Source: Halorientalis salina (GTDB taxonomy: Archaea; Halobacteriota; Halobacteria; Halobacteriales; Haloarculaceae). Taken from it: DNA of 64,000 nucleotides. This document shows, one piece after another, positions 1 through 64,000 of the stretch. The stretch's first letter is position 1. Each line of letters opens with the position of its first letter. Under the pieces are notes generated by a model that ran no database searches, was not told where the DNA came from, and saw only the letters and a list, made by a program, of their open reading frames with translations. The translations under genes and the position numbers were made by a program. The stretch is from positions 124,001 through 188,000 of the forward strand of contig NZ_SOSC01000002.1 of NCBI RefSeq assembly GCF_005049285.1. The letters run 5' to 3'.

Positions 1-23
1 CTGCGGGCCGCCAATCCCGGGTC

Positions 24-722
24 ATGCGCGTCGCGCTGGTCACCGTGGGGGACGAGTTACTTGCAGGGGAGACAGTCAACACGAACGCGTCCTGGCTGGG
101 GAAGCGGCTCTCCGAACAGGGTGCGACCGTCGAGCGGGTGTCGGTCGTCCCCGACCGGCTCGCCGACATCGCCCGCGTGGTCAACGAGTACCACGCGGAG
201 TACGACGCCGTCGTGGTCACCGGCGGACTCGGGCCGACACACGACGACATCACGATGGACGGCGTCGCCGCCGCCTTCGGTCGCGAGGTCGTCCAGAGCG
301 AGGAGGCGCTGGCCTGGATCGAGGAACACGGCGGCTACACCCGCGAGGACCTCGCGGAAGGCACCGCCGACATCCCCGCCGGCGCGCGGATGCTCCCGAA
401 CCGTGCTGGGGTCGCGCCCGGCTGTGTCATCGGCTCCGTCTACGTCCTGCCGGGCGTCCCCGACGAGATGAAGGCCATGTTCGAGGACGTCGCCGACGAG
501 TTCGAGGGAGCGCGTCGCTACGTCGAAACAGTCGAAGCGGACGAACCCGAGAGCGCGATGTTGGACCGGATTCGCGAGGTCCGTGAACGATTCGACGTGA
601 AGGTCGGCAGCTATCCCGGCGACCCTGTTCGAATCAGGTTCGAGAGCACCGACGAGAACGCGGTCGAGTCGGCGGCCGCGTGGCTCCGCGATCGCGTCGA
701 AGCGCCGGACCGGACGGAGTAG
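24..722 (+). CDS. CinA-like molybdopterin-binding domain protein
   Basis: This 232-residue protein is a MoCF_biosynth (MoaB/MogA-like) domain of the competence/damage-inducible CinA type. The N-terminus carries the family motif VGDELLAGETVNTN, and the nucleotide/pterin loop reads TGGLGPTHDD near residue 67. The PGVP motif near residue 147 is also typical. It lacks the C-terminal nicotinamide-nucleotide amidohydrolase domain of long bacterial CinA, as is usual in archaea. The biochemical role of the stand-alone domain is not established; pyrophosphatase activity on nucleotide cofactors is known for relatives. The ATG follows the window edge by 23 bases, so upstream context is unseen. Confidence 0.88.
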   Translation: MRVALVTVGDELLAGETVNTNASWLGKRLSEQGATVERVSVVPDRLADIARVVNEYHAEYDAVVVTGGLGPTHDDITMDGVAAAFGREVVQSEEALAWIEEHGGYTREDLAEGTADIPAGARMLPNRAGVAPGCVIGSVYVLPGVPDEMKAMFEDVADEFEGARRYVETVEADEPESAMLDRIREVRERFDVKVGSYPGDPVRIRFESTDENAVESAAAWLRDRVEAPDRTE

Positions 723-727
723 CGCGG

Positions 728-862
728 TCAGCGGTAAAAGTACGCCCACCACGCCGCGACCAGCACCAGGCTGACGAGCCCGACCGCAGCCCCGGCGCTG
801 TTGATGACGGCTTCCTGCACACCCGGCTCGGTCGCGTTTTGCGCTGCGAGTACGAGATTCAT
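728..862 (-). CDS. small single-span membrane protein
   Basis: This 44-residue reading frame runs from an ATG at 862 to TGA at 728. A polar N-terminal half containing an NAT sequon is followed by one hydrophobic span of about 22 residues (AAVGLVSLVLVAAWWAYFY) and a terminal Arg. It fills the gap between the cinA-like gene and the NAD-kinase-like gene, is convergent with the former and has haloarchaeal codon use. I do not recognise a family. Small proteins like this sit between many haloarchaeal genes; expression is not shown by sequence alone. Confidence 0.55.
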   Translation of the reverse strand: MNLVLAAQNATEPGVQEAVINSAGAAVGLVSLVLVAAWWAYFYR

Positions 863-986
863 AACCGGCCGTTCCGACCCCGCGGTCTTAAGAATCCCGG
901 AGTGTCGCCGCCGGATCTCGACGAGCGGAAGGCGATACCGGGTCAGCCCGGACGCCTTTTCACGATGCCGCCAGTACGCATCGCTA

Positions 987-2054
987 ATGCGTCGTATCGG
1001 CGTCGTCGTGAATCCGATCGCCGGGATGGGCGGCCGCGTGGGACTGAAGGGAACCGACGGGAAAGTCGCGGAGGCCCGCGAAAAGGGCGCTGAGCCCCGG
1101 GCACCCGACCGCGCTCGCGAGGCCCTCGAACGCCTCCACGAACTCGGCCCCGAGACCGAACTCCTGACCTACGGCGGGCGGATGGGTGCCGAGCCGGCCC
1201 GCGAAGCCGGGTTCGATCCGACGGTCGTCGGCCGACCGAGCGGCGAGGAGACGACGGCCGAAGACACCAGAGCGGCGGTCCGTGCCCTCCTGGCCGAGGA
1301 CGTGGACCTGGTCCTGTTCGTCGGCGGCGACGGGACCGCCGTCGACGTGACAGAGACGCTCGACGAACTCGGCGACGAGACGCCGATCCTTGGCGTACCG
1401 GCCGGCGTGAAGGTCTACTCGGAGGTGTTCGGCGTCACGCCCCGGGCGGCGGGCCAGATCGCAGCGACCTTCTCGGAGACCGAGCGGGCGGAGGTCAACG
1501 ACATCGACGAGGACCAGTACCGCGAGGGCGAGGTCCACACGGAACTGCGCGGCGTCGTCAGCGTGCCGGCCGCCGAACAGCGCCAGGCCAGCAAACAGCT
1601 CGGTGGCGGCACCGTCGAGAGCCTCGCCGAGGGCGTGGCCAGGGAAACCGAACCCGGCGTGACTTACGTACTCGGTCCGGGCAGCACCGTCGGCGCTGTC
1701 GAGGAAGCGCTCGGGTTCGAGGGGTCACCGCTCGGCGTCGACGTCTGGCGCGACGGGACGGTCCTCGTCGAGGACGGCGGCGAGCAGGAGATCCTGAACG
1801 CGCTGGGCGAGGAGAACGTCATCGTCGTCTCTCCCATCGGCGGCCAGGGGTTCGTCTTCGGTCGCGGGAACCAGCAACTCTCTCCGGAAGTGATCCGGCA
1901 GTGTGACCTGGAAGTGGTCGCATCGAAGCGGAAACTTGACGAAATCGGCGTACTACGGGTCGATACCGGAGATCCGGAACTGGACGAGCAGCTCCGCGGC
2001 TGGCTCCAGGTGCGGGTGGGGCGCTTCGAGCGACGCCTCATGGAAGTGGTTTAG
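987..2054 (+). CDS. ATP-NAD kinase family protein (COG3199)
   Basis: This is a 355-residue protein of the NAD-kinase superfamily, COG3199 branch. The N-terminus reads IGVVVNPIAGMGGRVGLKGT, and the NAD-kinase GGDGT signature occurs near residue 113 in LFVGGDGTAVD. The C-terminal half has the glycine-rich GPGSTVGAVEEALG and PIGGQGFVFGRGN segments typical of this branch. The family is predicted to phosphorylate NAD or a related diphosphate substrate; the exact substrate is uncertain. I chose the ATG at 987 because the homologous MRRIGVVVNP start lies there; an in-frame upstream ATG at 801 would add unrelated sequence overlapping the small gene on the other strand. A second NAD-kinase relative lies at 18344. 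Confidence 0.85.
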   Translation: MRRIGVVVNPIAGMGGRVGLKGTDGKVAEAREKGAEPRAPDRAREALERLHELGPETELLTYGGRMGAEPAREAGFDPTVVGRPSGEETTAEDTRAAVRALLAEDVDLVLFVGGDGTAVDVTETLDELGDETPILGVPAGVKVYSEVFGVTPRAAGQIAATFSETERAEVNDIDEDQYREGEVHTELRGVVSVPAAEQRQASKQLGGGTVESLAEGVARETEPGVTYVLGPGSTVGAVEEALGFEGSPLGVDVWRDGTVLVEDGGEQEILNALGEENVIVVSPIGGQGFVFGRGNQQLSPEVIRQCDLEVVASKRKLDEIGVLRVDTGDPELDEQLRGWLQVRVGRFERRLMEVV

Positions 2055-2158
2055 GAACACACCGATACGGCGGACCTTCACGAAGAGATATTACATTTCG
2101 GCCAGTCATAAGTGGTGTATAGACAAAATTAAGGTGGCCGACGACTGACAAAGGGCAT

Positions 2159-3193
2159 ATGGAAACCCGTAAGGTGCAACGGCTCGGTCCCTCGACCCTC
2201 GCGATGACGCTCCCGGCCGAATGGGCCCAGGAGCACCACGTCGAGAAGGGGGACGAGGTATCGCTCCGAATCGGTGGCAAAGGGACGCTGACGGTGATGC
2301 CCGAGTCCGTCCAGAGCGAGGAGTCGGAAGCGATCATCTACGCCGAAGACCTCGATGCGGACGCGGTCGAGCGCGCGATCGTGGCCCAGTACGTGCTGGG
2401 CCGACGGATCATCCACGTCGAGGCCGGCGAAGACGGCACGCTGATGAGCGAACACATCAATGCCGTCTACAACGCCGAAACCCAGCTCATGGGCCTGGGC
2501 GTCATCGAAGAGACGCCCGAGCGCATCGCCATCCGGTGTTCGGTCGACCCCGAGGACTTCACGCTCGACAACCTCCTCGAGCGACTCGAATCGACCGGTT
2601 CGACGATGCGCAACGAGGCGGTCAAGGCGCTCGCACACGGGAACCCCGACCTGGCCCAGCGCGCGCTGAACAGGGAGCGCCAGGCCAACAAGATATTCGT
2701 CCTCCTCCTGCGCCTGATCTTCACCGCCTACCAGAACCCGAACCTCGCCCGTGCGGTGGGACTGGACAACGGCTTCCCGCTCATCGGCTACCGCTCGATC
2801 GCGAAGAACCTCGAACTCACGGCCGACAACGCCGAGGACATCGCGGAGATCGTCCTAGAGACCGAGGGGCACACGCTGAACGTCGAGTCGTCGACGATGC
2901 GACGCATCCGCGAGTTCACCGACCAGGTCAACGAGATCACGGAGAAGGGCGTCACCGCGGCCGTCGAGCGCGATTACGACACCGCGATCGAAGTGCGGAA
3001 ACAGTACGCCGACATCGGCAACCGCGAGCAGGAGATCCTCTCGGACCTCCCGGAGATGGACAACCAGGACCTGCTCCGCGTCCGCGAGGTGCTGGTGAGT
3101 CTCCAGCAGACCGCCCAGTACGCGGTTCGGAACGCGGAGATCGCGACGAACCTGGCGCTCAACGAGGAGTCGGCCCACACGAAGATCCAGTAG
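2159..3193 (+). CDS. AbrB-PhoU phosphate uptake regulator
   Basis: This is a 344-residue transcription or uptake regulator. Residues 1-50 form an AbrB/SpoVT-like swapped-hairpin DNA-binding domain (RKVQRLGPSTLAMTLPAEWA). The rest is two PhoU-type helical repeats, with family-like segments NRERQANKIFVLLLRLI near residue 170 and a long C-terminal helical bundle. Haloarchaeal PhoU proteins of this architecture are thought to control phosphate transport genes; no pst genes are in this window. An AT-rich stretch upstream (about 2085-2145) contains likely promoter elements. It is the last gene of the plus-strand group, and the next gene is convergent. Confidence 0.86.
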   Translation: METRKVQRLGPSTLAMTLPAEWAQEHHVEKGDEVSLRIGGKGTLTVMPESVQSEESEAIIYAEDLDADAVERAIVAQYVLGRRIIHVEAGEDGTLMSEHINAVYNAETQLMGLGVIEETPERIAIRCSVDPEDFTLDNLLERLESTGSTMRNEAVKALAHGNPDLAQRALNRERQANKIFVLLLRLIFTAYQNPNLARAVGLDNGFPLIGYRSIAKNLELTADNAEDIAEIVLETEGHTLNVESSTMRRIREFTDQVNEITEKGVTAAVERDYDTAIEVRKQYADIGNREQEILSDLPEMDNQDLLRVREVLVSLQQTAQYAVRNAEIATNLALNEESAHTKIQ

Positions 3194-3215
3194 CCGGCTG
3201 GGACCTCGAGGGTCG

Positions 3216-3608
3216 TTACTCGACCGTTGTATCGTCGTTCGCGGCTGTTTTGCGGCCCGTCAGCGGGTTTCTCGTGGTGATCGCACAGTCGAACGCGGGG
3301 TGTTCCGCGAAGTGTCGCACCAGCATGTGCCGACGCGAGCCGGTGATCCCCGTCCGGCCGACCTCCTCGGCAGTGAACTCCGCCGGCAGGCGCTCGAACA
3401 GGCGCCGCAGGTTCCCGAACTCTTCGAACACCTTCGTGTTGCCCGCCGAATCGGCACCCCGGCGGGAGACGACGTACGTCCCGTCCTCGCGGTGTGTCCC
3501 GGTCGTGTGCAGGAACTCCCGTTCCCGGGTCATCGCGTCCCCGATCGCGTCCTGTAGCTGCTCGGCCTGTTCCCTGGACAGGGCGTGAGTCTGGCCGCCG
3601 ACGGTCAC
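3216..3608 (-). CDS. conserved haloarchaeal protein, function unknown
   Basis: This predicted 130-residue soluble protein has the segment THALSREQAEQLQDAIGDA near the N-terminus and ends in an acidic tail. I recall similar haloarchaeal proteins (possibly DUF7528), but no function is known to me. The only conventional start in the frame is GTG at 3608. The frame stays open up to a stop at 3690-3692, and that extension also reads like protein (for example FFDGDEEPDGGIAV), although without ATG, GTG or TTG. The true start is therefore uncertain. It converges on the phoU-like gene with 22 bases between stops. Confidence 0.6.
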   Translation of the reverse strand: MTVGGQTHALSREQAEQLQDAIGDAMTREREFLHTTGTHREDGTYVVSRRGADSAGNTKVFEEFGNLRRLFERLPAEFTAEEVGRTGITGSRRHMLVRHFAEHPAFDCAITTRNPLTGRKTAANDDTTVE

Positions 3609-3803
3609 CCGTATCGATTCTCCCTCTCTCCGTACTGCGATCCCCCCATCGGGCTCTTCATCACCGTCGAAGAACTCGATCAGGAGCGGTTACACTCCGT
3701 GTCATGCAGTCGCATGTTCCCACGGCATCGAATAAAGCCCTGCTGTGGGCGTGACCTGGGTCTTTATAAAGGATCGCCGACCGGTCGACGGATCGGCAGG
3801 GGA

Positions 3804-4970
3804 TCAGCCGAGGAGTCCGCCGTCGTCCTCGGTGGTCGTTTCGTCCGACCGGGTGGCCGTCTCGGGCTGTGTGTCGGTGGTCGAATCCGTCGTCTCCCCA
3901 GTGGGCGTGGCGGCGTCTTCGTCCTCGTCGGTACTGTCGGGCATGGGCATCGAACCGTCGTCGCCGGCTTCGTCGGTACCGTTGGCGGCCGATCCGTTCT
4001 TCGTCCCGAAGATGTCGGTTTCGATGGTCCGCTCGTAGTCGACGGCCTCCAGCGGAATCCGGAACTCGCCGACGCCAGCCAGGTCGGATTGCGGGTCGAC
4101 GACCAGATAGAAGTCGATTTCGACGTCCGTGACCTGGTTCCGTTCGAGGTGACTCACCCACCACTCGTCCAGGTTCTCGTTCTGCATGGCCGTCCGCGTT
4201 CGGATCCGCTCGGTCTGGCCGGGCAGCACCGTCGCCACGTCCTCGGAACTCCCCTGGCCGACGGTCACGTCGTTCATCGTGATGGTGTAGCCGACCTCAC
4301 TGACGGCGTAGGGCCACGGTTTGGGGTTGTACACGTCGAAGGACATCTCGATGGGCGTCTCTTCCTCGGAGAGTCCCTCGGTGTCCCACTGGGCGCTCGT
4401 CTCGTTGACGTACAGGACCGGGTCGTCGACGAGCGGCCGGTTGGCGTCGATCGGCCGCGTCTCCTCGGAGTTGAACTGGCTGATGATGTCGGTCTCGACC
4501 CGTTCTTTCTGAGGCAGCGCGACTTCGCGTCCGCCCAGCGTCGAGGACGTGACGCGGGCGTCGATCACGACCTGCGTCTGCTCGTCGTTCGCGATGTGCG
4601 AGCGCCACCAGGCCGGAATCCGGTCGTTTCGCATGGACGTCGTAAAGGAGAGCGTCGAGTTACCGCGCCCGACCCGCACGCCCTCCTTCTGGCCGCTGGC
4701 CATCGTGACGTCGTTCATCAGTACCGTGTAGTTGACGGTGGTTCCGGCGAGCGAGACGCCGACGGGGTTGGGGTTGGAGACCACCAGGTCGGTCTGGATC
4801 GTCGTCGTCGACTCGTTGACCGGCCCGAAACTGTTCTGGACCGAGGCCACCTCCGGGACGCCCAGCAGTCCGAGCAAGAAGGCGAGCGCGATCAGTACCA
4901 CGACCCCCAAGAGAGCGGTCGAGACGACGCGTACCGTACTGCCGAGAAACGTCTCCGTAAGCCGAGACAT
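3804..4970 (-). CDS. LEA14-like protein with two WHy domains
   Basis: This is a 388-residue membrane-anchored extracellular protein. A hydrophobic segment near residues 14-40 forms an N-terminal anchor. Two homologous LEA14/WHy (water stress and hypersensitive response) repeats follow, at about 45-165 and 180-305. Each has a VSNPNP or VYNPKPWP motif, an MNDVT strand and a WWRSHI or WWVSHL segment. The C-terminal 70 residues are an acidic, Thr-rich, low-complexity tail ending in GGLLG. WHy domains are associated with desiccation and stress tolerance. The ATG at 4970 is preceded on its strand by an ATATTTACC box at a leaderless-type distance. Confidence 0.82.
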   Translation of the reverse strand: MSRLTETFLGSTVRVVSTALLGVVVLIALAFLLGLLGVPEVASVQNSFGPVNESTTTIQTDLVVSNPNPVGVSLAGTTVNYTVLMNDVTMASGQKEGVRVGRGNSTLSFTTSMRNDRIPAWWRSHIANDEQTQVVIDARVTSSTLGGREVALPQKERVETDIISQFNSEETRPIDANRPLVDDPVLYVNETSAQWDTEGLSEEETPIEMSFDVYNPKPWPYAVSEVGYTITMNDVTVGQGSSEDVATVLPGQTERIRTRTAMQNENLDEWWVSHLERNQVTDVEIDFYLVVDPQSDLAGVGEFRIPLEAVDYERTIETDIFGTKNGSAANGTDEAGDDGSMPMPDSTDEDEDAATPTGETTDSTTDTQPETATRSDETTTEDDGGLLG

Positions 4971-5031
4971 ACGTGTGCCGGTACCCTATCCGGGTCGGTA
5001 AATATGTCTTCTGGCAGCGGCTTCGGGCCTG

Positions 5032-5113
5032 ATACGGACTGCTGTAAGTCATTTCCACATCGACCGCCCGACATCGGGCGGTCGTCGCGGTACACAGTTA
5101 CAGCAAACCGTAT
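5032..5113. repeat. nested inverted-repeat element
   Basis: Outer arms ATACGGACTGCTGTAA (5032-5047) and TTACAGCAAACCGTAT (5098-5113) pair at 14 of 16 positions. Inside is a perfect 11-bp stem, CGACCGCCCGA/TCGGGCGGTCG, at 5061-5084 with a two-base loop. The 82-bp unit sits between divergent genes. It may be a miniature dispersed element or a strongly structured regulatory site. No coding frame occupies it. Confidence 0.6.
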
Positions 5114-5181
5114 GAGCGACTGCCGGTCGAACCCACGAGAACTCCGTATGAACTAAGTGCGCGCTAGCGGAACGGGCGGTA

Positions 5182-5367
5182 ATGGCAGAAACAGGACTGC
5201 AGACGGACAAGTCGCTGGGCCTCGGACTCGTCTTCGGCACGATCGCCGTCGTCGGGGCCGTCGTCATGTACGTCGCGTCGGCGGACCAGCTTACCGCCGG
5301 TTGGGGCTTCGCACTCGCGGTTATCGCCGGCTCGATAGCCATCGCAGCCATCCACCTCTTCTCGTAG
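5182..5367 (+). CDS. small two-span membrane protein
   Basis: This 61-residue protein is largely hydrophobic. Two membrane segments (about residues 13-33 and 40-60) are separated by a short SADQLTAG loop, with a polar N-terminus of a dozen residues. I recall a haloarchaeal small-protein family of this form (DUF7525-like), but its function is unknown. The ATG at 5182 is the only good start and is followed by a clean frame to the stop at 5367. Confidence 0.7.
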   Translation: MAETGLQTDKSLGLGLVFGTIAVVGAVVMYVASADQLTAGWGFALAVIAGSIAIAAIHLFS

Positions 5368-5417
5368 GACTAACCTTCCGAAGCCGGTGGCGATGCGACA
5401 CTTACCGGAAACGAACC

Positions 5418-5426
5418 GTTAAAAGT
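5418..5426 (+). promoter_or_regulatory. TATA-like box for the 5447 gene
   Basis: GTTAAAAGT lies about 25 bases before the ATG at 5447. This is the spacing expected for a leaderless haloarchaeal transcript. Confidence 0.5.
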
Positions 5427-5446
5427 CAGCACCGCCTACGTTCGGT

Positions 5447-5671
5447 ATGGCCGATTACAGTGAGGAGGAACGGCGGATTCTAGAGCACCTCCGCGACCAG
5501 GTCGCCGGAGGTGAGTCGTACGTCCGAGCCAAAAACATCGCCGAGAGCATCGGACTCTCCGCGAAGCAGGTGGGAGCACGCCTGCCGCGACTGGCCGAGA
5601 AATCCGACGAGGTCGACATCGAGAAGTGGGGACGTGCGCGGTCGACCACCTGGCGGGTCACCAGAGCCTGA
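5447..5671 (+). CDS. small winged-helix-like protein (DUF7123-type)
   Basis: This 74-residue protein is predicted to be a compact winged helix-turn-helix. A first helix (EEERRILEHLRDQVAG) is followed by a recognition-helix region, AESIGLSAKQVGARLPRLA, and a terminal wing ending in WRVTRA. This matches a widespread haloarchaeal family I recall as DUF7123. It probably binds nucleic acid, but its targets are unknown. No ligand-binding or dimerisation domain is visible. A TATA-like box at 5418 suggests its own leaderless promoter. Confidence 0.75.
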   Translation: MADYSEEERRILEHLRDQVAGGESYVRAKNIAESIGLSAKQVGARLPRLAEKSDEVDIEKWGRARSTTWRVTRA

Positions 5672-5727
5672 TTACGGGGACCGAGCCGAGTCGCACTCTT
5701 TTTTGACGCGGGACCCGAAGGGCGTGT

Positions 5728-6156
5728 ATGACTGTCCGGGTCGAGCGATCCTTCGAGTTGCCGGCGGAGCCAGAGCAGGTATGGACTTTCATCGCCGACC
5801 CGGAGAAACGAGCGCGGCCGATCAGCGTCGTCTCCGACTTCGATAAGACCGGGGACCGAACTGCGACCTGGTATCTCAAGCTCCCGATACCGGTCGTCGA
5901 CAGGTCCATCGCCGTCGAAACCGAAGAGGTCGATTTCGACCCGCCCCACCGCGTCGAGTTCGTCGGCCGGTCGAAGGTGATGCGCGTCGTCGGCGAGCAC
6001 GAACTCGAACCCATCGACGGGGGTACCCGCCTCATCACTCGGTTCACCGTCGACGGCAAGCTCCCCGGCGTCGAGCGCTACTTCAAACGGAACATGGACG
6101 AGGAGTTGCACAACATCGAACAGGCGCTGCTGGACGACCTTGGTATCGAGGCCTGA
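5728..6156 (+). CDS. SRPBCC / CoxG-like family protein
   Basis: This 142-residue protein has an SRPBCC (START/Bet v1-like) fold. The family pattern begins VERSFELPAEPEQVWTFIAD and continues through alternating strands (VEFVGRSKVMRV, GTRLITRFTVDGKL) to a long C-terminal helix, MDEELHNIEQALLDDL. CoxG-like members bind hydrophobic ligands, and some deliver cofactors such as quinones; the ligand here is unknown. The nitrilase gene starts one base after its stop, so the two are probably co-transcribed. Confidence 0.8.
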   Translation: MTVRVERSFELPAEPEQVWTFIADPEKRARPISVVSDFDKTGDRTATWYLKLPIPVVDRSIAVETEEVDFDPPHRVEFVGRSKVMRVVGEHELEPIDGGTRLITRFTVDGKLPGVERYFKRNMDEELHNIEQALLDDLGIEA

Positions 6157-6157
6157 G

Positions 6158-6970
6158 ATGAAACTCGCACTCGCCCAGCTGGCCATCGAACGCGGCGAGG
6201 TGGCCGCGAACGTCTCGCGTGCCAAAGACGCCATCGCGGAGGGTGCGGCCCAGGGCGCGGACCTCGTCGCCCTCCCCGAAATCTTCAACGTCGGCTACTT
6301 CGCGTTCGACAGCTACGGCCGCCGTGCCGAACCGCTCGGCGGATCGACGCTCTCGGCGATCGCAACTACGGCCCGCGAACACGACGTCGCTGTGCTGGCG
6401 GGAAGCATCGTCGAGGACCTGGGGGAGACCGCCAGGGAAACCGACGCGGCGGTGCCGGCAACGGAGGGGTTGGCCAACACGAGCGTCTTCTTCGACCGCG
6501 ACGGCGAGCGCCAGGCGGTCTACCGGAAACGACATCTGTTCGGGTACGGCTCGGCCGAGCAGGAGTTGCTGGTCCCGGGCGAGTCGGTGCCGGTCGTCGA
6601 GTTCGGGGGATTCACCGTCGGGATGACGACGTGTTACGATCTGCGATTTCCCGAACAGTACCGGCGACTGGTCGACGCCGGCGTCACGCTGGCGCTGGTC
6701 CCGAGCGCGTGGCCCTATCCCCGCGTCGAGCACTGGCAAACCCTTCCGCGCACGCGGGCGATCGAGAACCAGTTCTACGTGGCGACGGTCAACGGGAGCG
6801 GGAGCTTCGACGAGGCCACGCTCCTGGGCCGGTCGACGGTGTACGACCCGTGGGGGACAGTTCTCGCGAGCGCGGACGACGACCCGACGATCGTGACGGC
6901 GACCGTCGACCCCGAGCGCGTTCGGGCGGTGCGCGACGAGTTCCCCGCGCTCGACGACCGCCGGACCTAA
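6158..6970 (+). CDS. carbon-nitrogen hydrolase (nitrilase superfamily)
   Basis: This 270-residue amidohydrolase has the catalytic triad of the nitrilase superfamily: Glu in VALPEIFNV near residue 42, Lys in YRKRHLFGYGS near 126, and Cys in TTCYDLRFPE near 158. It resembles the omega-amidase/Nit2 and deaminated-glutathione amidase branches, but the substrate cannot be assigned from sequence. I chose the ATG at 6158 because it starts MKLALAQLAI, the typical first strand; the upstream in-frame start overlaps the SRPBCC gene. Confidence 0.9.
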   Translation: MKLALAQLAIERGEVAANVSRAKDAIAEGAAQGADLVALPEIFNVGYFAFDSYGRRAEPLGGSTLSAIATTAREHDVAVLAGSIVEDLGETARETDAAVPATEGLANTSVFFDRDGERQAVYRKRHLFGYGSAEQELLVPGESVPVVEFGGFTVGMTTCYDLRFPEQYRRLVDAGVTLALVPSAWPYPRVEHWQTLPRTRAIENQFYVATVNGSGSFDEATLLGRSTVYDPWGTVLASADDDPTIVTATVDPERVRAVRDEFPALDDRRT

Positions 6971-7072
6971 CCGAATATTTATCCGCGGGGCAAACCTACA
7001 GGTCGGTGCCGGTACGACGCTTTTCACGTCAGACCGGCAACAGCAGACACCCGCCTCGCTGCTCGGCCATCG

Positions 7073-7168
7073 TTGCGACATCCGGCTGTCCGGACAGCCG
7101 ACCTGTCGCAATCCGCCTCGTCCCGTCGGCGCACCCGCCTCGGCAGGGAACGCCGGCCTGCCGAGGCG
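7073..7168. terminator. paired stem-loops between convergent genes
   Basis: Two strong inverted repeats lie in the 228-base gap between the convergent nitrilase and aldehyde dehydrogenase genes. The first has a perfect 18-bp palindrome, CGGCTGTCCGGACAGCCG (7083-7100), inside outer arms TTGCGACA/TGTCGCAA (7073-7080 and 7104-7111). The second is the 12-bp perfect stem CGCCTCGGCAGG/CCTGCCGAGGCG (7136-7147 and 7157-7168). A transcription-terminating or mRNA-end role is inferred from position; there is no long T run. Confidence 0.5.
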
Positions 7169-7198
7169 TCCATCTCTACTTCCAGTCCACCGAGGGAC

Positions 7199-8773
7199 TC
7201 AGTCGTCGTTACTCGTCGTGATATCGGCCGAGAGCCCCTGTGCCATCTCGATGTCTTTCGAGTTGTTGACCGTCCAGGCCGTCCGCTCGGTCACCGCCTC
7301 GATGACCTCCCGGGCCGATGGCGCGCCCTTTCCGGATTGCTTGACGCCGCCGAAGGGCAACTGGACCTCCGCGCCGATACACGGCAGGTTCGCGTAGGCC
7401 AGTCCCACCTCGGCGTGGTCCCGGTAGTAGTTGAGCTGGCGGTAGTCCTCGCTGACGATGGCCCCGGCGAGTCCGTAGGGCACGTCGTTGTGGATCTCCA
7501 GCGCCCGCTCGATGTCACCGCTGTAGGGGATCAGCGCGACGTGGGGGCCGAACACCTCCTCTTTGAGACAGCGGAGTTCGGGATCGTACTCGGTCTCGTA
7601 GACGAACGGGCCGACCCAGTGACCGTTCGCGAAGTCGCCGCTGCGCTCGCCGTGGTCGGCCGACACAGCCCCGCCCTCGGAAATCTCGTCGTCGGCGAGG
7701 TCGGCGCGGTCGACCAGCACGGTCACGCCTTCTTCGCGCGCGAGGTCGTTGTACTGGTGGAACTTCTCGACCTGGCTCTCCTCGATAACCGGTCCCATGA
7801 ACGTGTCCTCGTCGAGCGGATCGCCGACGGCCACGTCCTCGGCTAAGTCGACGAACCGGGCTTTGAACTCGTCGTAGACGTCCTCGTGGACGACCAGTCG
7901 CTCACTGGAGACGCAGCGCTGGCCGGTCGTCTTGAACGACGACATTACCGCTGAATGGACGGCGATGTCAAGATCGGCCTGCTCGGTGACGACGACAGCG
8001 TTTTTCCCGCCCATCTCCAGCGAGACCTCCCGTCCGGGTTCCCCACCTAATTTGTCCGCGATCCCGTGCCCGACCTCCGCCGAGCCGGTGAAGAGGACGG
8101 TGTCGACGCGGTCGTCCTCGACGATGGCGTTGCCGGCGTCGCCGAAGCCCTGCACCACGTTGAAGACGCCGTCGGGGATTCCCGCGTCGTCGAACATCTC
8201 CGCGACGATCTGGCCACACCACGGAGTCTGTTCGGCGGGCTTCCAGACGACCGTGTTGCCCTCGACCAGGGCGACGGCCATGTGCCAGAAGGGGATGGCG
8301 ACCGGGAAGTTCCACGGCGTGATACAGCCCACGACGCCCCGGGGTCGCCGGCGCATGTACGAGTCCTTGCTGGGGATTTCAGAGGGGACCACGTCGCCGT
8401 GTGGATGGCGAGCGTTGCCGGCAGCCCACTCGACCATGTGGTACGCCTCGACCACGTCGGCACGACCCTCCGAGATTTCCTTGCCGCACTCCCTGGTGAC
8501 GATCTCCCCGAGTTCGTCCGTGCGCTCGCGCAGTTCGTGGTAGATGTCCCAGAGGTGTTCGGCGCGGTCGATATAGGAGCGGTCGCGCCAGGACTCGAAG
8601 GCTCCCTCGGCGGCCTCGACAGCGCGTTGGACGTCCGTTTCCGTCGCTCGGTGGAACTCGGCCAGGGGTTCGCCCGTCGCCGGGTCGATGCTCTCGAAGG
8701 TCTCGGTCCCGCTGCCCGAAACCCACTCGCCGTCGATGTACTGCTCGTACTGGGGCTGTCCGTGCTGACTCAT
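7199..8773 (-). CDS. NAD(P)-dependent aldehyde dehydrogenase
   Basis: This 524-residue member of the aldehyde dehydrogenase superfamily oxidises an aldehyde to an acid with NAD(P)+. The general-base Glu lies in SLEMGGKNAVVV and the nucleophile Cys in TTGQRCVSSERLVV. The N-terminal part has ITPWNFPVAIPFW and the cofactor region FTGSAEVG. The C-terminal LPFGGVKQSGKGAPSA motif is also present. It most resembles the semialdehyde/α-ketoglutaric-semialdehyde group, but the substrate is unresolved. The start at 8773 (MSQHGQPQYEQYIDGEW) is preferred over an upstream GTG frame that adds non-homologous residues. Confidence 0.92.
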   Translation of the reverse strand: MSQHGQPQYEQYIDGEWVSGSGTETFESIDPATGEPLAEFHRATETDVQRAVEAAEGAFESWRDRSYIDRAEHLWDIYHELRERTDELGEIVTRECGKEISEGRADVVEAYHMVEWAAGNARHPHGDVVPSEIPSKDSYMRRRPRGVVGCITPWNFPVAIPFWHMAVALVEGNTVVWKPAEQTPWCGQIVAEMFDDAGIPDGVFNVVQGFGDAGNAIVEDDRVDTVLFTGSAEVGHGIADKLGGEPGREVSLEMGGKNAVVVTEQADLDIAVHSAVMSSFKTTGQRCVSSERLVVHEDVYDEFKARFVDLAEDVAVGDPLDEDTFMGPVIEESQVEKFHQYNDLAREEGVTVLVDRADLADDEISEGGAVSADHGERSGDFANGHWVGPFVYETEYDPELRCLKEEVFGPHVALIPYSGDIERALEIHNDVPYGLAGAIVSEDYRQLNYYRDHAEVGLAYANLPCIGAEVQLPFGGVKQSGKGAPSAREVIEAVTERTAWTVNNSKDIEMAQGLSADITTSNDD

Positions 8774-8903
8774 ACGATCACCGGCAAGAATTGCACGCCC
8801 GGTGTAAAAAAGGCATCTCCGTGGCTTCCGATCGCATCCGCGAAAAGACGGTGAGGTGACTTGTCCCCTGGTTTCAGGTACGTGGGTGGCTAACCGGAGA
8901 CGT

Positions 8904-9455
8904 ATGCCTCTCGATAGACGTGCCATCCTTCGACTCGGCAGCCTATCGCTGGCCGGTGTCGTCGCCGGTTGTGCCGATCAGGGCGGGGACGCGACTGAGA
9001 CGGGAACCGACGAACCCGTGGAGACGACCGAGATCACCGGGAATCCGGGCGGAATGGTGACGGACACCGAAACAACGGGATCGCCGAGCGGAGGAGGGAC
9101 TGAATCGCCGGGCGAAACGACGCCCGGGGCGGGGCCGCCCCTGCCGTCTGGCGAAGTCGTCGAGATGGACGGGACAGCCTTCGCCCCGATGGAGCTTTCG
9201 GTCGATCCCGTCACGGAAGTCCGGTGGGTGAATCGCGACGGGGTCCCACACGACGTGACCAGTGCGCAGTTCAACGACGGCGCGACGGCGTGGGAGTTCG
9301 AATCGGAGACCCTAGAACAGGACGAGGAGACGGCCTATACGTTCGAGGAGGCCGGCACGTACGAGTACTACTGTTCGATTCACGGTCAGTCGACGATGTG
9401 CGGCGTCGTGCTGGTCGGCGATGCTGAACGCGCCGGCTCGCTTCCGTGTGAGTGA
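8904..9455 (+). CDS. halocyanin-like blue copper lipoprotein
   Basis: This 183-residue secreted copper protein begins with an Arg-containing signal and the lipobox AGVVAGC near residue 22, so it is probably lipid-anchored. About 60 residues of Thr/Gly/Glu-rich linker follow. The cupredoxin domain (about 75-183) has His in DGVPHDVTS and the C-terminal ligand loop CSIHGQSTM (Cys, His, Met), giving a type 1 copper site. It should shuttle electrons outside the membrane. It is divergent from the aldehyde dehydrogenase gene, and the ATG at 8904 is the natural start of the signal sequence. Confidence 0.85.
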   Translation: MPLDRRAILRLGSLSLAGVVAGCADQGGDATETGTDEPVETTEITGNPGGMVTDTETTGSPSGGGTESPGETTPGAGPPLPSGEVVEMDGTAFAPMELSVDPVTEVRWVNRDGVPHDVTSAQFNDGATAWEFESETLEQDEETAYTFEEAGTYEYYCSIHGQSTMCGVVLVGDAERAGSLPCE

Positions 9456-9476
9456 CTAGTTCGTCGAGACTCCCGT

Positions 9477-10289
9477 TCACGTCCCGTTCGAGCTGGTCGC
9501 GGCTTTTTCGACCTCGCCTTTGACCGCGGCGGCGTCGAAGCTGTGGTCGGGGCGGATGTTGACGAAATCGAGGAACTCCCGAGCGGCCAGGAGTTCCTCG
9601 GGCGAGTACGCCGACAGCGCCGCTGCGACCGTCTCGCTCGCGCCGATGTGTGGCGTCAGCGACCCGAGCGCACACGCCACGTCGTAGCCGCGCGCGTCCT
9701 CGATGCGCCCGTCGCGGACGTTGGTCGCGTCGATGAAGTAGAGGCGGCCGTCCGCGACGAGGACGTTCTCCTCGCGGAGGTCCCCGTGGGCGAGCCCGTT
9801 GTCGTGCATCGTCGCGAGCGCCTCGAACAGCGCCGGCGCGTGGGACCGCACGGCGTCAGCGTCGAGTTGGTCGAGCGTCCGGAACGCAGGGAGGTACTCC
9901 ATGACGAGGACGCCCAGGCCGTCGACCTCGAACGCTTCCAGCGGTTCGGGGACGTTGAGACCCAGTTCGCGCATCCGTTTCGTCGCCGCGAGTTCGTGTT
10001 CGGCCATCTCGACCGGCGTGTCGAAGTGCTGAAAAAACCCCTCCGTCCCGCTGGAGAAGGCACCGAGGTTGCGCCCGGCCGTAAACAGCGCGTGGACCAG
10101 CGAGTTCTGCTCGGAGGTGACCTTGACGAACAACTGGTCGTCGACGACCAGCGGCGTCGACAGCCAGTTGTCGGCATCGAGGAACTCGACGCTGCCGTCC
10201 GGAAGGTCGTAGCGGTCACAGACTTCCTCGACGACGGGATTGAGGCGCTCCCTGGAGACGCGCCCGCGAAGCAGCCGACGAATAGCCAT
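9477..10289 (-). CDS. RIO-like atypical protein kinase
   Basis: This 270-residue kinase-fold protein has a catalytic loop HGDLREENVLV near residue 196 and the metal-binding FIDATN near 214, as in RIO1-type atypical kinases. An N-terminal ATP-binding region includes LFVKVTSEQN with the candidate Lys, and MEYLPAFRTL is the hinge. Substrates are unknown; RIO proteins often act in ribosome maturation. I chose the ATG at 10289 because MAIRRLLRG begins the conserved region. It is divergent from nth with 119 bases between starts. Confidence 0.82.
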   Translation of the reverse strand: MAIRRLLRGRVSRERLNPVVEEVCDRYDLPDGSVEFLDADNWLSTPLVVDDQLFVKVTSEQNSLVHALFTAGRNLGAFSSGTEGFFQHFDTPVEMAEHELAATKRMRELGLNVPEPLEAFEVDGLGVLVMEYLPAFRTLDQLDADAVRSHAPALFEALATMHDNGLAHGDLREENVLVADGRLYFIDATNVRDGRIEDARGYDVACALGSLTPHIGASETVAAALSAYSPEELLAAREFLDFVNIRPDHSFDAAAVKGEVEKAATSSNGT

Positions 10290-10408
10290 ACACCCACGAG
10301 AAGCACACCCACGGGTATATCCCTTCGGTCTGGCCACCAGGGACCGGCCCAGCGGGCGACGGACGCGGAACCCGACACGCCCAAGTTCTGGCCGGCCACG
10401 GTTCCGGT

Positions 10409-11092
10409 ATGGGCACACCGCTGGAGCCGCGAGAACGGCAGGTTCAGGAAGTCATCGACCGCCTCCACGAGGCATATCCGGACTCGACGATCTCGCTTAC
10501 CTTCTCGAACCGCCTCGAACTGCTCGTCGCCGTCGTCCTCTCGGCGCAGTGTACCGACGAGCGCGTCAACAAGGTCACGGCGGACCTCTTCGAGAAGTAC
10601 GAGACCCCTGAGGACTACGCCGAGGTCGATCAGGACGAACTCGCCGAGGACCTGAACTCGGTGACCTACTACAACAACAAGGCGGGCTACATCAGGGACG
10701 CCTGTCGGAAAATGATCGACGAACACGACGGCGAGGTCCCCGATACGATGGACGAACTGACCGACCTCCCGGGCGTCGGTCGGAAGACGGCGAACGTCGT
10801 CCTCCAGCACGGCCACGATATCGTCGAGGGCATCGTCGTCGACACGCACGTCCAGCGGCTCACGCGCCGACTGGGCATCACCGAAGCGGAGCGACCGCCC
10901 GCTATCGAGGAGGACCTGTTACCCGTCGTTCCCGAGGCGGAGTGGCAGGCGTTCACGCACCTGCTCATCAGTCACGGCCGCGCGACCTGTACCGCGCGCA
11001 ACCCGGACTGTGCGGACTGCGTGCTCGCGGACCTGTGTCCCTCGGCGAAGGGCGACAGCGACGTCGACCTCGCCAGCGGCGACGCGTGGTAA
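10409..11092 (+). CDS. nth: endonuclease III
   Basis: This 227-residue bifunctional DNA glycosylase/AP lyase removes oxidised pyrimidines in base-excision repair. The helix-hairpin-helix LPGVGRKTANVV (near residue 123) contains the catalytic Lys, and the Asp is in VVDTHVQRL. The C-terminal iron-sulphur loop has the exact C-x6-C-x2-C-x5-C spacing (from CTARNPDC to ADLC). The length is normal, and the ATG at 10409 starts MGTPLEPRE. It is a single gene with a long unoccupied stretch downstream. Confidence 0.95.
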   Translation: MGTPLEPRERQVQEVIDRLHEAYPDSTISLTFSNRLELLVAVVLSAQCTDERVNKVTADLFEKYETPEDYAEVDQDELAEDLNSVTYYNNKAGYIRDACRKMIDEHDGEVPDTMDELTDLPGVGRKTANVVLQHGHDIVEGIVVDTHVQRLTRRLGITEAERPPAIEEDLLPVVPEAEWQAFTHLLISHGRATCTARNPDCADCVLADLCPSAKGDSDVDLASGDAW

Positions 11093-11604
11093 GCGCGTGC
11101 TACCGCCAAGAACGAACGAGTTACTCCGGCTAGTCCGATCATAATCGGTTTCGGGCGACGTGGAACGTAGCTGGATGTAACCTGGGCTAATCGGCCACTA
11201 TATCGCCACCAAAGTTTCGAAAGTCGAAAAAACGATTAATGCAGTAGCAGATCGCTACTCGAGTGTAGGGTCGATAGGAAGATCCTACGAGACGAGCAAT
11301 GGTCGGCAGCACGGCGGTCGGGGCTCACATCTCGGGCAGGTCCCGGCATGGTTGTATCACGGTCGACGACGAAACTGTCGCACATGGGCATCAACTGCCC
11401 CGTTCCGCCGTTCGCTGTGCTGTAGGCCGGTCGGTTTCCGACGACTCGGTCGCTTCGGAGCGTCTGCGGACGAACCATCTGACCCCCAAACCAATCCGCG
11501 ATTCGGAACTACCACACAGTCCCTGTCACGTTCCCGTTGTATTCTCCTCTCTCCCGCTGACGGGTCGGTCGGACCTCCCGACCGGCGACCCCCAGGCCAA
11601 CGCC
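11093..11604. other. intergenic stretch without a convincing gene
   Basis: These 512 bases hold no frame I would call. The segment 11130-11260 is more AT-rich than its surroundings. It contains small inverted repeats (CCGAT/ATCGG at 11135-11148; GTAGC/GCTAC near 11243-11257) and TATA-like runs (CACTATATCG, AACGATTAATG). It could carry a small RNA or promoter debris. The weak minus-strand frame at 11236-11478 has no recognisable protein character. Confidence 0.45.
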
Positions 11605-12093
11605 CTAGACGATCCAGTATTTGAGCAGATAGCGAGCGACGCCGACCAGGTACGCGAGGATCCAGAAGAACACGTAGCCGAAGACGCCGATGCGGATGCG
11701 TCGGCGGAAAAACTGGAGGCGGTCGCTCCCGATCTCGTCCAGCATGACGTCCTCGTCGTAGTCGTGATAGAGATCGTGTTCGTATTTAGCGCGGAACACG
11801 CGGACGATCCCGGTGAAGCCGAACGCCAACATCGCGTACGCCTGGAGACCGAGAAACGCGTGGATGGCGGCGAAGCCGTTGAGTTGCGAGATCAGGCGGG
11901 GAAGCATCCAGAACAAAAGCGGAATCGTCGTCAGGGCCAGTCCGGTCACGATGAATTTCAGGTGATAGACGAGCACGCTCCAGGTGACGTGCTCGGTATC
12001 GATCATGATCCAGGCACCGTAGAGAAAACAGGGAAAACTGAGCGTCACCGAGAGGAGAACGAGCGTCGCGATCGTCGTTTCCGACAGGGCCAT
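11605..12093 (-). CDS. haloarchaeal four-span membrane protein (DUF7321-type)
   Basis: This 162-residue integral membrane protein has hydrophobic spans at about residues 8-30, 40-65, 75-100 and 130-158, with a charged cytoplasmic-type loop (AKYEHDLYHDYDEDV) before the last. It lies beside the cytochrome b/Rieske cluster, divergent from the DUF7319-type gene. I recall this family accompanying haloarchaeal bc complexes; no catalytic motif or haem-ligand pair is evident. A role in assembly or as an accessory subunit is inference from position. Confidence 0.72.
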   Translation of the reverse strand: MALSETTIATLVLLSVTLSFPCFLYGAWIMIDTEHVTWSVLVYHLKFIVTGLALTTIPLLFWMLPRLISQLNGFAAIHAFLGLQAYAMLAFGFTGIVRVFRAKYEHDLYHDYDEDVMLDEIGSDRLQFFRRRIRIGVFGYVFFWILAYLVGVARYLLKYWIV

Positions 12094-12229
12094 GCCCGGA
12101 CGTACGGACGAAGTTCGTTAAAGCGTGCCGAAACGGCCCGTTCGTCCCGAGTACGGGGCCCACCGGACCGAAGTCTGCGCTCGGGGACAACCGTCACGCT
12201 AAGGGGCATCGCGCCCGAACAGACAGCTA

Positions 12230-13099
12230 ATGAGTGACGCCTCCGACGAGCGGGCTGGCGACGAGCAGGGGGCCGCCGGACCTGCGGACGCTGATGAAGA
12301 CGCCCCGACGGAGGAAATCTCGACCGAGCAGCTCCGCCAGCAGGTCGAGGAAAAGTACGATTTCGAGGAGTTCGGGCCCGACGACATGGCGGAGATGAGC
12401 GCCGACGAGTGGGAGGCGGCGTTCGATCCGGACACGTGGATCACGGGCGAGGAACTCCTAGACCGCGTCGAAGCCGACCTGAAGTACAGAGTCGTGATTC
12501 GGGACGTGTTCGCCCGGGTCGAACGGCTCGCGGACGGTCGGGTCCTCGCCTACTCCGACGAGGGGTACGCGACAGTCCACCCCGACGGCACCGTCGAGGG
12601 GCACGGGACAGTATTGCGCGACGTGAAACCCGTCGTCGCGCTGTGTTCCATGGAGGAGTACGACGTTCCGGAGATGCCCGAAGGAGAGATCCTCCCCCAG
12701 CCTACGGAGGTGCCCGAGGGGAGCGGCGAACTCGGGAACATCGTGATGCAGGTCATCGCCGGCGTGCAAGTGCTCGCGGGGCTCGGGTTGCTCCTGTCGT
12801 GGCTCCTGTTCGCCATCGGCGTCCTCCAGCCACCGACGAACAGCGTGGGTCAGGACGCGAACCTCACGCTGATGGTGCTGGCGGGCCTCGCGTTCCTGGC
12901 GGTCGGGATCCTGTTGTTCGGCGTCGTCGCGAACGCGCGTCTCTCCGATAAGTTCCGGGCCGAGGAGTATCGCAACCGGCTGCGCGCGATCGGTCTGGAG
13001 TCGGGCGAGCGTCCGGATTTCCTCCCGATCGAGGACGACGAGTGGGTCGGTGACGAACCGAACCGGCTCGAGACGGGCACGGAGACGGCCGACGAGTGA
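12230..13099 (+). CDS. haloarchaeal membrane protein of bc-complex cluster (DUF7319-type)
   Basis: This 289-residue protein begins with an acidic region rich in Asp and Glu. It continues into a soluble domain (about 40-160) containing DVFARVERLADGRVLAYSDEGYA, and two membrane spans near 175-200 and 215-238. The C-terminus is again acidic. Function is unknown, but it precedes the halocyanin gene of the respiratory cluster on the same strand. The family name is from memory. The gap to the halocyanin ATG holds that gene's own promoter. Confidence 0.72.
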   Translation: MSDASDERAGDEQGAAGPADADEDAPTEEISTEQLRQQVEEKYDFEEFGPDDMAEMSADEWEAAFDPDTWITGEELLDRVEADLKYRVVIRDVFARVERLADGRVLAYSDEGYATVHPDGTVEGHGTVLRDVKPVVALCSMEEYDVPEMPEGEILPQPTEVPEGSGELGNIVMQVIAGVQVLAGLGLLLSWLLFAIGVLQPPTNSVGQDANLTLMVLAGLAFLAVGILLFGVVANARLSDKFRAEEYRNRLRAIGLESGERPDFLPIEDDEWVGDEPNRLETGTETADE

Positions 13100-13212
13100 C
13101 TCGAGCCGTGAGGAGGGATCGAGGGGCGCGAAGACGGCATCGGCGACCGAGAACGGCAAGAATAGGAAACACCACGTTAGCAGTTCAGTACGGTTCCTGC
13201 CGGCGTATTCGG

Positions 13213-13230
13213 TGGGTTTATACAAACCCA
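13213..13230 (+). promoter_or_regulatory. TATA box inside a palindrome, bc-complex cluster promoter
   Basis: The perfect 7-bp inverted repeat TGGGTTT (13213-13219) / AAACCCA (13224-13230), with a four-base centre, encloses the TATA-like TTTATACAA. The box lies about 24 bases from the ATG at 13245, so the transcript is probably leaderless. A palindrome over a TATA box would suit a repressor competing with TBP; that role is inferred. Confidence 0.55.
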
Positions 13231-13244
13231 GTTCTGAGTTTTTG

Positions 13245-13937
13245 ATGTATATGAACAGGCGGGACTTTCTCCGAACTGCCGGCGGGGCTGCCGGCGCTAC
13301 CGCCGCGGTGTCTGCCAGCGCAGGCACAGCCGTCGCTCAAGAGGGCAACGAGACAAGCGGCAACGAAACGAGCGGAGGTGGCGGAGGCAGCGAGCCCGCG
13401 GGCCCACCTGATTTCGGTGGCTACCTAGACGGGGCGAACAACTACAACGGCGAAGTCGCCGACGAGACGGGCAGTGACACGGTGACCGTTCAGGTCGGCG
13501 CGGGCGACGGGCTGGCGTTCGGCCCGGCGGCCGTCCACGTCGACAACGGCGCGACCGTCCAGTGGGAGTGGACCGGCGAAGGCGGTGCCCACAACGTCGT
13601 CGCCGACGACGGCTCCTTCGAGTCGGGCAGCGCGGTCGACACGACCGGCGTCGAATTCGAGCACACCTTCGAGGAAGACGGGATCTACAACTACTACTGC
13701 CAGCCACACGAGGCCAGTGGTATGTTGGGCTCCGTCGTCGTCGGGACCGACTACCCGACGGCAGCGGCCGAAGGCGGCGAATCCGGACCCAACACCGACC
13801 CCACGCACATGGGCGTGCCGTTCCAGGCACACTGGGTCGGGATCGCGACGATACTGATGATGTTCGTGTCGCTCATCTTCACGTTCTTCCTGCTGAAGTA
13901 CGGCGAATCGCCGCACGCGAAAGGAGGGAACGACTAA
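13245..13937 (+). CDS. membrane-anchored halocyanin
   Basis: This 230-residue blue copper protein has a twin-arginine signal (RRDFLRTAGG) ending near AVAQ, then an Asn/Gly/Ser linker with NET sequons. The cupredoxin domain carries ligands His in GGAHNVVADD and the CQPHEASGM loop (Cys, His, Met). A C-terminal span (WVGIATILMMFVSLIFTFF, about 198-218) anchors it in the membrane. It is the first gene of the Rieske/cytochrome b operon, so it probably takes electrons from that complex. ATG codons at 13245 and 13251 are both possible; promoter spacing allows either. Confidence 0.88.
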   Translation: MYMNRRDFLRTAGGAAGATAAVSASAGTAVAQEGNETSGNETSGGGGGSEPAGPPDFGGYLDGANNYNGEVADETGSDTVTVQVGAGDGLAFGPAAVHVDNGATVQWEWTGEGGAHNVVADDGSFESGSAVDTTGVEFEHTFEEDGIYNYYCQPHEASGMLGSVVVGTDYPTAAAEGGESGPNTDPTHMGVPFQAHWVGIATILMMFVSLIFTFFLLKYGESPHAKGGND

Positions 13938-13938
13938 C

Positions 13939-14325
13939 ATGTCATCCGAAGGCAGCAGTTACGGAGACATTCACAGGTACGAACCGCCCCGCGAAAGCAC
14001 GGCAGCAGCACTCGCGATCGTCCTCCTGACGGTCGTCGAGGTCGTGTTCGTCGGACTGTTCACCTACGGACTCGTGTCCGGATGGGCACTGAGCGAGTTC
14101 GGCAACATGTACATGGGCGGTATCCTGGCAGTCATCTTCATCGACCTCGCCTTCATCCTGATGCTGTACCGGAAGGAGTTCCTGCCGGACGTGATGATCG
14201 TCAAGAAGCGACGACGCAAGTGGGAAGACCTCTACGTTCGTCAGGACGACATCGACGGAACCCCGTTCATGGAGGACCCCTGGGAGGGCGTCAAGCGGGC
14301 GCTCTACCCCTACTACAAGAAATAA
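13939..14325 (+). CDS. haloarchaeal small membrane protein of bc cluster (DUF7318-type)
   Basis: This 128-residue protein has two membrane spans (about 22-45 and 56-78) and a basic, Tyr-containing C-terminal tail with KKRRRKWEDLYVRQDD. It starts one base after the halocyanin stop and is followed three bases later by the Rieske gene, so it is translated as part of that operon. No redox motif is visible. I infer an accessory subunit or assembly factor for the cytochrome complex; the family number is recalled, not computed. Confidence 0.75.
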   Translation: MSSEGSSYGDIHRYEPPRESTAAALAIVLLTVVEVVFVGLFTYGLVSGWALSEFGNMYMGGILAVIFIDLAFILMLYRKEFLPDVMIVKKRRRKWEDLYVRQDDIDGTPFMEDPWEGVKRALYPYYKK

Positions 14326-14328
14326 ATC

Positions 14329-15222
14329 ATGCCACTAGACGAAGACAAATATCCGAAAGAGACAGGACGACGCCGGTTCGTGAAGGGCGTCGTCGGTAGT
14401 GCAACGCTCGCAAGCGTCGGTGTCGGTGGCGCGGCCGCCCTGGACACGGTGACGTCGCCGACCGGTGTCGGCGGCGGTATCACCCAGTTCGTCGGCATCG
14501 AGAACACCGACGGGCCCGCACCGCGCGGCATGCCGATCATCCCGATCCAGATCGAGAACGGCGAACTCAAGGGAATGTGGCCGTCGGTCCAGGAAGAAAC
14601 CCAAGGGGGCCAGACGGTCAAGGTCGCAAAGGAGCAGTTCGGCGGCATGGAGTACTCGAACGCCTGGTTCCAGTACTGCGGCGTCCAGAACTACGAGGGA
14701 CTCGCCCCGGAAGCCGACCAGGACAACTTCTTCCGTTCGATCGGGTCGCCCAACTTCGAGTGGCAGGCAGAGGCCAAGGAGGGCGGGGAAAAACTCCTCG
14801 TTTCGGACTTCGATGACTACGAGGAGTGGGGCAACGGCATCGGGGCCGACGGCGTCGGCAAACCGGCCGAAGCCCGGTGGCGCTCCGAGGGCGACGTGCA
14901 GACGCTGACAGTCCAGATCATTCGGAGCACGAAGGTCGAAGAGATCGCGAACGGCAACGTCGAACTGGACGACCCCAACGCACAGGAGTTCTTCCAGGCC
15001 GCGACCGACCAGGGCTTCATCGCCTGGCTCAACAAGTGTACACACTTCTGTTGCGTGCCGGGATTCAAGACCCAGACCGGGAGTGCGAAGTTCGGCGCCG
15101 AAAACGACGTGTACTGTCAGTGCCACCAGTCGATCTACGACCCGTTCAATCCGGTCAGCAGCCAGTTCGTCGCGCTGCCGCGTCCCGAAAGCGACGGCGG
15201 CAGCGAGGAGGGAGGCGAGTAA
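14329..15222 (+). CDS. Rieske iron-sulphur subunit of quinol-cytochrome c/halocyanin reductase
   Basis: This 297-residue protein carries the Rieske 2Fe-2S cluster of a bc-type complex. Cluster-binding motifs are CTHFC near residue 236 and CQCHQ near residue 263, giving two Cys and two His ligands; additional Cys residues follow each box as in disulphide-stabilised Rieske proteins. The N-terminus has a twin-Arg signal-anchor (RRRFVKGVVGSA). It transfers electrons from quinol oxidation to the downstream carrier, here probably halocyanin. Cytochrome b follows after three bases. Confidence 0.93.
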   Translation: MPLDEDKYPKETGRRRFVKGVVGSATLASVGVGGAAALDTVTSPTGVGGGITQFVGIENTDGPAPRGMPIIPIQIENGELKGMWPSVQEETQGGQTVKVAKEQFGGMEYSNAWFQYCGVQNYEGLAPEADQDNFFRSIGSPNFEWQAEAKEGGEKLLVSDFDDYEEWGNGIGADGVGKPAEARWRSEGDVQTLTVQIIRSTKVEEIANGNVELDDPNAQEFFQAATDQGFIAWLNKCTHFCCVPGFKTQTGSAKFGAENDVYCQCHQSIYDPFNPVSSQFVALPRPESDGGSEEGGE

Positions 15223-15225
15223 CGA

Positions 15226-16029
15226 ATGAGTCTGGAAAAGAAAGACGAACACGATCACGAAGGCTGGATGGAAGAGCGCGACCTGACGGCCGTCGAAGAG
15301 CGCTACCTGGCCATCCTGATGTGGCTCGACAAGCGGCTCCGCCTGGTCGACTACCTAGAGCTGCTGGAGGACATGTACTACAAAGTCAACCTCCAGATGC
15401 CCAAGAGCCACACGGAGCAGTACGGGCTTGACAACAAGTTCTGGTACTGGTACCCGCTGTACGCGCTCGGGTCCTTTTCGACGTTAGCGTACCTAATAGC
15501 CGCAGTATCCGGTGCGTTACTGGGCTTTTACTACGCCCCAGCCGCGGCCGCTTCCGCCGGTGATCCGACGGTCGCGTACACCTCGGTCACGTCGATCATG
15601 GTCGACCTGAACTTCGGGTACATGCTCCGGAGCATCCACCGGTGGTCGGCACAGGTGATGACGGCGGCCGTGTTCCTGCACATGCTCCGTGTGTACTTCA
15701 CGGGCGCGTACAAGGAACCCCGAGAGCTGAACTGGATCATCGGCATCGTGCTCATCTCGATGACGATGGTGTTCGGATACACCGGCTACCTGCTCCCCTG
15801 GAACCAGCTGTCCTACTGGGCAGGGCAGATCGGTGTCGAGATGGCGCTGTCGATCCCGCTCGCCGGCGAATGGGTCGCACAGCTGATGTTCGGCGGATTC
15901 ACGCTGACGCAGGCCACGTTGCAGCGGATGTACATCCTGCACGTGTTCTTCCTGCCGTTCCTCGTGACCGCGCTCATCGCAGTCCACATCGGCATCGTCT
16001 GGATGCAGGGCATCGCGGAACCCCACTAA
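15226..16029 (+). CDS. cytochrome b, N-terminal (b6-type) subunit
   Basis: This 267-residue integral membrane haem protein corresponds to the N-terminal four helices of cytochrome b. Two pairs of haem ligands are visible: H-x13-H in IHRWSAQVMTAAVFLHM and H-x14-H in LHVFFLPFLVTALIAVHIG. The x14 spacing in the second pair is that of cytochrome b6 rather than mitochondrial cytochrome b. About 65 soluble residues precede the first span. It receives the low-potential electron from quinol. The C-terminal half is encoded by the next gene, four bases downstream. Confidence 0.93.
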   Translation: MSLEKKDEHDHEGWMEERDLTAVEERYLAILMWLDKRLRLVDYLELLEDMYYKVNLQMPKSHTEQYGLDNKFWYWYPLYALGSFSTLAYLIAAVSGALLGFYYAPAAAASAGDPTVAYTSVTSIMVDLNFGYMLRSIHRWSAQVMTAAVFLHMLRVYFTGAYKEPRELNWIIGIVLISMTMVFGYTGYLLPWNQLSYWAGQIGVEMALSIPLAGEWVAQLMFGGFTLTQATLQRMYILHVFFLPFLVTALIAVHIGIVWMQGIAEPH

Positions 16030-16033
16030 TACA

Positions 16034-16795
16034 ATGAGCGACAACGACACTCCCGAAACGGAGACCGACGGAGGCACCGGCATCGTCCCGCCGGACGACG
16101 AGACGCCCACCTGGAGCGAGCGCAAAGAGCGCAGCCAGGGGCTCTCCCGGCTGACGTACGAGTACTTCGAGCGCGCACGTCGCGAAGACCAGGACCTCCG
16201 GCAGGAGTCGAGTTACGTCGAGCGCGACGTCCTCGGCTTCCCGGCCTGGCCTCACGAGATGATCAGGAACCTCGCGCTGTCGAGTTTCTTCATCGGCATG
16301 GTCCTGTTCCTCTCGGCGACGCTGCCCCCGGAGATGCTGCCGCCGGCCGACGCGTCGAGTACGCCGTCGGTCATCCTGCCCGACTGGTATCTGTACTGGT
16401 CGTTCGGACTGCTGAAACTCGGGCCGCTCAACCCCGAGCTGGCGCTGCTCGGCGGGCAGAAGCTGATGGCCGACCGAACCTACGGTGTGCTGGCGAACCT
16501 CGTCGTGGTCGGCGTCATCACGATCGTCCCCTTCCTGAACAAGGGGAGCGCGCGCCGACCGGTCGAACAGCCGTTCTGGGCGGCCGTCGGCGTCTTCGGC
16601 GTCGTGTTCGCCTTCACCATCGCGGCGCTGTCGGTCAAGAACCTGGTGCCCATCGGTTCGCACCTGCTCTTCGACCTGACGTTCCTGTTGCCGTTCGTGT
16701 TCGGCTTCATCACCTACGCGGTGCTCAAGTCGATGCGCGAGGGGTACATGTTCACCCTCAACCGCCGCTACTACCGCCTGCGACCGCCGAAATAA
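16034..16795 (+). CDS. cytochrome b, C-terminal (subunit IV-like) subunit
   Basis: This 253-residue membrane protein matches the C-terminal part of split cytochrome b. The Qo-site motif occurs as PDWY (VILPDWYLYW, near residue 117) in place of the common PEWY. An acidic N-terminal extension of about 75 residues precedes four spans. Together with the preceding gene it should form the quinol-oxidising core. The Asp variant has been linked in the literature to menaquinone-using complexes, which fits haloarchaeal menaquinone; the link for this protein is inference. Confidence 0.88.
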   Translation: MSDNDTPETETDGGTGIVPPDDETPTWSERKERSQGLSRLTYEYFERARREDQDLRQESSYVERDVLGFPAWPHEMIRNLALSSFFIGMVLFLSATLPPEMLPPADASSTPSVILPDWYLYWSFGLLKLGPLNPELALLGGQKLMADRTYGVLANLVVVGVITIVPFLNKGSARRPVEQPFWAAVGVFGVVFAFTIAALSVKNLVPIGSHLLFDLTFLLPFVFGFITYAVLKSMREGYMFTLNRRYYRLRPPK

Positions 16796-16810
16796 CCGCC
16801 TTTGTTTTCG

Positions 16811-17209
16811 ATGTCTGATGATTCAACGTCCGACCAGCCGTCCGACTCGGAATCGCATACGACCGCGACCGACCAGGAGATAGACAGCGAGCAGTCTCCG
16901 GAACGGGCCGACAGCGAGTCCGGGGGGAAGAGCGGTCGCGACATCGTGGTTCCGATGCGGGTGTACAAGGCAGTCACCGTGTTCACGACGCTGTTCGCGG
17001 TGGCGACGGTCGTCGGCGGGTTCGTGCTGCTGGATCTGGCGACGGATCGGGCACAGGCGACCGTCTCGGAGATCCAGCCGCTGGTCGCGCTCCTCGGGAT
17101 CGGATTGATCGTCGGCGGAGCAGCGGCGTACGCGTTCTCGACACGGTTTCGCGCGGAAGGAATGGGAAAGTCTAAAGACGACACCGACGAAGGTTCAGAT
17201 AATGGCTGA
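16811..17209 (+). CDS. haloarchaeal membrane protein of bc cluster (DUF7315-type)
   Basis: This 132-residue protein has an acidic Ser/Asp-rich N-terminus of about 50 residues and two membrane spans near 56-78 and 92-112. It also has a charged tail. The ATG at 16811 is preferred over a TTG at 16802. It lies 15 bases after the cytochrome b C-terminal gene, and its end overlaps the next gene by 8 bases, so it belongs to the operon. No cofactor motif is present; an accessory function in the respiratory complex is inferred from synteny. Confidence 0.74.
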   Translation: MSDDSTSDQPSDSESHTTATDQEIDSEQSPERADSESGGKSGRDIVVPMRVYKAVTVFTTLFAVATVVGGFVLLDLATDRAQATVSEIQPLVALLGIGLIVGGAAAYAFSTRFRAEGMGKSKDDTDEGSDNG

Positions 17210-17468
17210 TGAATTCGCTAAGGGCTTCGGCATTCTGACAGCGGCCGGCCTCGGCTGGATGGTCCTGGCGGGCTGGTACACGACGGACAGTTTCGAGGAG
17301 GGACAGCTCCTGGGAACGCCGCCATCGGACCCCGGCATCTACGGGCAGGTAGCACTAATGTTAAAGGACGCGCTGTTCTGGTTCGCGATTCTCGGTGCGC
17401 TGACGTTCTGGGTCATCATCCCCCTGATCAACGAAACGCGCGACGCCCTCGACGAACGCGGAAGCTGA
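17202..17468 (+). CDS. haloarchaeal small membrane protein of bc cluster (DUF7314-type)
   Basis: This 88-residue protein has two hydrophobic spans, one at about residues 8-24 and the other at about 52-75 (KDALFWFAILGALTFWVIIP), and a short charged tail. It overlaps the preceding gene by eight bases, indicating translational coupling. It closes the plus-strand respiratory operon and is followed by a T-rich run (GGCTTTTTTCC near 17480-17492) that may end transcription. The function is unknown. Confidence 0.74.
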   Translation: MADEFAKGFGILTAAGLGWMVLAGWYTTDSFEEGQLLGTPPSDPGIYGQVALMLKDALFWFAILGALTFWVIIPLINETRDALDERGS

Positions 17469-17841
17469 AGACGGCCTGGTCGGCTTTTTTCCGACAGCTC
17501 TCGACCGACGAGCGGCGGCTCCGAGATGATTCCACGATGTCACGGAGTCGCCGAGAGCGGCGACAGGGGTAGCGCTCTCGACGCGAATCGTGGACGCAGT
17601 GTCTCACAGTTGTACGCCGCCGGGCTGACGGACACTCCTCACCCGTCTCCGCTGGAGCCAGTCGAAGGCATGCTGGCGTCCGTAATCTCGATTCACGGTC
17701 ACACCCCGGTTGCCGTGTCCGTCCGACAGCAACCACAGTGACCGACGCCTGGCAGCGGGGAGACGGAACTGGCAGCAGCAGATGCGTATAGAAGTAACGC
17801 TTCGGGGGGATCGTCGTCAAAAAAGGGAAACGCGTGGCCGA
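17469..17841. other. intergenic stretch between convergent genes
   Basis: Only a T-rich likely terminator near 17480-17492 is visible in these 373 bases. Short frames here are not protein-like. The stretch separates the bc operon from the convergent DUF7313-type gene. Confidence 0.45.
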
Positions 17842-18282
17842 TCAGATGACAGCCGACCAGTACGGCTTGATGACGAAGAACAGCGCCTGGTAGGAGACGT
17901 ACATCAGTACGAGTACCGAGGCGGCGATAGCGCCCTTGGGGCGTTCCAGGTCGATCCCGCGTCGGGCCTCGACCTTGCGAGCCTCGAACTCGAAGAAGTC
18001 GGTAATGAACAGACCGACGATGAGTGCCGAGGCAACCAGCCCGCCGTGCTGGTGGAGCGTGGTGTAGTATAACGTCGCGAGCACGAGCGCCACGTTCGAG
18101 AGAACGTGAACTGGGTGTCGACTGACCGCGTCAGCGCCGTCTTGGGCCTGCTGTACGTTTTTGCGGTGCTGGAACGCACGGGTCCCGATGTTGACCACCG
18201 CGAGTGCCAGAAGGACGTACTCGATCTGGCCGCCGAGTACCGTATCCAGCGGTCCGAAGAGTGTCACCGATGGTGCTGCCAT
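17842..18282 (-). CDS. haloarchaeal four-span membrane protein (DUF7313-type)
   Basis: This 146-residue membrane protein has spans at about residues 18-36, 55-75, 80-98 and 118-142, and a central charged segment (EARKVEARRGIDLERPKG). Histidines occur in RHPVHVL and TLHQHGG, but not in a proven haem-binding spacing. It converges on the cytochrome bc operon and is a usual member of that haloarchaeal neighbourhood, as I recall. The ATG at 18282 is preferred to a GTG nine bases upstream. Confidence 0.72.
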   Translation of the reverse strand: MAAPSVTLFGPLDTVLGGQIEYVLLALAVVNIGTRAFQHRKNVQQAQDGADAVSRHPVHVLSNVALVLATLYYTTLHQHGGLVASALIVGLFITDFFEFEARKVEARRGIDLERPKGAIAASVLVLMYVSYQALFFVIKPYWSAVI

Positions 18283-18343
18283 ACTCGACACTTTCGACCT
18301 GATACATTAGAGTTTTTCCAATCCCGTCCGCCGTCAGGACCCA

Positions 18344-19129
18344 TCACTCGGGAGCGGACGCCGACTCGTCCGGCCCCCCGAACGGTGCCGTGCTCTGTGG
18401 CAGCGTCCGGACGGTCAGCCGGTCGATCTGCGCGACCGACAGGGGCGTGTCCGGCGGAACGCAGTCGCCGCGGCGGTCGTCGGCGAGCAACTCGACGGGC
18501 GCATCGTCGCGTTCGACCGTCAGCGTGAGTCCGTCGGCCGGGAGGATCCAGTGGTCGGCGTCGATAGCGAACGGTGCGATGGGAACGACGCTGACGACCC
18601 CGGTGTCGCGGGCGACGATCGGTGCACCGTTCGAGCGCGCGTAGCCGTGACTCCCCAGGGGCGTGGCGACGACGACGCCGTCGGCCCGGAACTGCGCGAC
18701 CAGATCGCCGTCGGTCCGAACCGAATACTCGGAGATGCGAGCGGGGTCTGCGGTGACGAGCATCAGGTCACAGAGCGCTCGACCCCGCTCGATGCCGTCG
18801 GCCATCGCAGCCAGAACCGGTCGAGAGTGGGTTCCGCCCGCTCCGTCCAGGAGCGCCTCGATCGCCCCGTCGATACCCGAGAGCGGGACCGACTGGACAC
18901 CAGTCCCCGCGTTCACCGGGAGAACGGGAACGTCGGGAACCGTTTCACGAGCAGTGAGGTCGAGCAGGGACCCCTCACCGACCGTGACGAGCACGTCGGG
19001 GGACGACGAGAGCACCGTCGACAGCGCCCCGGTCCGGTGTTCGACGCCCGCTGTCTCGATGGCGGATCGAACCGGCTCGATCCGCTCGCCGACGACACCG
19101 ACGACCGACGGCTCCGCTGGCTCACTCAT
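18344..19129 (-). CDS. NAD-kinase-like protein with degenerate GGDGT motif
   Basis: This 261-residue protein has the NAD-kinase C-terminal pattern: LPVNAGTGVQSV, an ATPLGSHGYARSNGAPIV segment near 160 and PIAPFAIDADHWILP. At the place of the nucleotide-binding GGDGT motif it reads TVGEGSLLDL. The aspartate that is normally essential is therefore replaced by Glu, with a glycine shift. It may be an active variant or a non-catalytic paralogue. A COG3199 relative with intact GGDGT is at 987. The ATG at 19129 gives a normal N-terminus; longer frames add unrelated sequence. Confidence 0.75.
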   Translation of the reverse strand: MSEPAEPSVVGVVGERIEPVRSAIETAGVEHRTGALSTVLSSSPDVLVTVGEGSLLDLTARETVPDVPVLPVNAGTGVQSVPLSGIDGAIEALLDGAGGTHSRPVLAAMADGIERGRALCDLMLVTADPARISEYSVRTDGDLVAQFRADGVVVATPLGSHGYARSNGAPIVARDTGVVSVVPIAPFAIDADHWILPADGLTLTVERDDAPVELLADDRRGDCVPPDTPLSVAQIDRLTVRTLPQSTAPFGGPDESASAPE

Positions 19130-19178
19130 CACCCGGGTACTGGCACCCGGCGGGCAAAAACATGGGGACTCGCGGTCG

Positions 19179-20489
19179 TCACTCCCCGTACGGCCAGTCA
19201 CCCGTCACGCGCATTCCCTCGGCCAGTGACTGGGACTCCAGGTCCGTCGCTACGTCCTCGGGAGTCGCGTGCGGTATCGTCCTGTCCTCGTCGGCGAGTT
19301 CGACCACGAGCGCCGTCAGGAGGATCGCGCTCTCGCGGAGGTCCCGGGGGTCGAGTTTGTCGATCGTGTCCGCGTGCGTGTGACCCCAGCCGCGGCCGCG
19401 GTCGGGCGTCTCGCTTTTGACCCAGCAGGCGGGCACGCCCCACTTGGCGTACGACCAATGGTCGCTGTGTGGCCCCAGTTGGGGGTCGACGGTGATGGGG
19501 TGATCGAACCGGTCGCTGACGGCGCGGACGGCCGCGCCCAGTTCGTCGAAACCATGGGTCTTCGCCCTGAGCGTTCGGCCGCGGACCACCCCGTCTAGGT
19601 TGACGACGGCGCGAACCTCGTCGAAGTCGGCGCGCTCGGCGTGGTGGGCCGATCCCCGGAGGCCGACCTCCTCAGCGCCGAAACAGACGACGTGGACGCG
19701 CGTATCGAGGTCGGACTCGCGGCTCGCGAGCGCGCGGACGACTTCGACGACTGCGGCCGTCCCAGCGCCGTTGTCCATGGCTCCCTCGCTGAGATCGTGG
19801 GCGTCGACGTGGCTCGTCAGCAGGACTGCGTCGTCGGTCTCCGGGCCGAGTTCGGCGTGGACGTTTCGACTCGTCGCCGGACCGACGTCGGCGTCGACGG
19901 TGACCGTCACGCGCTCGCCTTCGAACCGGCGAGCGAGTCGGAGGCCGACCTCCTTGCTGACGCCGACGGCCGGAATCTCGCCGATCGGGTGGTCGGGTGT
20001 CCCGACGCTCCCGGTCGGCGGGAGACAGCCGTCGACGTGGTTGCGGAAGACGAAGGCGGCCGCGCCAGCCTCGACGGCCCGATAGTACTTCTCGCGACGG
20101 TGGACGCGGCGGTCCTGCCAGTCTGGGGCGTCGCTGGCGACCATCACAATGCTGTCCTCGCACTCGGCGGACTCGAAGTCCTCGGGGAGGCCGTAGCCGA
20201 GGTCGACGAACTCGCCGGTCGCGGCGTCGGCTGGGCTCCGGGGGAGCGCGATGCAGTCCTGGGTTGTCTCGCCAGCCTCGACGGTGCTCTCCTCGCGCGT
20301 CCAGCCCTGGATGTCGAACTCGACGAGGCGAGAGTCGCGAGCGCCGGCGTCGGCCAGGGCGTCGCGGGTCAGTTCGGCCGCGCGGCGTTCGCCCGCGCTG
20401 CCGGCCATTCGGTCGCCGACGTCGACGAGGGCTTCGAGGTGGAACCAGCCGGTCGAACTCGTGAACGTCTCGCCGATCCAGTCGGTCAT
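19179..20489 (-). CDS. M28-family zinc aminopeptidase
   Basis: This 436-residue metallopeptidase of family M28 has the two-zinc ligand set: His and Asp in TSHVDAHDLSEGAMDNGAG, the catalytic Glu pair in GAEEVGLRGS, Asp in VNLDGVVRGR, and the last His in GPHSDHWSYAKWG. A PA-like insertion with FRNHVDGCLPPTG lies upstream of the catalytic core. No signal peptide is visible, so it is probably cytoplasmic. It should remove N-terminal residues from peptides. I chose the ATG at 20489 (MTDWIGETF); the upstream frame is non-homologous. Confidence 0.88.
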   Translation of the reverse strand: MTDWIGETFTSSTGWFHLEALVDVGDRMAGSAGERRAAELTRDALADAGARDSRLVEFDIQGWTREESTVEAGETTQDCIALPRSPADAATGEFVDLGYGLPEDFESAECEDSIVMVASDAPDWQDRRVHRREKYYRAVEAGAAAFVFRNHVDGCLPPTGSVGTPDHPIGEIPAVGVSKEVGLRLARRFEGERVTVTVDADVGPATSRNVHAELGPETDDAVLLTSHVDAHDLSEGAMDNGAGTAAVVEVVRALASRESDLDTRVHVVCFGAEEVGLRGSAHHAERADFDEVRAVVNLDGVVRGRTLRAKTHGFDELGAAVRAVSDRFDHPITVDPQLGPHSDHWSYAKWGVPACWVKSETPDRGRGWGHTHADTIDKLDPRDLRESAILLTALVVELADEDRTIPHATPEDVATDLESQSLAEGMRVTGDWPYGE

Positions 20490-20574
20490 ACGGACCTGTG
20501 GCGCGAGCGGCACATTAGGCGTTGTGCCGCGTGCAAACTGAAGGCTTTTGAGCCGTGACGGTAATGGCTGGGGT

Positions 20575-21639
20575 ATGCGGGACGTACTCGACGAGTGGCG
20601 ACCGGTAGTCGACGAGGCGATCGAGGAGCTGTTGCCACGACTCGTCGACGACGCCTACCTCACCGACTTCTTCGGCGAGCCGACCTACCAGTACGATCCG
20701 ACCGCGGTCCAGTCGGCCCTGTCCGACCCCATCTGGGAACTGCTCGACCGCGGGGGGAAACGCTGGCGGGCCGTCGTCTTCCTGGTGCTCGTCGAGGCTT
20801 TCGGCGAGGACCCCGAAGAGTACCTCCCATACGCCTGTATCCCCGAGATCCTGCACAACGGGACCATCATCGTCGACGACGTCGAAGACGACGCGTCGAT
20901 GCGCCGGGGTGACCCCGCCCTGCACCTCGAACACGGCACCGACATCGCCCTGAACGCCGGGAACGCGATGTACTTCCTGCCGCTGAAGATCATCACGCGC
21001 AACCCCACAGGGTTAGACGCCGAGACGCGGCTGGCAGCCTACGAGATGCTGATGCACGAACTCAACCGGACCCACCTCGGCCAGGGAATGGACATCCACT
21101 GGCACAACGAACAGGAGATCCGGATGAGCGAGCGCCAGTACTTAGAGATGTGTGCCTGCAAGACGGGCTGTCTGGGCCGCATCGTCGCCCGTCTCGCCGC
21201 CATCGTCACCGGCCAGCCCGAGGACGTGGAGATGGCCGTCGCAAACTACGCCGAACGGATGTCCATCGCCTTCCAGATCGGCGACGACATCTTAGACGTC
21301 GAACACACCCTGGACGAGGCCGGCGCGTTCGGCAAGGAGTTCGGCAACGACGTCCGGGAAGGCAAGAAGACGCTAATGGTCATCCACGCGGCGGAACACG
21401 CGCCGCCCGAGGACGTGGCGCGCTTAGAGGAGATCCTCTGGGCCGACGACAACGACGAGGAAGAGATCATGGAAGTCATCGAGATCCTCCAGTCGACGGG
21501 GAGCGTCGAGTACGCGCGCGAGCAGGCGATCGACCTCGCGGCGCACGCGCGCGGCCATCTGGCCGATCTCGATCTCGAACCCGAACCAGCACAGAACCTC
21601 GCGGATTTCACCCGCTTCGTCGTCGAACGCGACGCCTGA
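20575..21639 (+). CDS. trans-polyprenyl diphosphate synthase (GGPP/GFPP-type)
   Basis: This 354-residue all-alpha prenyltransferase condenses isopentenyl diphosphate with allylic diphosphates to make lipid precursors. The first Asp-rich motif is DDVED within IIVDDVEDDASMRRG and the second is DDILD within FQIGDDILDVE. The RGGKRWR segment near residue 60 binds isopentenyl diphosphate. Product length (C20 or C25, or longer quinone chains) cannot be read reliably from sequence. The ATG at 20575 starts MRDVLDEWRP and is divergent from the peptidase gene. Confidence 0.9.
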   Translation: MRDVLDEWRPVVDEAIEELLPRLVDDAYLTDFFGEPTYQYDPTAVQSALSDPIWELLDRGGKRWRAVVFLVLVEAFGEDPEEYLPYACIPEILHNGTIIVDDVEDDASMRRGDPALHLEHGTDIALNAGNAMYFLPLKIITRNPTGLDAETRLAAYEMLMHELNRTHLGQGMDIHWHNEQEIRMSERQYLEMCACKTGCLGRIVARLAAIVTGQPEDVEMAVANYAERMSIAFQIGDDILDVEHTLDEAGAFGKEFGNDVREGKKTLMVIHAAEHAPPEDVARLEEILWADDNDEEEIMEVIEILQSTGSVEYAREQAIDLAAHARGHLADLDLEPEPAQNLADFTRFVVERDA

Positions 21640-21649
21640 CTCGGGTCGC

Positions 21650-21958
21650 TCAGGTGACGAGGAGATAGGCCATCATCAACCCGAAGTACAGTACCACGAG
21701 CACGCCGAGTGCCTTCAGCTGGAACAGCCGAAGCGCCTGGTTTTCGTCCTCGAAGGCGTCTTGGGCGGCCTCGCGCTGGTCGTCGGTCAGTTCCGACTCG
21801 TGTTCGAGCCCCCAGTGCAGCGCGCGGAACGCCTCGTCGGAAAAGGGTGCGCCGCAGTACTCACAGACGACGGTCTCGTCGTCCGCAGGGACGCTGTAGT
21901 CGTCGTTCGGTCCGGCTGCGATCGGTTCGGTCGTCGGCTCGTCGGTGTGTGTGCTCAT
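21650..21958 (-). CDS. small zinc-finger and single-span membrane protein
   Basis: This 102-residue protein begins with an acidic/Thr-rich segment. It then has a C2H2-like finger with C-x2-C-x12-H-x4-H spacing (CEYCGAPFSDEAFRALHWGLEH region, about 31-52), a charged helix, and a C-terminal membrane span (LGVLVVLYFGLMMAYLLVT). The start overlaps the stop of the upstream membrane gene as ATGA, so the pair is coupled. The finger may bind zinc without contacting DNA. I recall a haloarchaeal family of this form (DUF7410-like), function unknown. Confidence 0.75.
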   Translation of the reverse strand: MSTHTDEPTTEPIAAGPNDDYSVPADDETVVCEYCGAPFSDEAFRALHWGLEHESELTDDQREAAQDAFEDENQALRLFQLKALGVLVVLYFGLMMAYLLVT

Positions 21959-23388
21959 AGGAAAGGCGGTTGAACGGACGGTTGCGAGACGATCCACAGC
22001 GAGGTCATCGTGTAGAGGACCATCACGAGGGTGAACGAGTACTGGCTCCGGATGGCCTGGAGGCGGCCAGGGAACACCTCGAACGCGGTGGCGTGGGCGA
22101 CCCAGATCGCCAGGAGATGCCCAAGCAGCACGAAGGCCATGTTGAGGCCGCCGAACCAGCCGGGCAACTGGGCGACCGGGACCGTCGCCGGAGCCGTGAA
22201 CGGACTGGCCAGCACAGTGATCGCAGCTGGCAACAGCGAGAGGAAATAGCCCAGGTAGTGTGCGAGGTGGTAGCCGGCGGCGATGGCCAGCAGCGAGGGG
22301 GCGAACCGACGGGCCAGGTACGCCTGGCTCCGGTAAGAGTCGGCCATTCGGCGGCTGTACCCCGCAGCGAGCCAGTACGCGGCGAGGAAGACGAGGTACC
22401 CGGCGATCATCGCGACGGGATAGAGCACCATCGGGGGCACGCCGAGATCGACGGCGGATCTGGCGAACCCGGTCCAGAGGGGCGTCGCGACGAGGCCGTC
22501 GTAGGTCGTCACCCAGACGATGGCGACCACGAACGCGACCTCGTCGAACCCGTCGACCAGTCGCGTCTCGGAGAGGCCGGTCCCGGGAAGCCGCAAGCGC
22601 AGGCGGTCGGCCGTCTCGTCCCATTTGACGGGTGCGACTCGGCCGTAGTACCGGAACACGCGCGCGACCGGGTCGACGCTGCCGAACCAGCGGTCGGGGC
22701 CGAAGACGAGCGCGCCAGCGAGCGTGAACGCCGTGTAGCCGACGACGACGCCGACGAGCAGTCGCGGCTCGTCGGCCAGCGGGCTGACGACTTCGAGCCA
22801 GACGAGCGCGAGCAACCCGACCACGCTCGGCCAGGCGCCCAGCGACTCGGGGTAGGCGCGGTCGGCCGACGGCAGGAGCGACGAGACGGTACGCCAGGGG
22901 TTGAGAACCGGCCAGGTGTTTCCGACGAGGTACGTGGTCGCCGTGAAGCCGGCCCACCACCCCACCCAGACGACGAGAATTGCCGGATTCGCGAGGGCCT
23001 CCGACGGCCCGAGGTAACCGAGGACGAGCACGACGAGGAGTCCGGCGACGCCCAGCAAATGGCCGGCCAAGCGGGCGACCCGCCGGGCGGGGAACGGACG
23101 GGCCCGATACCAGCCATGGATGTCCCGGATCAGCCGGCGGTCGGTGACGAAACTGGCCAGGAGGAACGACGCTCCCACTGCGCTCCCGCCGGTCAGCAAG
23201 AAGAGCCAGGTCGGGACCGCAATCGTCTCGCGGGCGTTCGCGCCGAGGCTTCCGCCATGTGCCGTCGCGGGCCCGACGAACAGAACCAGGGCGACCGCCA
23301 GCACGGGCAGTCGGGCGAACATGTACTGCAGGAGTGACCGCGACGACCGGATCGAAAGCGACCACGGGGACGGCGGGTCGTCGGACAT
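21955..23388 (-). CDS. large haloarchaeal multi-span membrane protein
   Basis: This 477-residue protein has roughly ten hydrophobic spans. A signal-like first span ends at GPATAHGGSLG. Conserved-looking aromatic motifs include GNTWPVLNPWRT and a GYHLAHYLGYFLS segment with two His residues. A homologous family is common beside oxidase genes in haloarchaea, and cytochrome oxidase subunit III is divergent 94 bases away. I cannot assign a function; transport or oxidase assembly are guesses. The downstream finger protein overlaps its stop by four bases. Confidence 0.7.
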   Translation of the reverse strand: MSDDPPSPWSLSIRSSRSLLQYMFARLPVLAVALVLFVGPATAHGGSLGANARETIAVPTWLFLLTGGSAVGASFLLASFVTDRRLIRDIHGWYRARPFPARRVARLAGHLLGVAGLLVVLVLGYLGPSEALANPAILVVWVGWWAGFTATTYLVGNTWPVLNPWRTVSSLLPSADRAYPESLGAWPSVVGLLALVWLEVVSPLADEPRLLVGVVVGYTAFTLAGALVFGPDRWFGSVDPVARVFRYYGRVAPVKWDETADRLRLRLPGTGLSETRLVDGFDEVAFVVAIVWVTTYDGLVATPLWTGFARSAVDLGVPPMVLYPVAMIAGYLVFLAAYWLAAGYSRRMADSYRSQAYLARRFAPSLLAIAAGYHLAHYLGYFLSLLPAAITVLASPFTAPATVPVAQLPGWFGGLNMAFVLLGHLLAIWVAHATAFEVFPGRLQAIRSQYSFTLVMVLYTMTSLWIVSQPSVQPPFL

Positions 23389-23482
23389 TGAATGAAGCGA
23401 CGGGTTTCACGTCCGAGTAGCTTCCGAAACTGCGATGACTTGGGCAGGTTTTTACCGGTCGACTCGTAAGCGAGGGATAGAC

Positions 23483-24346
23483 ATGAGTCTCGCAGACGAA
23501 ACGTCAGAGGACCACGGGGGCCACGACGAACACCACCTCCCCGCGGTCGAGGACTGGCCGCGCGGGTTCGGTGAAGCCAGCTGGTGGCCGTTCATCACGG
23601 CCCTCGGTGGCGCCGGCTTCTACATCGGGGCCGCGCTGTTCGTGCTCGGGAGAGGCGAAGAGGCACTCGTCGGCCCGATGACAGGCCCGTACGTGTTCAT
23701 CGGCAGCACGTTCTTCTTCCTGGCCGGTCTCTACGGCTGGCTCTACCACGCGTTCGTGGTCAACTTCTGGGAGCACGGTACTGACGAACACGAGGGCGGC
23801 ACGCTCAGACTGGCGATGATATGCTTCCTCGGCACGGAAGTCGCGACCTTCGGGGCCGGCTTCGTGTACTACTTCTTCATCCGGGCCGGGGCCTGGCCGC
23901 CGGCCATGCCGGACCCGCTACTGGCTCCCCTCGTCATCGCGAACACGGCGATTCTCGTCCTCAGCAGTTTCACGCTGCACTTCGGCCACGTCGCGCTGCT
24001 GAACAACAACCGGAAGCGCTTCATCCGCCTGATGGGTGCGACGCTGCTCCTGGGCATCGTCTTCATCGGCGGCCAGGTGTACGAGTACTACGAGTTCCTC
24101 GTCCACGAGAACTTCACGCTCACCGAAGGCGTCTTCGGCAGCGCCTTCTACGGGCTGACCGGCCTCCACGGCCTCCACGTGACGATGGGCGCGATCCTCA
24201 TCGGCATCGTGTTCATCCGCGGCCTGCTCGGGCAGTACGACGCCGAGCGACACACCTCCGTCAGCACCGTCTCGATGTACTGGCACTTCGTCGACGTCGT
24301 CTGGATCTTCCTCGTCGTCGTCCTCTACGTCGGCGCTGTCGTATAA
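23483..24346 (+). CDS. coxC: cytochrome c oxidase subunit III
   Basis: This 287-residue membrane protein has seven predicted spans of the haem-copper oxidase subunit III family. Recognisable segments are FLGTEVATFGAGFVYYFFIRAG, with the conserved Glu, and GLTGLHGLHVTMGA. A final YWHFVDVVWIFLVVVLY also fits. A His/Glu-rich N-terminal extension of about 30 residues precedes the first span. Subunits I and II are not in the window. The ATG at 23483 is used; upstream in-frame codons add a basic stretch lacking homology. A T run follows the stop (GCGTTTTTCG). Confidence 0.92.
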   Translation: MSLADETSEDHGGHDEHHLPAVEDWPRGFGEASWWPFITALGGAGFYIGAALFVLGRGEEALVGPMTGPYVFIGSTFFFLAGLYGWLYHAFVVNFWEHGTDEHEGGTLRLAMICFLGTEVATFGAGFVYYFFIRAGAWPPAMPDPLLAPLVIANTAILVLSSFTLHFGHVALLNNNRKRFIRLMGATLLLGIVFIGGQVYEYYEFLVHENFTLTEGVFGSAFYGLTGLHGLHVTMGAILIGIVFIRGLLGQYDAERHTSVSTVSMYWHFVDVVWIFLVVVLYVGAVV

Positions 24347-24522
24347 CGCAGCGCGCGTTTTTCGCCGCACCGAACGAGAGTAACTGAGGAGGTAGTCCCA
24401 CTATTCTCAGCATCAGCGTCCCAGGTCGTGGCAATGTATTCCAACGCAACCGACGTTTAAACGCCAGGTGGGAATCGATTTGTTGCCAACACTTATCACG
24501 GGACGTGTGCAGTAATGGACCA

Positions 24523-25716
24523 ATGGGACTGGTCGGACGGGGGCCGATTCGGGTCTGTTATCTCGGGTCGGACGAGAAGATAGCCGACTGGGTCCGGGCA
24601 GGGTTCGAACGAAATGAGGAAGCGGTCGAGTTCGTCGCGGAAACGGATTTCGACGTCGCGCTGGACCGGATCGCGGACGCACAGCAACGTCTCGACCCCC
24701 GAATGCGAAGTCCGCTGGTCGACCACGAGGACCCCTTCGACTGTGTCGTCTGTGCCGACGACGCCGATCCCGTCACGTTCATCGACGGGGTCCGGGAGAG
24801 AGACGACTCCCTCCCGGTAGTGCTGTTCGCCGACGACGGGAGCGAACGGTTGGCGAGCGGCGCGATCAGCGCGGGCGTCGACGACTACCTCACGACGGAG
24901 GGCTCCAATCCGACCGGGCGACTCGTCGAGCGCGTGGTCGAACTCGGCAAGCGCCACCGCGACCGGAAGCGAAAACGACTGAAACGGGAGCGCATCGAGC
25001 GGATCGTCGACGAGAGCGCCGAGATGATCACCGTCGTCGAACCCGGTGCCACGGTCGGCTTCCAGAACGATGCCGTCGAGCAGGTCCTGGGGTACAGCCC
25101 GGACGAGATCAATCGGAACCTCCCCTTCGAGAAGGTCCACCCCGACGACTGGCAGGAGATCCGCGAGGAGTTCTACGATGCCGTCCGCGACCCCAACCAC
25201 GTCCCGGACGTGGAGTTCCGCGTCAAGGACGCCGACGACCGCTGGCGAACCGTCGAGGCGCGCGGCCGAAACCTGCTGGACGATCCGCTGGTGAGGGGCT
25301 TCGTCATCACGACCCGCGACATCACCGAGCGGAAGGAGCGGGAACGCGACCTGGAGGGGTACCGGACGGTCGTCGAGAACGCCGGCGACCCGATGTACGT
25401 GCTCGATCCGGACGGCCAGATCTCCTGGGTCAACGAGGCGTTCCTCGAACACACCGGCTACGAGCGGGCGTTCGTCGAGAACACGCACGTCTCGACGTTC
25501 ATGCGCGAACAGGACCTCCAGAAGGGAGTCGAGATCATCGACGAGTTGCTGACCGGCGACGACGACTGGGGGCGTTTCGAGTTCATCATGGAGAACGTCA
25601 GCGGCGAGATCCGACGCTACGAGGTGAACGTCTCCGTCCTCACCGACGACGACGGGACCCTCCGTGGATCCGTCGGCGTCATCCGGGACGTCACCGAGGG
25701 CGAGTCACTGGAGTAG
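24523..25716 (+). CDS. receiver-like plus double-PAS signalling protein
   Basis: This 397-residue cytoplasmic protein has three domains and no output kinase. Residues 1-130 resemble a receiver (IRVCYLGSDE, a VLFADDGSE strand, SAGVDDYLT), though the usual phosphoacceptor region reads DCVVCADDAD. PAS domain 1 covers about 155-275 (RIVDESAEMITVVEP to TTRDITERKERE), and PAS domain 2 about 280-397 (VVENAGDPMYVLDPDG to VIRDVTEG). It may sense redox, light or ligand and pass the signal to a partner. The convergent gene at 25721 is a PAS histidine kinase. The start at 24523 is favoured over a GTG at 24505. Confidence 0.83.
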   Translation: MGLVGRGPIRVCYLGSDEKIADWVRAGFERNEEAVEFVAETDFDVALDRIADAQQRLDPRMRSPLVDHEDPFDCVVCADDADPVTFIDGVRERDDSLPVVLFADDGSERLASGAISAGVDDYLTTEGSNPTGRLVERVVELGKRHRDRKRKRLKRERIERIVDESAEMITVVEPGATVGFQNDAVEQVLGYSPDEINRNLPFEKVHPDDWQEIREEFYDAVRDPNHVPDVEFRVKDADDRWRTVEARGRNLLDDPLVRGFVITTRDITERKERERDLEGYRTVVENAGDPMYVLDPDGQISWVNEAFLEHTGYERAFVENTHVSTFMREQDLQKGVEIIDELLTGDDDWGRFEFIMENVSGEIRRYEVNVSVLTDDDGTLRGSVGVIRDVTEGESLE

Positions 25717-25720
25717 CCGA

Positions 25721-27223
25721 TCAGTCGTCGGAAACGCCGGTTATCTCGACTCGCAGGCCGCCGCGCTCGCTATCAGTCAACGACACCGTCCAGCCGTGGG
25801 CTTCCACGGTCCGGCGGACGATCGCCAGTCCGAACCCGGTTCCCCCCTGAGACATGGTTTCGCCGTATTCGAGCAGTCGGTCCCGTTCGTCTTCCGGAAT
25901 GCCCGTGCCGTCGTCGGCGACGTAAAAGCCGTCGTCCATCGCCCCGAGCGTCACCGACACGTCCTCGCCGGCGTGTTTCACGCTGTTCTGGAACAGGTTC
26001 GCCAGGATCTGCCGGAGCCGGTGTTCGTCAGCGACGACCGAGCGATCGGTCTCGATGGTCAGCGTCGCCTCGGCGGTTTCGAGCCCCGACCACGTCGTCA
26101 CCGCGAGGTCGTCGAGGGCGACCGGTTCGCCGTCCGACACCGTGTGTCCCTGCCGTGCGAGTTCGACCAGATCCTCGATGAGCCCTTCCATCCGTTGCGT
26201 GGCCCGGTCGAGCGCCTCGAAGTGGTCCTCGTCGCCCGTCTCCCTGGCCAGTTGGAGCCGACCGGTGATGACGTTCAGGGGATTCCGGAGGTCGTGTGAG
26301 ACGGCCCCGACCAACTCTTCGAGTCGCTCGTTTTGCCGTTCGAGTTCCCGCTCGTGGGCGACGCGATCGGAGACGTCCCGGGCGATCCCGGCGATGCCGA
26401 CGACCGCGCCCGTCTCGTCGGTGAGTCGGGACCCGCGAAACTCCGTGGGGATCTCCGTCCCGCCTCGCTGGTGGACCCGCGCCTCGACGACGGCGCTCCC
26501 CGTCTCGACCGTCTCCGCGATCGCGTCGTCGATCCGGTCGCGGTGGTCCGGGACGAAGAAGTCAGCGGGCTCCATCTCGCTGATTTCGTCGGCGTCGTAC
26601 CCCGTCACCGTCGGGATGTACCGGTTCCAGTAGACCAACTCCCCGTCCCGATCGAGGATGAAAAAGCCGTCCCTGATGGCATCGAGCGCCTCCACCAGCA
26701 CCGTGCCGCCGTCTTCGACACCGAGACCCTGGAGCACCCGCTCGACCGCCGCCGACTCGTCCTCGAACCCGTCATCCGCGACGGACGCCGACGGGTCCGA
26801 TCGACCGCCATCGGTCCGAACCGGATCGTACTCCGCGACCGCCGTGAGGATCTCGTCTGCGAGTTCGCCGTACTGTTCGGTTCCCGACCCCTTCTGGAGA
26901 TACGCGGTGACGGCAGAATCGAGCACCGTTTCGTCGATCTGTGCCCGATCACGGCCGGTAAAGAGCAGAAACGGGATCCCGGGCGCCTCCTCGTGAACCG
27001 CCGCGACGAACTCGTCACACCCCATGTCCGGGAGCTGGTAGTCGCTGATAACACAGTGGACGGTCCCCTCTCGGACCGCCTCGAGCGCCTCGCCCGCTGT
27101 CTCAGCTAACTCCACGTCGAGACGGTCGTCCTCGCGCTTCAGAAAGGTCGCCGCCAGATCGACGATTTCCGGGTCGTCGTCGACGTGGAGCACCCGAATC
27201 GGGTCGACATCGACATCGCTCAT
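25721..27223 (-). CDS. hybrid receiver-PAS-histidine kinase
   Basis: This 500-residue sensor has a receiver domain at 1-130 (VLHVDDDPEIVDL; phosphoacceptor Asp in CVISDYQLPD). A PAS domain follows at about 185-300 (DAIRDGFFILDRDG), then a dimerisation/phosphotransfer helix with His in AVSHDLRNPLNVITG. The ATPase domain has N-box NLFQNSVKHA, G1 VADDGTGIPE and G2 GTGFGLAIV. It is soluble, with no membrane span. Halobacteria encode many such orphan kinases; the signal is unknown. Its stop lies five bases from that of the double-PAS gene. Confidence 0.9.
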   Translation of the reverse strand: MSDVDVDPIRVLHVDDDPEIVDLAATFLKREDDRLDVELAETAGEALEAVREGTVHCVISDYQLPDMGCDEFVAAVHEEAPGIPFLLFTGRDRAQIDETVLDSAVTAYLQKGSGTEQYGELADEILTAVAEYDPVRTDGGRSDPSASVADDGFEDESAAVERVLQGLGVEDGGTVLVEALDAIRDGFFILDRDGELVYWNRYIPTVTGYDADEISEMEPADFFVPDHRDRIDDAIAETVETGSAVVEARVHQRGGTEIPTEFRGSRLTDETGAVVGIAGIARDVSDRVAHERELERQNERLEELVGAVSHDLRNPLNVITGRLQLARETGDEDHFEALDRATQRMEGLIEDLVELARQGHTVSDGEPVALDDLAVTTWSGLETAEATLTIETDRSVVADEHRLRQILANLFQNSVKHAGEDVSVTLGAMDDGFYVADDGTGIPEDERDRLLEYGETMSQGGTGFGLAIVRRTVEAHGWTVSLTDSERGGLRVEITGVSDD

Positions 27224-27621
27224 GACAGCCTATTGGACGAGTGTACTGTTAAGCGTTGAGGCTGGAGGCAATCGTACTGCCCGAATCACTGCAAGCGGAA
27301 TGAGTCGACCGACAGGACGGATAGGACAGTTTCGGCTCGCTCCTCATCCCAATATACTCACCAGAACCCAAAGCGTTCTGGTTGGCTCACGTCGGTTCGT
27401 CGCAGAAAGCCGGTGGAGGGGATTGTGAACTATTCGGAGACGGTTCACCTCACTGCGTTCGACGACTTTCAAATCCTACCACAGAGGTCTCTTTCGAACT
27501 CGTGGACTCGGCCAGAAAGAGCCGGTGGAGGGATGTTGAACCACGGTCGTTCCGTTTCACTCCACTCCCTGATTCAAATCCCTCGGTGGCTTTCGCTGCT
27601 CGCGAATCGCTCGCAGCAGAA
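27224..27621. other. non-coding region between the kinase start and tRNA-Thr
   Basis: About 400 bases contain no credible gene. The first 100 should hold the promoter of the minus-strand kinase gene. The rest is occupied by two tRNA-tail repeat units of about 105-110 bases. Confidence 0.5.
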
Positions 27622-27641
27622 AGCCGGTGGAGGGATTTGAA
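27402..27641. repeat. degenerate repeats of the tRNA-Thr 3' end
   Basis: The 3' tail of tRNA-Thr with its flank (GCAGAAAGCCGGTGGAGGG, 27616-27634) recurs at 27402-27420 exactly, and at 27514-27533 with a two-base insertion (AGAAAGAGCCGGTGGAGGG). The copies are about 110 and 104 bases apart. An inverted copy (TTCAAATCCCTCGGTGGC) lies at 27573-27590, facing the tRNA. The sequence between them is non-coding. Such repeats can be left by site-specific integration at a tRNA or by tandem duplication. Confidence 0.65.
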
Positions 27642-27695
27642 CCCTCGGCCTAATCCTTACGAAGGATTCGCTCTGCCAGTCTGAGCTACACCGGC
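27622..27695 (-). tRNA. tRNA-Thr (anticodon CGU)
   Basis: The 74-nt gene folds into a standard cloverleaf on the minus strand. The acceptor stem is GCCGGTG/CACCGGC with discriminator U, and the D arm is GCTC...GAGC. The anticodon stem AATCC/GGATT encloses loop TTCGTAA, giving anticodon CGU, which reads ACG (Thr). The T arm is GAGGG-TTCAAAT-CCCTC. There is no intron and CCA is not encoded. A 13-base piece of its 5' end with flank (GACGCGCCGGTGT on the minus strand) recurs about 55 bases upstream of the gene. Confidence 0.95.
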
Positions 27696-27819
27696 GCGTC
27701 ACCACGTTCGCATCCGAGCCCTGCATCGCTTCACTCTCCAGGACACCGGCGCGTCCGCGTGCATCAATTCGTCCGTGCATAACCGCAATAAGGGTTGCGA
27801 ATCCGACCGAACATTGCCT

Positions 27820-28803
27820 TCACTCCCGTCGCAACCGAACGTCCAGTACGACGTTCTGTTCGTGTGGGGCGTATGACCGAACGACGTGCCGCGTCTCGAT
27901 ATCGACCGTGTACTCGGGTTCGGCAGCCGCACGGATGGCCCGTTCACCCGGCCCGAACAGGTCGTCTTCGGGTTGGATGTCGTAGTAGTGGAGGACGCAG
28001 TCATCGCCGGCCAACTCGACGGCAGTGTCCAGGAACTCGTCGGCGCTGTGGGGGAGGTTCATCACCAGCCGGTCGGCCCAGTCGGAGTACTCGCCAGCGA
28101 CGTCGCGTACGTCCCCCTGGATGGCCGTCACGCGGTCCTCGACGCCGTTCCGCCGGGCGTTCTCCCGGAGGTACTCGATGGCGACCTCGTTGAGATCGAC
28201 GCCGACCGCCTCGGCACCGCGTTTCGCGAACGGGATCACGAACGGGCCGACGCCGGCGAACATATCCAGCGCCCGTTCGTCAGGCTGGACCTGCTCGGCG
28301 ACGCGGTGGCGTTCGGTCGCCAGCCGCGGGGAGAAATAGACCTCGGCGAGGTCGACGGCGAACTCACAGCCGTACTCTCGATGGACGGTTTCGGTCCCCT
28401 CTCCGACCAGCACGTCCCAGTCACGCACGCGGAGATCACCTTTGACCTTCGAGGCGCGGTTCAGGACCGTCGCCACCGGGAGCGCGGACTCGGCGATCGC
28501 GTCCGCGAGCGCCCGCGCGCGGTTAGGGTCGTCCTCGTCGACGATGGCGATGTCGCCAAGCCGAGCGTACGACGCCTCGAAGTCGACCAGGTCCGCAGGC
28601 ATCGTCTGTGTCTCCCGGGCCGGAGGGTCGTAGTCGACGACCTCGTATTCCGCCGGAACGGCGGCGGCGTCCGTCACCGGAATGTAGAGCCGCCCGTCCT
28701 CGACGACGATTTCGTGACGCTCGTCGACGAGGCCCATGTCCGCGAGATCCTTGCGGGCACTCTCACCGTCCTCGCGAGCGACACGGGCGCACGGGACCGA
28801 CAT
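27820..28803 (-). CDS. trm5: tRNA (guanine37-N1)-methyltransferase Trm5
   Basis: This 327-residue SAM-dependent enzyme methylates G37 of tRNAs to m1G and prevents frameshifting. An N-terminal D1-type region is followed by the D2/D3 catalytic Rossmann fold. Visible motifs are RLGDIAIVDEDDPNRARALA, the SAM loop MFAGVGPFVIPFAK near residue 190, and the catalytic NLPHSADEFL near residue 262. The start at 28803 (MSVPCARVAREDG) matches the family; the frame extends far upstream without homology. It is divergent from dphB with 87 bases between starts. Confidence 0.9.
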   Translation of the reverse strand: MSVPCARVAREDGESARKDLADMGLVDERHEIVVEDGRLYIPVTDAAAVPAEYEVVDYDPPARETQTMPADLVDFEASYARLGDIAIVDEDDPNRARALADAIAESALPVATVLNRASKVKGDLRVRDWDVLVGEGTETVHREYGCEFAVDLAEVYFSPRLATERHRVAEQVQPDERALDMFAGVGPFVIPFAKRGAEAVGVDLNEVAIEYLRENARRNGVEDRVTAIQGDVRDVAGEYSDWADRLVMNLPHSADEFLDTAVELAGDDCVLHYYDIQPEDDLFGPGERAIRAAAEPEYTVDIETRHVVRSYAPHEQNVVLDVRLRRE

Positions 28804-28861
28804 GGACACTCCTCGGACACCGCCAGCGGTAAGCCTGACGTTTCGAGCCAAGGTCGGGTCG

Positions 28862-28867
28862 TTTAAT
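28862..28867 (+). promoter_or_regulatory. TATA box for dphB
   Basis: TTTAAT lies about 25 bases before the dphB ATG at 28891, consistent with leaderless transcription in the trm5-dphB divergent gap. Confidence 0.5.
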
Positions 28868-28890
28868 CCCCCGCAGAGCCCAGTAGCGGT

Positions 28891-29661
28891 ATGCTCACTT
28901 TCGTCGGCCTCGGACTCTACGACGAGCGATCGATCACCGTTGCGGGCCGGGACGCGCTCCGGGTGGCTGACAGCGTCTTCGCCGAGTTCTATACCAGCAA
29001 ACTCGTCGGCACCTCGGTCGCCGATCTGGAAGCCCACCACGACATCACCATCGACGTGCGGGACCGCGCCGGTGTCGAGCAAAACCCCGAGCCGATCCTC
29101 GACGCCGCCGAGGGCGGCGACGCCGTCTTCCTCACCGCAGGCGATACCATGATCTCGACGACCCACGTCGATCTCAGACTGCGCGCCCACGACCGCGGTA
29201 TCGAAACCCGGGTCGTCCACGGCACGACTGCCCAGACCGCGGCCAGTTCGCTGACCGGCCTCCAGAACTACCGCTTCGGCAAAGCCACGACGCTCCCCTT
29301 CGAGCGCTCGCACGGCGGCGAGGGCGTCCCGAACAGCGTCGTCGAGACGATCGACGCGAACCGAGAGCGAGGACTGCACACGCTGGTCTATCTCGACATC
29401 AAGGCCGAAGCCGAGGAGTACATGACCGCAGACACTGCGGCCCCGCTGCTCGCCGACGACTACGAGGACGTGCTGGCCGTGGCAGTCTGTCAGGCTGGCA
29501 GCGCCGAGCCAACGGTGGTCGCCGACCGGCTCTCGGCGCTCGCCGACGGCAGCTTCGGTCCACCGCTCCACCTGCTCGTCGTTCCCGGCGACCTCCACAT
29601 GCTGGAGCAGGACGCGCTCGGCGAACTCGCCGGTGCGCCGGCCGAAACACTCGAAGAATAA
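28891..29661 (+). CDS. dphB: diphthine synthase
   Basis: This 256-residue SAM-dependent methyltransferase methylates the modified histidine of translation elongation factor 2 in diphthamide synthesis. The family signature starts MLTFVGLGLYDERSIT. It continues with AEFYTSKL, DAVFLTAGDTMISTTHVDLRLRA-like segments and VHGTTAQTAASSLTGLQNYRFG. Length is typical. It is convergent with artA, the stops being five bases apart. Confidence 0.95.
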   Translation: MLTFVGLGLYDERSITVAGRDALRVADSVFAEFYTSKLVGTSVADLEAHHDITIDVRDRAGVEQNPEPILDAAEGGDAVFLTAGDTMISTTHVDLRLRAHDRGIETRVVHGTTAQTAASSLTGLQNYRFGKATTLPFERSHGGEGVPNSVVETIDANRERGLHTLVYLDIKAEAEEYMTADTAAPLLADDYEDVLAVAVCQAGSAEPTVVADRLSALADGSFGPPLHLLVVPGDLHMLEQDALGELAGAPAETLEE

Positions 29662-29666
29662 CCGGG

Positions 29667-30827
29667 CTACTCGCCGTCGGCTCGGACTGGTTGGACGCCC
29701 AGCGAGTCCCGCAGGTCGTACTCACTGCCCGTCAACAGGTAGAGGACGTCCTCGACGATGACGAGCACTTCGGGGAGTTCCCGAACGACGAGCCAGGTGA
29801 TCGCGACGAGTGCGACGACTGAAAGCACCTGTGCCATGATTCGGTCGGCGACGAAGTACGACACCATGTACGGGTCCGATGTCGCGAAGAGGGTCATCAC
29901 GGCGTTGGGAAAGACGTGGAGGTACTGTTCGCCAAAAGAGAGGCCGATGAACACGTTCCGAACGAGGTTCAGCCCGTAGATCACCGGGATCGAAACCGCG
30001 AGCGCGCGGAGTTTCCGGCGCAGCGGTGCGCGTACGGCGGCGATCATCCCCGCGAAGATGGCCATGCTCCCGATGCCGGTACAGGCGATGATGATCGTGT
30101 AGGTGATCCGGTGGTCCGGGTCGGGGTAGAACTCGAACGTGTTGCGATAGGAGGGATACTCCCTGGAGGCGCTCTGTTGGACCTCGTTGACTAAGTTCCC
30201 GGAGACGACTTCCGGATTGTGACCCACCACGCCCATCAGGAACTCGGTCTGTCTGGTCACGGTTTCGACGAGCGGGCGCTGGAACACGACCAGCGTCTCG
30301 AACGGAAGGAAGACGATCCCCATCACGGCGATCGCCCGCGAGAGGACGAACAGCGTGTCGCGCCCGTCCGCAAGCAGATACGCGACGTACAGCGAGGCCG
30401 GCACACCGACGAGCGTCCCGATCCCCTCGACGAAACTTTTCTGGACGACCGCGAAGTGGTAGATGAGCGTAAACCAGAACAAGCCAAAGAGGAGCCACGC
30501 GCCGACCGTCACCAGTCGCCGCGAGTTCCGAGTAGTGTTCATCACCGAGAGGAGTCCGGCCGCAGCCCCGAGCGCGAGCGGGAGTGCTCCCAGCGTCGCG
30601 ATCCCTTCGACGACGGCCCCCTGGCCGACCGCGTAATAATACACCAGCAGTGCCCAGAACGCACCGAACAGCAGCCACACGCCGACCGTCAGATATCGGT
30701 CACCGTCGCTGCGCCGATCCGACCAGCCGAGTAATGCCCCGGTAGTGAACGTCCCCACGACCAGCCAGGCCAGCGGGTCTGACCATTGCGTGAACCAGGC
30801 CAGTATCCCGAGCAGCGTATCGAGCAT
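29667..30827 (-). CDS. artA: archaeosortase A
   Basis: This 386-residue integral membrane transpeptidase-like protein processes PGF-CTERM surface proteins. It cleaves near the C-terminal signal so that a lipid anchor can be attached. The catalytic Cys lies in IIIACTGIGSMAIF near residue 250, an Arg in NLVRNVFIG near 290, and a further Arg in YFVADRIMAQ. About ten membrane spans are evident. The S-layer glycoprotein gene, its expected main substrate, lies 207 bases upstream on the same strand. That spacing suggests functional linkage. Confidence 0.9.
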   Translation of the reverse strand: MLDTLLGILAWFTQWSDPLAWLVVGTFTTGALLGWSDRRSDGDRYLTVGVWLLFGAFWALLVYYYAVGQGAVVEGIATLGALPLALGAAAGLLSVMNTTRNSRRLVTVGAWLLFGLFWFTLIYHFAVVQKSFVEGIGTLVGVPASLYVAYLLADGRDTLFVLSRAIAVMGIVFLPFETLVVFQRPLVETVTRQTEFLMGVVGHNPEVVSGNLVNEVQQSASREYPSYRNTFEFYPDPDHRITYTIIIACTGIGSMAIFAGMIAAVRAPLRRKLRALAVSIPVIYGLNLVRNVFIGLSFGEQYLHVFPNAVMTLFATSDPYMVSYFVADRIMAQVLSVVALVAITWLVVRELPEVLVIVEDVLYLLTGSEYDLRDSLGVQPVRADGE

Positions 30828-31034
30828 TCTGTCGATTCACAGCTACGCCAAATACGACTATATGTCTTGTCGTTGGGTGCAGACGACACGCACAGCCAAT
30901 TCCGCCCTCGCACGTTGGGAGACAGTGCTGAACGGCCGCGTGTCGCGGTAGGTCGAGTCGGTAGCGCTGTCGCTATCGGGTGTAGCGTCCGAAAAGAAAT
31001 GGAATGTGGTCGAAAGCCGGATTAGATCCGGTAG

Positions 31035-34000
31035 TTAGTCGCGACGACGGGTCGCGAGGAGCGCAGCACCGAGGAGCGCGATCAGAGCGAGGCCGGCCGT
31101 GAAGCCAGCACCGTCTCCGGAGGAGTCCGTGGTTTCTTCGCCGCCTTCAGTGGCGGTTTCCGTGGGCTCGTCCGTCTGCTCAGTCGTCTGCTCGGTGGTC
31201 TGCTCGGTAGTCTGTTCGGTGGTCTGCTCAGTCGTCTGCTCGGTCGTGGTGTCCTCCTGGACGGAGACCGTGGCCGAGTCGACGACAGCAGAGCCGTTCA
31301 GCTCGTAGGCACCGTCAGCGTCCGGGAACTCGAATTCCTGGTTGCCGTTGGTGTCCATGTGAGCCATCGCGACCAGCGTCTGGTCGGACGCGAGGTCCGA
31401 GTCCAGCGTGATGGTCACGTCTTCGGTCTCACCGGCACCGAGGTACTCGCTCGTGCCGATGACCTCACCAGAGGCGTCGCCCTGATGGATGGCGATGAAG
31501 CCACCTTCGGACATCGTCACGCTGTCGACGGTGACAGCACCGTTGTCGAGGGTCTGGTCGTTGAAGTCGACGCCAGCCGTCACGGCGTCACCGATGCGAC
31601 CTTCCTGATCGTAGTCGTCATCGAAGCCACGTGCGGAGGCCTCGAAGGTCGTGTTGGACGGTCGCTCGGAGAGGTCGACGACTGCCTCGAAGGACTTGTC
31701 GGACTGGACATCAGCGGTCGGGTCTTCGAGGAACGAGCTCGTGCCCGAACCCTTCAGACGGATGTCGAGTTCCGTACCGGGTGCGACGGTGGTCGTACCC
31801 GTGACGGACTGGTCAGCTGCGGCCGAGAGCTGGATGAGGTCGTCCTCGTCAGTGTCGAAGTGGACCTCTCGGTCGGTGAACTGCACGTTGTCCGTGAGGG
31901 ACTGCTTGTCCTCGACGATGTCGGCATCGTCGTAGAACGTGAAGTTACCGACGTAGGTGTCGTCTGCCGTGTTCCGGTAGTTACCGAGATCGCCATCAGC
32001 ATTGACGAAGTCACTTGGGTTACTGTTGGTCGAACCAACGCTACCCTTTGTATCTTCGTTGAATTCTTCAACGCGTTGAGTCTGGATCGCGTTCTCATCC
32101 ATGACGACGTAGAGCGAGGAATTCGCCTGGTCAGGCACGACTGCCAGACCGTTGTTCTCCTCGGTCGCAGTGAAGTCGACTTCGTACGCGTTGTAGTTCG
32201 CACTCGCGTCTTCCTGCGTCATGCGGAACTCAAAGTCGTCGGATGCAATGGAAGAGGTTCCGTTGAGCATCTCAACGAAGGCCTCTTCGTAATTGTCGCT
32301 ATGCCCACCGAGTTTGTTCTGGGCTTCGAGAGCACCGTAGACGCTCGTCGATTCGATTTGCCAGACGAGGGTGTCGTCCTCTGCGACCTCGTCCTGCTCT
32401 GTAAGGTGTTCGTCTTCGACGAGTTCTGCGACGCTAGACGGATCGTCCTGTTCGATCTCATCGAAGTCGTCTTCGGGTGCTGCCCAACTGTTGAGTCCGG
32501 TGATCTGCGGCTCGGTGATCTGGACGGAGCCAACATCGAACTCGTTCGTCTTGTCGTCCACGCTAGAGACGTTCAGCTCGTAGGCTGCTGCTGCCAGCGG
32601 CGGGTCCGAGATTTCACCGCTATCGACAATGACATCCTCGACACTGTCCGAATCGTCCGCAGTGCCGATGGAATCTGCAGCGGTTAGATTAACGCCATTA
32701 TTACCACCAACGAGGTCACGACCCAGCGTGTAAGTGTTCATTTCGAGAACGACTTCACCATCTTCGTCACCGTCGGTGACGTCCATGGTCATGTTGAAGC
32801 CGTTGTCGTCGTAACCCATGAACACCTGCGCTTCGTCGGTGTTGTCCAGTTCGATCGGGACGACAGCAATGTCACCCTGACCGACCGGCTGAACATTACC
32901 GACTGTGGCGTCCTCGTCAGCTTCCTCGATGTTCGAGATGGAGTCGGACGCTTCCGCATCGGTGTCCGTAACCTCGAAGTCGAAGGTGTAGTCACCGGTG
33001 TCGACATCCGAGAAGTCGGCCGGGATACTGGCACTGTCACTGTTGACGTCGAATCTGACGCCGTCCTTGTCTTCGAGGTTTTCGAGGTTCTCTGCGTTCG
33101 CGAAGACATCTTCTTCGAGCGTCTCGTCGTTCAGACCGTCAGCTTCGACCTGAACAGTGTAGTCCTGACGGTTCGAGTTGAGGTCGAGGTCGGTCGTTTC
33201 CGACTCGACTTCGTCGTCCTCGAACGAGGCCGTCAGACTCTGGACGGAGACAGAGAAGATCGACTCAGTAAGTACTGAGTTCGAAGTATTTGGAACATCT
33301 CCATTATGGTTGTCACCGATGACACCATTCTTTTTGATGTCGTAGACGTTGCCGTCAGTATCGACGATCACGTAATCGCCTTCAAGGTTCGACGTATCGA
33401 TGAGTTCGTTGTCACCGTTGTCGAAGCCAACCGGTTCGACGAAATCACCGAGGTAGTAATCGCCACTGTCACGGTCGACACTGTAGAGTTCGAATTGCGT
33501 ATTGTTAGTAGCGTTGTTCGAGGTGTAGAGGGTTTCGCCCTGGTAGTACCGAGGACCATCGTCGAGATTGCGATCGGCAATGGTGTACCGGCTAGTCCAA
33601 GAGTCAACCTCGCTGCCCTCGTCGTCCTGCAGGATCACTTCGAAGTCGTACTGACCTGCATCAACTGAATTGTTAATGCCTTCGAGTATGACTTCGACGT
33701 TGTCCGTGTCACTGAATGAATTGCCGTCGGGCAGTGCAATCTCGATTTCTGAGCCTGCTGCACTGGCGACTTCATCAGTGACATTTGTGCCACTGTTGTC
33801 GTTAACCGTCACACTGTCAACCCCATCTACTTCTGCATCTTCAAGGTCGACAACAACGGTCTCGACAGTAGCGGAACTACTGTCCAGTTCAATGTTTGCT
33901 TCGGTAGTATACGTTACATCATCTGCACTCGCATTATAGTCTGTGAGACTATAATCGACGGTAGCAGAGTTAGCCGCTGCAGCTCCACCTGAGAGCGCGA

Positions 34001-34076
34001 CGGTGCCGGCGAAAACCGACGTGACCATCAGCGCAGTCAGGAAGAGACTGCGAATCTTCTTTCGTGTTCCTGTCAT
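31035..34076 (-). CDS. csg: S-layer glycoprotein with PGF-CTERM-like anchor
   Basis: This 1013-residue surface glycoprotein forms the cell wall lattice. It has the halobacterial surface-glycoprotein signal (LFLTALMVTSVFAGTVALSG) ending near AAAAN. A long acidic ectodomain with many N-x-S/T sequons follows (for example NVT, NNS, NNT, NTS). A (TTEQ)6 Thr-rich stretch comes next, then a C-terminal anchor GAGFTAGLALIALLGAALLA and RRRD. The canonical PGF tripeptide is AGF here. The gene is visibly more AT-rich than its neighbours. The start at 34076 follows a probable 5' leader of about 130 bases. Confidence 0.92.
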   Translation of the reverse strand: MTGTRKKIRSLFLTALMVTSVFAGTVALSGGAAAANSATVDYSLTDYNASADDVTYTTEANIELDSSSATVETVVVDLEDAEVDGVDSVTVNDNSGTNVTDEVASAAGSEIEIALPDGNSFSDTDNVEVILEGINNSVDAGQYDFEVILQDDEGSEVDSWTSRYTIADRNLDDGPRYYQGETLYTSNNATNNTQFELYSVDRDSGDYYLGDFVEPVGFDNGDNELIDTSNLEGDYVIVDTDGNVYDIKKNGVIGDNHNGDVPNTSNSVLTESIFSVSVQSLTASFEDDEVESETTDLDLNSNRQDYTVQVEADGLNDETLEEDVFANAENLENLEDKDGVRFDVNSDSASIPADFSDVDTGDYTFDFEVTDTDAEASDSISNIEEADEDATVGNVQPVGQGDIAVVPIELDNTDEAQVFMGYDDNGFNMTMDVTDGDEDGEVVLEMNTYTLGRDLVGGNNGVNLTAADSIGTADDSDSVEDVIVDSGEISDPPLAAAAYELNVSSVDDKTNEFDVGSVQITEPQITGLNSWAAPEDDFDEIEQDDPSSVAELVEDEHLTEQDEVAEDDTLVWQIESTSVYGALEAQNKLGGHSDNYEEAFVEMLNGTSSIASDDFEFRMTQEDASANYNAYEVDFTATEENNGLAVVPDQANSSLYVVMDENAIQTQRVEEFNEDTKGSVGSTNSNPSDFVNADGDLGNYRNTADDTYVGNFTFYDDADIVEDKQSLTDNVQFTDREVHFDTDEDDLIQLSAAADQSVTGTTTVAPGTELDIRLKGSGTSSFLEDPTADVQSDKSFEAVVDLSERPSNTTFEASARGFDDDYDQEGRIGDAVTAGVDFNDQTLDNGAVTVDSVTMSEGGFIAIHQGDASGEVIGTSEYLGAGETEDVTITLDSDLASDQTLVAMAHMDTNGNQEFEFPDADGAYELNGSAVVDSATVSVQEDTTTEQTTEQTTEQTTEQTTEQTTEQTDEPTETATEGGEETTDSSGDGAGFTAGLALIALLGAALLATRRRD
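31178..31250 (-). repeat. 12-bp tandem repeat coding TTEQ
   Basis: Six 12-base units encoding Thr-Thr-Glu-Gln lie just before the C-terminal anchor of the S-layer protein. Units differ mostly at third positions. The encoded Thr-rich spacer is a likely O-glycosylated stalk that lifts the ectodomain from the membrane; copy number may vary by slippage. Confidence 0.8.
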
Positions 34077-34227
34077 ATTTTGAGTTGGTTTGGTTGTGTC
34101 ATTCGGGTTGGTTCCAGCACCTTTCCAGCGATCGGCCCGTGGCACACACCGCAGCCACACCGCAACCGACCCACTGTACTCGATACTATCACCATGGGTA
34201 GGGGTACGGTGTAAACCAATCCCGCTC

Positions 34228-34235
34228 ATTATAAA
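34228..34235 (-). promoter_or_regulatory. S-layer gene TATA box
   Basis: On the minus strand TTTATAAT lies about 150 bases before the csg ATG. Transcription should start near 34204-34206, giving an untranslated leader of about 130 bases. A long leader is unusual among the mostly leaderless genes of this window. Confidence 0.6.
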
Positions 34236-34247
34236 TGCTTTGTGGTC

Positions 34248-34286
34248 AATTCCGGGGGATGACATCAACCCACATCCCCCGGAATT
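34248..34286. promoter_or_regulatory. 14-bp perfect inverted repeat upstream of S-layer promoter
   Basis: AATTCCGGGGGATG (34248-34261) and CATCCCCCGGAATT (34273-34286) are perfect complements around an 11-base spacer. The element begins 12 bases upstream of the csg TATA box, where haloarchaeal activator or repressor sites lie. It is a candidate operator; the regulator is unknown. Confidence 0.6.
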
Positions 34287-34317
34287 CCCGATCTCGGCGC
34301 GTATATCCCCGAAATCG

Positions 34318-34331
34318 CCTCATATATGAGG
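34318..34331. promoter_or_regulatory. palindrome CCTCATATATGAGG
   Basis: This 14-base perfect palindrome lies about 85 bases upstream of the csg TATA box. It could be another regulator site or a second upstream promoter, since it contains ATATAT. Confidence 0.4.
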
Positions 34332-34415
34332 CCGGCATGCGACCGTTCCACAGGCGTCTGACACGTATTCACAAGGTGAAAACAGACGGTCCAAGCCGCA
34401 CGCGCGTACAAGTAG

Positions 34416-35183
34416 TCAGATGCCAGTCGGATGTGCCAAGACTGTCGTCTCCAGTCCCCACGTCTCGATCAACTCGGCGAGCGCTTCCACACCGAACGTC
34501 TCGGTAGCGTAGTGACCGGCGAGTACCACGTTGATTCCAGCCTCGCGTGCTTCGTGGTAGGCCTGCTGTTTCCCCTCGCCCGTGAGCAGGAGGTCGACGC
34601 CCTCGGCGACGGCTTCGTCCAGCCAATCAACGCCACTCCCGGTGACGATGGCGATATCCTCGACCACGTCGGGCCCGAAATCGAACAACTGGACCGACCG
34701 ATCCCCAGTGTCGAGTTCGTCGTCAAGCAGTGCGACGAGTTCGTCGGTCTCAAACGGATCGGTGGCCCTCCCGCGCTGGCCGACGTGTTCGGGCCCCATC
34801 TCCCCGAACGGTGCACGGTCGGTGAGGTCGAGCAGATCGGCCAGCCCTGCTGCGTTCCCGAGTTCCTGATGGCCGTCGAGCGGGAGATGGGAGACGTACA
34901 GCGGCATGTCGTAGTCATAATGGGGTTCCAGCCGGTCGTACAGCCGGCCGGTCACCCGCTCGACGCTCCCGAACACGTAGCCGTGGTGAGTCACCAGGAG
35001 GTCCGCGCCGGCGTCGACGGCCGCTTCCGCCGTCGCCCGCGACGCATCGACGGCGAACGCGACGTGTTCGATCTCAGTGTCCGCAGGCCCGACCTGCAGT
35101 CCGTTCGGGCTCGCGTCGATGTCGGCGTAGGCGTCGGTCCGCAGTTCCTCGTCCAGTCGTGTACACAGGTCCGCACAGAGCAT
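34416..35183 (-). CDS. Nif3-like dinuclear metal-centre protein
   Basis: This 255-residue protein belongs to the NIF3/YbgI/DUF34 family of toroidal hexamers that bind two metals. Ligand segments include LLVTHHGYVFG near residue 64 and a C-terminal LAGHYATETFGVEAL. Internal LYVSHLPLDGHQELGN is also typical. The family has been linked to GTP cyclohydrolase-type metal proteins, but its reaction is unsettled. The ATG at 35183 starts MLCADLCTRLDEEL. It lies directly upstream of the S-layer promoter region. Confidence 0.88.
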   Translation of the reverse strand: MLCADLCTRLDEELRTDAYADIDASPNGLQVGPADTEIEHVAFAVDASRATAEAAVDAGADLLVTHHGYVFGSVERVTGRLYDRLEPHYDYDMPLYVSHLPLDGHQELGNAAGLADLLDLTDRAPFGEMGPEHVGQRGRATDPFETDELVALLDDELDTGDRSVQLFDFGPDVVEDIAIVTGSGVDWLDEAVAEGVDLLLTGEGKQQAYHEAREAGINVVLAGHYATETFGVEALAELIETWGLETTVLAHPTGI

Positions 35184-35224
35184 AGTTGAGCGTTCGCCGG
35201 CACCCCCTGTAGCCTTTGGGCTCG

Positions 35225-36040
35225 CTACTCGCGGACGAGTTGCCCGCCCTGCTCCCCGACGTAGCCCTCCGAGACGAGCGTGTCGATTACGTCGGCACAG
35301 TCGTCCTCCGGGATGTCGTAGGCGTTGGCCGCGACGACGGCGAACTCCTCGCGCTCGACCGGGAACTCGCGGTTCTGCAGCAGCCTGACGACCTTCTTGG
35401 CGACCGGCGTCGAGAGAATCGAGGGAGTGTCACCAGCACCGTCGGACGCGTCGTCCCCCTCGTCGCCCGCACCGCTGGCTGCCGCTGGTTCTGGTCGCTC
35501 TGAGTCCACCGCTTGCTCCGAGTCGGCCTCCCGGGTGTCGTCGTCCGCGTTCGCGGTCCCGTCCTCGCTTTCGCCGTCGGTGTCGGATTCCGCACTGGAC
35601 TCGTCCCTGGCGTCGACTTCGGCCCCCTCGTCGTCCGGTGCGGTCGCAGCCGACCCGTCTTCGGGGGCCGACCCGCGCTCCCCGTCCGAATCCTGGTCGG
35701 CCGTGTCGTCGTCGGCCGCATCTTCCTTCCCGGACGGACCCGACGGTTCATCTGTCGTCGGGTCGGTCGAGTCCGGCGAAACCGTTGTAGATCCGTCGTC
35801 GACATCGGCGGCCCCCTCGGCGAGGTCCACTGACTCGTCGAGCGTCGTCTCGATCGAATCGATTCCGTCGACGGCGTCGAAGGCGACATCGAGTAGCCCG
35901 TGGTACTTCCGCCGACACGTCGGACACAGCGAGACGGTCCGATCGTCGTCAGACGGGATTCCCTCGGGTACGATCGGATGCGCTTCGACCGGCGCGTCCA
36001 GTGCGATCCCACAGAAGTAACACGACGAAAGCGTAGACAT
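35225..36040 (-). CDS. zinc-binding protein with acidic linker and C-terminal winged helix
   Basis: This 271-residue protein has three parts. Residues 1-55 hold two Cys pairs (CYFC and CPTC) around APVEAHPIVPEG, resembling an HNH-like zinc knuckle. A roughly 130-residue linker is almost entirely Asp, Glu, Ser, Thr, Ala and Gly. The C-terminal 65 residues (STPVAKKVVRLLQNREFPV onwards) look like a winged helix. DNA or RNA binding is likely, but no target is known. Start at 36040. The long acidic linker is extreme even for haloarchaea. Confidence 0.72.
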   Translation of the reverse strand: MSTLSSCYFCGIALDAPVEAHPIVPEGIPSDDDRTVSLCPTCRRKYHGLLDVAFDAVDGIDSIETTLDESVDLAEGAADVDDGSTTVSPDSTDPTTDEPSGPSGKEDAADDDTADQDSDGERGSAPEDGSAATAPDDEGAEVDARDESSAESDTDGESEDGTANADDDTREADSEQAVDSERPEPAAASGAGDEGDDASDGAGDTPSILSTPVAKKVVRLLQNREFPVEREEFAVVAANAYDIPEDDCADVIDTLVSEGYVGEQGGQLVRE

Positions 36041-36099
36041 GATGGGAACCGACTCACCGCCCGTGCAAAAACTATTCGCCGTCCTTGCTCTTGAGGAAT

Positions 36100-36900
36100 C
36101 TAGTCGTCCGCGTGCGCGAACACGAACGCGCGGACCAACTTGGCGGCCAGGACGGCTGCCTGACCGTCGTCGCGGTCGTTGACCTCGACCACGTCGAACC
36201 CGTCGGCGAACGGGGCGACCGCGCGAACGACCTCGTGCATCGTCCCCGGTTCCAGACCGAACGGCTCCTTGGTCCCGGTCCCGGGCGCATACGCCGGGTC
36301 GGCGGCGTCGATGTCGACGCTCAGGTACACCGATCGGTCGCCAAAGTCGGGGTCCCAGTCGCTCACGTCTCCGGGATCGACCACCGTCACGTCGCCGTCT
36401 CGGGCACGCTCCCACTCGGTTTCACTTCCGGTGCGCGCTCCGAGCACGACGGCCTCGTCGGCGACGTCGAGGGCGTGACGGGTGACCGTCGCGTGATTGA
36501 GCGGGTTGCCCGCGTACTCCTCGCGGAGGTCGAGATGGGCGTCGAGACAGACGAACACGTCCGGGTCCACCGCGCGCACGCCCGCGACCGTGACGGTGTG
36601 CTCGCCGCCGATGGTCAGCGGGACGGCCGCTTCGTCCCGGATGTCCGAGAGCGCCCCACCCAAGAACTGGAGGTACTCCTCGGCGTCGTCGGTCGGGTGG
36701 ACGTCGCCGTGATCGTGAACCGAGAGGTCGGTAAAATGCTGGTCAGTGTGGTGGTCGTAATCGTCGAAGGACTCGGCAAAATGGCGGACTCGGCGGGGGC
36801 CGAACCGGGTGCCCGGTTGGAACGTGGTCGAGGCGTCCAGCGGTGCGCCGACGACGACGTACTGGGCTGCCGATCGGTGGGCCCGCGCGCCAGGAAACAT
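36100..36900 (-). CDS. speB: agmatinase-family ureohydrolase
   Basis: This 266-residue binuclear manganese enzyme has metal ligands in GGEHTVTVAG, CLDAHLDLREEY and YLSVDIDAADPAYAPGTG, and a late Glu in VVEVNDRDDG. It should hydrolyse agmatine or an agmatinylated product, releasing urea. It sits two or three bases upstream of the IF-5A gene on the same strand. In haloarchaea, deoxyhypusine formation on IF-5A is reported to use agmatine, so the two genes make a functional pair. The ATG at 36900 is the family start (MFPGARAHRS). Confidence 0.88.
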   Translation of the reverse strand: MFPGARAHRSAAQYVVVGAPLDASTTFQPGTRFGPRRVRHFAESFDDYDHHTDQHFTDLSVHDHGDVHPTDDAEEYLQFLGGALSDIRDEAAVPLTIGGEHTVTVAGVRAVDPDVFVCLDAHLDLREEYAGNPLNHATVTRHALDVADEAVVLGARTGSETEWERARDGDVTVVDPGDVSDWDPDFGDRSVYLSVDIDAADPAYAPGTGTKEPFGLEPGTMHEVVRAVAPFADGFDVVEVNDRDDGQAAVLAAKLVRAFVFAHADD

Positions 36901-36903
36901 CCG

Positions 36904-37281
36904 CTATACGATCTTCCGCTGGCCCTCGTATTCGAGGTACTCGATCTCGTCGTCCTCGGAGAGGGTCTCCTCGCCGGGGACCTTCATCGTGATCGTCTCG
37001 TACGTATCCAGGTCCATGACCTGGGCGACGTCGGCGCTCTCGACGTTGACGACCTGTCCCTGCTTACGTTCGATGATCGGGACCCAGATCTTCGCGTCGA
37101 CCGGCTGGGAGAGGTTGCGCTTCTTGTCGTCGAAGACGCCTTTCCCTTCGACGCGAGCCTTGGCGCTGCCGTGTTTGCCGGGTTTCGCCGTACTGTAGGA
37201 GTCGATCTCACAGGGGACGTCGTCCATCATGACGTAGCTCCCCTCGTCTAGGTCTCGCACTTCCTTCTGCTCTTTCGCCAT
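36904..37281 (-). CDS. eif5a: translation initiation factor IF-5A
   Basis: This 125-residue factor binds the ribosome and relieves stalling at difficult sequences. The N-terminal SH3-like domain holds the modified loop [13 protein letters not shown], whose Lys in PGKHG becomes deoxyhypusine or hypusine. The C-terminal OB fold ends in [11 protein letters not shown]. Start at 37281 ([16 protein letters not shown]). It precedes the agmatinase gene in the direction of transcription, so it is the first gene of the pair. Confidence 0.95.
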
Positions 37282-37367
37282 GTCCCGCGGTAGTCCGTGT
37301 ACCGGTATAAACGGTTTGGAACGGCCGCGACCGACGAAACCGGCGTCACCGGGCGAGCGGCCCCGGG

Positions 37368-38435
37368 TCAGCGGTGTCGGTCGAGGAACGTCCGGAGGCG
37401 CTGCAGTCCGGTCGTCAGGTCGTCGGAATCGAGCCCGAAGCCGATTCGGAAGTACTGGTCGCGGCCGAACAGGCCGCCGGGCGCGAGGACGACGCTCTCC
37501 TCCTGAACGACGCGCCGACAGAACGACTGGCCCGTCGCGAACCCATCGGGAACCGTGACGAACCCGTTCGGTCCGACCGGTTCGAACCACTCCAGCCCGT
37601 ACTCGGACAGGAACGCCGCGACCCGGTCCCGGTGGTCCGCGACGAGGTCACGGTTCTCCCGGAGTATCTCTCCCTCCCGGTCCAGCGCTTGCCGGGCGAC
37701 GTGCTGGCCGAAGATCGACGGCGAGATCGTGGTGTAGTCCTTCCAGCTCCAGGCGGCCTGGACCACCTCCGGCGGGCCGGCGAGCCAGCCGAAGCGGAGC
37801 CCGGCCAGCCCCCAGGCTTTCGAGAGTCCCGTGGTGCTCACCCCGTGACGGCCCATGCTCGCCACCGGGTCGATCGGCTCGTCGGCGAGCAGTCGATACA
37901 CCTCGTCACAGAGGAGGTACGCCCCGGCGTCGGCCGCCAGGTCGTAGATCGCCTCGACGGTCTCCTGTGGATGGTACCGACCGGTGGGGTTGTTGGGGTT
38001 GTTCAGGATCACGACGCTGGTCTCTGGTCGGATGGCCTCGGCGACGGCGTCGGGATCGAGTCCCCACTCCGGGGGTTCGAGCGGGACGCGAGTCACGTCG
38101 GCCAGCGTCTCGGGGATCGAGGACAGCGACTGATAGGTCGGCGTCACGACGACGGCGTGGCCCCCGTCGTCGAGCAGCGCCAGGTTCGCCAGCAGGTTCG
38201 CTTCCTGGGTCCCGGTGGTAAACAGTACCTCGTCGGCGGCCCGGCCGTAGCGGTCGGCGACTTTCGCACGCAGAGCGGGGTCGCCGTTCGTCGGGACGAC
38301 GTAGTCCAGCCGTCCCGGGTCGGTGTCGAACCGACTGGCGTCGAGCGCCCGGACGCCGCTCTCGGCGAGCATCACGTCGGCCTCGTGTTCGTGGTCGGCG
38401 AACCAGCGTTCGAGACCGAACGGTTCGATCTGCAT
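37368..38435 (-). CDS. class I/II aminotransferase
   Basis: This 355-residue PLP-dependent aminotransferase has the substrate-binding [12 protein letters not shown], the cofactor Asp/Tyr region [10 protein letters not shown], the Schiff-base Lys in [13 protein letters not shown], and C-terminal Arg in FRIGFGL. It belongs to the aspartate aminotransferase fold type I, but the amino donor and acceptor cannot be assigned. Start at 38435 ([12 protein letters not shown]). It is a single gene between IF-5A and the ABC1 kinase, same strand. Confidence 0.9.
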
Positions 38436-38478
38436 ACGTGCCAGTCAACCGCGCGCGGAAAAAGCGTTCCCGAAGGAG

Positions 38479-40266
38479 TCAGGGGGCGCGGCTCCCGTCC
38501 CCGTCGGAGTCGCCGGGTGCAGAACCGGCGTCGCCGTCGCCCCCCTCGACGACGGCATCGCCGAAGCCCGCGCCGAGATCGATCTCGCCGACCGCCGACC
38601 CGTCGGTCTCGGACGCCTCGCGTTCCCGCAGGTTCTGGCGCGTGAACTGCGGTTCGGCCTGAATCCCGGACGTCTCGCGGAACGACCAGTACAGCAGGCC
38701 GGCCACCAGGAGCGTCCCGGCCCCCGCGACGATCGCGGCGTCGACGGTCGCAAACGAGTACAGCACCGCCGTCGAGACGATCCCCGCCGACAGCGCCATC
38801 CCGTAGACCAGTCGCTTGGCCAGCGTCGCCAACAGCCCGTCCGAGTCCTCGATGTCGGCGTTGACCCGGAGGTCGTCGCGCTCGATCCGGTCCAGGGTCC
38901 GTTCGAGTTTCGGCGGCGTCCGCACGGCCGACTGGGCGGCCTGCTGGAGTTCGTCGCCGCGGTCCTCGATGAACTGCCGGACCCCCGCCTCCAGATACCC
39001 CTCGTCGCGGAGGTAGTCCGTCGCCACGGCGATGAAGTCGAAGTCGGGGTCCAGCGTGACGCAGACCCCCTCGACGACGGTCGCGACGCGGAGGACGAGC
39101 GCGAGGTTCGAGGGCAGACGGAGCGGGAACTCGTAGATGGTGTCCTCGACCTGCTGGACGATCTGCTGGATGCGGTACTGCTCGATGTCGTCGCCCCGGG
39201 CGTCCGCGATGGCCAGTTCCATCACCTCGCCCATGACCTGTCGGTCGGCGTCCGGGGAGAGCGTCCCCATCTCGATGAGCGCGTCGAGGATGGCGTCGGT
39301 GTCCTGGTTGGCGACGGCGACGTAGAAGTCGATGATCTTGTCCTGGACGTAGGGTTCGACGTACCCCGACATGCCGAAGTCGTAGAACACCAGGGTGCCG
39401 TCGGCTTTGACCGCCAGGTTCCCGGGGTGTGGATCGGCGTGGAACACGCCGTCGTCGACGATCATCTGGAGGTAGACCCGCTGGAGCGTCTCGGCGATGT
39501 CCGTCCGGTCGACGCCCTTCGCGTCGAGTTCCTCGATGTTCGAGATCTTCGTCCCCTCGACGTACTCCATCGTGAGGACGCGGCCGGTCGAACGCTCGCC
39601 GTCGACCTGTGGAATGCGAACCCGGTCGTCGCTCCGGAAGTTCTCGCGGATCTCGTTCAGCATCCGCGCTTCCCGCCCGTAGTCCATCTCCTGGCGGATG
39701 GTCTTGGCGAACTCGTCGGCCAGGGTCTCGAGCGAGAAGGAACGAGCCTCCTGGACGAACCGCATGATGAGCGGCAGCGACCAGCGGATGACCCGCAGGT
39801 CCGCCTCGACCAGATCCTCGATGCCGGGACGTCTGACCTTCACGGCGACGGGACCGTCTGCCGTTTCGGCGTAGTACACCTGCCCGAGGCTCGCACCGCT
39901 GATGGACTCGGTCTCGAAGTGCTCGAAGTGCTCGTCGATGGGACCGAGCTCCGATTCGATGACGGCCCGCGCGTCGTCCCACTCGGCCGGCGGCACCTCG
40001 TCCTGGAGTTTCGTGAACTCCTCGATGTACTCGGGCGGGAGGATGTCGGGCCGAGTCGAGAGCAGTTGGCCCAGTTTGATGAACGTCGGGCCGAGCGTCA
40101 ACAGCGAGTCGAGTAACTTCGCGGCGCGGCGACGCCGCTCGGCGGGCGAGACCGACCGGGACCGGCCGACGACGAGGAACCGGTGGCGGTCACGCGCGTA
40201 GGCGAGCAAGAGGGGCAGGAACTGGCGCGCGACGGTGAGAAACCGTCGGTACGCACGGAAATTCAC
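38479..40266 (-). CDS. ABC1/UbiB-family atypical kinase
   Basis: This 595-residue protein-kinase-like ATPase has the family KxGQ motif (FIKLGQLLSTRPDILP, near residue 62). The VAIK-like Lys is in VAVKVRRPGIEDL, the catalytic HADPHPGNLAVK near 285 and the metal Asp in FYDFGMSGYV. Two C-terminal membrane spans (about 490-530) follow. Relatives act in quinone and isoprenoid lipid metabolism; here menaquinone is plausible but unproven. Start is GTG at 40266 (MNFRAYRRF). The C-terminal tail is acidic and Gly-rich. Confidence 0.88.
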   Translation of the reverse strand: MNFRAYRRFLTVARQFLPLLLAYARDRHRFLVVGRSRSVSPAERRRRAAKLLDSLLTLGPTFIKLGQLLSTRPDILPPEYIEEFTKLQDEVPPAEWDDARAVIESELGPIDEHFEHFETESISGASLGQVYYAETADGPVAVKVRRPGIEDLVEADLRVIRWSLPLIMRFVQEARSFSLETLADEFAKTIRQEMDYGREARMLNEIRENFRSDDRVRIPQVDGERSTGRVLTMEYVEGTKISNIEELDAKGVDRTDIAETLQRVYLQMIVDDGVFHADPHPGNLAVKADGTLVFYDFGMSGYVEPYVQDKIIDFYVAVANQDTDAILDALIEMGTLSPDADRQVMGEVMELAIADARGDDIEQYRIQQIVQQVEDTIYEFPLRLPSNLALVLRVATVVEGVCVTLDPDFDFIAVATDYLRDEGYLEAGVRQFIEDRGDELQQAAQSAVRTPPKLERTLDRIERDDLRVNADIEDSDGLLATLAKRLVYGMALSAGIVSTAVLYSFATVDAAIVAGAGTLLVAGLLYWSFRETSGIQAEPQFTRQNLREREASETDGSAVGEIDLGAGFGDAVVEGGDGDAGSAPGDSDGDGSRAP

Positions 40267-40284
40267 CGACCGGCCACCCCGTGA

Positions 40285-40647
40285 TCAGGCACTCGCGTCG
40301 GTGATCGGTACGTCCGCCTCGGGCGTCGCACCGGCTTTGGGCAGGCGGAGTTCGAGGACGCCGCGGTTCATCGTCCCCTCGGCGTCCGCACCGGTCGCGT
40401 CCGGCGGCAGGGGGAGTTCCGCGTCCAGAAAGAGCGAGCGCTCCTCTTCGACGTACTGGAACTCGGTCGGGTGCCCTTTCTCGCGGCGGGCCTCGATCGT
40501 GAGTCGACCCGACGCGACCCCGACGTCGACCGTCTCAGCGGTCGCTCCCGGCAGATCGATGACCAGCAGGTAGGCCTCGTCGCTCTCCAGCAGGTCGGCG
40601 AACACCGTCTCGGGAAGGTCCCGCATCGCATCGCGCAACGCTGACAT
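40285..40647 (-). CDS. Hsp20 / alpha-crystallin family small heat-shock protein
   Basis: This 120-residue chaperone-like protein has an alpha-crystallin domain at about 20-105, with YLLVIDLPGATAETVDVGV, a GRLTIEARRE strand and the terminal GVLELRLPK. It is shorter than typical Hsp20, with a minimal N-terminal arm. It should bind unfolding proteins without ATP. Start at 40647 (MSALRDAMRD), divergent from moeA, with an interval of 92 bases. Confidence 0.87.
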   Translation of the reverse strand: MSALRDAMRDLPETVFADLLESDEAYLLVIDLPGATAETVDVGVASGRLTIEARREKGHPTEFQYVEEERSLFLDAELPLPPDATGADAEGTMNRGVLELRLPKAGATPEADVPITDASA

Positions 40648-40739
40648 ACCAACCGCTAAGGACCCATCAGTGAAGAAGGCGGTGGTTGCGGTGGGTTCGT
40701 TCGCCGGACGCTTTTTGTTCGGGCGCTCCAAGCGGGAGT

Positions 40740-42113
40740 ATGACTGACCCACGAGAGTCGGGGTTCAAAGAGGTGACGCGGCTGGCCGCGGCCCGCGAGC
40801 GGCTCCGGGACGCTGTATCACCACACGACCGGACCGAGCGCGTCCCGCTGTCGGCGGCCGACGGCCGCGCCATCGCCGAGACCGTGACCGCCCGCAGGCC
40901 CGTCCCGCACTACGACCGCGCAGCGATGGACGGGTTCGCCGTCCGCGCCGAGGACACGTTCGGGGCCGGCGACCGTTCGCCGGCCGTTCTCCGGGAACGC
41001 CAGCGCGACGGAGCGGCCCAACCCGGCGACGCCCCGCCAGAGGTCGCCCCGGGCGAGGCCCTCCGAGTCCATACGGGCAGCGAGATCCCACCCGGGGCTG
41101 ACGCCGTGGTGATGGTCGAACAGACGGAGCGTGTCGCGCGAAGCGCGACAGACAGCGAGAACGGCGATAGCGCGGAACGTAGTTCCGCGGACCATTCGAG
41201 CGGGCAGAGCCCGCGAGAAGAAGCCGTGAGCGGACACGGGGGCGACGTGGAGGTCTTCGACGCCGTCGGCGAGGGCGAGAACGTCGCGCCCGCCGGCGAG
41301 GACGTCGCTGAGGGACAGACCTTGTTCGAACCGGGCCATCAGCTCCGCCCATCTGACCTGGGACTACTCAAATCGGTCGGGATCGACACCGTGACTTGCT
41401 ACGGGCAGCCGACTGTGGGGGTCGTCCCGACCGGTGAGGAACTCGTCCAGCACGACCCAGAGCCCGGCGAGATCATCGAAACGAACGGGCTCACCGTCGC
41501 ACAGTACGTCGAGGACTGGGGCGGGAAGGCGACGTACCGGGACGTCGTCACCGACGACGAGAACGCGCTCCGGGCGGCGATCCAACGGGACCTGACCAAG
41601 GACGTCGTCGTCACCACGGGCGGGTCCTCCGTCGGCGAGCGCGACCTCATTCCGGAAGTCGTCGACGAGTTGGGCGAGGTACTGGTCCACGGCGTCGCGC
41701 TCAAACCCGGCCACCCCGTCGGCTTCGGCGTCGTCGAGGAGACGCCCGTCATCATGCTCCCGGGCTATCCCGTCGCCTGCATCGTCAACGCCGTCCAGTT
41801 CCTCCGTCCGGCGGTGAAGTGGAGCGGACACCTTCCCCTTCGAGCGCATCCGGCCACAGAAGCCGTCCTCGACCGGAAGATTCCCAGCGACCCCGGGACT
41901 CGCACGTTCGCACGGGTCTCACTCGATCCGGACGGGGCGAGCGTCGACGAAACCGACGCCGAGCCCCCTACCGCCACACCGACGCGGGCCAGCGGCGCGG
42001 GCGTCCTCTCGAGCGTCGCGCTGGCCGACGGGTGGGTCGTCGTCCCGGAGGACAGCGAGGGAATACCCGAGGGTGAGCGCGTGACGGTCCAGCACTGGGA
42101 GTGGTCTCAGTGA
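40740..42113 (+). CDS. moeA: molybdopterin molybdotransferase MoeA
   Basis: This 457-residue enzyme inserts molybdate or tungstate into adenylated molybdopterin. Family motifs are PHYDRAAMDGFAVRA near residue 58, GADAVVMVEQ near 120, PTGEELVQ, the MPT-binding TTGGSSVGERDL near 295 and HGVALKPGHPVGFG near 318. Between the first beta barrel and the rest (about residues 130-165) is a low-complexity Ser/Glu-rich insert whose DNA forms three short hairpins. Start at 40740. The next gene overlaps its stop by four bases (GTGA), so the two are coupled. Confidence 0.92.
   Translation: MTDPRESGFKEVTRLAAARERLRDAVSPHDRTERVPLSAADGRAIAETVTARRPVPHYDRAAMDGFAVRAEDTFGAGDRSPAVLRERQRDGAAQPGDAPPEVAPGEALRVHTGSEIPPGADAVVMVEQTERVARSATDSENGDSAERSSADHSSGQSPREEAVSGHGGDVEVFDAVGEGENVAPAGEDVAEGQTLFEPGHQLRPSDLGLLKSVGIDTVTCYGQPTVGVVPTGEELVQHDPEPGEIIETNGLTVAQYVEDWGGKATYRDVVTDDENALRAAIQRDLTKDVVVTTGGSSVGERDLIPEVVDELGEVLVHGVALKPGHPVGFGVVEETPVIMLPGYPVACIVNAVQFLRPAVKWSGHLPLRAHPATEAVLDRKIPSDPGTRTFARVSLDPDGASVDETDAEPPTATPTRASGAGVLSSVALADGWVVVPEDSEGIPEGERVTVQHWEWSQ
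41132..41214. repeat. three short hairpins inside moeA
   Basis: TGTCGCGC/GCGCGACA (41132-41150), CGCGGAAC/GTTCCGCG (41171-41189) and GCGGGC/GCCCGC (41200-41214) each enclose a three-base loop. All three lie in the segment coding the low-complexity insert. They look like small palindromic insertions tolerated in frame. Confidence 0.6.
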
Positions 42114-44044
42114 GTTCTCGGAAGGAGTTCCACGACCTCGCGCCCCCCGAAAAAGCCCACGACGCCATCGCCTCGCTCGACCTGGCGGGCGGGACCGAAC
42201 GCGTCCCGCTCAGGGAGGCCCGCGGTCGCGTCCTCGCGGAGCGGATCGACGCCGATCTCGACGTACCGGGGTTCGACCGCGCGAGCATGGACGGGTACGC
42301 CGTCCGCGCACGGGACACCTTCGGCGCTGACGAGGCAGACCCCGCCCGACTCGACCTCGTCGGGGAGGTCCACGCCGGCGAGGAACCCGACGTGACCGTC
42401 GAGGACGGGGCGGCCGCGGAGATCTCGACGGGCGCAGTCATGCCCGAGGGCGCCGACGCGGTGGTGATGGTCGAGAAGACGGATACCGAGGAGCGCGTCG
42501 AACGGAGTTCGACGGAAAGAGCGAGCGGCAACGCCGCGAGCAGAGAGGTCCTCGTCCGCACGTCGCTCGCGCCGGGGGACCACGTCATGCTCGCCGGTGC
42601 GGACGTGGCCGCCGGCGAGCGCGCGCTCGGTCCCGGCACGCGGCTTACCCCCCGAGAGATCGGCCTGCTGTCGGCCCTGGGCGTCGACGAGGTGCCGGTC
42701 CGCGCCAGCCCCCGGGTCGGCATCATCTCGACCGGCGACGAACTCGTCCGGCCCGGCGACTCGCTGCACTCGGCGGCCGGCCAGATCTACGACGTCAACA
42801 GCTACACCGTCGCGACCGCCGTCGAGGAGGCCGGCGGCGAGGCCGTCCTCTACCCCCACGCAGGGGACGACTACGAGGAGATGGAGCGAATCCTCACCGA
42901 GGCCGCCGAGGAGTGCGACCTCGTGCTCTCGTCGGGATCGACCAGCGCCTCGGCCGTCGACGTCATCTACCAGGTCATCGAGGAACGGGGCGAACTCCTC
43001 CTCCACGGCGTCGCAGTCAAGCCCGGCAAACCGATGCTGGTCGGGCGGGTAGCCGACTCGGCGTACGTCGGCCTCCCGGGCTATCCCGTCTCGGCGCTGA
43101 CCATCTTCCGAACGTTCGTCGCGCCGGCGATTCGGGCGGCGGCGGGCCAGCCCGAACCCCGCACGGCGACCGTCGAGGGCCGGATGGCCGTCGAGGAACG
43201 CTACAGCGAGGGCCGGATGCGATTGATGCCGGTGGGATTGGTGACCGACGGCGAGGGGCGGACGCTCGTCTACCCGGTCGACAAGGGCAGTGGGGCGACG
43301 ACGAGCCTCGTCGAAGCCGACGGCATCGTCGAGGTCGATCCAGACACCGAGTACCTCGGTGAGGGCGAGGCGGTCACCGTCCAGTTGTTCTCGCCGGACG
43401 TGCGCGAACCCTCGACCTTCGGCGTCGGCGAGGACGACCCCGCGCTCTCGCGGTTCCTCGACGACCTGGAGAATCCGAGGTACCTCTCGCTGGGGACGCG
43501 CGAGGGACTGCGCCGCCTCCGCAACGGGGTTCCGGATTTCGCCGTCGCCGCCGGCACCGACGCGCTGGATACCGACTACGCCGAACTCGGCGGGTGGTCC
43601 CGCGAGTGGGGACTGATCGTTCCCGAAGGGAACCCCGAGGACGTCTCGGGCGTGACTGACCTGGTCGACCGTGACCTCCGAGTGGTCAACCGGGGAACGA
43701 ACTCCGGGCTCAGGACGAGTTTCGACGACGCCATCGCGGCGGTAGCCGGCGAGCGCGACGAATCGCGTCGAGACCTGACCGACGCCATCGACGGCTACGA
43801 ACTCACGGTCAAGGCCCACGAGAGTCCGGCCCGGAAGGTAGCCACTGGGACGGCGGACGCCGGACTGGGACTCCGTGCGACCGCCGAAAAGCTCGGACTC
43901 GGGTTCGTCCCGCTGGGCGACCAGCCCGTGCGCGTGCTGGCGAATCCCGACCGGACCGAAAAGCCGGGCGTCGAGGCGTTGGAGTCGGCATTGGCGGACA
44001 TAGACGGCGTCGTCGCCGACCTCCCGGGGTACGCCTCGCAGTGA
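42110..44044 (+). CDS. moeA: MoeA fused to a molybdate-sensing-like substrate-binding domain
   Basis: This 644-residue protein has two parts. Residues 1-410 form a second MoeA (FDRASMDGYAVRARDTFG, GADAVVMVEKTD, STGDELVRPGDSL, LSSGSTSASAVDV, KPGKPMLVG, GLPGYPVSA). Residues 430-644 are a periplasmic-binding-protein-like domain, COG1910 type (SLGTREGLRRL, LRVVNRGTNSGLRT, KVATGTADAGLGLRAT). Such fusions may sense or deliver molybdate or tungstate. At the MPT motif it has SGSTSAS rather than TGGSSVG, so specificity may differ from its neighbour. GTG at 42110 overlaps the upstream stop; a GTG at 42101 is the alternative. Confidence 0.88.
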   Translation: MSSRKEFHDLAPPEKAHDAIASLDLAGGTERVPLREARGRVLAERIDADLDVPGFDRASMDGYAVRARDTFGADEADPARLDLVGEVHAGEEPDVTVEDGAAAEISTGAVMPEGADAVVMVEKTDTEERVERSSTERASGNAASREVLVRTSLAPGDHVMLAGADVAAGERALGPGTRLTPREIGLLSALGVDEVPVRASPRVGIISTGDELVRPGDSLHSAAGQIYDVNSYTVATAVEEAGGEAVLYPHAGDDYEEMERILTEAAEECDLVLSSGSTSASAVDVIYQVIEERGELLLHGVAVKPGKPMLVGRVADSAYVGLPGYPVSALTIFRTFVAPAIRAAAGQPEPRTATVEGRMAVEERYSEGRMRLMPVGLVTDGEGRTLVYPVDKGSGATTSLVEADGIVEVDPDTEYLGEGEAVTVQLFSPDVREPSTFGVGEDDPALSRFLDDLENPRYLSLGTREGLRRLRNGVPDFAVAAGTDALDTDYAELGGWSREWGLIVPEGNPEDVSGVTDLVDRDLRVVNRGTNSGLRTSFDDAIAAVAGERDESRRDLTDAIDGYELTVKAHESPARKVATGTADAGLGLRATAEKLGLGFVPLGDQPVRVLANPDRTEKPGVEALESALADIDGVVADLPGYASQ

Positions 44045-44045
44045 G

Positions 44046-44432
44046 ATGGGTGGGCTCGACGAGTGGTACGGCGTCCAGCAGTTCGCAGTCTTCGCCGTCC
44101 TGGCGCACCTCCCGCTGGTCGTCGAGGTCCCGACTAGTACCGCCATCCTCGCCTCCTGGTACGTGACGATGCTGCTCGTCGGGGTTCTGGCACTAGTGAC
44201 GAACCTCGGTCGTCCGGCCGTCGTGCGCGAGTATGCCGGGTTGCTCGGCAACGTGGAGGTGTTCCTCTGTGGCGTCGGCTGTGGGCTGGTGACAGTCGTG
44301 CTCCTGGGCGACCCCTCACCGACGCCGTCCGGGCGCGGTTTGGCGGTCGTTTCGAGCGGTGTCGCCGTCGTCCTCGCGGCCGCGGGTCTCGGCGGGGGGA
44401 CCACTCTCACCGCGCTGTTCGGCCGCGGCTGA
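44046..44432 (+). CDS. four-span membrane protein, function unknown
   Basis: This 128-residue protein has hydrophobic spans at about residues 12-32, 35-52, 70-88 and 98-122, with no recognisable motif. It starts one base after the moeA-fusion stop, so it is probably in the same transcript. A role in molybdate handling is conceivable only from position. It is convergent with the HAD gene. Confidence 0.6.
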   Translation: MGGLDEWYGVQQFAVFAVLAHLPLVVEVPTSTAILASWYVTMLLVGVLALVTNLGRPAVVREYAGLLGNVEVFLCGVGCGLVTVVLLGDPSPTPSGRGLAVVSSGVAVVLAAAGLGGGTTLTALFGRG

Positions 44433-44436
44433 GCGT

Positions 44437-45162
44437 TCAGTCACTACCGGGCTCGGACAGCCCGTCGGCGAACTCCCCGAACGTCTCGATGCGGTAGTCA
44501 CCCAGCACACACTGGCCGCGCCGGTCGGGACCGTGGCGTTCGACGTGAATGCCATCGAGTCCGGCGTTCCACGCGGCACCGACGTCGTGTGGACCGTCGC
44601 CGGCGAGGACGCCGGAAGAGCGAGGGGCTTCCGAGGCCCCGTTCGCGCCGGTCGGTGGTGCGCCCGCGTGACCGGTATACGCGATGTCGAGGTCTTCCAT
44701 CGCCATCTCGACCGGTTCCGGATCCGGTTTCCAGCCGGTGTCCTCGGTACAGCAGACCACCGTGTCGAACCAGTCGCGGATGTCCAGCCGGTCCAGGACG
44801 GGATCGGTGAGGTACTGCTGGCAGTGGGTCACCAGGCCGACCGGCACGTCCAGATCGGCGACGAAGTCCGCGTCGTCGTAGAGGTAGGTGTGTCTGGCTC
44901 TCGCCTCGGCGTCTTCGACATCGTGGAACACGTCCCAGAACCGATCGACGTCGATCCCCCACTGGCTGAGCTGTTCGTTCCGGGAGCCACCTAGCCCGTG
45001 CCAGATGATCTCGGCCTCCCGGTCGGTGAACTCGCGACCCAGTCGGTCACCGACCTCGTCGAACACCTGCTGGACGTAGGAGGGCTGGATGTCCACCAGC
45101 GTCCCGTCGAGGTCGAGCAGCCAGAAGTCGTACTCGTCAGGGACCATCGGGATTTCTGACAT
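44437..45162 (-). CDS. HAD-superfamily hydrolase
   Basis: This 241-residue phosphatase-like protein has HAD motif I LDLDGTLVD (nucleophile Asp), motif II LVTHCQQ, motif III Lys in TGWKPDPEP and motif IV LAGDGPHDVGAA. A helical cap lies between motifs I and II, as in phosphoglycolate-phosphatase relatives. Between motifs III and IV is an unusual Gly/Ala/Pro/Ser-rich insert of about 20 residues (TGHAGAPPTGANGASEAP) not typical of the family. Substrate unknown. Start at 45162; a second Met six codons in is also possible. Confidence 0.84.
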   Translation of the reverse strand: MSEIPMVPDEYDFWLLDLDGTLVDIQPSYVQQVFDEVGDRLGREFTDREAEIIWHGLGGSRNEQLSQWGIDVDRFWDVFHDVEDAEARARHTYLYDDADFVADLDVPVGLVTHCQQYLTDPVLDRLDIRDWFDTVVCCTEDTGWKPDPEPVEMAMEDLDIAYTGHAGAPPTGANGASEAPRSSGVLAGDGPHDVGAAWNAGLDGIHVERHGPDRRGQCVLGDYRIETFGEFADGLSEPGSD

Positions 45163-45228
45163 ACGGGAGGCTCGAATAAGTGTGTTCCGGCAATTGTATC
45201 CGGAGCGATATGTGTGTCAACAGTTCAC

Positions 45229-45654
45229 TCATCGACCGTCCGACGTGTCGTCGACGACTCTGATGCTCGATCCGAGGTACTTCGAGCGGACCTCGGGGAC
45301 CCCATCGGCGTTGAACAGGTCCAGGTTGGCTCCGATCTCGGCGTCCAGCGCGTCGAGATACGACTGGTCCGTCCGCAACTCCCGGAAATCCACGGACAGC
45401 ACGGTGACGCCCAGCGCGTCCTCGGTCAACTCCCGGAAGTAGTCGGGGTCGTTCAGCTCTCCGTGCCAAAGATTATCACGGAAAAACAGCCAGCCCTCCT
45501 CGCCCGGCGGGTCGGCCTCGCGGAACAGCGTCGTCTCGAACTCGTTCGGTTCGGCGCGCAGACCCCCAACGTCGGGGTCAAGCCGGAACCGACAGCCGAA
45601 GACGTACTCGGCGTCCCCGGGGCCGTCACCGTCGGCGTCGTCCGCGTCGGTCAT
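45229..45654 (-). CDS. LWR-salt family haloarchaeal protein
   Basis: This 141-residue acidic soluble protein carries the family landmark WLFFRDNLWHGELND near residue 57. In the relatives I recall, the same site reads LWRGE; here the Arg is His. No function is known. Its ATG shares one base with the stop of the upstream pterin dehydratase gene (TGATG), so the two are translationally coupled. A GTG one codon upstream is the alternative start. Confidence 0.75.
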   Translation of the reverse strand: MTDADDADGDGPGDAEYVFGCRFRLDPDVGGLRAEPNEFETTLFREADPPGEEGWLFFRDNLWHGELNDPDYFRELTEDALGVTVLSVDFRELRTDQSYLDALDAEIGANLDLFNADGVPEVRSKYLGSSIRVVDDTSDGR

Positions 45655-45932
45655 CACTCGTAGACGTCGTTGAACCGCTCGGCGAGGTCGGTGTCTTTCT
45701 CGGTGATCCCGCCCTCGTCGTGGGTGGTCAGGCGGACCTCGACCTCGCCCCAGGTGATCGTGATCTCGGGGTGGTGCCAGGCGTCCTCGGCGATGCCCCC
45801 GATACCCGACGCGAAGCCGACGCCGGGGAGGTACGAGTCGAACTCGAAGGTGCGGACGATCTCGTCGCCGTCGCGCGCCCAGCCTTCGGGTAGCTGTGCT
45901 TCGATCTCCTCGTCGGAAAGCAAGTCTGCCAT
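45654..45932 (-). CDS. pterin-4a-carbinolamine dehydratase
   Basis: This 92-residue enzyme dehydrates 4a-hydroxytetrahydropterin in pterin cofactor recycling. The family signature EDAWHHPEITITWGEVEV, with the paired catalytic His residues, occurs near residue 50 and is followed by LTTHDEGGITEKD. Length is typical. It is co-transcribed with the LWR-salt gene, though no aromatic amino acid hydroxylase lies nearby. Confidence 0.9.
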   Translation of the reverse strand: MADLLSDEEIEAQLPEGWARDGDEIVRTFEFDSYLPGVGFASGIGGIAEDAWHHPEITITWGEVEVRLTTHDEGGITEKDTDLAERFNDVYE

Positions 45933-46027
45933 GTGAACGAGGTCGACCGGTAGCCGGTTAAATCCACGGCCGGGGCCGACCGGCCCGAAGGGAAAACCGT
46001 TCAGTTCTCGGGCACGAAACCCCGGTG

Positions 46028-47224
46028 ATGGCCGCGACGAACCGTCGTTCCCGTATCGTCCTCGCCGGCGTCGTCTTCGCCGTACTGCTCGCCCAGGTGT
46101 TGCTGTATCCGGGTATCGACACCCTTGTGGACGCGCTCGGGGCCGATACGGCGCTCGACGCGAGCATGTGGTTCCTGACCGCCGAGTTCGCGGCGTTCGT
46201 CGTCTTCGCCGCGGTGTGGGGCGCTGCCAGCGACGCGGCGGGCCGACGCGTCCCCTTCATGGTCGCCGGTGCCGTCGGCGGCGCGATCGGCTACGCCCTG
46301 CTCGCCGGCCTGCACCGACTCCTTCCCCTCCCGTTCGCCGCCGTGCTCGGCCTCCGCGTCTTCCAGGGCGCAGCCACCATCGGCGCGTTCTCGCTGGCGA
46401 TGACGATGCTGATGGACTTAGACGGCGGCCACGGCCGAAACATGGGCGCGGCCGGCATCGCCATCGGTCTCGGCACCGCCACGGGCGCGCCGCTTGGCGG
46501 CCAACTGTACGAGATCGGCCCGTTCGTCCCGGTGATCGCCGCCAGCGGCCTCCTGCTGGCCGCCGGCGTGCTCGCCGCCTTCGCCACCGACCGCGCGACC
46601 GGGAACGACCGCAACACGCTCGGCGCGATCGTGAGCGGCCTGCGCGAGACGCCGACGCTCGTGATCCCGTACGCCTTCGGCCTCATCGACCGGCTCACCG
46701 CCGGCTTCTTCGCGCTGGTCGGCACGCTCTATTTCCGGGAGGTCGTCGGCCTCTCCCCCGGCGAGACAGGACTCATGCTCGCGCTGTTTTTCGCCCCCTT
46801 CGCCCTGTTCCAGTACCCCTTCGGCGTCCTCTCGGACCGCATCGGACGTACGATCCCCGTCGTCCTCGGGTCGCTGTGTTACGGGGTCGCCGTCATCGCC
46901 GTCGGCCTCGCGCCGACGGTGCGACTCACCGGCGTCGCGATGGTCGTCGTCGGCGTCGTTGGGGCGCTGGTCGCCCCCGCGACCATGGCGCTGGTCACTG
47001 ACCTGGCGCCCACCACCGACCGCGGCATCGCCATGGCCGGGTTCAACATCTTCGGCAGTCTGGGCTTTCTCGCCGGCATCCTCGTCGGCGGGACCATCGC
47101 CGACGAGATCAGCTACGTCGCCGCGTTCCTGGTGGTCGGCGGGATGGAGATCGGGATCGCGATCCTGGCGCTGCCGGCGTTTCTACGGCTGGAACTCCCG
47201 AGAGCCGATCTCTCCGCAAAATAG
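46028..47224 (+). CDS. major facilitator superfamily transporter
   Basis: This 398-residue membrane protein has twelve predicted spans. MFS signatures occur as ASDAAGRRVPF in loop 2-3 and LSDRIGRTIP in loop 8-9. Motifs of drug-efflux members such as AAGIAIGLGTATGAPLGG are also present. The transported substrate is unknown. Start at 46028 (ATG), with a GTG one codon upstream. It is convergent with hemA; the stops are two bases apart. Confidence 0.85.
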   Translation: MAATNRRSRIVLAGVVFAVLLAQVLLYPGIDTLVDALGADTALDASMWFLTAEFAAFVVFAAVWGAASDAAGRRVPFMVAGAVGGAIGYALLAGLHRLLPLPFAAVLGLRVFQGAATIGAFSLAMTMLMDLDGGHGRNMGAAGIAIGLGTATGAPLGGQLYEIGPFVPVIAASGLLLAAGVLAAFATDRATGNDRNTLGAIVSGLRETPTLVIPYAFGLIDRLTAGFFALVGTLYFREVVGLSPGETGLMLALFFAPFALFQYPFGVLSDRIGRTIPVVLGSLCYGVAVIAVGLAPTVRLTGVAMVVVGVVGALVAPATMALVTDLAPTTDRGIAMAGFNIFGSLGFLAGILVGGTIADEISYVAAFLVVGGMEIGIAILALPAFLRLELPRADLSAK

Positions 47225-47226
47225 CG

Positions 47227-48558
47227 TCAATCGTCCAGTTGCTCTAACACGGCGGTCGGCATCTGGTCTTTCATCGCGTCGGGGATCTCGTCGGGGTTCA
47301 TGCTGGAGACGAACTCCGGCGTCTCCGCCCCGAAGTCCGGGTCGAACAGCTGGAGGGCGGTGTTGATCGTCGTCCAGTCGTCCTCCTCGGCGGCGTCGCG
47401 CAGGCTCTGGGTGGGTGCGGCGAGCAACTGGCCCACCAGGGCGTCAGCCATCGATTCGATGACCTCCCGTTCCTCGCCGTCGAGGTCGAGTTTCTCGGTT
47501 GCGGTGGCCAGTTCGCGCGTCTTCAACTGCTCTGCGCTCTCGTACATCGCGGCGATGACCTGATCGGCCCGCTTGCGCTTGTACTGGGTCAACAGGTGCT
47601 CGAACTCCTCGTCGACGATGCGTTCGACTGCCTCGGCGGCCTCCTCGCGTCGAGCGCGGGATTCCGCCGTAACCGACTCCAGGTCGTCCATGTCGTGTAC
47701 CTCCACGGACGCCAGTTCGTCCGCGTCCGGCGGCACGTCCCGGGGTTGGGCGAGGTCGATGACGAGCGTGTCGCCGGCGTCTTCGAGCGTCCCCGTCTCG
47801 ACGACGTGGCCCGGGCTTCCCGTCGCGGTGATGACCAGGTCCGCCCGTTCGACGGCGGTCGGGACCGCGTCGAGCGCGAGCGCGCTGGCGTCGACTTCCA
47901 TGCCCTCGACGAGGTGTTCGGCGTGGGGCACCGTTCGGTTCCCCACGAGCACGCGTTCGACCGTCTCGTCCAGCGCTTTCGCGACGAGCGCCCCCATCTC
48001 GCCGGCACCCACCACGAGGGCCGTCGCCTCCGAGAGGTCCCGCTCCGCACGGGCGAGGTTGACGGCAGCGCTTCCCAGCGACACCGTCCCCTCGTTGATA
48101 CCGGTGTCCGTGCGGGCACGCTCCCCGACGTGGATCGCCTTGGTGATGCCGTTCTCCAGGACGGGTCCGATCCCGCCGACGCCACGGGAGTCCTCGTAGG
48201 CGTCTTTGACCTGGCCGAGGATCTGGTCTTCCCCGAGAACGATCGATTCGAGCCCCGCCGCGACACGAAGGAGGTGGCGCAGGCTCTCCTCGTGTTCCAT
48301 CTCGAAACACGCGTCGTCCGAGACGCCGGAGAGGAACTCGTCCAGCACCGCGCGTCCGACCTCCGGGTCGGCGGTCACCACGTACGCCTCGGCTCGGTTA
48401 CACGTTTGCAGGACGTACGCTTCCTTGACGCCGGGCTCGGCGAGCAGCGATTCGACGGCTACCCGCTGGCTCTCGGCGCAGGCCGCTTCGATGTCGTCGA
48501 CGCTCGCACGTTCGTGCGACACGCTGACGCCCGTAATGACGCCAGTTCCGTCTATCAC
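47227..48558 (-). CDS. hemA: glutamyl-tRNA reductase
   Basis: This 443-residue enzyme reduces glutamyl-tRNA to glutamate semialdehyde, the first committed step of tetrapyrrole synthesis. The catalytic Cys lies in LQTCNRAEAYV near residue 51. EDQILGQVKDAYEDS, the NADPH-binding VVGAGEMGALVAKAL and the C-terminal dimerisation helices follow. It overlaps the upstream siroheme gene by four bases. The operon runs ahbAB-like, precorrin-2 dehydrogenase, hemA in the direction of transcription. Confidence 0.95.
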   Translation of the reverse strand: MIDGTGVITGVSVSHERASVDDIEAACAESQRVAVESLLAEPGVKEAYVLQTCNRAEAYVVTADPEVGRAVLDEFLSGVSDDACFEMEHEESLRHLLRVAAGLESIVLGEDQILGQVKDAYEDSRGVGGIGPVLENGITKAIHVGERARTDTGINEGTVSLGSAAVNLARAERDLSEATALVVGAGEMGALVAKALDETVERVLVGNRTVPHAEHLVEGMEVDASALALDAVPTAVERADLVITATGSPGHVVETGTLEDAGDTLVIDLAQPRDVPPDADELASVEVHDMDDLESVTAESRARREEAAEAVERIVDEEFEHLLTQYKRKRADQVIAAMYESAEQLKTRELATATEKLDLDGEEREVIESMADALVGQLLAAPTQSLRDAAEEDDWTTINTALQLFDPDFGAETPEFVSSMNPDEIPDAMKDQMPTAVLEQLDD

Positions 48559-49202
48559 GATATATCACCTGTCACGTCGGAAGTCACGTCCTCGGCTACT
48601 TGCCGTGCCTTTGTCCTGCCACTATCTAAATGCTTCCAAACAGGACCGGCCCTGACGACTGTTCGCATTGCCTCCCGTCTCGCTTCCGGATCGACGCCCC
48701 GTTCCTGTAACTCCTCGCGCAGTTCGCCCGTCAACCGGGCCATCTCGCCCGCTCCGTCGATCTCGGCTTCGATCCGCTCGCGCAGGTACCGGGACAGCGC
48801 CGGGCTCGTTCCGCCGGTCGCGACCGCAGCGACGACCGGGTCGTCCCGAACGGTCGCCGGCACGACCACGCTCCCCGGGTCGCGCTCGCCGTGCCGGTCG
48901 GTCCGGTTGACCAGCGCACCGTGGTCGCGTCCAGCCCGCTCGATGGCCGCGTTCCGCTCGGCGTCGTCGGTCGCTGCGACGACCAGCGCGGGTTCGGTCC
49001 GGTCGATCCACTCGGCGACCGCCTCGTCGTCCGGCGCGGCTTTGACTCGCTCGGCCCCGCCGAAGTCCGTGTCGGCGAACTCGGGACTCACCACGACCAC
49101 GCGCGCCTCGCGTGTGAACCGCCGTGCCTTCCGCGCGCCGACGGTCCCGCCGCCGAAGACCAGCACCGTCGTACCCGTGAAGTCGTGGAGGAGTGGAATC
49201 AT
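48555..49202 (-). CDS. precorrin-2 dehydrogenase / sirohydrochlorin ferrochelatase-like
   Basis: This 215-residue CysG-N/Met8-type protein begins MIPLLHDFTGTTVLVFGGG with an NAD-binding GGGTVGARKARRF. VAATDDAERNAAIE, LVNRTDRHGERDPGSVVVPA and ATGGTSPALSRYLR follow. It oxidises precorrin-2 to sirohydrochlorin and may also insert iron. It makes the siroheme used by the adjacent decarboxylase gene. Its stop overlaps the hemA start by four bases. Confidence 0.92.
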   Translation of the reverse strand: MIPLLHDFTGTTVLVFGGGTVGARKARRFTREARVVVVSPEFADTDFGGAERVKAAPDDEAVAEWIDRTEPALVVAATDDAERNAAIERAGRDHGALVNRTDRHGERDPGSVVVPATVRDDPVVAAVATGGTSPALSRYLRERIEAEIDGAGEMARLTGELREELQERGVDPEARREAMRTVVRAGPVWKHLDSGRTKARQVAEDVTSDVTGDIS

Positions 49203-49204
49203 GG

Positions 49205-50281
49205 TCAGTCGTCCGCTTCAGTTGCGCCATCGGTCGTGTTCGCTGCCGCCCGCTCGTCCAGTCTGATGCCCGTTTTCTTCAGGATTTGCGTCGAGAACAG
49301 CGAGTCCCAATCGTCTTCGCCGACATCCCAGTACTCGGCCATCCGGTCGCGGACCTGCTGGATGCGCTCCTGGCTCTCTGCCTCGCTGCGACCGTGAGTC
49401 ATCGCGAAGAAGTTGTACGGCCACACGCCGTCGTGCCGTGGCCGCTCGTAGCAGTGCGTGACGAAATCGAGACCAGCGATGGCCGGCCCGACCGCGTCGA
49501 GTTTCTCGTCGGGAACGTTCCAGACCGTCATCCCGTTCTCCGAATACCCGAGCGCGTAGTGGTTCGGGATGACGCCCACTCGGCGAACTTTCCCTTCCTG
49601 ATCGAACCGCTTGATCGTCTCAGTGACCCAGTCGACGTCCTGGTCGATGGCTTCGGCGACGTCGCGATACGGCGTCGCCGTCACGGGGAGCCCGTCCTGG
49701 ATCTCCAGAACGAGGTCCAGTTCGGCCGCCGTCAGTTCGGTGCGCTCGGTCGGCGTCACGTCCGGCCCGAGATCGGAGAGATCGACGTCGCCCTCCGGGA
49801 TGGGACCGTCGAGCAGGAACTTCGCCTCGACCCGGAACTCCTGCTGTTTGGGCAGGTTGTACGTCTCCTGGCCGGTTTCGGCCTCGATTTCGGCCAGCAC
49901 CTCGTCGACTCGGTCGGGGTCGGGAACGCTCACGACGAACCACATGTTCAGGTGCGGGTGTTCGCGCTCGTAGTTGTGGGCCACCTCGTCGAAGGCGTTG
50001 ACCTGCTCGGCGACCTCGTCGAACCGGTCTTCGGGCGCGTGCATGGCCACGAGCGTGGCCGCACCGCCGATCGCCTCGGCGTTGATGAGCGCGCCGAACC
50101 GCGTCAGCACGCCGTCCTCGTCGAGTGCCTGGATTCGTGCCAGGAGCGCCTCGGCGTCGAGATCGACCCCCCTGTCGGCGAGCGCGTCGGCCGCCGGCTC
50201 GAACGGTCGCTCGACGACGGGAAACCCGCCCTGGAAGGCGTTGATGATCGCCCTGTCCGCGCGCTCCAGGTCTGCAGTCAT
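49205..50281 (-). CDS. fused siroheme decarboxylase AhbA/AhbB
   Basis: This 358-residue protein contains two Lrp/AsnC-type halves. The first (about 1-175) has INAFQGGFPVVERPF and NYEREHPHLNMWFV. The second (about 180-358) has LEIQDGLPVTATPY and CYERPRHDGVWPYNFF. These are the hallmarks of AhbA and AhbB, which together decarboxylate siroheme to didecarboxysiroheme in archaeal haem synthesis. Here both subunits are in one chain. It is often annotated as a transcription regulator. The stop is two bases before the precorrin-2 dehydrogenase gene, giving an obvious operon. Confidence 0.88.
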   Translation of the reverse strand: MTADLERADRAIINAFQGGFPVVERPFEPAADALADRGVDLDAEALLARIQALDEDGVLTRFGALINAEAIGGAATLVAMHAPEDRFDEVAEQVNAFDEVAHNYEREHPHLNMWFVVSVPDPDRVDEVLAEIEAETGQETYNLPKQQEFRVEAKFLLDGPIPEGDVDLSDLGPDVTPTERTELTAAELDLVLEIQDGLPVTATPYRDVAEAIDQDVDWVTETIKRFDQEGKVRRVGVIPNHYALGYSENGMTVWNVPDEKLDAVGPAIAGLDFVTHCYERPRHDGVWPYNFFAMTHGRSEAESQERIQQVRDRMAEYWDVGEDDWDSLFSTQILKKTGIRLDERAAANTTDGATEADD

Positions 50282-50381
50282 GGTCGCAACTCAGGGTCGG
50301 CCCGGCATAAATCCGCGTTTGTCGTCCCGGTACGTGAGAAACCGGAGCCGATCCGATCGCGTGCCGCACGGAGCCGAATAG

Positions 50382-50798
50382 TTACTCGTCGAGCGTGACG
50401 CCCTCGACGGTGTAGCCGTCCTCGCGGAGCGATTCGACGAGGCCGTCCTGGTCGACGTCGGCCTCGTAGTAGAAGACGATCCGGAACCGCTCCTCGCGGA
50501 TGAGTTGCTGACACTCCCAGACGAACTCGTCGCCCTCGATGGTGAGCCCCTGGTGCTGGTTCAGGCCGAAGTCGGGATCGTCGTTGCCCGAGTAAACGTA
50601 GGTGTCGCCCGGGTCGTACCCTTCGTAGTCGGCGATGGTGTTGCCGATCTCGATGGTCGTCTGGTGAAGCTCCGCCTCGGCGTCGCTGTCCAGTTCCGTG
50701 TGAACGATGACGCCCGCCAGTTCGATGTCGCCCGGTTCCAACAGCGCCTCGGTCCGTTGATAGAGGTCCGGGTCGATGACGTCCTGCTCGTGTTCCAT
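50382..50798 (-). CDS. conserved acidic haloarchaeal protein (DUF5778-like)
   Basis: This 138-residue soluble protein contains YDPGDTYVYSGNDDPDFGLNQ-type sequence near the centre and a C-terminal FYYEADVDQDGLVESLREDGY. I recall a DUF5778 haloarchaeal family with this pattern but no function. It has no membrane span or nucleotide motif. It stands between the haem operon and the cold-shock pair, all on the minus strand. Confidence 0.68.
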   Translation of the reverse strand: MEHEQDVIDPDLYQRTEALLEPGDIELAGVIVHTELDSDAEAELHQTTIEIGNTIADYEGYDPGDTYVYSGNDDPDFGLNQHQGLTIEGDEFVWECQQLIREERFRIVFYYEADVDQDGLVESLREDGYTVEGVTLDE

Positions 50799-50907
50799 CG
50801 CTAGCCACTCGCTCGTCGGTCCCCATACTTTTCACGGTCTGTCGCCGACCAGGTCGCTCGAAAAAACGATGATCGGGGCGGTCGCCCCGGTAGTGCAGGA
50901 ACGCGAG

Positions 50908-51102
50908 TTACAGTCGCGTGAGGTTCGTCGCACGCGGACCCTTGTCCGCCTGCTCGATATCGAACTCGACTTCCTGACCCTCTTCGAGGTCGGGGCCGCC
51001 GACGTCTTCCATGTGGAAGAACACGTCTTCGTCGGCGTCGTCGGTCTCGATGAACCCGTAGCCGCCCGTGTCGTTGAAGAAATCGACTTTGCCAGTGGCC
51101 AT
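50908..51102 (-). CDS. cspA: cold-shock protein, second of a tandem pair
   Basis: This 64-residue CspA-type OB fold binds single-stranded nucleic acid and acts as an RNA chaperone. RNP-1 is GGYGFIET and RNP-2 is DVFFHMED. It is nearly identical to the gene at 51108 (about 90 percent), differing mainly at the N-terminus, the acidic loop and the last five residues. Five bases separate it from the upstream copy. The two differ at many silent positions, so the duplication is not very recent. Confidence 0.95.
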   Translation of the reverse strand: MATGKVDFFNDTGGYGFIETDDADEDVFFHMEDVGGPDLEEGQEVEFDIEQADKGPRATNLTRL

Positions 51103-51107
51103 CGAAC

Positions 51108-51302
51108 TCACACCCGCTCCAGGTTGACGGCACGCGGACCCTTGTCCGCCTGCTCGATGTCGAACTCGACTTCCTGTCCTTCCTCGAGGTCCGGGCCGCC
51201 AACGTCTTCCATGTGGAAGAAAACGTCCTCGTCCGCGTCCTCGGTATCGATGAAACCGTAACCGCCAGTGTCGTTGAAGAAATCAACCGTACCGTTCGCC
51301 AT
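51108..51302 (-). CDS. cspA: cold-shock protein, first of a tandem pair
   Basis: This 64-residue CspA-type protein has RNP-1 GGYGFIDT and RNP-2 DVFFHMED. Its paralogue lies five bases downstream. An ATATTAAAA run at 51328-51335 forms a TATA box on its strand, about 28 bases before the ATG, suggesting a leaderless transcript covering both genes. Expression of the second gene would depend on reinitiation or internal ribosome entry. Confidence 0.95.
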   Translation of the reverse strand: MANGTVDFFNDTGGYGFIDTEDADEDVFFHMEDVGGPDLEEGQEVEFDIEQADKGPRAVNLERV

Positions 51303-51327
51303 TGCACTTGCCAAGAAGGTGTCCCGA

Positions 51328-51336
51328 TATTAAAAC
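51328..51336 (-). promoter_or_regulatory. TATA box for tandem cold-shock genes
   Basis: On the minus strand TTTTAATAT lies about 28 bases before the first csp ATG. Confidence 0.55.
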
Positions 51337-51401
51337 CCTGCGGGTCCCCCTGTCAGCGGGGAAGACAAGATTCTTACGACCACGTGCGGACCGATTACGC
51401 A

Positions 51402-52337
51402 ATGCTTTCGTGGGTTCGACAGCAGGCCCTCCAGGGATACGAGCGCCTGCTTCGGGGGGAGATATCGGGGACGCCGGACCACGTCGCCGTCATTCAGGAC
51501 GGCAACCGCCGCTATGCGACCAGGCAAGGCGACGAGGCCACCGACGGCTACCACGCGGGCGCAGAGACCACCGAGCAACTGCTCAACTGGTGTGACGAAC
51601 TGGAGATTCAGGAACTGACGCTGTACGCGTTCTCGACCGAGAACTTCGACCGGCCGGAGGACCAGCAGGAGGCGCTGTTCGACCTCATCGAGGACAAACT
51701 CTACGAGTTCGCCGACGCCGAGCGCGTCCACGAGGGGAAGGTCCGAATCCGCGCCATCGGGGAAACCCAACGGCTTCCCGAGCGAGTCACCGACGCGATT
51801 CGGTACGCCGAGGACCGGACGCGGGGGTACGACGCGCTGCACCTGAACATCGCCCTGGCCTACGGCGGCCGGGCCGAGCTGTTGGGCGCTGCCCGCGACG
51901 TGTCCAGGGACGTAGCCGCCGGCGACCTCGACCCGGCCGACATCGACGCCGACACCGTCGAATCCTACCTCTACGAGGGGCCGGTCCGGGACGTGGATCT
52001 CATCCTCCGGACCGGCGGCGACGAGCGGACCAGCAACTTCCTGCCCTGGCACGCCAACGGCAACGAGGCCGCCGTCTTCTTCTGTGCGCCGTACTGGCCG
52101 GAGTTCCGCAAAGTCGACTTCCTCCGTGCGATCCGAACCTACGAGAACCGCGAGGACTCCTGGCGGACCGCTCGCGCCCGCCGCGCGCTCGCGCTGGTGA
52201 GAGCGATGGGCGGTGCCGAACTCGACGAGGCCAAACGGGTCCTCCGACGGTTCCGCGACCACCTCCCGAGCAGCGAACGCGAGGCGCTCGGCGATCCCGC
52301 GGAGGGGGAACTCGACCCGGACCCTGCCGCCGACTAA
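51402..52337 (+). CDS. uppS: cis-prenyltransferase (UppS-type), catalytic
   Basis: This 311-residue enzyme extends isoprenoid diphosphates in cis, making the dolichol-like carrier for glycosylation. The catalytic motif DGNRRYA near residue 33 is intact, followed by AFSTENFDRP near 76. The C-terminal isopentenyl-binding part reads RTGGDERTSNFLPWHANGNEAAVFF, diverging from the usual LLWQxxYSELYF pattern. A roughly 80-residue Arg/Glu-rich C-terminal extension follows. The neighbouring gene at 52922 has the complementary pattern. Start at 51402 (MLSWVRQQAL). Its last four bases overlap the convergent gene. Confidence 0.9.
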   Translation: MLSWVRQQALQGYERLLRGEISGTPDHVAVIQDGNRRYATRQGDEATDGYHAGAETTEQLLNWCDELEIQELTLYAFSTENFDRPEDQQEALFDLIEDKLYEFADAERVHEGKVRIRAIGETQRLPERVTDAIRYAEDRTRGYDALHLNIALAYGGRAELLGAARDVSRDVAAGDLDPADIDADTVESYLYEGPVRDVDLILRTGGDERTSNFLPWHANGNEAAVFFCAPYWPEFRKVDFLRAIRTYENREDSWRTARARRALALVRAMGGAELDEAKRVLRRFRDHLPSSEREALGDPAEGELDPDPAAD

Positions 52338-52705
52338 CCGCGCACCCACTCGAGTGCGTCCGCGCGGTCTTCGGTCGCGTACGTCTCGATCGAACCCACC
52401 GAGATTTTCCCGCGCAGCGAGATGGATTTGATCCCCTCGGCGACGACAGCCCAGCGTTCGACGCCCGCCTCGTCCGCCCGCTGGGCGGATTTTTCCCAGA
52501 GCGAAAAGACGTCCTCGGTGAACGGGTCGTCGAGTTTCACGACCGTCACCATGCCGTCGACCGCGTTGTTCGCCAACAGCTCCTCGTAAACCCGGTACGC
52601 CTCCGCTTCGAACGCCGAGAGTTCCATTCCCGACAGGAACTCCCAGACCATCACGCCGTCGTCGAGTTCGACCGTCCAGTCGGCTCCGGTCTGACGCTGT
52701 GCCAT
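52334..52705 (-). CDS. haloarchaeal STAS-like hypothetical protein
   Basis: This 123-residue soluble protein has alternating helices and strands: DGVMVWEFLSGMELSAFEAEAYRVYEEL, MVTVVKLDDPFTEDVF and RWAVVAEGIKSISLRG. The pattern suggests a STAS/SpoIIAA-like fold, but I am not sure of the family. Start at 52705 (MAQRQTGADW). Its 3' end overlaps uppS by four bases on the opposite strand. Confidence 0.65.
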   Translation of the reverse strand: MAQRQTGADWTVELDDGVMVWEFLSGMELSAFEAEAYRVYEELLANNAVDGMVTVVKLDDPFTEDVFSLWEKSAQRADEAGVERWAVVAEGIKSISLRGKISVGSIETYATEDRADALEWVRG

Positions 52706-52804
52706 AGCCGAGATATCAGTTGTGTTGCTATTCAATGCTCGGCACGTGTGAGGTTACGGAACACAACCGTTCGGCAGTCGGTGGTTTTCGGACGCCACAC
52801 TGAT

Positions 52805-52943
52805 CGGCCTACCGGCCGAACTTCCGCTGGACTCGTTGCACTCGTCCAGCGGCGTTTGGGCGCTTCCTATCGTCAGCGCCCAAACCGCCGTCACGTCATT
52901 GACTTCGTGACGTGATTCGGCCTACCGGCCAAATCGCCGCTGA
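52805..52943. repeat. duplicated gene tail flanking three hairpins
   Basis: The sequence around 52805-52830 (CGGCCTACCGGCCGAACTTC) resembles the 3' end of the 52922 gene at 52918-52943 (CGGCCTACCGGCCAAATCGC). Read on the minus strand it would code ...QRKFGR-stop, mirroring the real ...QRRFGR-stop. Between the copies lie perfect stems CCGCTGGAC/GTCCAGCGG (52824-52852), GTTTGGGCGC/GCGCCCAAAC (52854-52885) and TCACGTCA/TGACGTGA (52891-52915). Confidence 0.65.
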
Positions 52944-53566
52944 CGGTCCTGAAAATCCCGAATCGCGCGGAGGTAGTCCCGCTTCCGGAAGTTCCGCCAG
53001 TTCACGTCAGTGAAGTACAGTTCCGAGTAGACCGACTGCCAGATCATGAAATCCGAGAGCCGTTCGGCCCCGGTCTTGATGACCAGATCCGGATCGGTCG
53101 GGAAGACGAGTCGCTCCTCGATGTCGTCCTCGTCGATGTCTTCGGGATCGAGGTCGCTCGCGTCGACCTCCTCGGCGACGCCCTGGACCGCCGTCGCGAA
53201 CTCGTGTTTCCCGCCGAGGCCGATGGACACCTGAATGGGTGCGTCGGCGCGACGATCGTCTTCGGGACCGCGAACGGCGATTTCGCGCGGTCCGGTTACG
53301 TCTTCCAGCGACCGCCGAAGCGTCGGTACCGCCCCCTCGTCTAGAACGCTCACGTAGACCATCACGCGCTCGGCTCCGTACTCGAACGCCCAGCCGAAAA
53401 AGGTCTCTAACGTGTCGTAGGCACCCTGTTCCAGCAGGTCGCGCTCCGTGATGACGACCGCGACGTTGTCCGGCGTGGCCTGGTCGGCCCACTGGGTGCG
53501 AGCAGCGAGATACCGATCGTAGATACCCACGAGTTGGCGTTTTCGACGGGCCGCAATGAAGTTCAC
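52922..53566 (-). CDS. cis-prenyltransferase paralogue lacking the catalytic DGNRR motif
   Basis: This 214-residue UppS-family protein has a conserved C-terminal half (VSIGLGGKHEF, KTGAERLSDFMIWQSVYSEL, FRKRDYLRAI) ending in RRFGR. At the place of the substrate-binding DGNRR loop it reads VAVVITERDLL after PDN. It is therefore probably non-catalytic or altered. The intact C-terminal IPP region complements the divergent one of UppS at 51402, which suggests a heteromeric enzyme like eukaryotic DHDDS with NgBR. Start GTG at 53566; GTG at 53530 is possible. The longer upstream frame runs through a minisatellite and is rejected. Confidence 0.75.
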   Translation of the reverse strand: MNFIAARRKRQLVGIYDRYLAARTQWADQATPDNVAVVITERDLLEQGAYDTLETFFGWAFEYGAERVMVYVSVLDEGAVPTLRRSLEDVTGPREIAVRGPEDDRRADAPIQVSIGLGGKHEFATAVQGVAEEVDASDLDPEDIDEDDIEERLVFPTDPDLVIKTGAERLSDFMIWQSVYSELYFTDVNWRNFRKRDYLRAIRDFQDRQRRFGR

Positions 53567-53592
53567 GGCTTCGGCGATAGTGCGGTAGCGGT

Positions 53593-53647
53593 GCGGGGCG
53601 GTAGCGGGGCGGTAGCGGGGCGGTAGCGGGGCGGTTGCGGAGCGGTA
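53593..53647. repeat. minisatellite of 11-bp units
   Basis: Five units of GCGGGGCGGTA (the last two diverged) lie just upstream of the 52922 gene. A related 17-bp array is at 63266. Both arrays lie in intergenic sequence and precede strong hairpins. Confidence 0.75.
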
Positions 53648-53663
53648 CCACGAGGAAGTCGTA

Positions 53664-53749
53664 CGCGAGCGCTCCGCGCTCGCGCTTTTTTGCCCCATCT
53701 TTTTTCGAGGTGCGGTCGCGGCGTCGCCGCGACCCGCCGAAGAAAAAAG
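53664..53749. terminator. two terminator-like hairpins in a divergent gap
   Basis: CGCGAGCGC/GCGCTCGCG (53664-53684, loop TCC) is followed by six T. Then CTTTTTTC (53699-53706) and GAAAAAAG (53742-53749) enclose a perfect stem GGTCGCGGC/GCCGCGACC (53714-53734). The second would terminate in both directions. They are oddly placed between divergent genes. Confidence 0.55.
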
Positions 53750-53754
53750 GTGGT

Positions 53755-53765
53755 TGTTTAAGTAC
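53755..53765 (+). promoter_or_regulatory. TATA-like box for the DUF92 gene
   Basis: TGTTTAAGTAC lies about 27 bases before the GTG at 53787. It supports that start over the TTG at 53754, which lies inside the box. Confidence 0.55.
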
Positions 53766-53786
53766 CTCTCGGGGGTAGCCGGGGAC

Positions 53787-55133
53787 GTGACGTCGACAGT
53801 GCGGCGGTCGGGGGCGTTCGCGCTGGTTGGGACGCTAGCACTGCTCGTCCCGTTCGTGAGCCGTATGACCTCGAAGCCGGTCGCGACCGTCGCCGGGACG
53901 GCCCCGTTCATCGTCGTGGCCGTGCTGGCGCTGTACGTGGTCGACGAGGGAGCGGTTTTCGAGGCCTTCGCCCGACCGGGCGACCGACGGGACGGGCGAC
54001 TCTACGGACTGGCCGGCTTCTCGCTGGCCATCGCCGGCCTGGCGCTCCTCTCCGTCCAGTTCGGGCTTCCGGCCCCGGTCTTCGTCGGGTCGGTGTTCGT
54101 CCTGGCGTACGGCAACCTCGCCGAGCAGCTGGTCCGGACGGTGACGGCGGAGAACATCCTCGCCGTCGCCGGGTTCGTGGCCGGCGGCTTCCTCGTCGGG
54201 ACGGGCGCGCAACTGTCGACACTCGCCTTGACGCCGGAGTCCTACGGCGTGCCGACCGTGGTGTTTTTCGCCGCGAGCGGCGCGCTCCTGGCGTCGCTGT
54301 TGCGGACCGTGCTGTTCCCGCGTGACGACCCGCTCGTGATGTTCTCGGTGGCACTGCTGTTGTGGCTGTTCGCCGACCTCGCAGTCGCAGTGACGACGAC
54401 CCGAATCGCCGTGGCCCTGGGCGTGACCGTCGTTCTCGGGTACGTCTCCTACGCGCTCGACACGGCGTCGTTGCCCGGGATGTTGACCGGGGTGTTCCTC
54501 GGGCTGTTGACGATCGTCCTCGGGGATTACGGCTGGTTCGCGATGCTCATAACCTTCTTCGGCGTCGGTGGACTCTCGACGAAGTTCCGCTACGAGGAAA
54601 AGAAGACGCGGGGCATCGCCGAGGAAAACGAGGGGGCACGCGGGAGCGGGAACGTGCTCGCGAACTCCACGACGGCGCTGGTGGCCGTGATCGGGGCCGC
54701 AGCCAGCCCGTCGCACATCCCGGTCGCACCCGAGGTGTTCCTGTTCGCGTTCGCCGGCTCGATCGCCGCGGCGATGAGCGATACGCTCTCCTCGGAGATC
54801 GGCGGCCTGTTCGACAACCCGCGGCTCATCACGACGTTCCGGCGGGTCGAGCCGGGGACCGACGGGGCCGTGACCTGGCAGGGCGAGGTGGCCGGCGTCG
54901 TCGGTGCAACGCTGATCGCCGCGATCGCGCTGGCGATGTTCGACGAGGTCGCCCCGCTCGGGTTCGTCGTCATCGTCGGTGCCGGTGTCGTCGGCATGAC
55001 GGCCGACAGTCTCCTGGGAGCGACCATCGAAGGACCCCGGGTCGGCAACCAGGGCGTCAACTTCCTGGCGACCCTGGTCGCCGCTGTCGCCGGCGGCCTC
55101 CTCGCCATCGGTGTCGGGCTGACACCGCTCTGA
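53787..55133 (+). CDS. DUF92 (TIGR00297) integral membrane protein
   Basis: This 448-residue protein has about eleven membrane spans. The DUF92 landmarks occur in the second half: FFGVGGLSTKFRYEEKK, GARGSGNVLANS, a SDTLSSEIG motif near 330 and ADSLLGATIEG. Plant VTE6, a phytyl-phosphate kinase, belongs to this family, so prenyl-phosphate phosphorylation is a reasonable guess. Its placement close to cis-prenyltransferase genes fits isoprenoid metabolism. The N-terminal third is an extra hydrophobic domain. The GTG start is supported by a TATA box about 27 bases upstream. Confidence 0.85.
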   Translation: MTSTVRRSGAFALVGTLALLVPFVSRMTSKPVATVAGTAPFIVVAVLALYVVDEGAVFEAFARPGDRRDGRLYGLAGFSLAIAGLALLSVQFGLPAPVFVGSVFVLAYGNLAEQLVRTVTAENILAVAGFVAGGFLVGTGAQLSTLALTPESYGVPTVVFFAASGALLASLLRTVLFPRDDPLVMFSVALLLWLFADLAVAVTTTRIAVALGVTVVLGYVSYALDTASLPGMLTGVFLGLLTIVLGDYGWFAMLITFFGVGGLSTKFRYEEKKTRGIAEENEGARGSGNVLANSTTALVAVIGAAASPSHIPVAPEVFLFAFAGSIAAAMSDTLSSEIGGLFDNPRLITTFRRVEPGTDGAVTWQGEVAGVVGATLIAAIALAMFDEVAPLGFVVIVGAGVVGMTADSLLGATIEGPRVGNQGVNFLATLVAAVAGGLLAIGVGLTPL

Positions 55134-55135
55134 CC

Positions 55136-55606
55136 ATGATCCGCGAGGCAACGCCCCGCGACCTGACGCGGCTCCGTGCCATCCAGCTCGCCGCGCTCGA
55201 CGAACCGTGGGCGGACCTGCTTGAGCCGGCAATCGAGGGACCACCGGTCGTTCTCGTGACGACCGATACGACAGCTGAGCCATCGTCCGGTACAGTGGGG
55301 AAACCGGGTTCGGACACCCGAGCCGAACCGGTCGGCTACGCGGTCGCGATTCCGGAAGGGGACGTGGCCTACCTGGCGGAGTTCGCGGTCGCCGCGGGGT
55401 ACCGACGGTCCGGACGGGGTTCGGCGCTCATGGCGGCGCTGTGCGCTCGGCTCGCCAGCGACGGGTTCGAAGCAGTCCGACTCACCGTGAAGATGGACGA
55501 CGAAGTCGCGCGCTCGTTTTACGACGCCCTGGGGTTCCGGGTCCGGTCGCTCATCCCGCATCACTACGAGGACGGGGACGGCCTCCAGCTGGTCCGCTCG
55601 CTCTAG
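55136..55606 (+). CDS. GNAT-family N-acetyltransferase
   Basis: This 156-residue acetyltransferase starts MIREATPRDLTRLRAIQ and has the acetyl-CoA loop VAAGYRRSGRGSALM near residue 90. Late strands VRLTVKMDDE and FYDALGFRVRS follow. A short Thr/Ser/Pro-rich insert (TTDTTAEPSSGTVGK) interrupts the region before the beta-4 strand. Substrate unknown; RimI-like protein acetylation is possible. It starts two bases after the DUF92 stop and overlaps the end of dnaG on the other strand by four bases. Confidence 0.86.
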   Translation: MIREATPRDLTRLRAIQLAALDEPWADLLEPAIEGPPVVLVTTDTTAEPSSGTVGKPGSDTRAEPVGYAVAIPEGDVAYLAEFAVAAGYRRSGRGSALMAALCARLASDGFEAVRLTVKMDDEVARSFYDALGFRVRSLIPHHYEDGDGLQLVRSL

Positions 55607-57012
55607 GCGTTGGCCTCTAACTCGAACTGGTCGGCCGTCCGGATCCGGACGCTGGTCGGTTTCTTGACGAACTGGCCCTCGCTCCGGGCGACGACCTGCT
55701 CGACGCCGCGCTGTGCGGCCACGTCCAGGACTCGCTGGGTCAACTCGCCGTCGAGGACGACCGTCGCCGGGACCTGCTCGGCGTCGGTGAGCGTCTCGAA
55801 GGCCTCGTCGGCGGACGCTGCAGCGATCCGCCCGAAATCGCTGTCGAGCAACAACACGGTGCTCGACCCCTCGCCGACGACGGCGTGGACGTATCCGGCC
55901 AGGGTCTCTGGCGCTTCGTCGCTATCGTCCGAAACTGCGTCGCTGTCGGCCGGTTCAGCGTCGGCGTGCTCGTCACGCGCCGCCGTCTCGGCCGTCGATT
56001 GGGCCGTCGTTTCGGTCCCGGTCGACGCCGGTGGCTGATCCCCCTCGACGCCGGATTCGACCGCGTTCTCGTCGGCGGTCGCCGTCTCGTCGGCCGACGG
56101 CGTTGCGGCGTCGGTCGATGTTCCGGTCGGTTCACAGTCGTCGGCGGCCTCGGGGGGTGCCGGTCGGGCGCTCCCGTCGGTCACGGCGACGGTCTCGTGC
56201 GGTGTGTTCACGTCCGAAACCACATCGAACGGGACCTTCTGGCGGAGCGCCGACATGATCTCGTCGCGCGAGAGGTCCTCGACCGACCGGTCCTCGGGCG
56301 CGAAGGCGGCGTAATCGAGGTCCCCCACCTGCCGGAGTTCCTTGAGGATGAGGTCGCCGCCGCGGTCGCCATCGAGGAACGCCGTGACCGTCCGCTCCTC
56401 GGTGAGATCCGCGACCGAATCCGGGACGTTCGTCCCTTCGACGGCGACGGCGTTCTTGATCCCGTACTGGAGCAGTTGGAGCACGTCGGCTCGACCCTCG
56501 ACGAGGATGATGGCGTCGCTATCGGCGACGCGCGGGCCGGCCGGCAGTCCCTCGAACTCGGTGATGTCGGCGACCCGGACCTCCTGTCGGACGGCCTCGA
56601 CCAGGTCCTGGCTGCTCATGACCTCCTCTTCGAAGGCCGAGAGCAAGTCCTTGGCCCGGTCGACGACCTCCCGGCGCTTGGCGGCGCGCACGTCTTCGAG
56701 TTTCGTAACCGTGAACTCCGACCGACAGGGGCCGACGCGGTCGATGGTCTCCAGTGCCGCGGCGAGGATCGCAGTCTCGACCTTGTCGAGGCCGCTCGCG
56801 ATGGTCACCTCGCCGAACGACTGGCCGTTCTCCGAGCGGATCTGCACGTCGATGCGACCGACCTTCGAGGACTGCTGAAGGTCCCGCAGGTCGAGGTCGT
56901 TCCCGAGCAGCCCCTCGGTCTGTCCGAAAACCGCGCCGACGACGTCACTCCGCTCTACCACCCCGTCCGTCCTGATGTCCGCGTGAATGAGATATTTTGC
57001 TGAATCCTGCAT
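55603..57012 (-). CDS. dnaG: archaeal DnaG primase-like protein
   Basis: This 469-residue Toprim protein has the acidic motif VEGRADVLQLL near residue 172 and LDGDRGGDL near 214. An N-terminal archaeal-specific domain (MQDSAKYLIHADIRTDG) precedes it. Between the Toprim core and the C-terminus lies an acidic Thr/Ala/Asp-rich linker of about 100 residues. The C-terminal domain (LAGYVHAVVGEG to EQVVARSEGQFVKKPTSVRI) follows. Archaeal DnaG has primase activity and associates with the exosome. Length and organisation are normal for haloarchaea. Confidence 0.93.
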   Translation of the reverse strand: MQDSAKYLIHADIRTDGVVERSDVVGAVFGQTEGLLGNDLDLRDLQQSSKVGRIDVQIRSENGQSFGEVTIASGLDKVETAILAAALETIDRVGPCRSEFTVTKLEDVRAAKRREVVDRAKDLLSAFEEEVMSSQDLVEAVRQEVRVADITEFEGLPAGPRVADSDAIILVEGRADVLQLLQYGIKNAVAVEGTNVPDSVADLTEERTVTAFLDGDRGGDLILKELRQVGDLDYAAFAPEDRSVEDLSRDEIMSALRQKVPFDVVSDVNTPHETVAVTDGSARPAPPEAADDCEPTGTSTDAATPSADETATADENAVESGVEGDQPPASTGTETTAQSTAETAARDEHADAEPADSDAVSDDSDEAPETLAGYVHAVVGEGSSTVLLLDSDFGRIAAASADEAFETLTDAEQVPATVVLDGELTQRVLDVAAQRGVEQVVARSEGQFVKKPTSVRIRTADQFELEANA

Positions 57013-57203
57013 TGGTGATGAACTGCCCCGGGTTGGGGCGTGAATGATGTGATGACGTGTCCATGAGCGAATCCATGGATACAGTAGGACGTAGGAGACG
57101 GCGGACCCATATACCTACTGCCGGACGACCGTGATAACGGACCGCAGCGACCGGTCACACCGCGACGCGTAGCTATTATCCGCCCGGCCACTGCCCATCC
57201 GCC

Positions 57204-57551
57204 ATGGGCATCGAAGAAGCCGACATCGACCCCGAACGGTTCCTCGAAGACGTGGAGATGCGGATCGGGACGATCGTCTCTGTCGAGGCGTTCCCGGAAG
57301 CGCGCAAGGACGTGTACAAACTCGACGTCGACTTCGGGACCGAGACGCGCCAGTCCGCCGCCGGACTGACGGACAACTACACGAAAGACGAACTGAAAGG
57401 GCGACAGGTCCTCGCAGTGGTCAACCTCGGCACCGTCACCATCGCGGGCTTCGAGAGCCAGTGTCTCGTCACCGGGGTCGACGACGAGGACGGCGACGTG
57501 GTCCACCTCCAGCCCGAGCGCGAGGTCCCCGACGGAACGCGCCTGTACTGA
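57204..57551 (+). CDS. CsaA-like tRNA-binding domain protein
   Basis: This 115-residue protein consists of an OB-fold tRNA-binding domain (MetRS-beta/CsaA type). The characteristic DVEMRIGTIVSVEAFPEARKD stands near residue 18. KLDVDFG, KGRQVLAVVNLGTVTIAGFES and a C-terminal RLY follow. In bacteria CsaA acts as an export-related chaperone, while stand-alone archaeal versions are unassigned. The ATG at 57204 follows 191 bases of non-coding sequence after the dnaG start. Confidence 0.86.
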   Translation: MGIEEADIDPERFLEDVEMRIGTIVSVEAFPEARKDVYKLDVDFGTETRQSAAGLTDNYTKDELKGRQVLAVVNLGTVTIAGFESQCLVTGVDDEDGDVVHLQPEREVPDGTRLY

Positions 57552-57763
57552 TCGCGGAACTACGCCGGCCTTACCGGACCCGCTAAGGCCATCTTACCGG
57601 GGACGAGCGTGGCATCTCACCGGGCGCACTCCGCCGAAGAACGGTCGCTTTCGACCACCGATTCAGTAATCCGGACGTAGTCGAGGAGGAACGCCCGACC
57701 GGGTTCGTGGGCCGGGTTACCGTGGTATCGGTCGAACCCTCACGATAATTTTTACTCGATAGT

Positions 57764-57782
57764 AAGTAAATCTTATTTACTT
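57764..57782. promoter_or_regulatory. AT-rich palindrome upstream of 57850 gene
   Basis: AAGTAAAT (57764-57771) and ATTTACTT (57775-57782) form a perfect 8-bp inverted repeat with a CTT centre, about 68 bases before the ATG. A second repeat, AGTGAT/ATCACT, spans 57799-57817. These look like regulator sites around a promoter. Confidence 0.5.
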
Positions 57783-57849
57783 CAGCGGCCTCCCAAACAG
57801 TGATGACTGGAATCACTTCTGAAGCACTCGGAGACACGGAGACGATACG

Positions 57850-58152
57850 ATGATGTGGCAGGACCTGATCTTCCTCGGCGGTAGCGTCTTCTCGCTGATC
57901 GTCCTTCTGCCGACGCTCAAAGACCGGATGGCGAACGTCCCGCTCGGAACCTCGCTCCCCTCGGCGACGATCGGCATCATCTACGGCACGACGTTCCTGT
58001 CGCTGGGGATGACGATGTCCGCGGTGGGCTCGCTGCTGACCGGCGTGATGTGGAGCGTCATCGCTTTTCTCAGGTCCCCGCACCCGTACGACCACCTCGT
58101 CGATTCAGGTCCCCGAGGCCAAGGGGACGGTAACTATCAATCAGCAGACTGA
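57850..58152 (+). CDS. small two-span membrane protein
   Basis: This 100-residue protein has two hydrophobic segments (about 5-22 and 36-75, perhaps two spans with a GMTMSAVGSLLTG turn) and a polar C-terminal tail of about 25 residues. I do not recognise a family. Two consecutive ATG codons occur at 57850 and 57853. It is preceded by two inverted repeats and an AT-rich region, which suggests it is regulated. Confidence 0.62.
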   Translation: MMWQDLIFLGGSVFSLIVLLPTLKDRMANVPLGTSLPSATIGIIYGTTFLSLGMTMSAVGSLLTGVMWSVIAFLRSPHPYDHLVDSGPRGQGDGNYQSAD

Positions 58153-58205
58153 TTCGGGCACGTCGCATCGACGTGTGGTATCCACCCGGACCGTGACAGG
58201 TAGAG

Positions 58206-58625
58206 ATGGGTGACTCTAAAGTGTACGAGAACGAAGAAACGGCTATGGACAGTACGGAACCCAGCGGACGGTTCAAGCGACTCGGTAGTGCATTGCTCGG
58301 CGCGGGACTGGCCGCGTTCTCGATTCGGTCGTTCCGAAAGGGCAATCGCCTTCGAGGAGCGGTCACCAGTGTCGGAGCGATCGCACTCGGCTACGCCGCC
58401 GTGAAAGGGACTGACAGTACAGGGGAGGAGTTCGACGTGGAGACGACGGGCGGCGAGACGAGCACGGACACCGAAACGGTCTCGACGACTGTAACGGACA
58501 CCGACGAGTCGGCGGCCGATACGAGTCCGGGGCTGACGTGTGCCGCCTGCGGTGAACCGATCACGACCGGGCAGCGACGGCGGCCGAACGAGGACGACGA
58601 GACGGTCCACGACGACTGCCTCTAA
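58206..58625 (+). CDS. membrane protein with C-terminal zinc-ribbon-like motif
   Basis: This 139-residue protein has a charged N-terminus and one or two glycine-rich hydrophobic segments (about 27-41 and 51-66, containing SALLGAGLAAFSIRSF). A long Thr/Glu/Asp linker follows, then a C-terminal knuckle, CAACGEPI...HDDC (residues about 113-138), that could bind one zinc. Start at 58206; an internal ATG at 58245 would remove 13 residues. Function unknown. Confidence 0.65.
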   Translation: MGDSKVYENEETAMDSTEPSGRFKRLGSALLGAGLAAFSIRSFRKGNRLRGAVTSVGAIALGYAAVKGTDSTGEEFDVETTGGETSTDTETVSTTVTDTDESAADTSPGLTCAACGEPITTGQRRRPNEDDETVHDDCL

Positions 58626-58694
58626 CGGTCGAGTCCGGCCGGAACCGGGCGAGTAACCGACCGACGAGCCGAACGCGTTTCTGAGTCGCGGTGG

Positions 58695-58703
58695 TTTTTA
58701 TAG
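58695..58703 (+). promoter_or_regulatory. TATA box for the CARF-like regulator
   Basis: TTTTTATAG lies about 26 bases before the ATG at 58725, as expected for a leaderless transcript. Confidence 0.55.
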
Positions 58704-58724
58704 CCGCCGAGCCAGTCGACACGT

Positions 58725-59651
58725 ATGCAGACCCACATCGTGCCGGTCGGGTTCGACTACGACCGGCTGATCGCGCCGCTCGTCCGGGAGCAACTGGACG
58801 TGGACCGCGTGATCCTCCTGGAGGGGGCGGTCGGCAGCGAGGCCAACGTCGAGTACTCGCGCAACCTCGCCGAGAAGTTGGAGAAGGACTTCACCAACCT
58901 CCTCGGGGCCGAGACCGAGCGGGTCGTGGTCGACGACGTCTACGACTACGACGACGCCTTCGAGCAGGCCTACGCGCTCATCATGGCCGAACTCGACCGC
59001 GGCCGCGACGACGCGGACGACGAGGTCGAGGAGGTCTGGGTCAACATCTCCGCGATGCCACGCACCGTCTCCTTCGCCTTCGCGACCGCCGCCCACTCGA
59101 TCATGGTCGAGCGCCAGGAGGACCGTGAGCGCATCCACACCTACTACACGGTCCCCGAGAAGTACCTCGAAACCGAACTCGCCGAGGAACTGCGCCGCCA
59201 GATCGACCTCCTCGAAGATATCGGGACCGACGTCGACGACGAGCGAGTCACCGAGCGATTGACAGCGGCCGGAGACTTGCTCGACGAGTTCGACGAGCGT
59301 GGGACCACGATCGGCGCCAAAGAGATCGACGGCAGCCACATCGTCGAACTCCCGGTCGCCTCCTTCTCGAACGTCAAACCGTTCGAGGAAATCATCCTCT
59401 ATACGCTCGGTGAACACGGCGAGTTCGAGTCGGTCTCGGAACTCGCTCAGGAACTGGCCCGCGAACTCGGCGAGGAGTACACCGATTCGTTCCGCTCGAA
59501 GGTCATCTACAACGTCGATCGATTGGGGCCGGGCGGGAAAGGCTACATCGAACAGGAGGAACACGGCAAATCATACCGAACGCGGCTCTCGCGTATCGGC
59601 GAGTTGTGGGTGCGTGCCCACGCCGACAGCGAGCCACAGGCGCTGTCCTGA
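58725..59651 (+). CDS. HFX_2341-type regulator with CARF-like sensor and winged helix
   Basis: This 308-residue protein has an N-terminal Rossmann-like sensor (about 1-145). The ligand-loop candidates are HIVPVGFDYDRLIAPL at the first strand and VNISAMPRTVSFAFATAAHS at the fourth, as in CARF/DUF6293 domains. A helical linker leads to a C-terminal winged helix (about 215-300) with ILYTLGEHGEFESVSELAQELA. It is probably a ligand-controlled transcription factor. No CRISPR or cas genes are in the window, so it acts elsewhere. It has its own TATA box. Confidence 0.82.
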   Translation: MQTHIVPVGFDYDRLIAPLVREQLDVDRVILLEGAVGSEANVEYSRNLAEKLEKDFTNLLGAETERVVVDDVYDYDDAFEQAYALIMAELDRGRDDADDEVEEVWVNISAMPRTVSFAFATAAHSIMVERQEDRERIHTYYTVPEKYLETELAEELRRQIDLLEDIGTDVDDERVTERLTAAGDLLDEFDERGTTIGAKEIDGSHIVELPVASFSNVKPFEEIILYTLGEHGEFESVSELAQELARELGEEYTDSFRSKVIYNVDRLGPGGKGYIEQEEHGKSYRTRLSRIGELWVRAHADSEPQALS

Positions 59652-59657
59652 CTCCGA

Positions 59658-60416
59658 TTACCGACCGATCTCCGCTTTCTTCGCCCGCGTCGCCATCGCG
59701 AGGAACACGGCCAGGACCGTCAGCGTGACCGCTCCGGCGGCGGCCTGGTCGTGGACCGCCAGGTTGTGGTTGTACCCGGCCACGATTTCGGCGGGCAAGA
59801 GCGTGTGGTGGGGATCACCGACGATGGGCATGAAGTAGTCGACCACGTCGTTGAACAGGTACCACGCAGTCGCGACGGCGACGGCCCAGATCGGGAAGTC
59901 GCTGTAGCGGTAGATAACGAAGGCCTCGACGGCCATCGCGAGGTGACTCCAGACGAGGAAGTGGTACAGCCACAGCGGCGTGTCCCCGATCCCGTTGATG
60001 TAGAGCTGGACGTACGGCGTCCAGAGGCCGAGTTTGATACAGCCGAAGAATGCCAGGACGTGGACGAACTCCAGATCGAGATCGAGTTTCCAGACGATCA
60101 GCGACAGCCCGATGAACATCGTCGCGACGGGGCTGTCCGGAACGACGGGCCAGGCCACCATCGGTTCGATGGCGAACTGGCCAGTGATGGTTGGCGTCGA
60201 AGCCGGGATCGGCTGGAAGCCGTAGTACCAGAAGCCGAAGGCGGTGCCCACGAGATTGATGATCGCGATGGGCCAGGCCAGTCGGAGGGCTGCGTCCTCC
60301 ATCCAGGCGGGCAGTGGTGCGACGTACCGCGGAAGCGACTCCCGGTCGGGGAGACGGCCGTCGAAGTAACGGGCGATGAACTGCTCCAGGCGGCGGCCCG
60401 CGTCGGTGACCGGCAT
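59658..60416 (-). CDS. DUF1405 integral membrane protein
   Basis: This 252-residue protein has about six to seven membrane spans, with aromatic-rich loops such as GFWYYGFQPIPAS and GLWTPYVQLYI. SHLAMAVEAFVIYRY and a C-terminal HNLAVHDQAAAGAV segment also occur. It matches the DUF1405 family, known in Bacillus and archaea but without defined function. Start at 60416 (MPVTDAGRRLEQF). It is convergent with the CARF-like gene (six bases apart). Confidence 0.82.
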   Translation of the reverse strand: MPVTDAGRRLEQFIARYFDGRLPDRESLPRYVAPLPAWMEDAALRLAWPIAIINLVGTAFGFWYYGFQPIPASTPTITGQFAIEPMVAWPVVPDSPVATMFIGLSLIVWKLDLDLEFVHVLAFFGCIKLGLWTPYVQLYINGIGDTPLWLYHFLVWSHLAMAVEAFVIYRYSDFPIWAVAVATAWYLFNDVVDYFMPIVGDPHHTLLPAEIVAGYNHNLAVHDQAAAGAVTLTVLAVFLAMATRAKKAEIGR

Positions 60417-60561
60417 TACCGTGGTGCTCGACGGGTGGAACAAAAACGGTAGTGGTTGTGGTCCGCGCGCGTGGCCCGCCCGGTTCAGCAGCCACCGACT
60501 CACTCGAACTGCGTCCGAATCGAACAGCGTGCGGTGACGGGACTGGGGGCGAAGGACGGGG

Positions 60562-60569
60562 TTAAGTAA
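60562..60569 (+). promoter_or_regulatory. TATA-like box for pdxS
   Basis: TTAAGTAA lies about 25 bases before the ATG at 60591, as for a leaderless transcript. Confidence 0.55.
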
Positions 60570-60590
60570 CACAATACCCAACGGGTGTAT

Positions 60591-61499
60591 ATGACGAACG
60601 AAACAGACCTAGAGGACCTCCAGCGCGGGACCGAGTTGGTCAAGCGCGGGTTCGCGAAAATGCAGAAGGGCGGGGTCATCATGGACGTCGTCAATCCCGA
60701 ACAGGCCCGCATCGCCGAGGACGTCGGGGCCGTCGCCGTCATGGCCTTAGAGGCCGTGCCGGCGGACATCCGCAAGCGCGGCGGCGTCGCCCGGATGGCA
60801 GACCCCGCCGACGTCGCCGAGATCATCGACGAGGTCTCCATTCCGGTGATGGGCAAATCCCGCATCGGCCACACCAAGGAGGCCCAGATCCTCGAGGCCG
60901 TCGGCGTGGACATGGTCGACGAAAGCGAGGTGCTGACGCCCGCCGACGACCGCTATCACATCGACAAGCGCGACTTTACTTCCCCGTTCGTCTGCGGCGC
61001 ACGCAACCTCGGTGAGGCGCTCCGCCGAATCGACGAGGGCGCGGCCATGATCCGCACCAAAGGCGAGGCCGGCACCGGCGACGTGAACCAGGCCGTCCAC
61101 CATCAGCGCAACATCAAGGGCGCGATCCGCGAACTCGAAGGGATGACCCACCAGGAACGCGAGAAGTGGGCCCGCGAGAACGAAGCGCCCGCGGACCTCG
61201 TTCACGACACGGCCGAGATGGGCCGACTCCCGGTCGTCAACTTCGCCGCCGGCGGCATCGCGACGCCCGCCGACGCCGCCTTGATGATGCACCACGAGTG
61301 TGACGGCATCTTCGTCGGCTCCGGCATCTTCGGTGCCGAGGACCCCGAGGCGATGGGCGAAGCCATCGTCGAGGCGGTCAACAACTGGGACGACCCCGAG
61401 AAACTCGCCGAGATCTCCTCGAACATCGGCTCGGGCATGAAAGGCGACGCGAACAACGATCTGCCCGAAGAAGAGAAACTTCAGGGTCGCGGCGTCTGA
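60591..61499 (+). CDS. pdxS: pyridoxal 5'-phosphate synthase, PdxS subunit
   Basis: This 302-residue TIM-barrel enzyme condenses ribose 5-phosphate, glyceraldehyde 3-phosphate and ammonia to PLP. Signatures include [18 protein letters not shown], the catalytic Lys in MGKSRIGH near residue 87, [13 protein letters not shown] near 158, and [13 protein letters not shown] and GSGIFG later. The glutaminase partner PdxT is not in the window. ATG at 60591; a GTG two codons upstream is possible. Confidence 0.96.
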
Positions 61500-61505
61500 T
61501 CACCG

Positions 61506-61967
61506 ATGTCCGGGGAGTCGACCCGCGATCCCGCCGCGATCGTCGACGACCTCGACCGGCCGGTTCTGCTGTTCGACGGCGTCTGTAACCTCTGTAACGG
61601 CTTCGTCCGCTTCATCGTCCGGTTCGACGCGGCGGGGACCGTTCGGTTCGCACCCCTTCAGTCAGCGGTCGCAGACGAACTGCTCGACCGCTACGACCTC
61701 GAACCCGAAGGCGAGGGGTTCGAGACCGTGGTCCTTATCGAGGACGGCGAGGCGTACACGAAATCGACGGCGGCGCTCCGGGTGGCACGGCGACTCGACG
61801 GGCCGTGGCCGCTCGCCTATCCGCTCGTCTATCTCCCCGAGCGGTTCCGGAACGGCGTCTACGACCTCGTCGCCAGGTACCGTTATCGAGTGTTCGGGCG
61901 GAAAGACGAATGTCCCATGCCCGACCCGGAACTCCGCGAGCGGTTCGTCGAGCGGTCGCTGACCTGA
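61506..61967 (+). CDS. DCC-family thiol-disulphide oxidoreductase-like protein
   Basis: This 153-residue protein belongs to the DUF393/DCC family. The landmark DGVCNLCNGFVRF near residue 24 includes the CxxC pair, and FAPLQSAVADELL follows. A C-terminal YRYRVFGRKDEC motif completes the domain. The CxxC suggests thiol-redox activity, but a substrate is not known. It lies six bases downstream of pdxS and may be co-transcribed. ATG at 61506. Confidence 0.87.
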   Translation: MSGESTRDPAAIVDDLDRPVLLFDGVCNLCNGFVRFIVRFDAAGTVRFAPLQSAVADELLDRYDLEPEGEGFETVVLIEDGEAYTKSTAALRVARRLDGPWPLAYPLVYLPERFRNGVYDLVARYRYRVFGRKDECPMPDPELRERFVERSLT

Positions 61968-62004
61968 TCCTGGAGTTCAAGAATCGATAATCGAAGAGCC
62001 GAAC

Positions 62005-62011
62005 TTTTTAT
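62005..62011 (+). promoter_or_regulatory. TATA-like box for the MscS-type channel
   Basis: TTTTTAT lies about 25 bases before the ATG at 62033. Confidence 0.5.
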
Positions 62012-62032
62012 CGGTCGCTCACTCCGTCGAGT

Positions 62033-63247
62033 ATGGTCGTCCAGTACATCAACGATTTTCGCGTGGTTCTGGAGGGATTCGTCTCTACAGAGGCGCGACT
62101 GGCAGCAACGGTCGTACTGACGGTCGCAGCGGTGGTAACGGCGATCGTGCTCGCGCCGCGGATCGTGCGGCTCGTCCGTCGGTCGATATCGAACCGGTTT
62201 TTCGGGCACGAACGCGTCCCCTTCGAGCCGCCCGAGTTCGACTGGCGGCTCCCGGTAATGGCAGTGGTTCGGACGATCCAGCTCGCGGTCTTTCTCGGGG
62301 TTTCCCTCGCGGTCATGGTGGTCTGGGGGTTCGTCGATCTGGCACTCACGACGGTCGCGGCGATGGCGGCGATGATTCCAACGCTCGTGCGGGGGCTGAT
62401 AACGATCGGGCTCATCGGCGGGACGCTGGTCGCCATCGACATGCTGGAGACCTCGGTCGAAGAGTACGCCGAGGAGTCGGACACGATAAATCAACACCAG
62501 CAGGGGATCGTCTTCCACGTCCTGCAGGCGGTCGTCCTGATCGGGGCGGCGATCGTCGCCCTGTCGGTCTGGGGTGTCAACCTCGGCGGCCTGCTGGTCG
62601 GTGCCGGCTTCCTGGGTATCGTCATCGGGACTGCCGCGCGGACGACTATCGGCTCCTTTATCGCCGGCTTCGTCCTGATGTTCTCGCGCCCGTTCAAGAT
62701 CGGCGACTGGGTCGCGATCAACGACGACGAGGGGATCATCACCGACATCACGATCATCAACACGCGCATTCGGAACCCGGCGGGCGAAGAGGTCGTCATC
62801 CCGAATCTACACGTCGCAAACGCGACGGTTACCAACCGAACGAGCCTCGAACGGCTCCGGCTGTCCGTCGACGTGGGTATCGACTACGAGGCCGACCTCG
62901 AACTCGCCGAGGAGTTGATCGAGGAGACGCTCGTCGACGTCTCCCACTCCGTGGACAACCCGACGCCACAGGTCATTCCGAAATCGTTCGGCGATTCGGC
63001 GATCGTCCTGGAGTGTCGGTTCTGGATCGACCACCCCAGCGCGGCCAAGCGAGCGATGGCCACCGCCGAAGTCGTCCGCGAGGTCAAAGCGACGCTCGAC
63101 GACGCCGGTGTCAAAATCCCCTACCCGCAACGCGAACTGCTCGGACGCGAAGAGGCCGGCGGCTTTCAGGTGAGTGGGGCGACCGGGAGCAAATCAGCGG
63201 CGGAGCCAACACTGGCAAACGACGGGGGGGACTCGGCGTCGCAGTAG
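62033..63247 (+). CDS. MscS-family mechanosensitive channel
   Basis: This 404-residue channel has four or five spans. The family's pore-lining and beta-domain region covers about 190-270 (GAGFLGIVIGTAARTTIGSFIAG, FSRPFKIGDWVAI, NTRIRNPAGEEVVIPN). The C-terminal alpha/beta domain has DVGIDYEADLELAEELIEE. It opens under membrane tension to release solutes on hypo-osmotic shock. A low-complexity Ser/Asn-rich tail of about 25 residues ends it. Start at 62033, with a TATA-like TTTTTAT about 25 bases before. Confidence 0.92.
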   Translation: MVVQYINDFRVVLEGFVSTEARLAATVVLTVAAVVTAIVLAPRIVRLVRRSISNRFFGHERVPFEPPEFDWRLPVMAVVRTIQLAVFLGVSLAVMVVWGFVDLALTTVAAMAAMIPTLVRGLITIGLIGGTLVAIDMLETSVEEYAEESDTINQHQQGIVFHVLQAVVLIGAAIVALSVWGVNLGGLLVGAGFLGIVIGTAARTTIGSFIAGFVLMFSRPFKIGDWVAINDDEGIITDITIINTRIRNPAGEEVVIPNLHVANATVTNRTSLERLRLSVDVGIDYEADLELAEELIEETLVDVSHSVDNPTPQVIPKSFGDSAIVLECRFWIDHPSAAKRAMATAEVVREVKATLDDAGVKIPYPQRELLGREEAGGFQVSGATGSKSAAEPTLANDGGDSASQ

Positions 63248-63265
63248 ATTGAGAGGTGTGCAGTA

Positions 63266-63333
63266 GCGGTGCGGTGGCGGTAGCGGTGCGGTGGCGGTAG
63301 CGGTGCGGTGGCGGTAGCGGTGCGGTGGCGGTA
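63266..63333. repeat. minisatellite of four perfect 17-bp units
   Basis: Four identical copies of GCGGTGCGGTGGCGGTA lie directly downstream of the mscS-type gene. The composition resembles the 11-bp array at 53593. Exact identity of the copies suggests recent expansion or ongoing homogenisation. Confidence 0.85.
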
Positions 63334-63346
63334 CAGTTTCAAGCAT

Positions 63347-63472
63347 CCGGCGGCCGGTGGCCGCCGGTTCACTCCGGGCGAACGCAGTGAGCCCGGAGCG
63401 GTTTTTAGTCCAGGTTTTTGGAGCAGGGGGTTCCCGCAGCGAGCGAGAGTGAGCGAGGGGACCCCCTGCTGT
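63347..63472. terminator. cluster of terminator-like stem-loops
   Basis: Stems are CCGGCGGCC/GGCCGCCGG (63347-63367), CTCCGGGC/GCCCGGAG (63372-63398, followed by GGTTTTTAG) and GCAGGGGGTTCC with GGGACCCCCTGC (about 63422-63471, one mismatch) flanked by T and A runs. They lie between convergent genes and probably end transcription from both sides. Confidence 0.6.
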
Positions 63473-63485
63473 AAAAAAGTGGGTT

Positions 63486-63908
63486 CTAGTACTCGTAGTC
63501 GGTGTCGATGGTGCTCGCGGTTTCGACCATCGAGACGGCGGCGTCGGAGTACTGCAGGACTTTCTGCATGTCCCCATCGAGTTCGAAGACGCCGGACATC
63601 AGCCCGTCGATGGCGCCGACCTCACCTTCGGTCAGACGGACCCAGTCAGCGTACGCGCCCCGGTAGATGAACCCGTAGTCGGTGTCCTCGGGGTCGGGGA
63701 CTTCACGGCAGTCGAAGACGTCGCCGTCCTCCAAGCCGATGAAGTAGTACATGTCCTCGGGAAGGCGGTCATCGGCTTCGAGGTGGAAGATGAAGTTCCC
63801 GTTGAACTCGACCCCCCACCCCTCGCTGGCCTCCTGATAGGTCTCGTTGTTGCGCAGTTCCTGCTCCCACTCCTCGATCCACTCGTCGGTTGGAAACGGT
63901 ATCGCCAT
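63486..63908 (-). CDS. SCP2 sterol-carrier-domain protein
   Basis: This 140-residue protein matches a single SCP2 (sterol-binding) domain. The C-terminal hallmark IDGLMSGVFELDGDMQKVLQYSDAA is present as shorter motifs GLMSGVF and GDMQKVLQY near residue 105. It begins MAIPFPTDEWIEEWEQEL and has a hydrophobic ligand cavity pattern (FIFHLEADDRLP). Archaea lack sterols, so the ligand may be another lipid or a fatty acyl compound. ATG at 63908; its own upstream region reaches the window end. Confidence 0.86.
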   Translation of the reverse strand: MAIPFPTDEWIEEWEQELRNNETYQEASEGWGVEFNGNFIFHLEADDRLPEDMYYFIGLEDGDVFDCREVPDPEDTDYGFIYRGAYADWVRLTEGEVGAIDGLMSGVFELDGDMQKVLQYSDAAVSMVETASTIDTDYEY

Positions 63909-64000
63909 GGTTGTATCCGCCGTCCTTGCAACGGCACGGGCAAATCAACATGGCTTGTCATAAGAGTTCTCCCGGGAGTTTCGTGCTATTTATATCGCCG

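Follow-up and report, generated by a model that had tools for sequence, protein, structure and literature searches.

Two convergent genes of Halorientalis salina very probably encode the catalytic and non-catalytic subunits of one heteromeric cis-prenyltransferase

The stretch of DNA analyzed here, termed the window, comprises 64,000 nucleotides (C16:124001-188000 of the 3.66-Mb genome) and contains two PF01255 genes that face each other, encoding the proteins P0001 and P0002 (Table 1). A small reverse-strand gene with a weak SpoIIAA-like match (0.003, below the cut-off) separates the two at 52334-52735; the spacing between the subunit genes ranges from 0 to >4 kb among relatives, and this small gene is therefore no fixed part of the arrangement. 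On its other side P0002 has a divergent neighbor encoding a DUF92 integral membrane protein. Two tandem cold-shock-like genes (50900-51302, reverse strand) are placed divergently from P0001, with a close relative at that position in 30 of 120 loci. A reverse-strand haem cluster (47227-50281) is composed of HemA, a sirohaem-synthase-type dehydrogenase and a two-domain sirohaem-decarboxylase-like protein, the last formed by two AsnC/NirDL units in one chain.

Table 1. Positions in the window of the two PF01255 genes, their sequence features and the associated DUF92 gene, which lies outside the enzyme proper
Feature	Position	Strand	Remarks
P0001, catalytic cis-prenyltransferase subunit (DHDDS-like)	51402..52337	+	311 aa; PF01255 4.6e-67
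DGNRRYA catalytic loop, residues 33-39 (D33-R37 = DGNRR)	51498..51518	+	invariant in 121/121 haloarchaeal orthologues
FSTENFDR, residues 77-84	51630..51653	+	E80, N81 and R84 invariant; counterpart in the human complex receives the partner RxG tail (PMC7573591)
WHANGNEAAVFF, lineage-typical two-residue insert	52047..52082	+	shared by most catalytic subunits across the phylum
YENREDSW, where homodimeric enzymes carry RRFG; no RxG	52140..52163	+	R[RK][FYLW]G at this place in 0/183 catalytic proteins
C-terminal helical extension of P0001	52164..52334	+	helices in the AF2 model
P0002, non-catalytic partner subunit	52922..53530	-	202 aa; GTG start 53530; PF01255 C-terminal half
RRFGR tail with RxG	52925..52939	-	R and G in 89/89 haloarchaeal partners
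IWQSVYSELYF, C-terminal region of the homodimeric-enzyme type	53012..53044	-	near-invariant among haloarchaeal partners
TERD replacing DGNR	53438..53449	-	E and D in 89/89, T in 86/89 haloarchaeal partners
DUF92 integral membrane protein, divergent neighbor of P0002	53790..55133	+	PF01940 9.5e-59; exact start uncertain

P0001 matches the PF01255 profile over its full length, and a profile built from 52 of its orthologues finds human DHDDS as the best solved match (1.1e-69). The AF2 monomer (pLDDT 88.8) is predicted to adopt the UPPS fold and overlays UPPS with an rmsd of about 2 Å over about 225 residues, with DHDDS chains placed first by E-value. The catalytic DGNRR reported for this protein in the first-pass annotation is confirmed, and the DGNRRYA, FSTENF and RTGG.ERTSNF motifs are invariant or almost so among the 121 haloarchaeal catalytic sequences. 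The same annotation had regarded the C-terminal substrate region as altered, a reading corrected here. The segment concerned, WHANGNEAAVFF, has the pattern W-x-A-x-G-x-E with two residues more than UPPS and is absent from Archaeoglobus-type catalytic sequences, and its conservation across most catalytic subunits indicates a retained trait rather than decay. The true deficiency of the catalytic protein is instead the RxG tail, the RRFG site reading RE(D/E)SW in the haloarchaeal sequences (n = 121). The C-terminal extension beyond this site, searched alone for similarity to the DHDDS C-terminal domain with its helix-turn-helix, gave chance matches only, and homology to the DHDDS domain is therefore not claimed. 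With the DGNRRYA loop, a C-terminal extension and no RxG, P0001 has the features by which DHDDS-type subunits are recognized.

In P0002 the PF01255 match is confined to the C-terminal half (2e-26, residues 109-213 aligned to profile positions 115-219). Its lack of DGNRR, noted in the first-pass annotation, is clearly defined, as VAVVITERDLL is present where UPPS reads VAIIMDGNGR, with the catalytic Asp replaced by Thr, and the stretch equivalent to UPPS FSSENW reads SVLDE in the haloarchaeal partners (n = 89). The C-terminal region described there as textbook is intact (IWQSVYSELYFTD), and the RRFGR ending belongs to an R-[FY]-G that is invariant in 89 of 89 haloarchaeal partners. The start assigned at 53566, also a GTG, is replaced by the GTG at 53530, 12 codons inside: the matching codon is GTG (rarely ATG) in nearly all of the 89 linked haloarchaeal partners and directly precedes a conserved [GA][LI]YD.YL, with no conservation upstream, which identifies 53530 as the P0002 start and gives the commonest partner length. 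The partner/DUF92 intergenic region upstream of this start contains a tandem array of the 11-base unit GCGGTAGCGGG (53588-53647, 5.5 copies), located within the stretch of open frame that precedes the true start and is spurious.

The AF2 monomer of P0002 (pLDDT 85.9) shows a predicted prenyltransferase fold in shortened form, with a TM of about 0.7 to DHDDS/UPPS chains. The RRFGR tail is predicted to be flexible in the monomer (pLDDT 46), which would fit a tail that docks elsewhere. No N-terminal membrane-spanning region is seen in P0002, the chain beginning with a 13-residue helix that leads into the first strand of the fold. It is highly improbable that this protein is a separate enzyme acting on a different substrate or a paralogue in decay. 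The haloarchaeal type does keep K164, R169 and S171, which correspond to residues of the isopentenyl-diphosphate site, but these vary outside the haloarchaea, the catalytic DGN is gone from all 162 partners surveyed in the phylum, and the 17 partner columns that are invariant across the phylum, all within the C-terminal half, speak against decay.

The division of motifs between the two proteins extends throughout Halobacteriota, with DGNRR present in 181 of 183 catalytic proteins compared with none of the 162 partners; the two catalytic proteins without it look truncated and are found on draft contigs. Of the 162 partners, 160 have an R.G within the last four residues; no RRFG-like tail was found among the 183 catalytic proteins. 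The only partners without a terminal R-x-G (L225 and L194) end in TLGK and KFGK, respectively. Neither P0001 nor P0002 combines the catalytic loop with RxG in the same chain, as a homodimeric UPPS does. The proposal that each protein lacks what the other has is upheld as an invariant split in 121 + 89 aligned haloarchaeal sequences, a pattern far beyond chance. Chance motif loss, sequencing error and a pseudogene were considered and are ruled out by the invariance of these alignments. In a tree of 119 proteins the partners form one clade (100/100) and the catalytic subunits another (100/95), indicating a single origin for each subunit, and each clade includes sequences from Methanosarcina-like genomes. 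The placement of human DHDDS beside the partner clade in this tree was discounted as that of a long-branch row with deviant composition.

The genome itself contains exactly two PF01255 genes, P0001 and P0002, so that no homodimeric enzyme is available as a substitute. Two copies are likewise present in 139 of 145 haloarchaeal genomes, with three in 5 and one in a single draft, and full-length catalytic-type and partner-type matches occur together in 64 of 64 Halobacteriota genomes drawn from 19 families. A haloarchaeal relative (G002) has a third, divergent PF01255 protein (L247:1111-2979, reverse strand) with DGHRRYA for DGNRRYA and no RxG. Within the Methanosarcina-type family (46 genomes) a third enzyme is added in some members, and a single copy is seen in two drafts. 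The third enzyme of genome G203 (genus g94), L239, matches the solved MM_0014 end to end (3e-138) and accompanies a catalytic-type and a partner-type protein. MM_0618 and MM_1083 of M. mazei form a heteromeric cis-prenyltransferase yielding C45-50 products (Emi et al. 2019, as relayed in PMC8131916), and MM_0014 is the third M. mazei paralogue. As G203 holds the catalytic, partner and MM_0014 types, MM_0618 and MM_1083 must correspond to the first two, and P0001 and P0002 are their orthologues by elimination via MM_0014 and not by direct comparison, the genomes reached by the contig scan being those of Methanomicrobiales and Archaeoglobi, not Methanosarcina.

MM_0014 itself lacks RxG and is nevertheless an active homodimer (PMC8131916), which means that the absence of RxG alone is no proof that a partner is needed, and human DHDDS homodimers are poorly active rather than inactive (PMC7573591). 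P0001 might by the same token be active alone as a homodimer, with P0002 a regulator or scaffold dispensable for catalysis. This is very unlikely, given that P0002 is as universal as P0001 across the sampled genomes, that the terminal RxG retained by the partners is needless for a mere scaffold, and that the orthologous M. mazei pair, identified by elimination, is reported as one heteromeric enzyme in the account relayed by PMC8131916.

The two subunit genes lie within a few kilobases of each other in 89 of 121 haloarchaeal loci, the window included, and are convergent in all 89; in about a quarter of the loci they are apart. The phylum sample shows them adjoining in 23 genomes from 11 families, convergent in every one. 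In 86 of 88 linked haloarchaeal relatives the DUF92 gene adjoins the partner in divergent orientation, as it does across the phylum in 32 of 64 genomes, these 32 belonging to 8 families, several of them methanogen and Archaeoglobus-type, always with the same orientation and even with the catalytic gene elsewhere. It is present as a single copy in 64 of 64 phylum genomes, and the protein encoded in the window has an extra N-terminal half with no family match. VTE6, a phytyl-phosphate kinase of plants, is a member of the DUF92 family. A phylogenomic survey (PMC5088576) lists as unknown the late steps by which archaea make dolichyl phosphate, and the linked DUF92 gene is a concrete candidate for such a missing step of dolichyl-phosphate metabolism. 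More tentatively, a catalytic gene converging on the partner, with DUF92 diverging from it, could represent an ancestral three-gene Halobacteriota module. DUF92 might then act with the enzyme, either as a kinase-type step finishing or recycling the polyprenyl phosphate carrier or as a membrane dock for the partner, doing what the transmembrane segment does in NgBR, a possibility we consider worth stating although the odds are against it.

The presence of two genes only, their strict co-occurrence, the complementary invariant losses, the linkage and the orthology (by elimination) to the M. mazei heteromer make a single heteromeric cis-prenyltransferase composed of P0001 and P0002, as suggested in the first-pass annotation, by far the best reading, and together with the mechanism set out here we consider it very likely to be correct. 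Among the counterpoints are that the genes are convergent and not an operon, and that the folds are single-chain predictions. P0001 would hold the whole catalytic site, comprising DGNRR (Mg/diphosphate), the STENF..R loop and RTGGDERTSNF (isopentenyl diphosphate), and would be unable to complete it because it has no C-terminal RxG. P0002 would retain the prenyltransferase fold and the dimer half, its own catalytic site having been lost, and would dock onto P0001 with the terminal R-F-G-R crossing the interface into the P0001 active site. The active site of human DHDDS is completed by the tail of NgBR, whose L291/G292 backbone binds phosphate in the IPP site; G292 and the terminal residue contact DHDDS R37, N82 and R85, and the tail also meets the E81/K84 network (PMC7573591). 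The P0001 residues R36, N81, R84 and E80, counterparts of DHDDS R37, N82, R85 and E81, are all invariant in the 121 haloarchaeal sequences, from which we infer directly that the P0002 R-F-G-R acts like the NgBR tail. The assembled complex would add isopentenyl diphosphate units to an allylic diphosphate, producing a polyprenyl diphosphate that would in turn become dolichyl phosphate, the sugar carrier.

Archaeal S-layer glycosylation uses dolichyl phosphate as its carrier, and haloarchaea serve as genetic models of the process. The two proteins are very probably the active part and the assisting part of the enzyme that makes this long sugar-chain lipid carrier. The data predict a joint requirement for the two genes across Halobacteriota, for which Haloferax volcanii offers a direct test. 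A limited literature search found no paper treating the haloarchaeal cis-prenyltransferase as a heteromer and no description of the phylum-wide fixation of the pair or of the link between partner and DUF92.

A heteromeric cis-prenyltransferase arrangement is already known in archaea, and the haloarchaeal pair joins that kind, with DGN.R and no RxG in the catalytic protein and a terminal RxG and no DGN.R in the partner. Like MM_0618/MM_1083 of M. mazei in the relayed account, the pair consists of a catalytic and a non-catalytic subunit of the PF01255 family, and a separate MM_0014-type enzyme may accompany such a pair. The systems differ in that the subunit genes are unlinked in the Methanosarcina-type family, nearly all haloarchaea are without the third enzyme, and the host here is an extreme halophile. 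Sompiyachoke et al. reportedly described in 2022 a heteromeric cis-prenyltransferase of A. fulgidus, Af1219/Af0707, in which both subunits are needed and a heterotetramer is formed. Archaeoglobus-type genomes carry the same two subunit types, but with a shorter catalytic protein of about 255 aa that has neither the C-terminal extension nor the two-residue insert.

In human DHDDS/NgBR (NUS1) the catalytic site is likewise located in one subunit and the RxG tail is given by the other, and yeast Rer2/Nus1 has the same division of labor. The resemblance to DHDDS/NgBR drawn in the first-pass annotation stands as to role, in the split and the RxG tail, and fails as to family, the partner profile being far closer to UPPS (about 1e-33) than to NgBR (2.6e-9 at best). 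P0002 shares with NgBR/Nus1 what its sequence and model suggest to be an inactive prenyltransferase fold with a C-terminal RxG, but it has no transmembrane N terminus, and its sequence is not nearest to NgBR. The missing N terminus and the UPPS-like profile are more in keeping with convergent loss than with a partner family common to both. Bacterial UPPS (UppS) resembles P0001 in fold and catalytic residues and P0002 in the C-terminal half and RRFG tail, with the difference that in UPPS the RxG tail and the DGNGR loop belong to one and the same chain.
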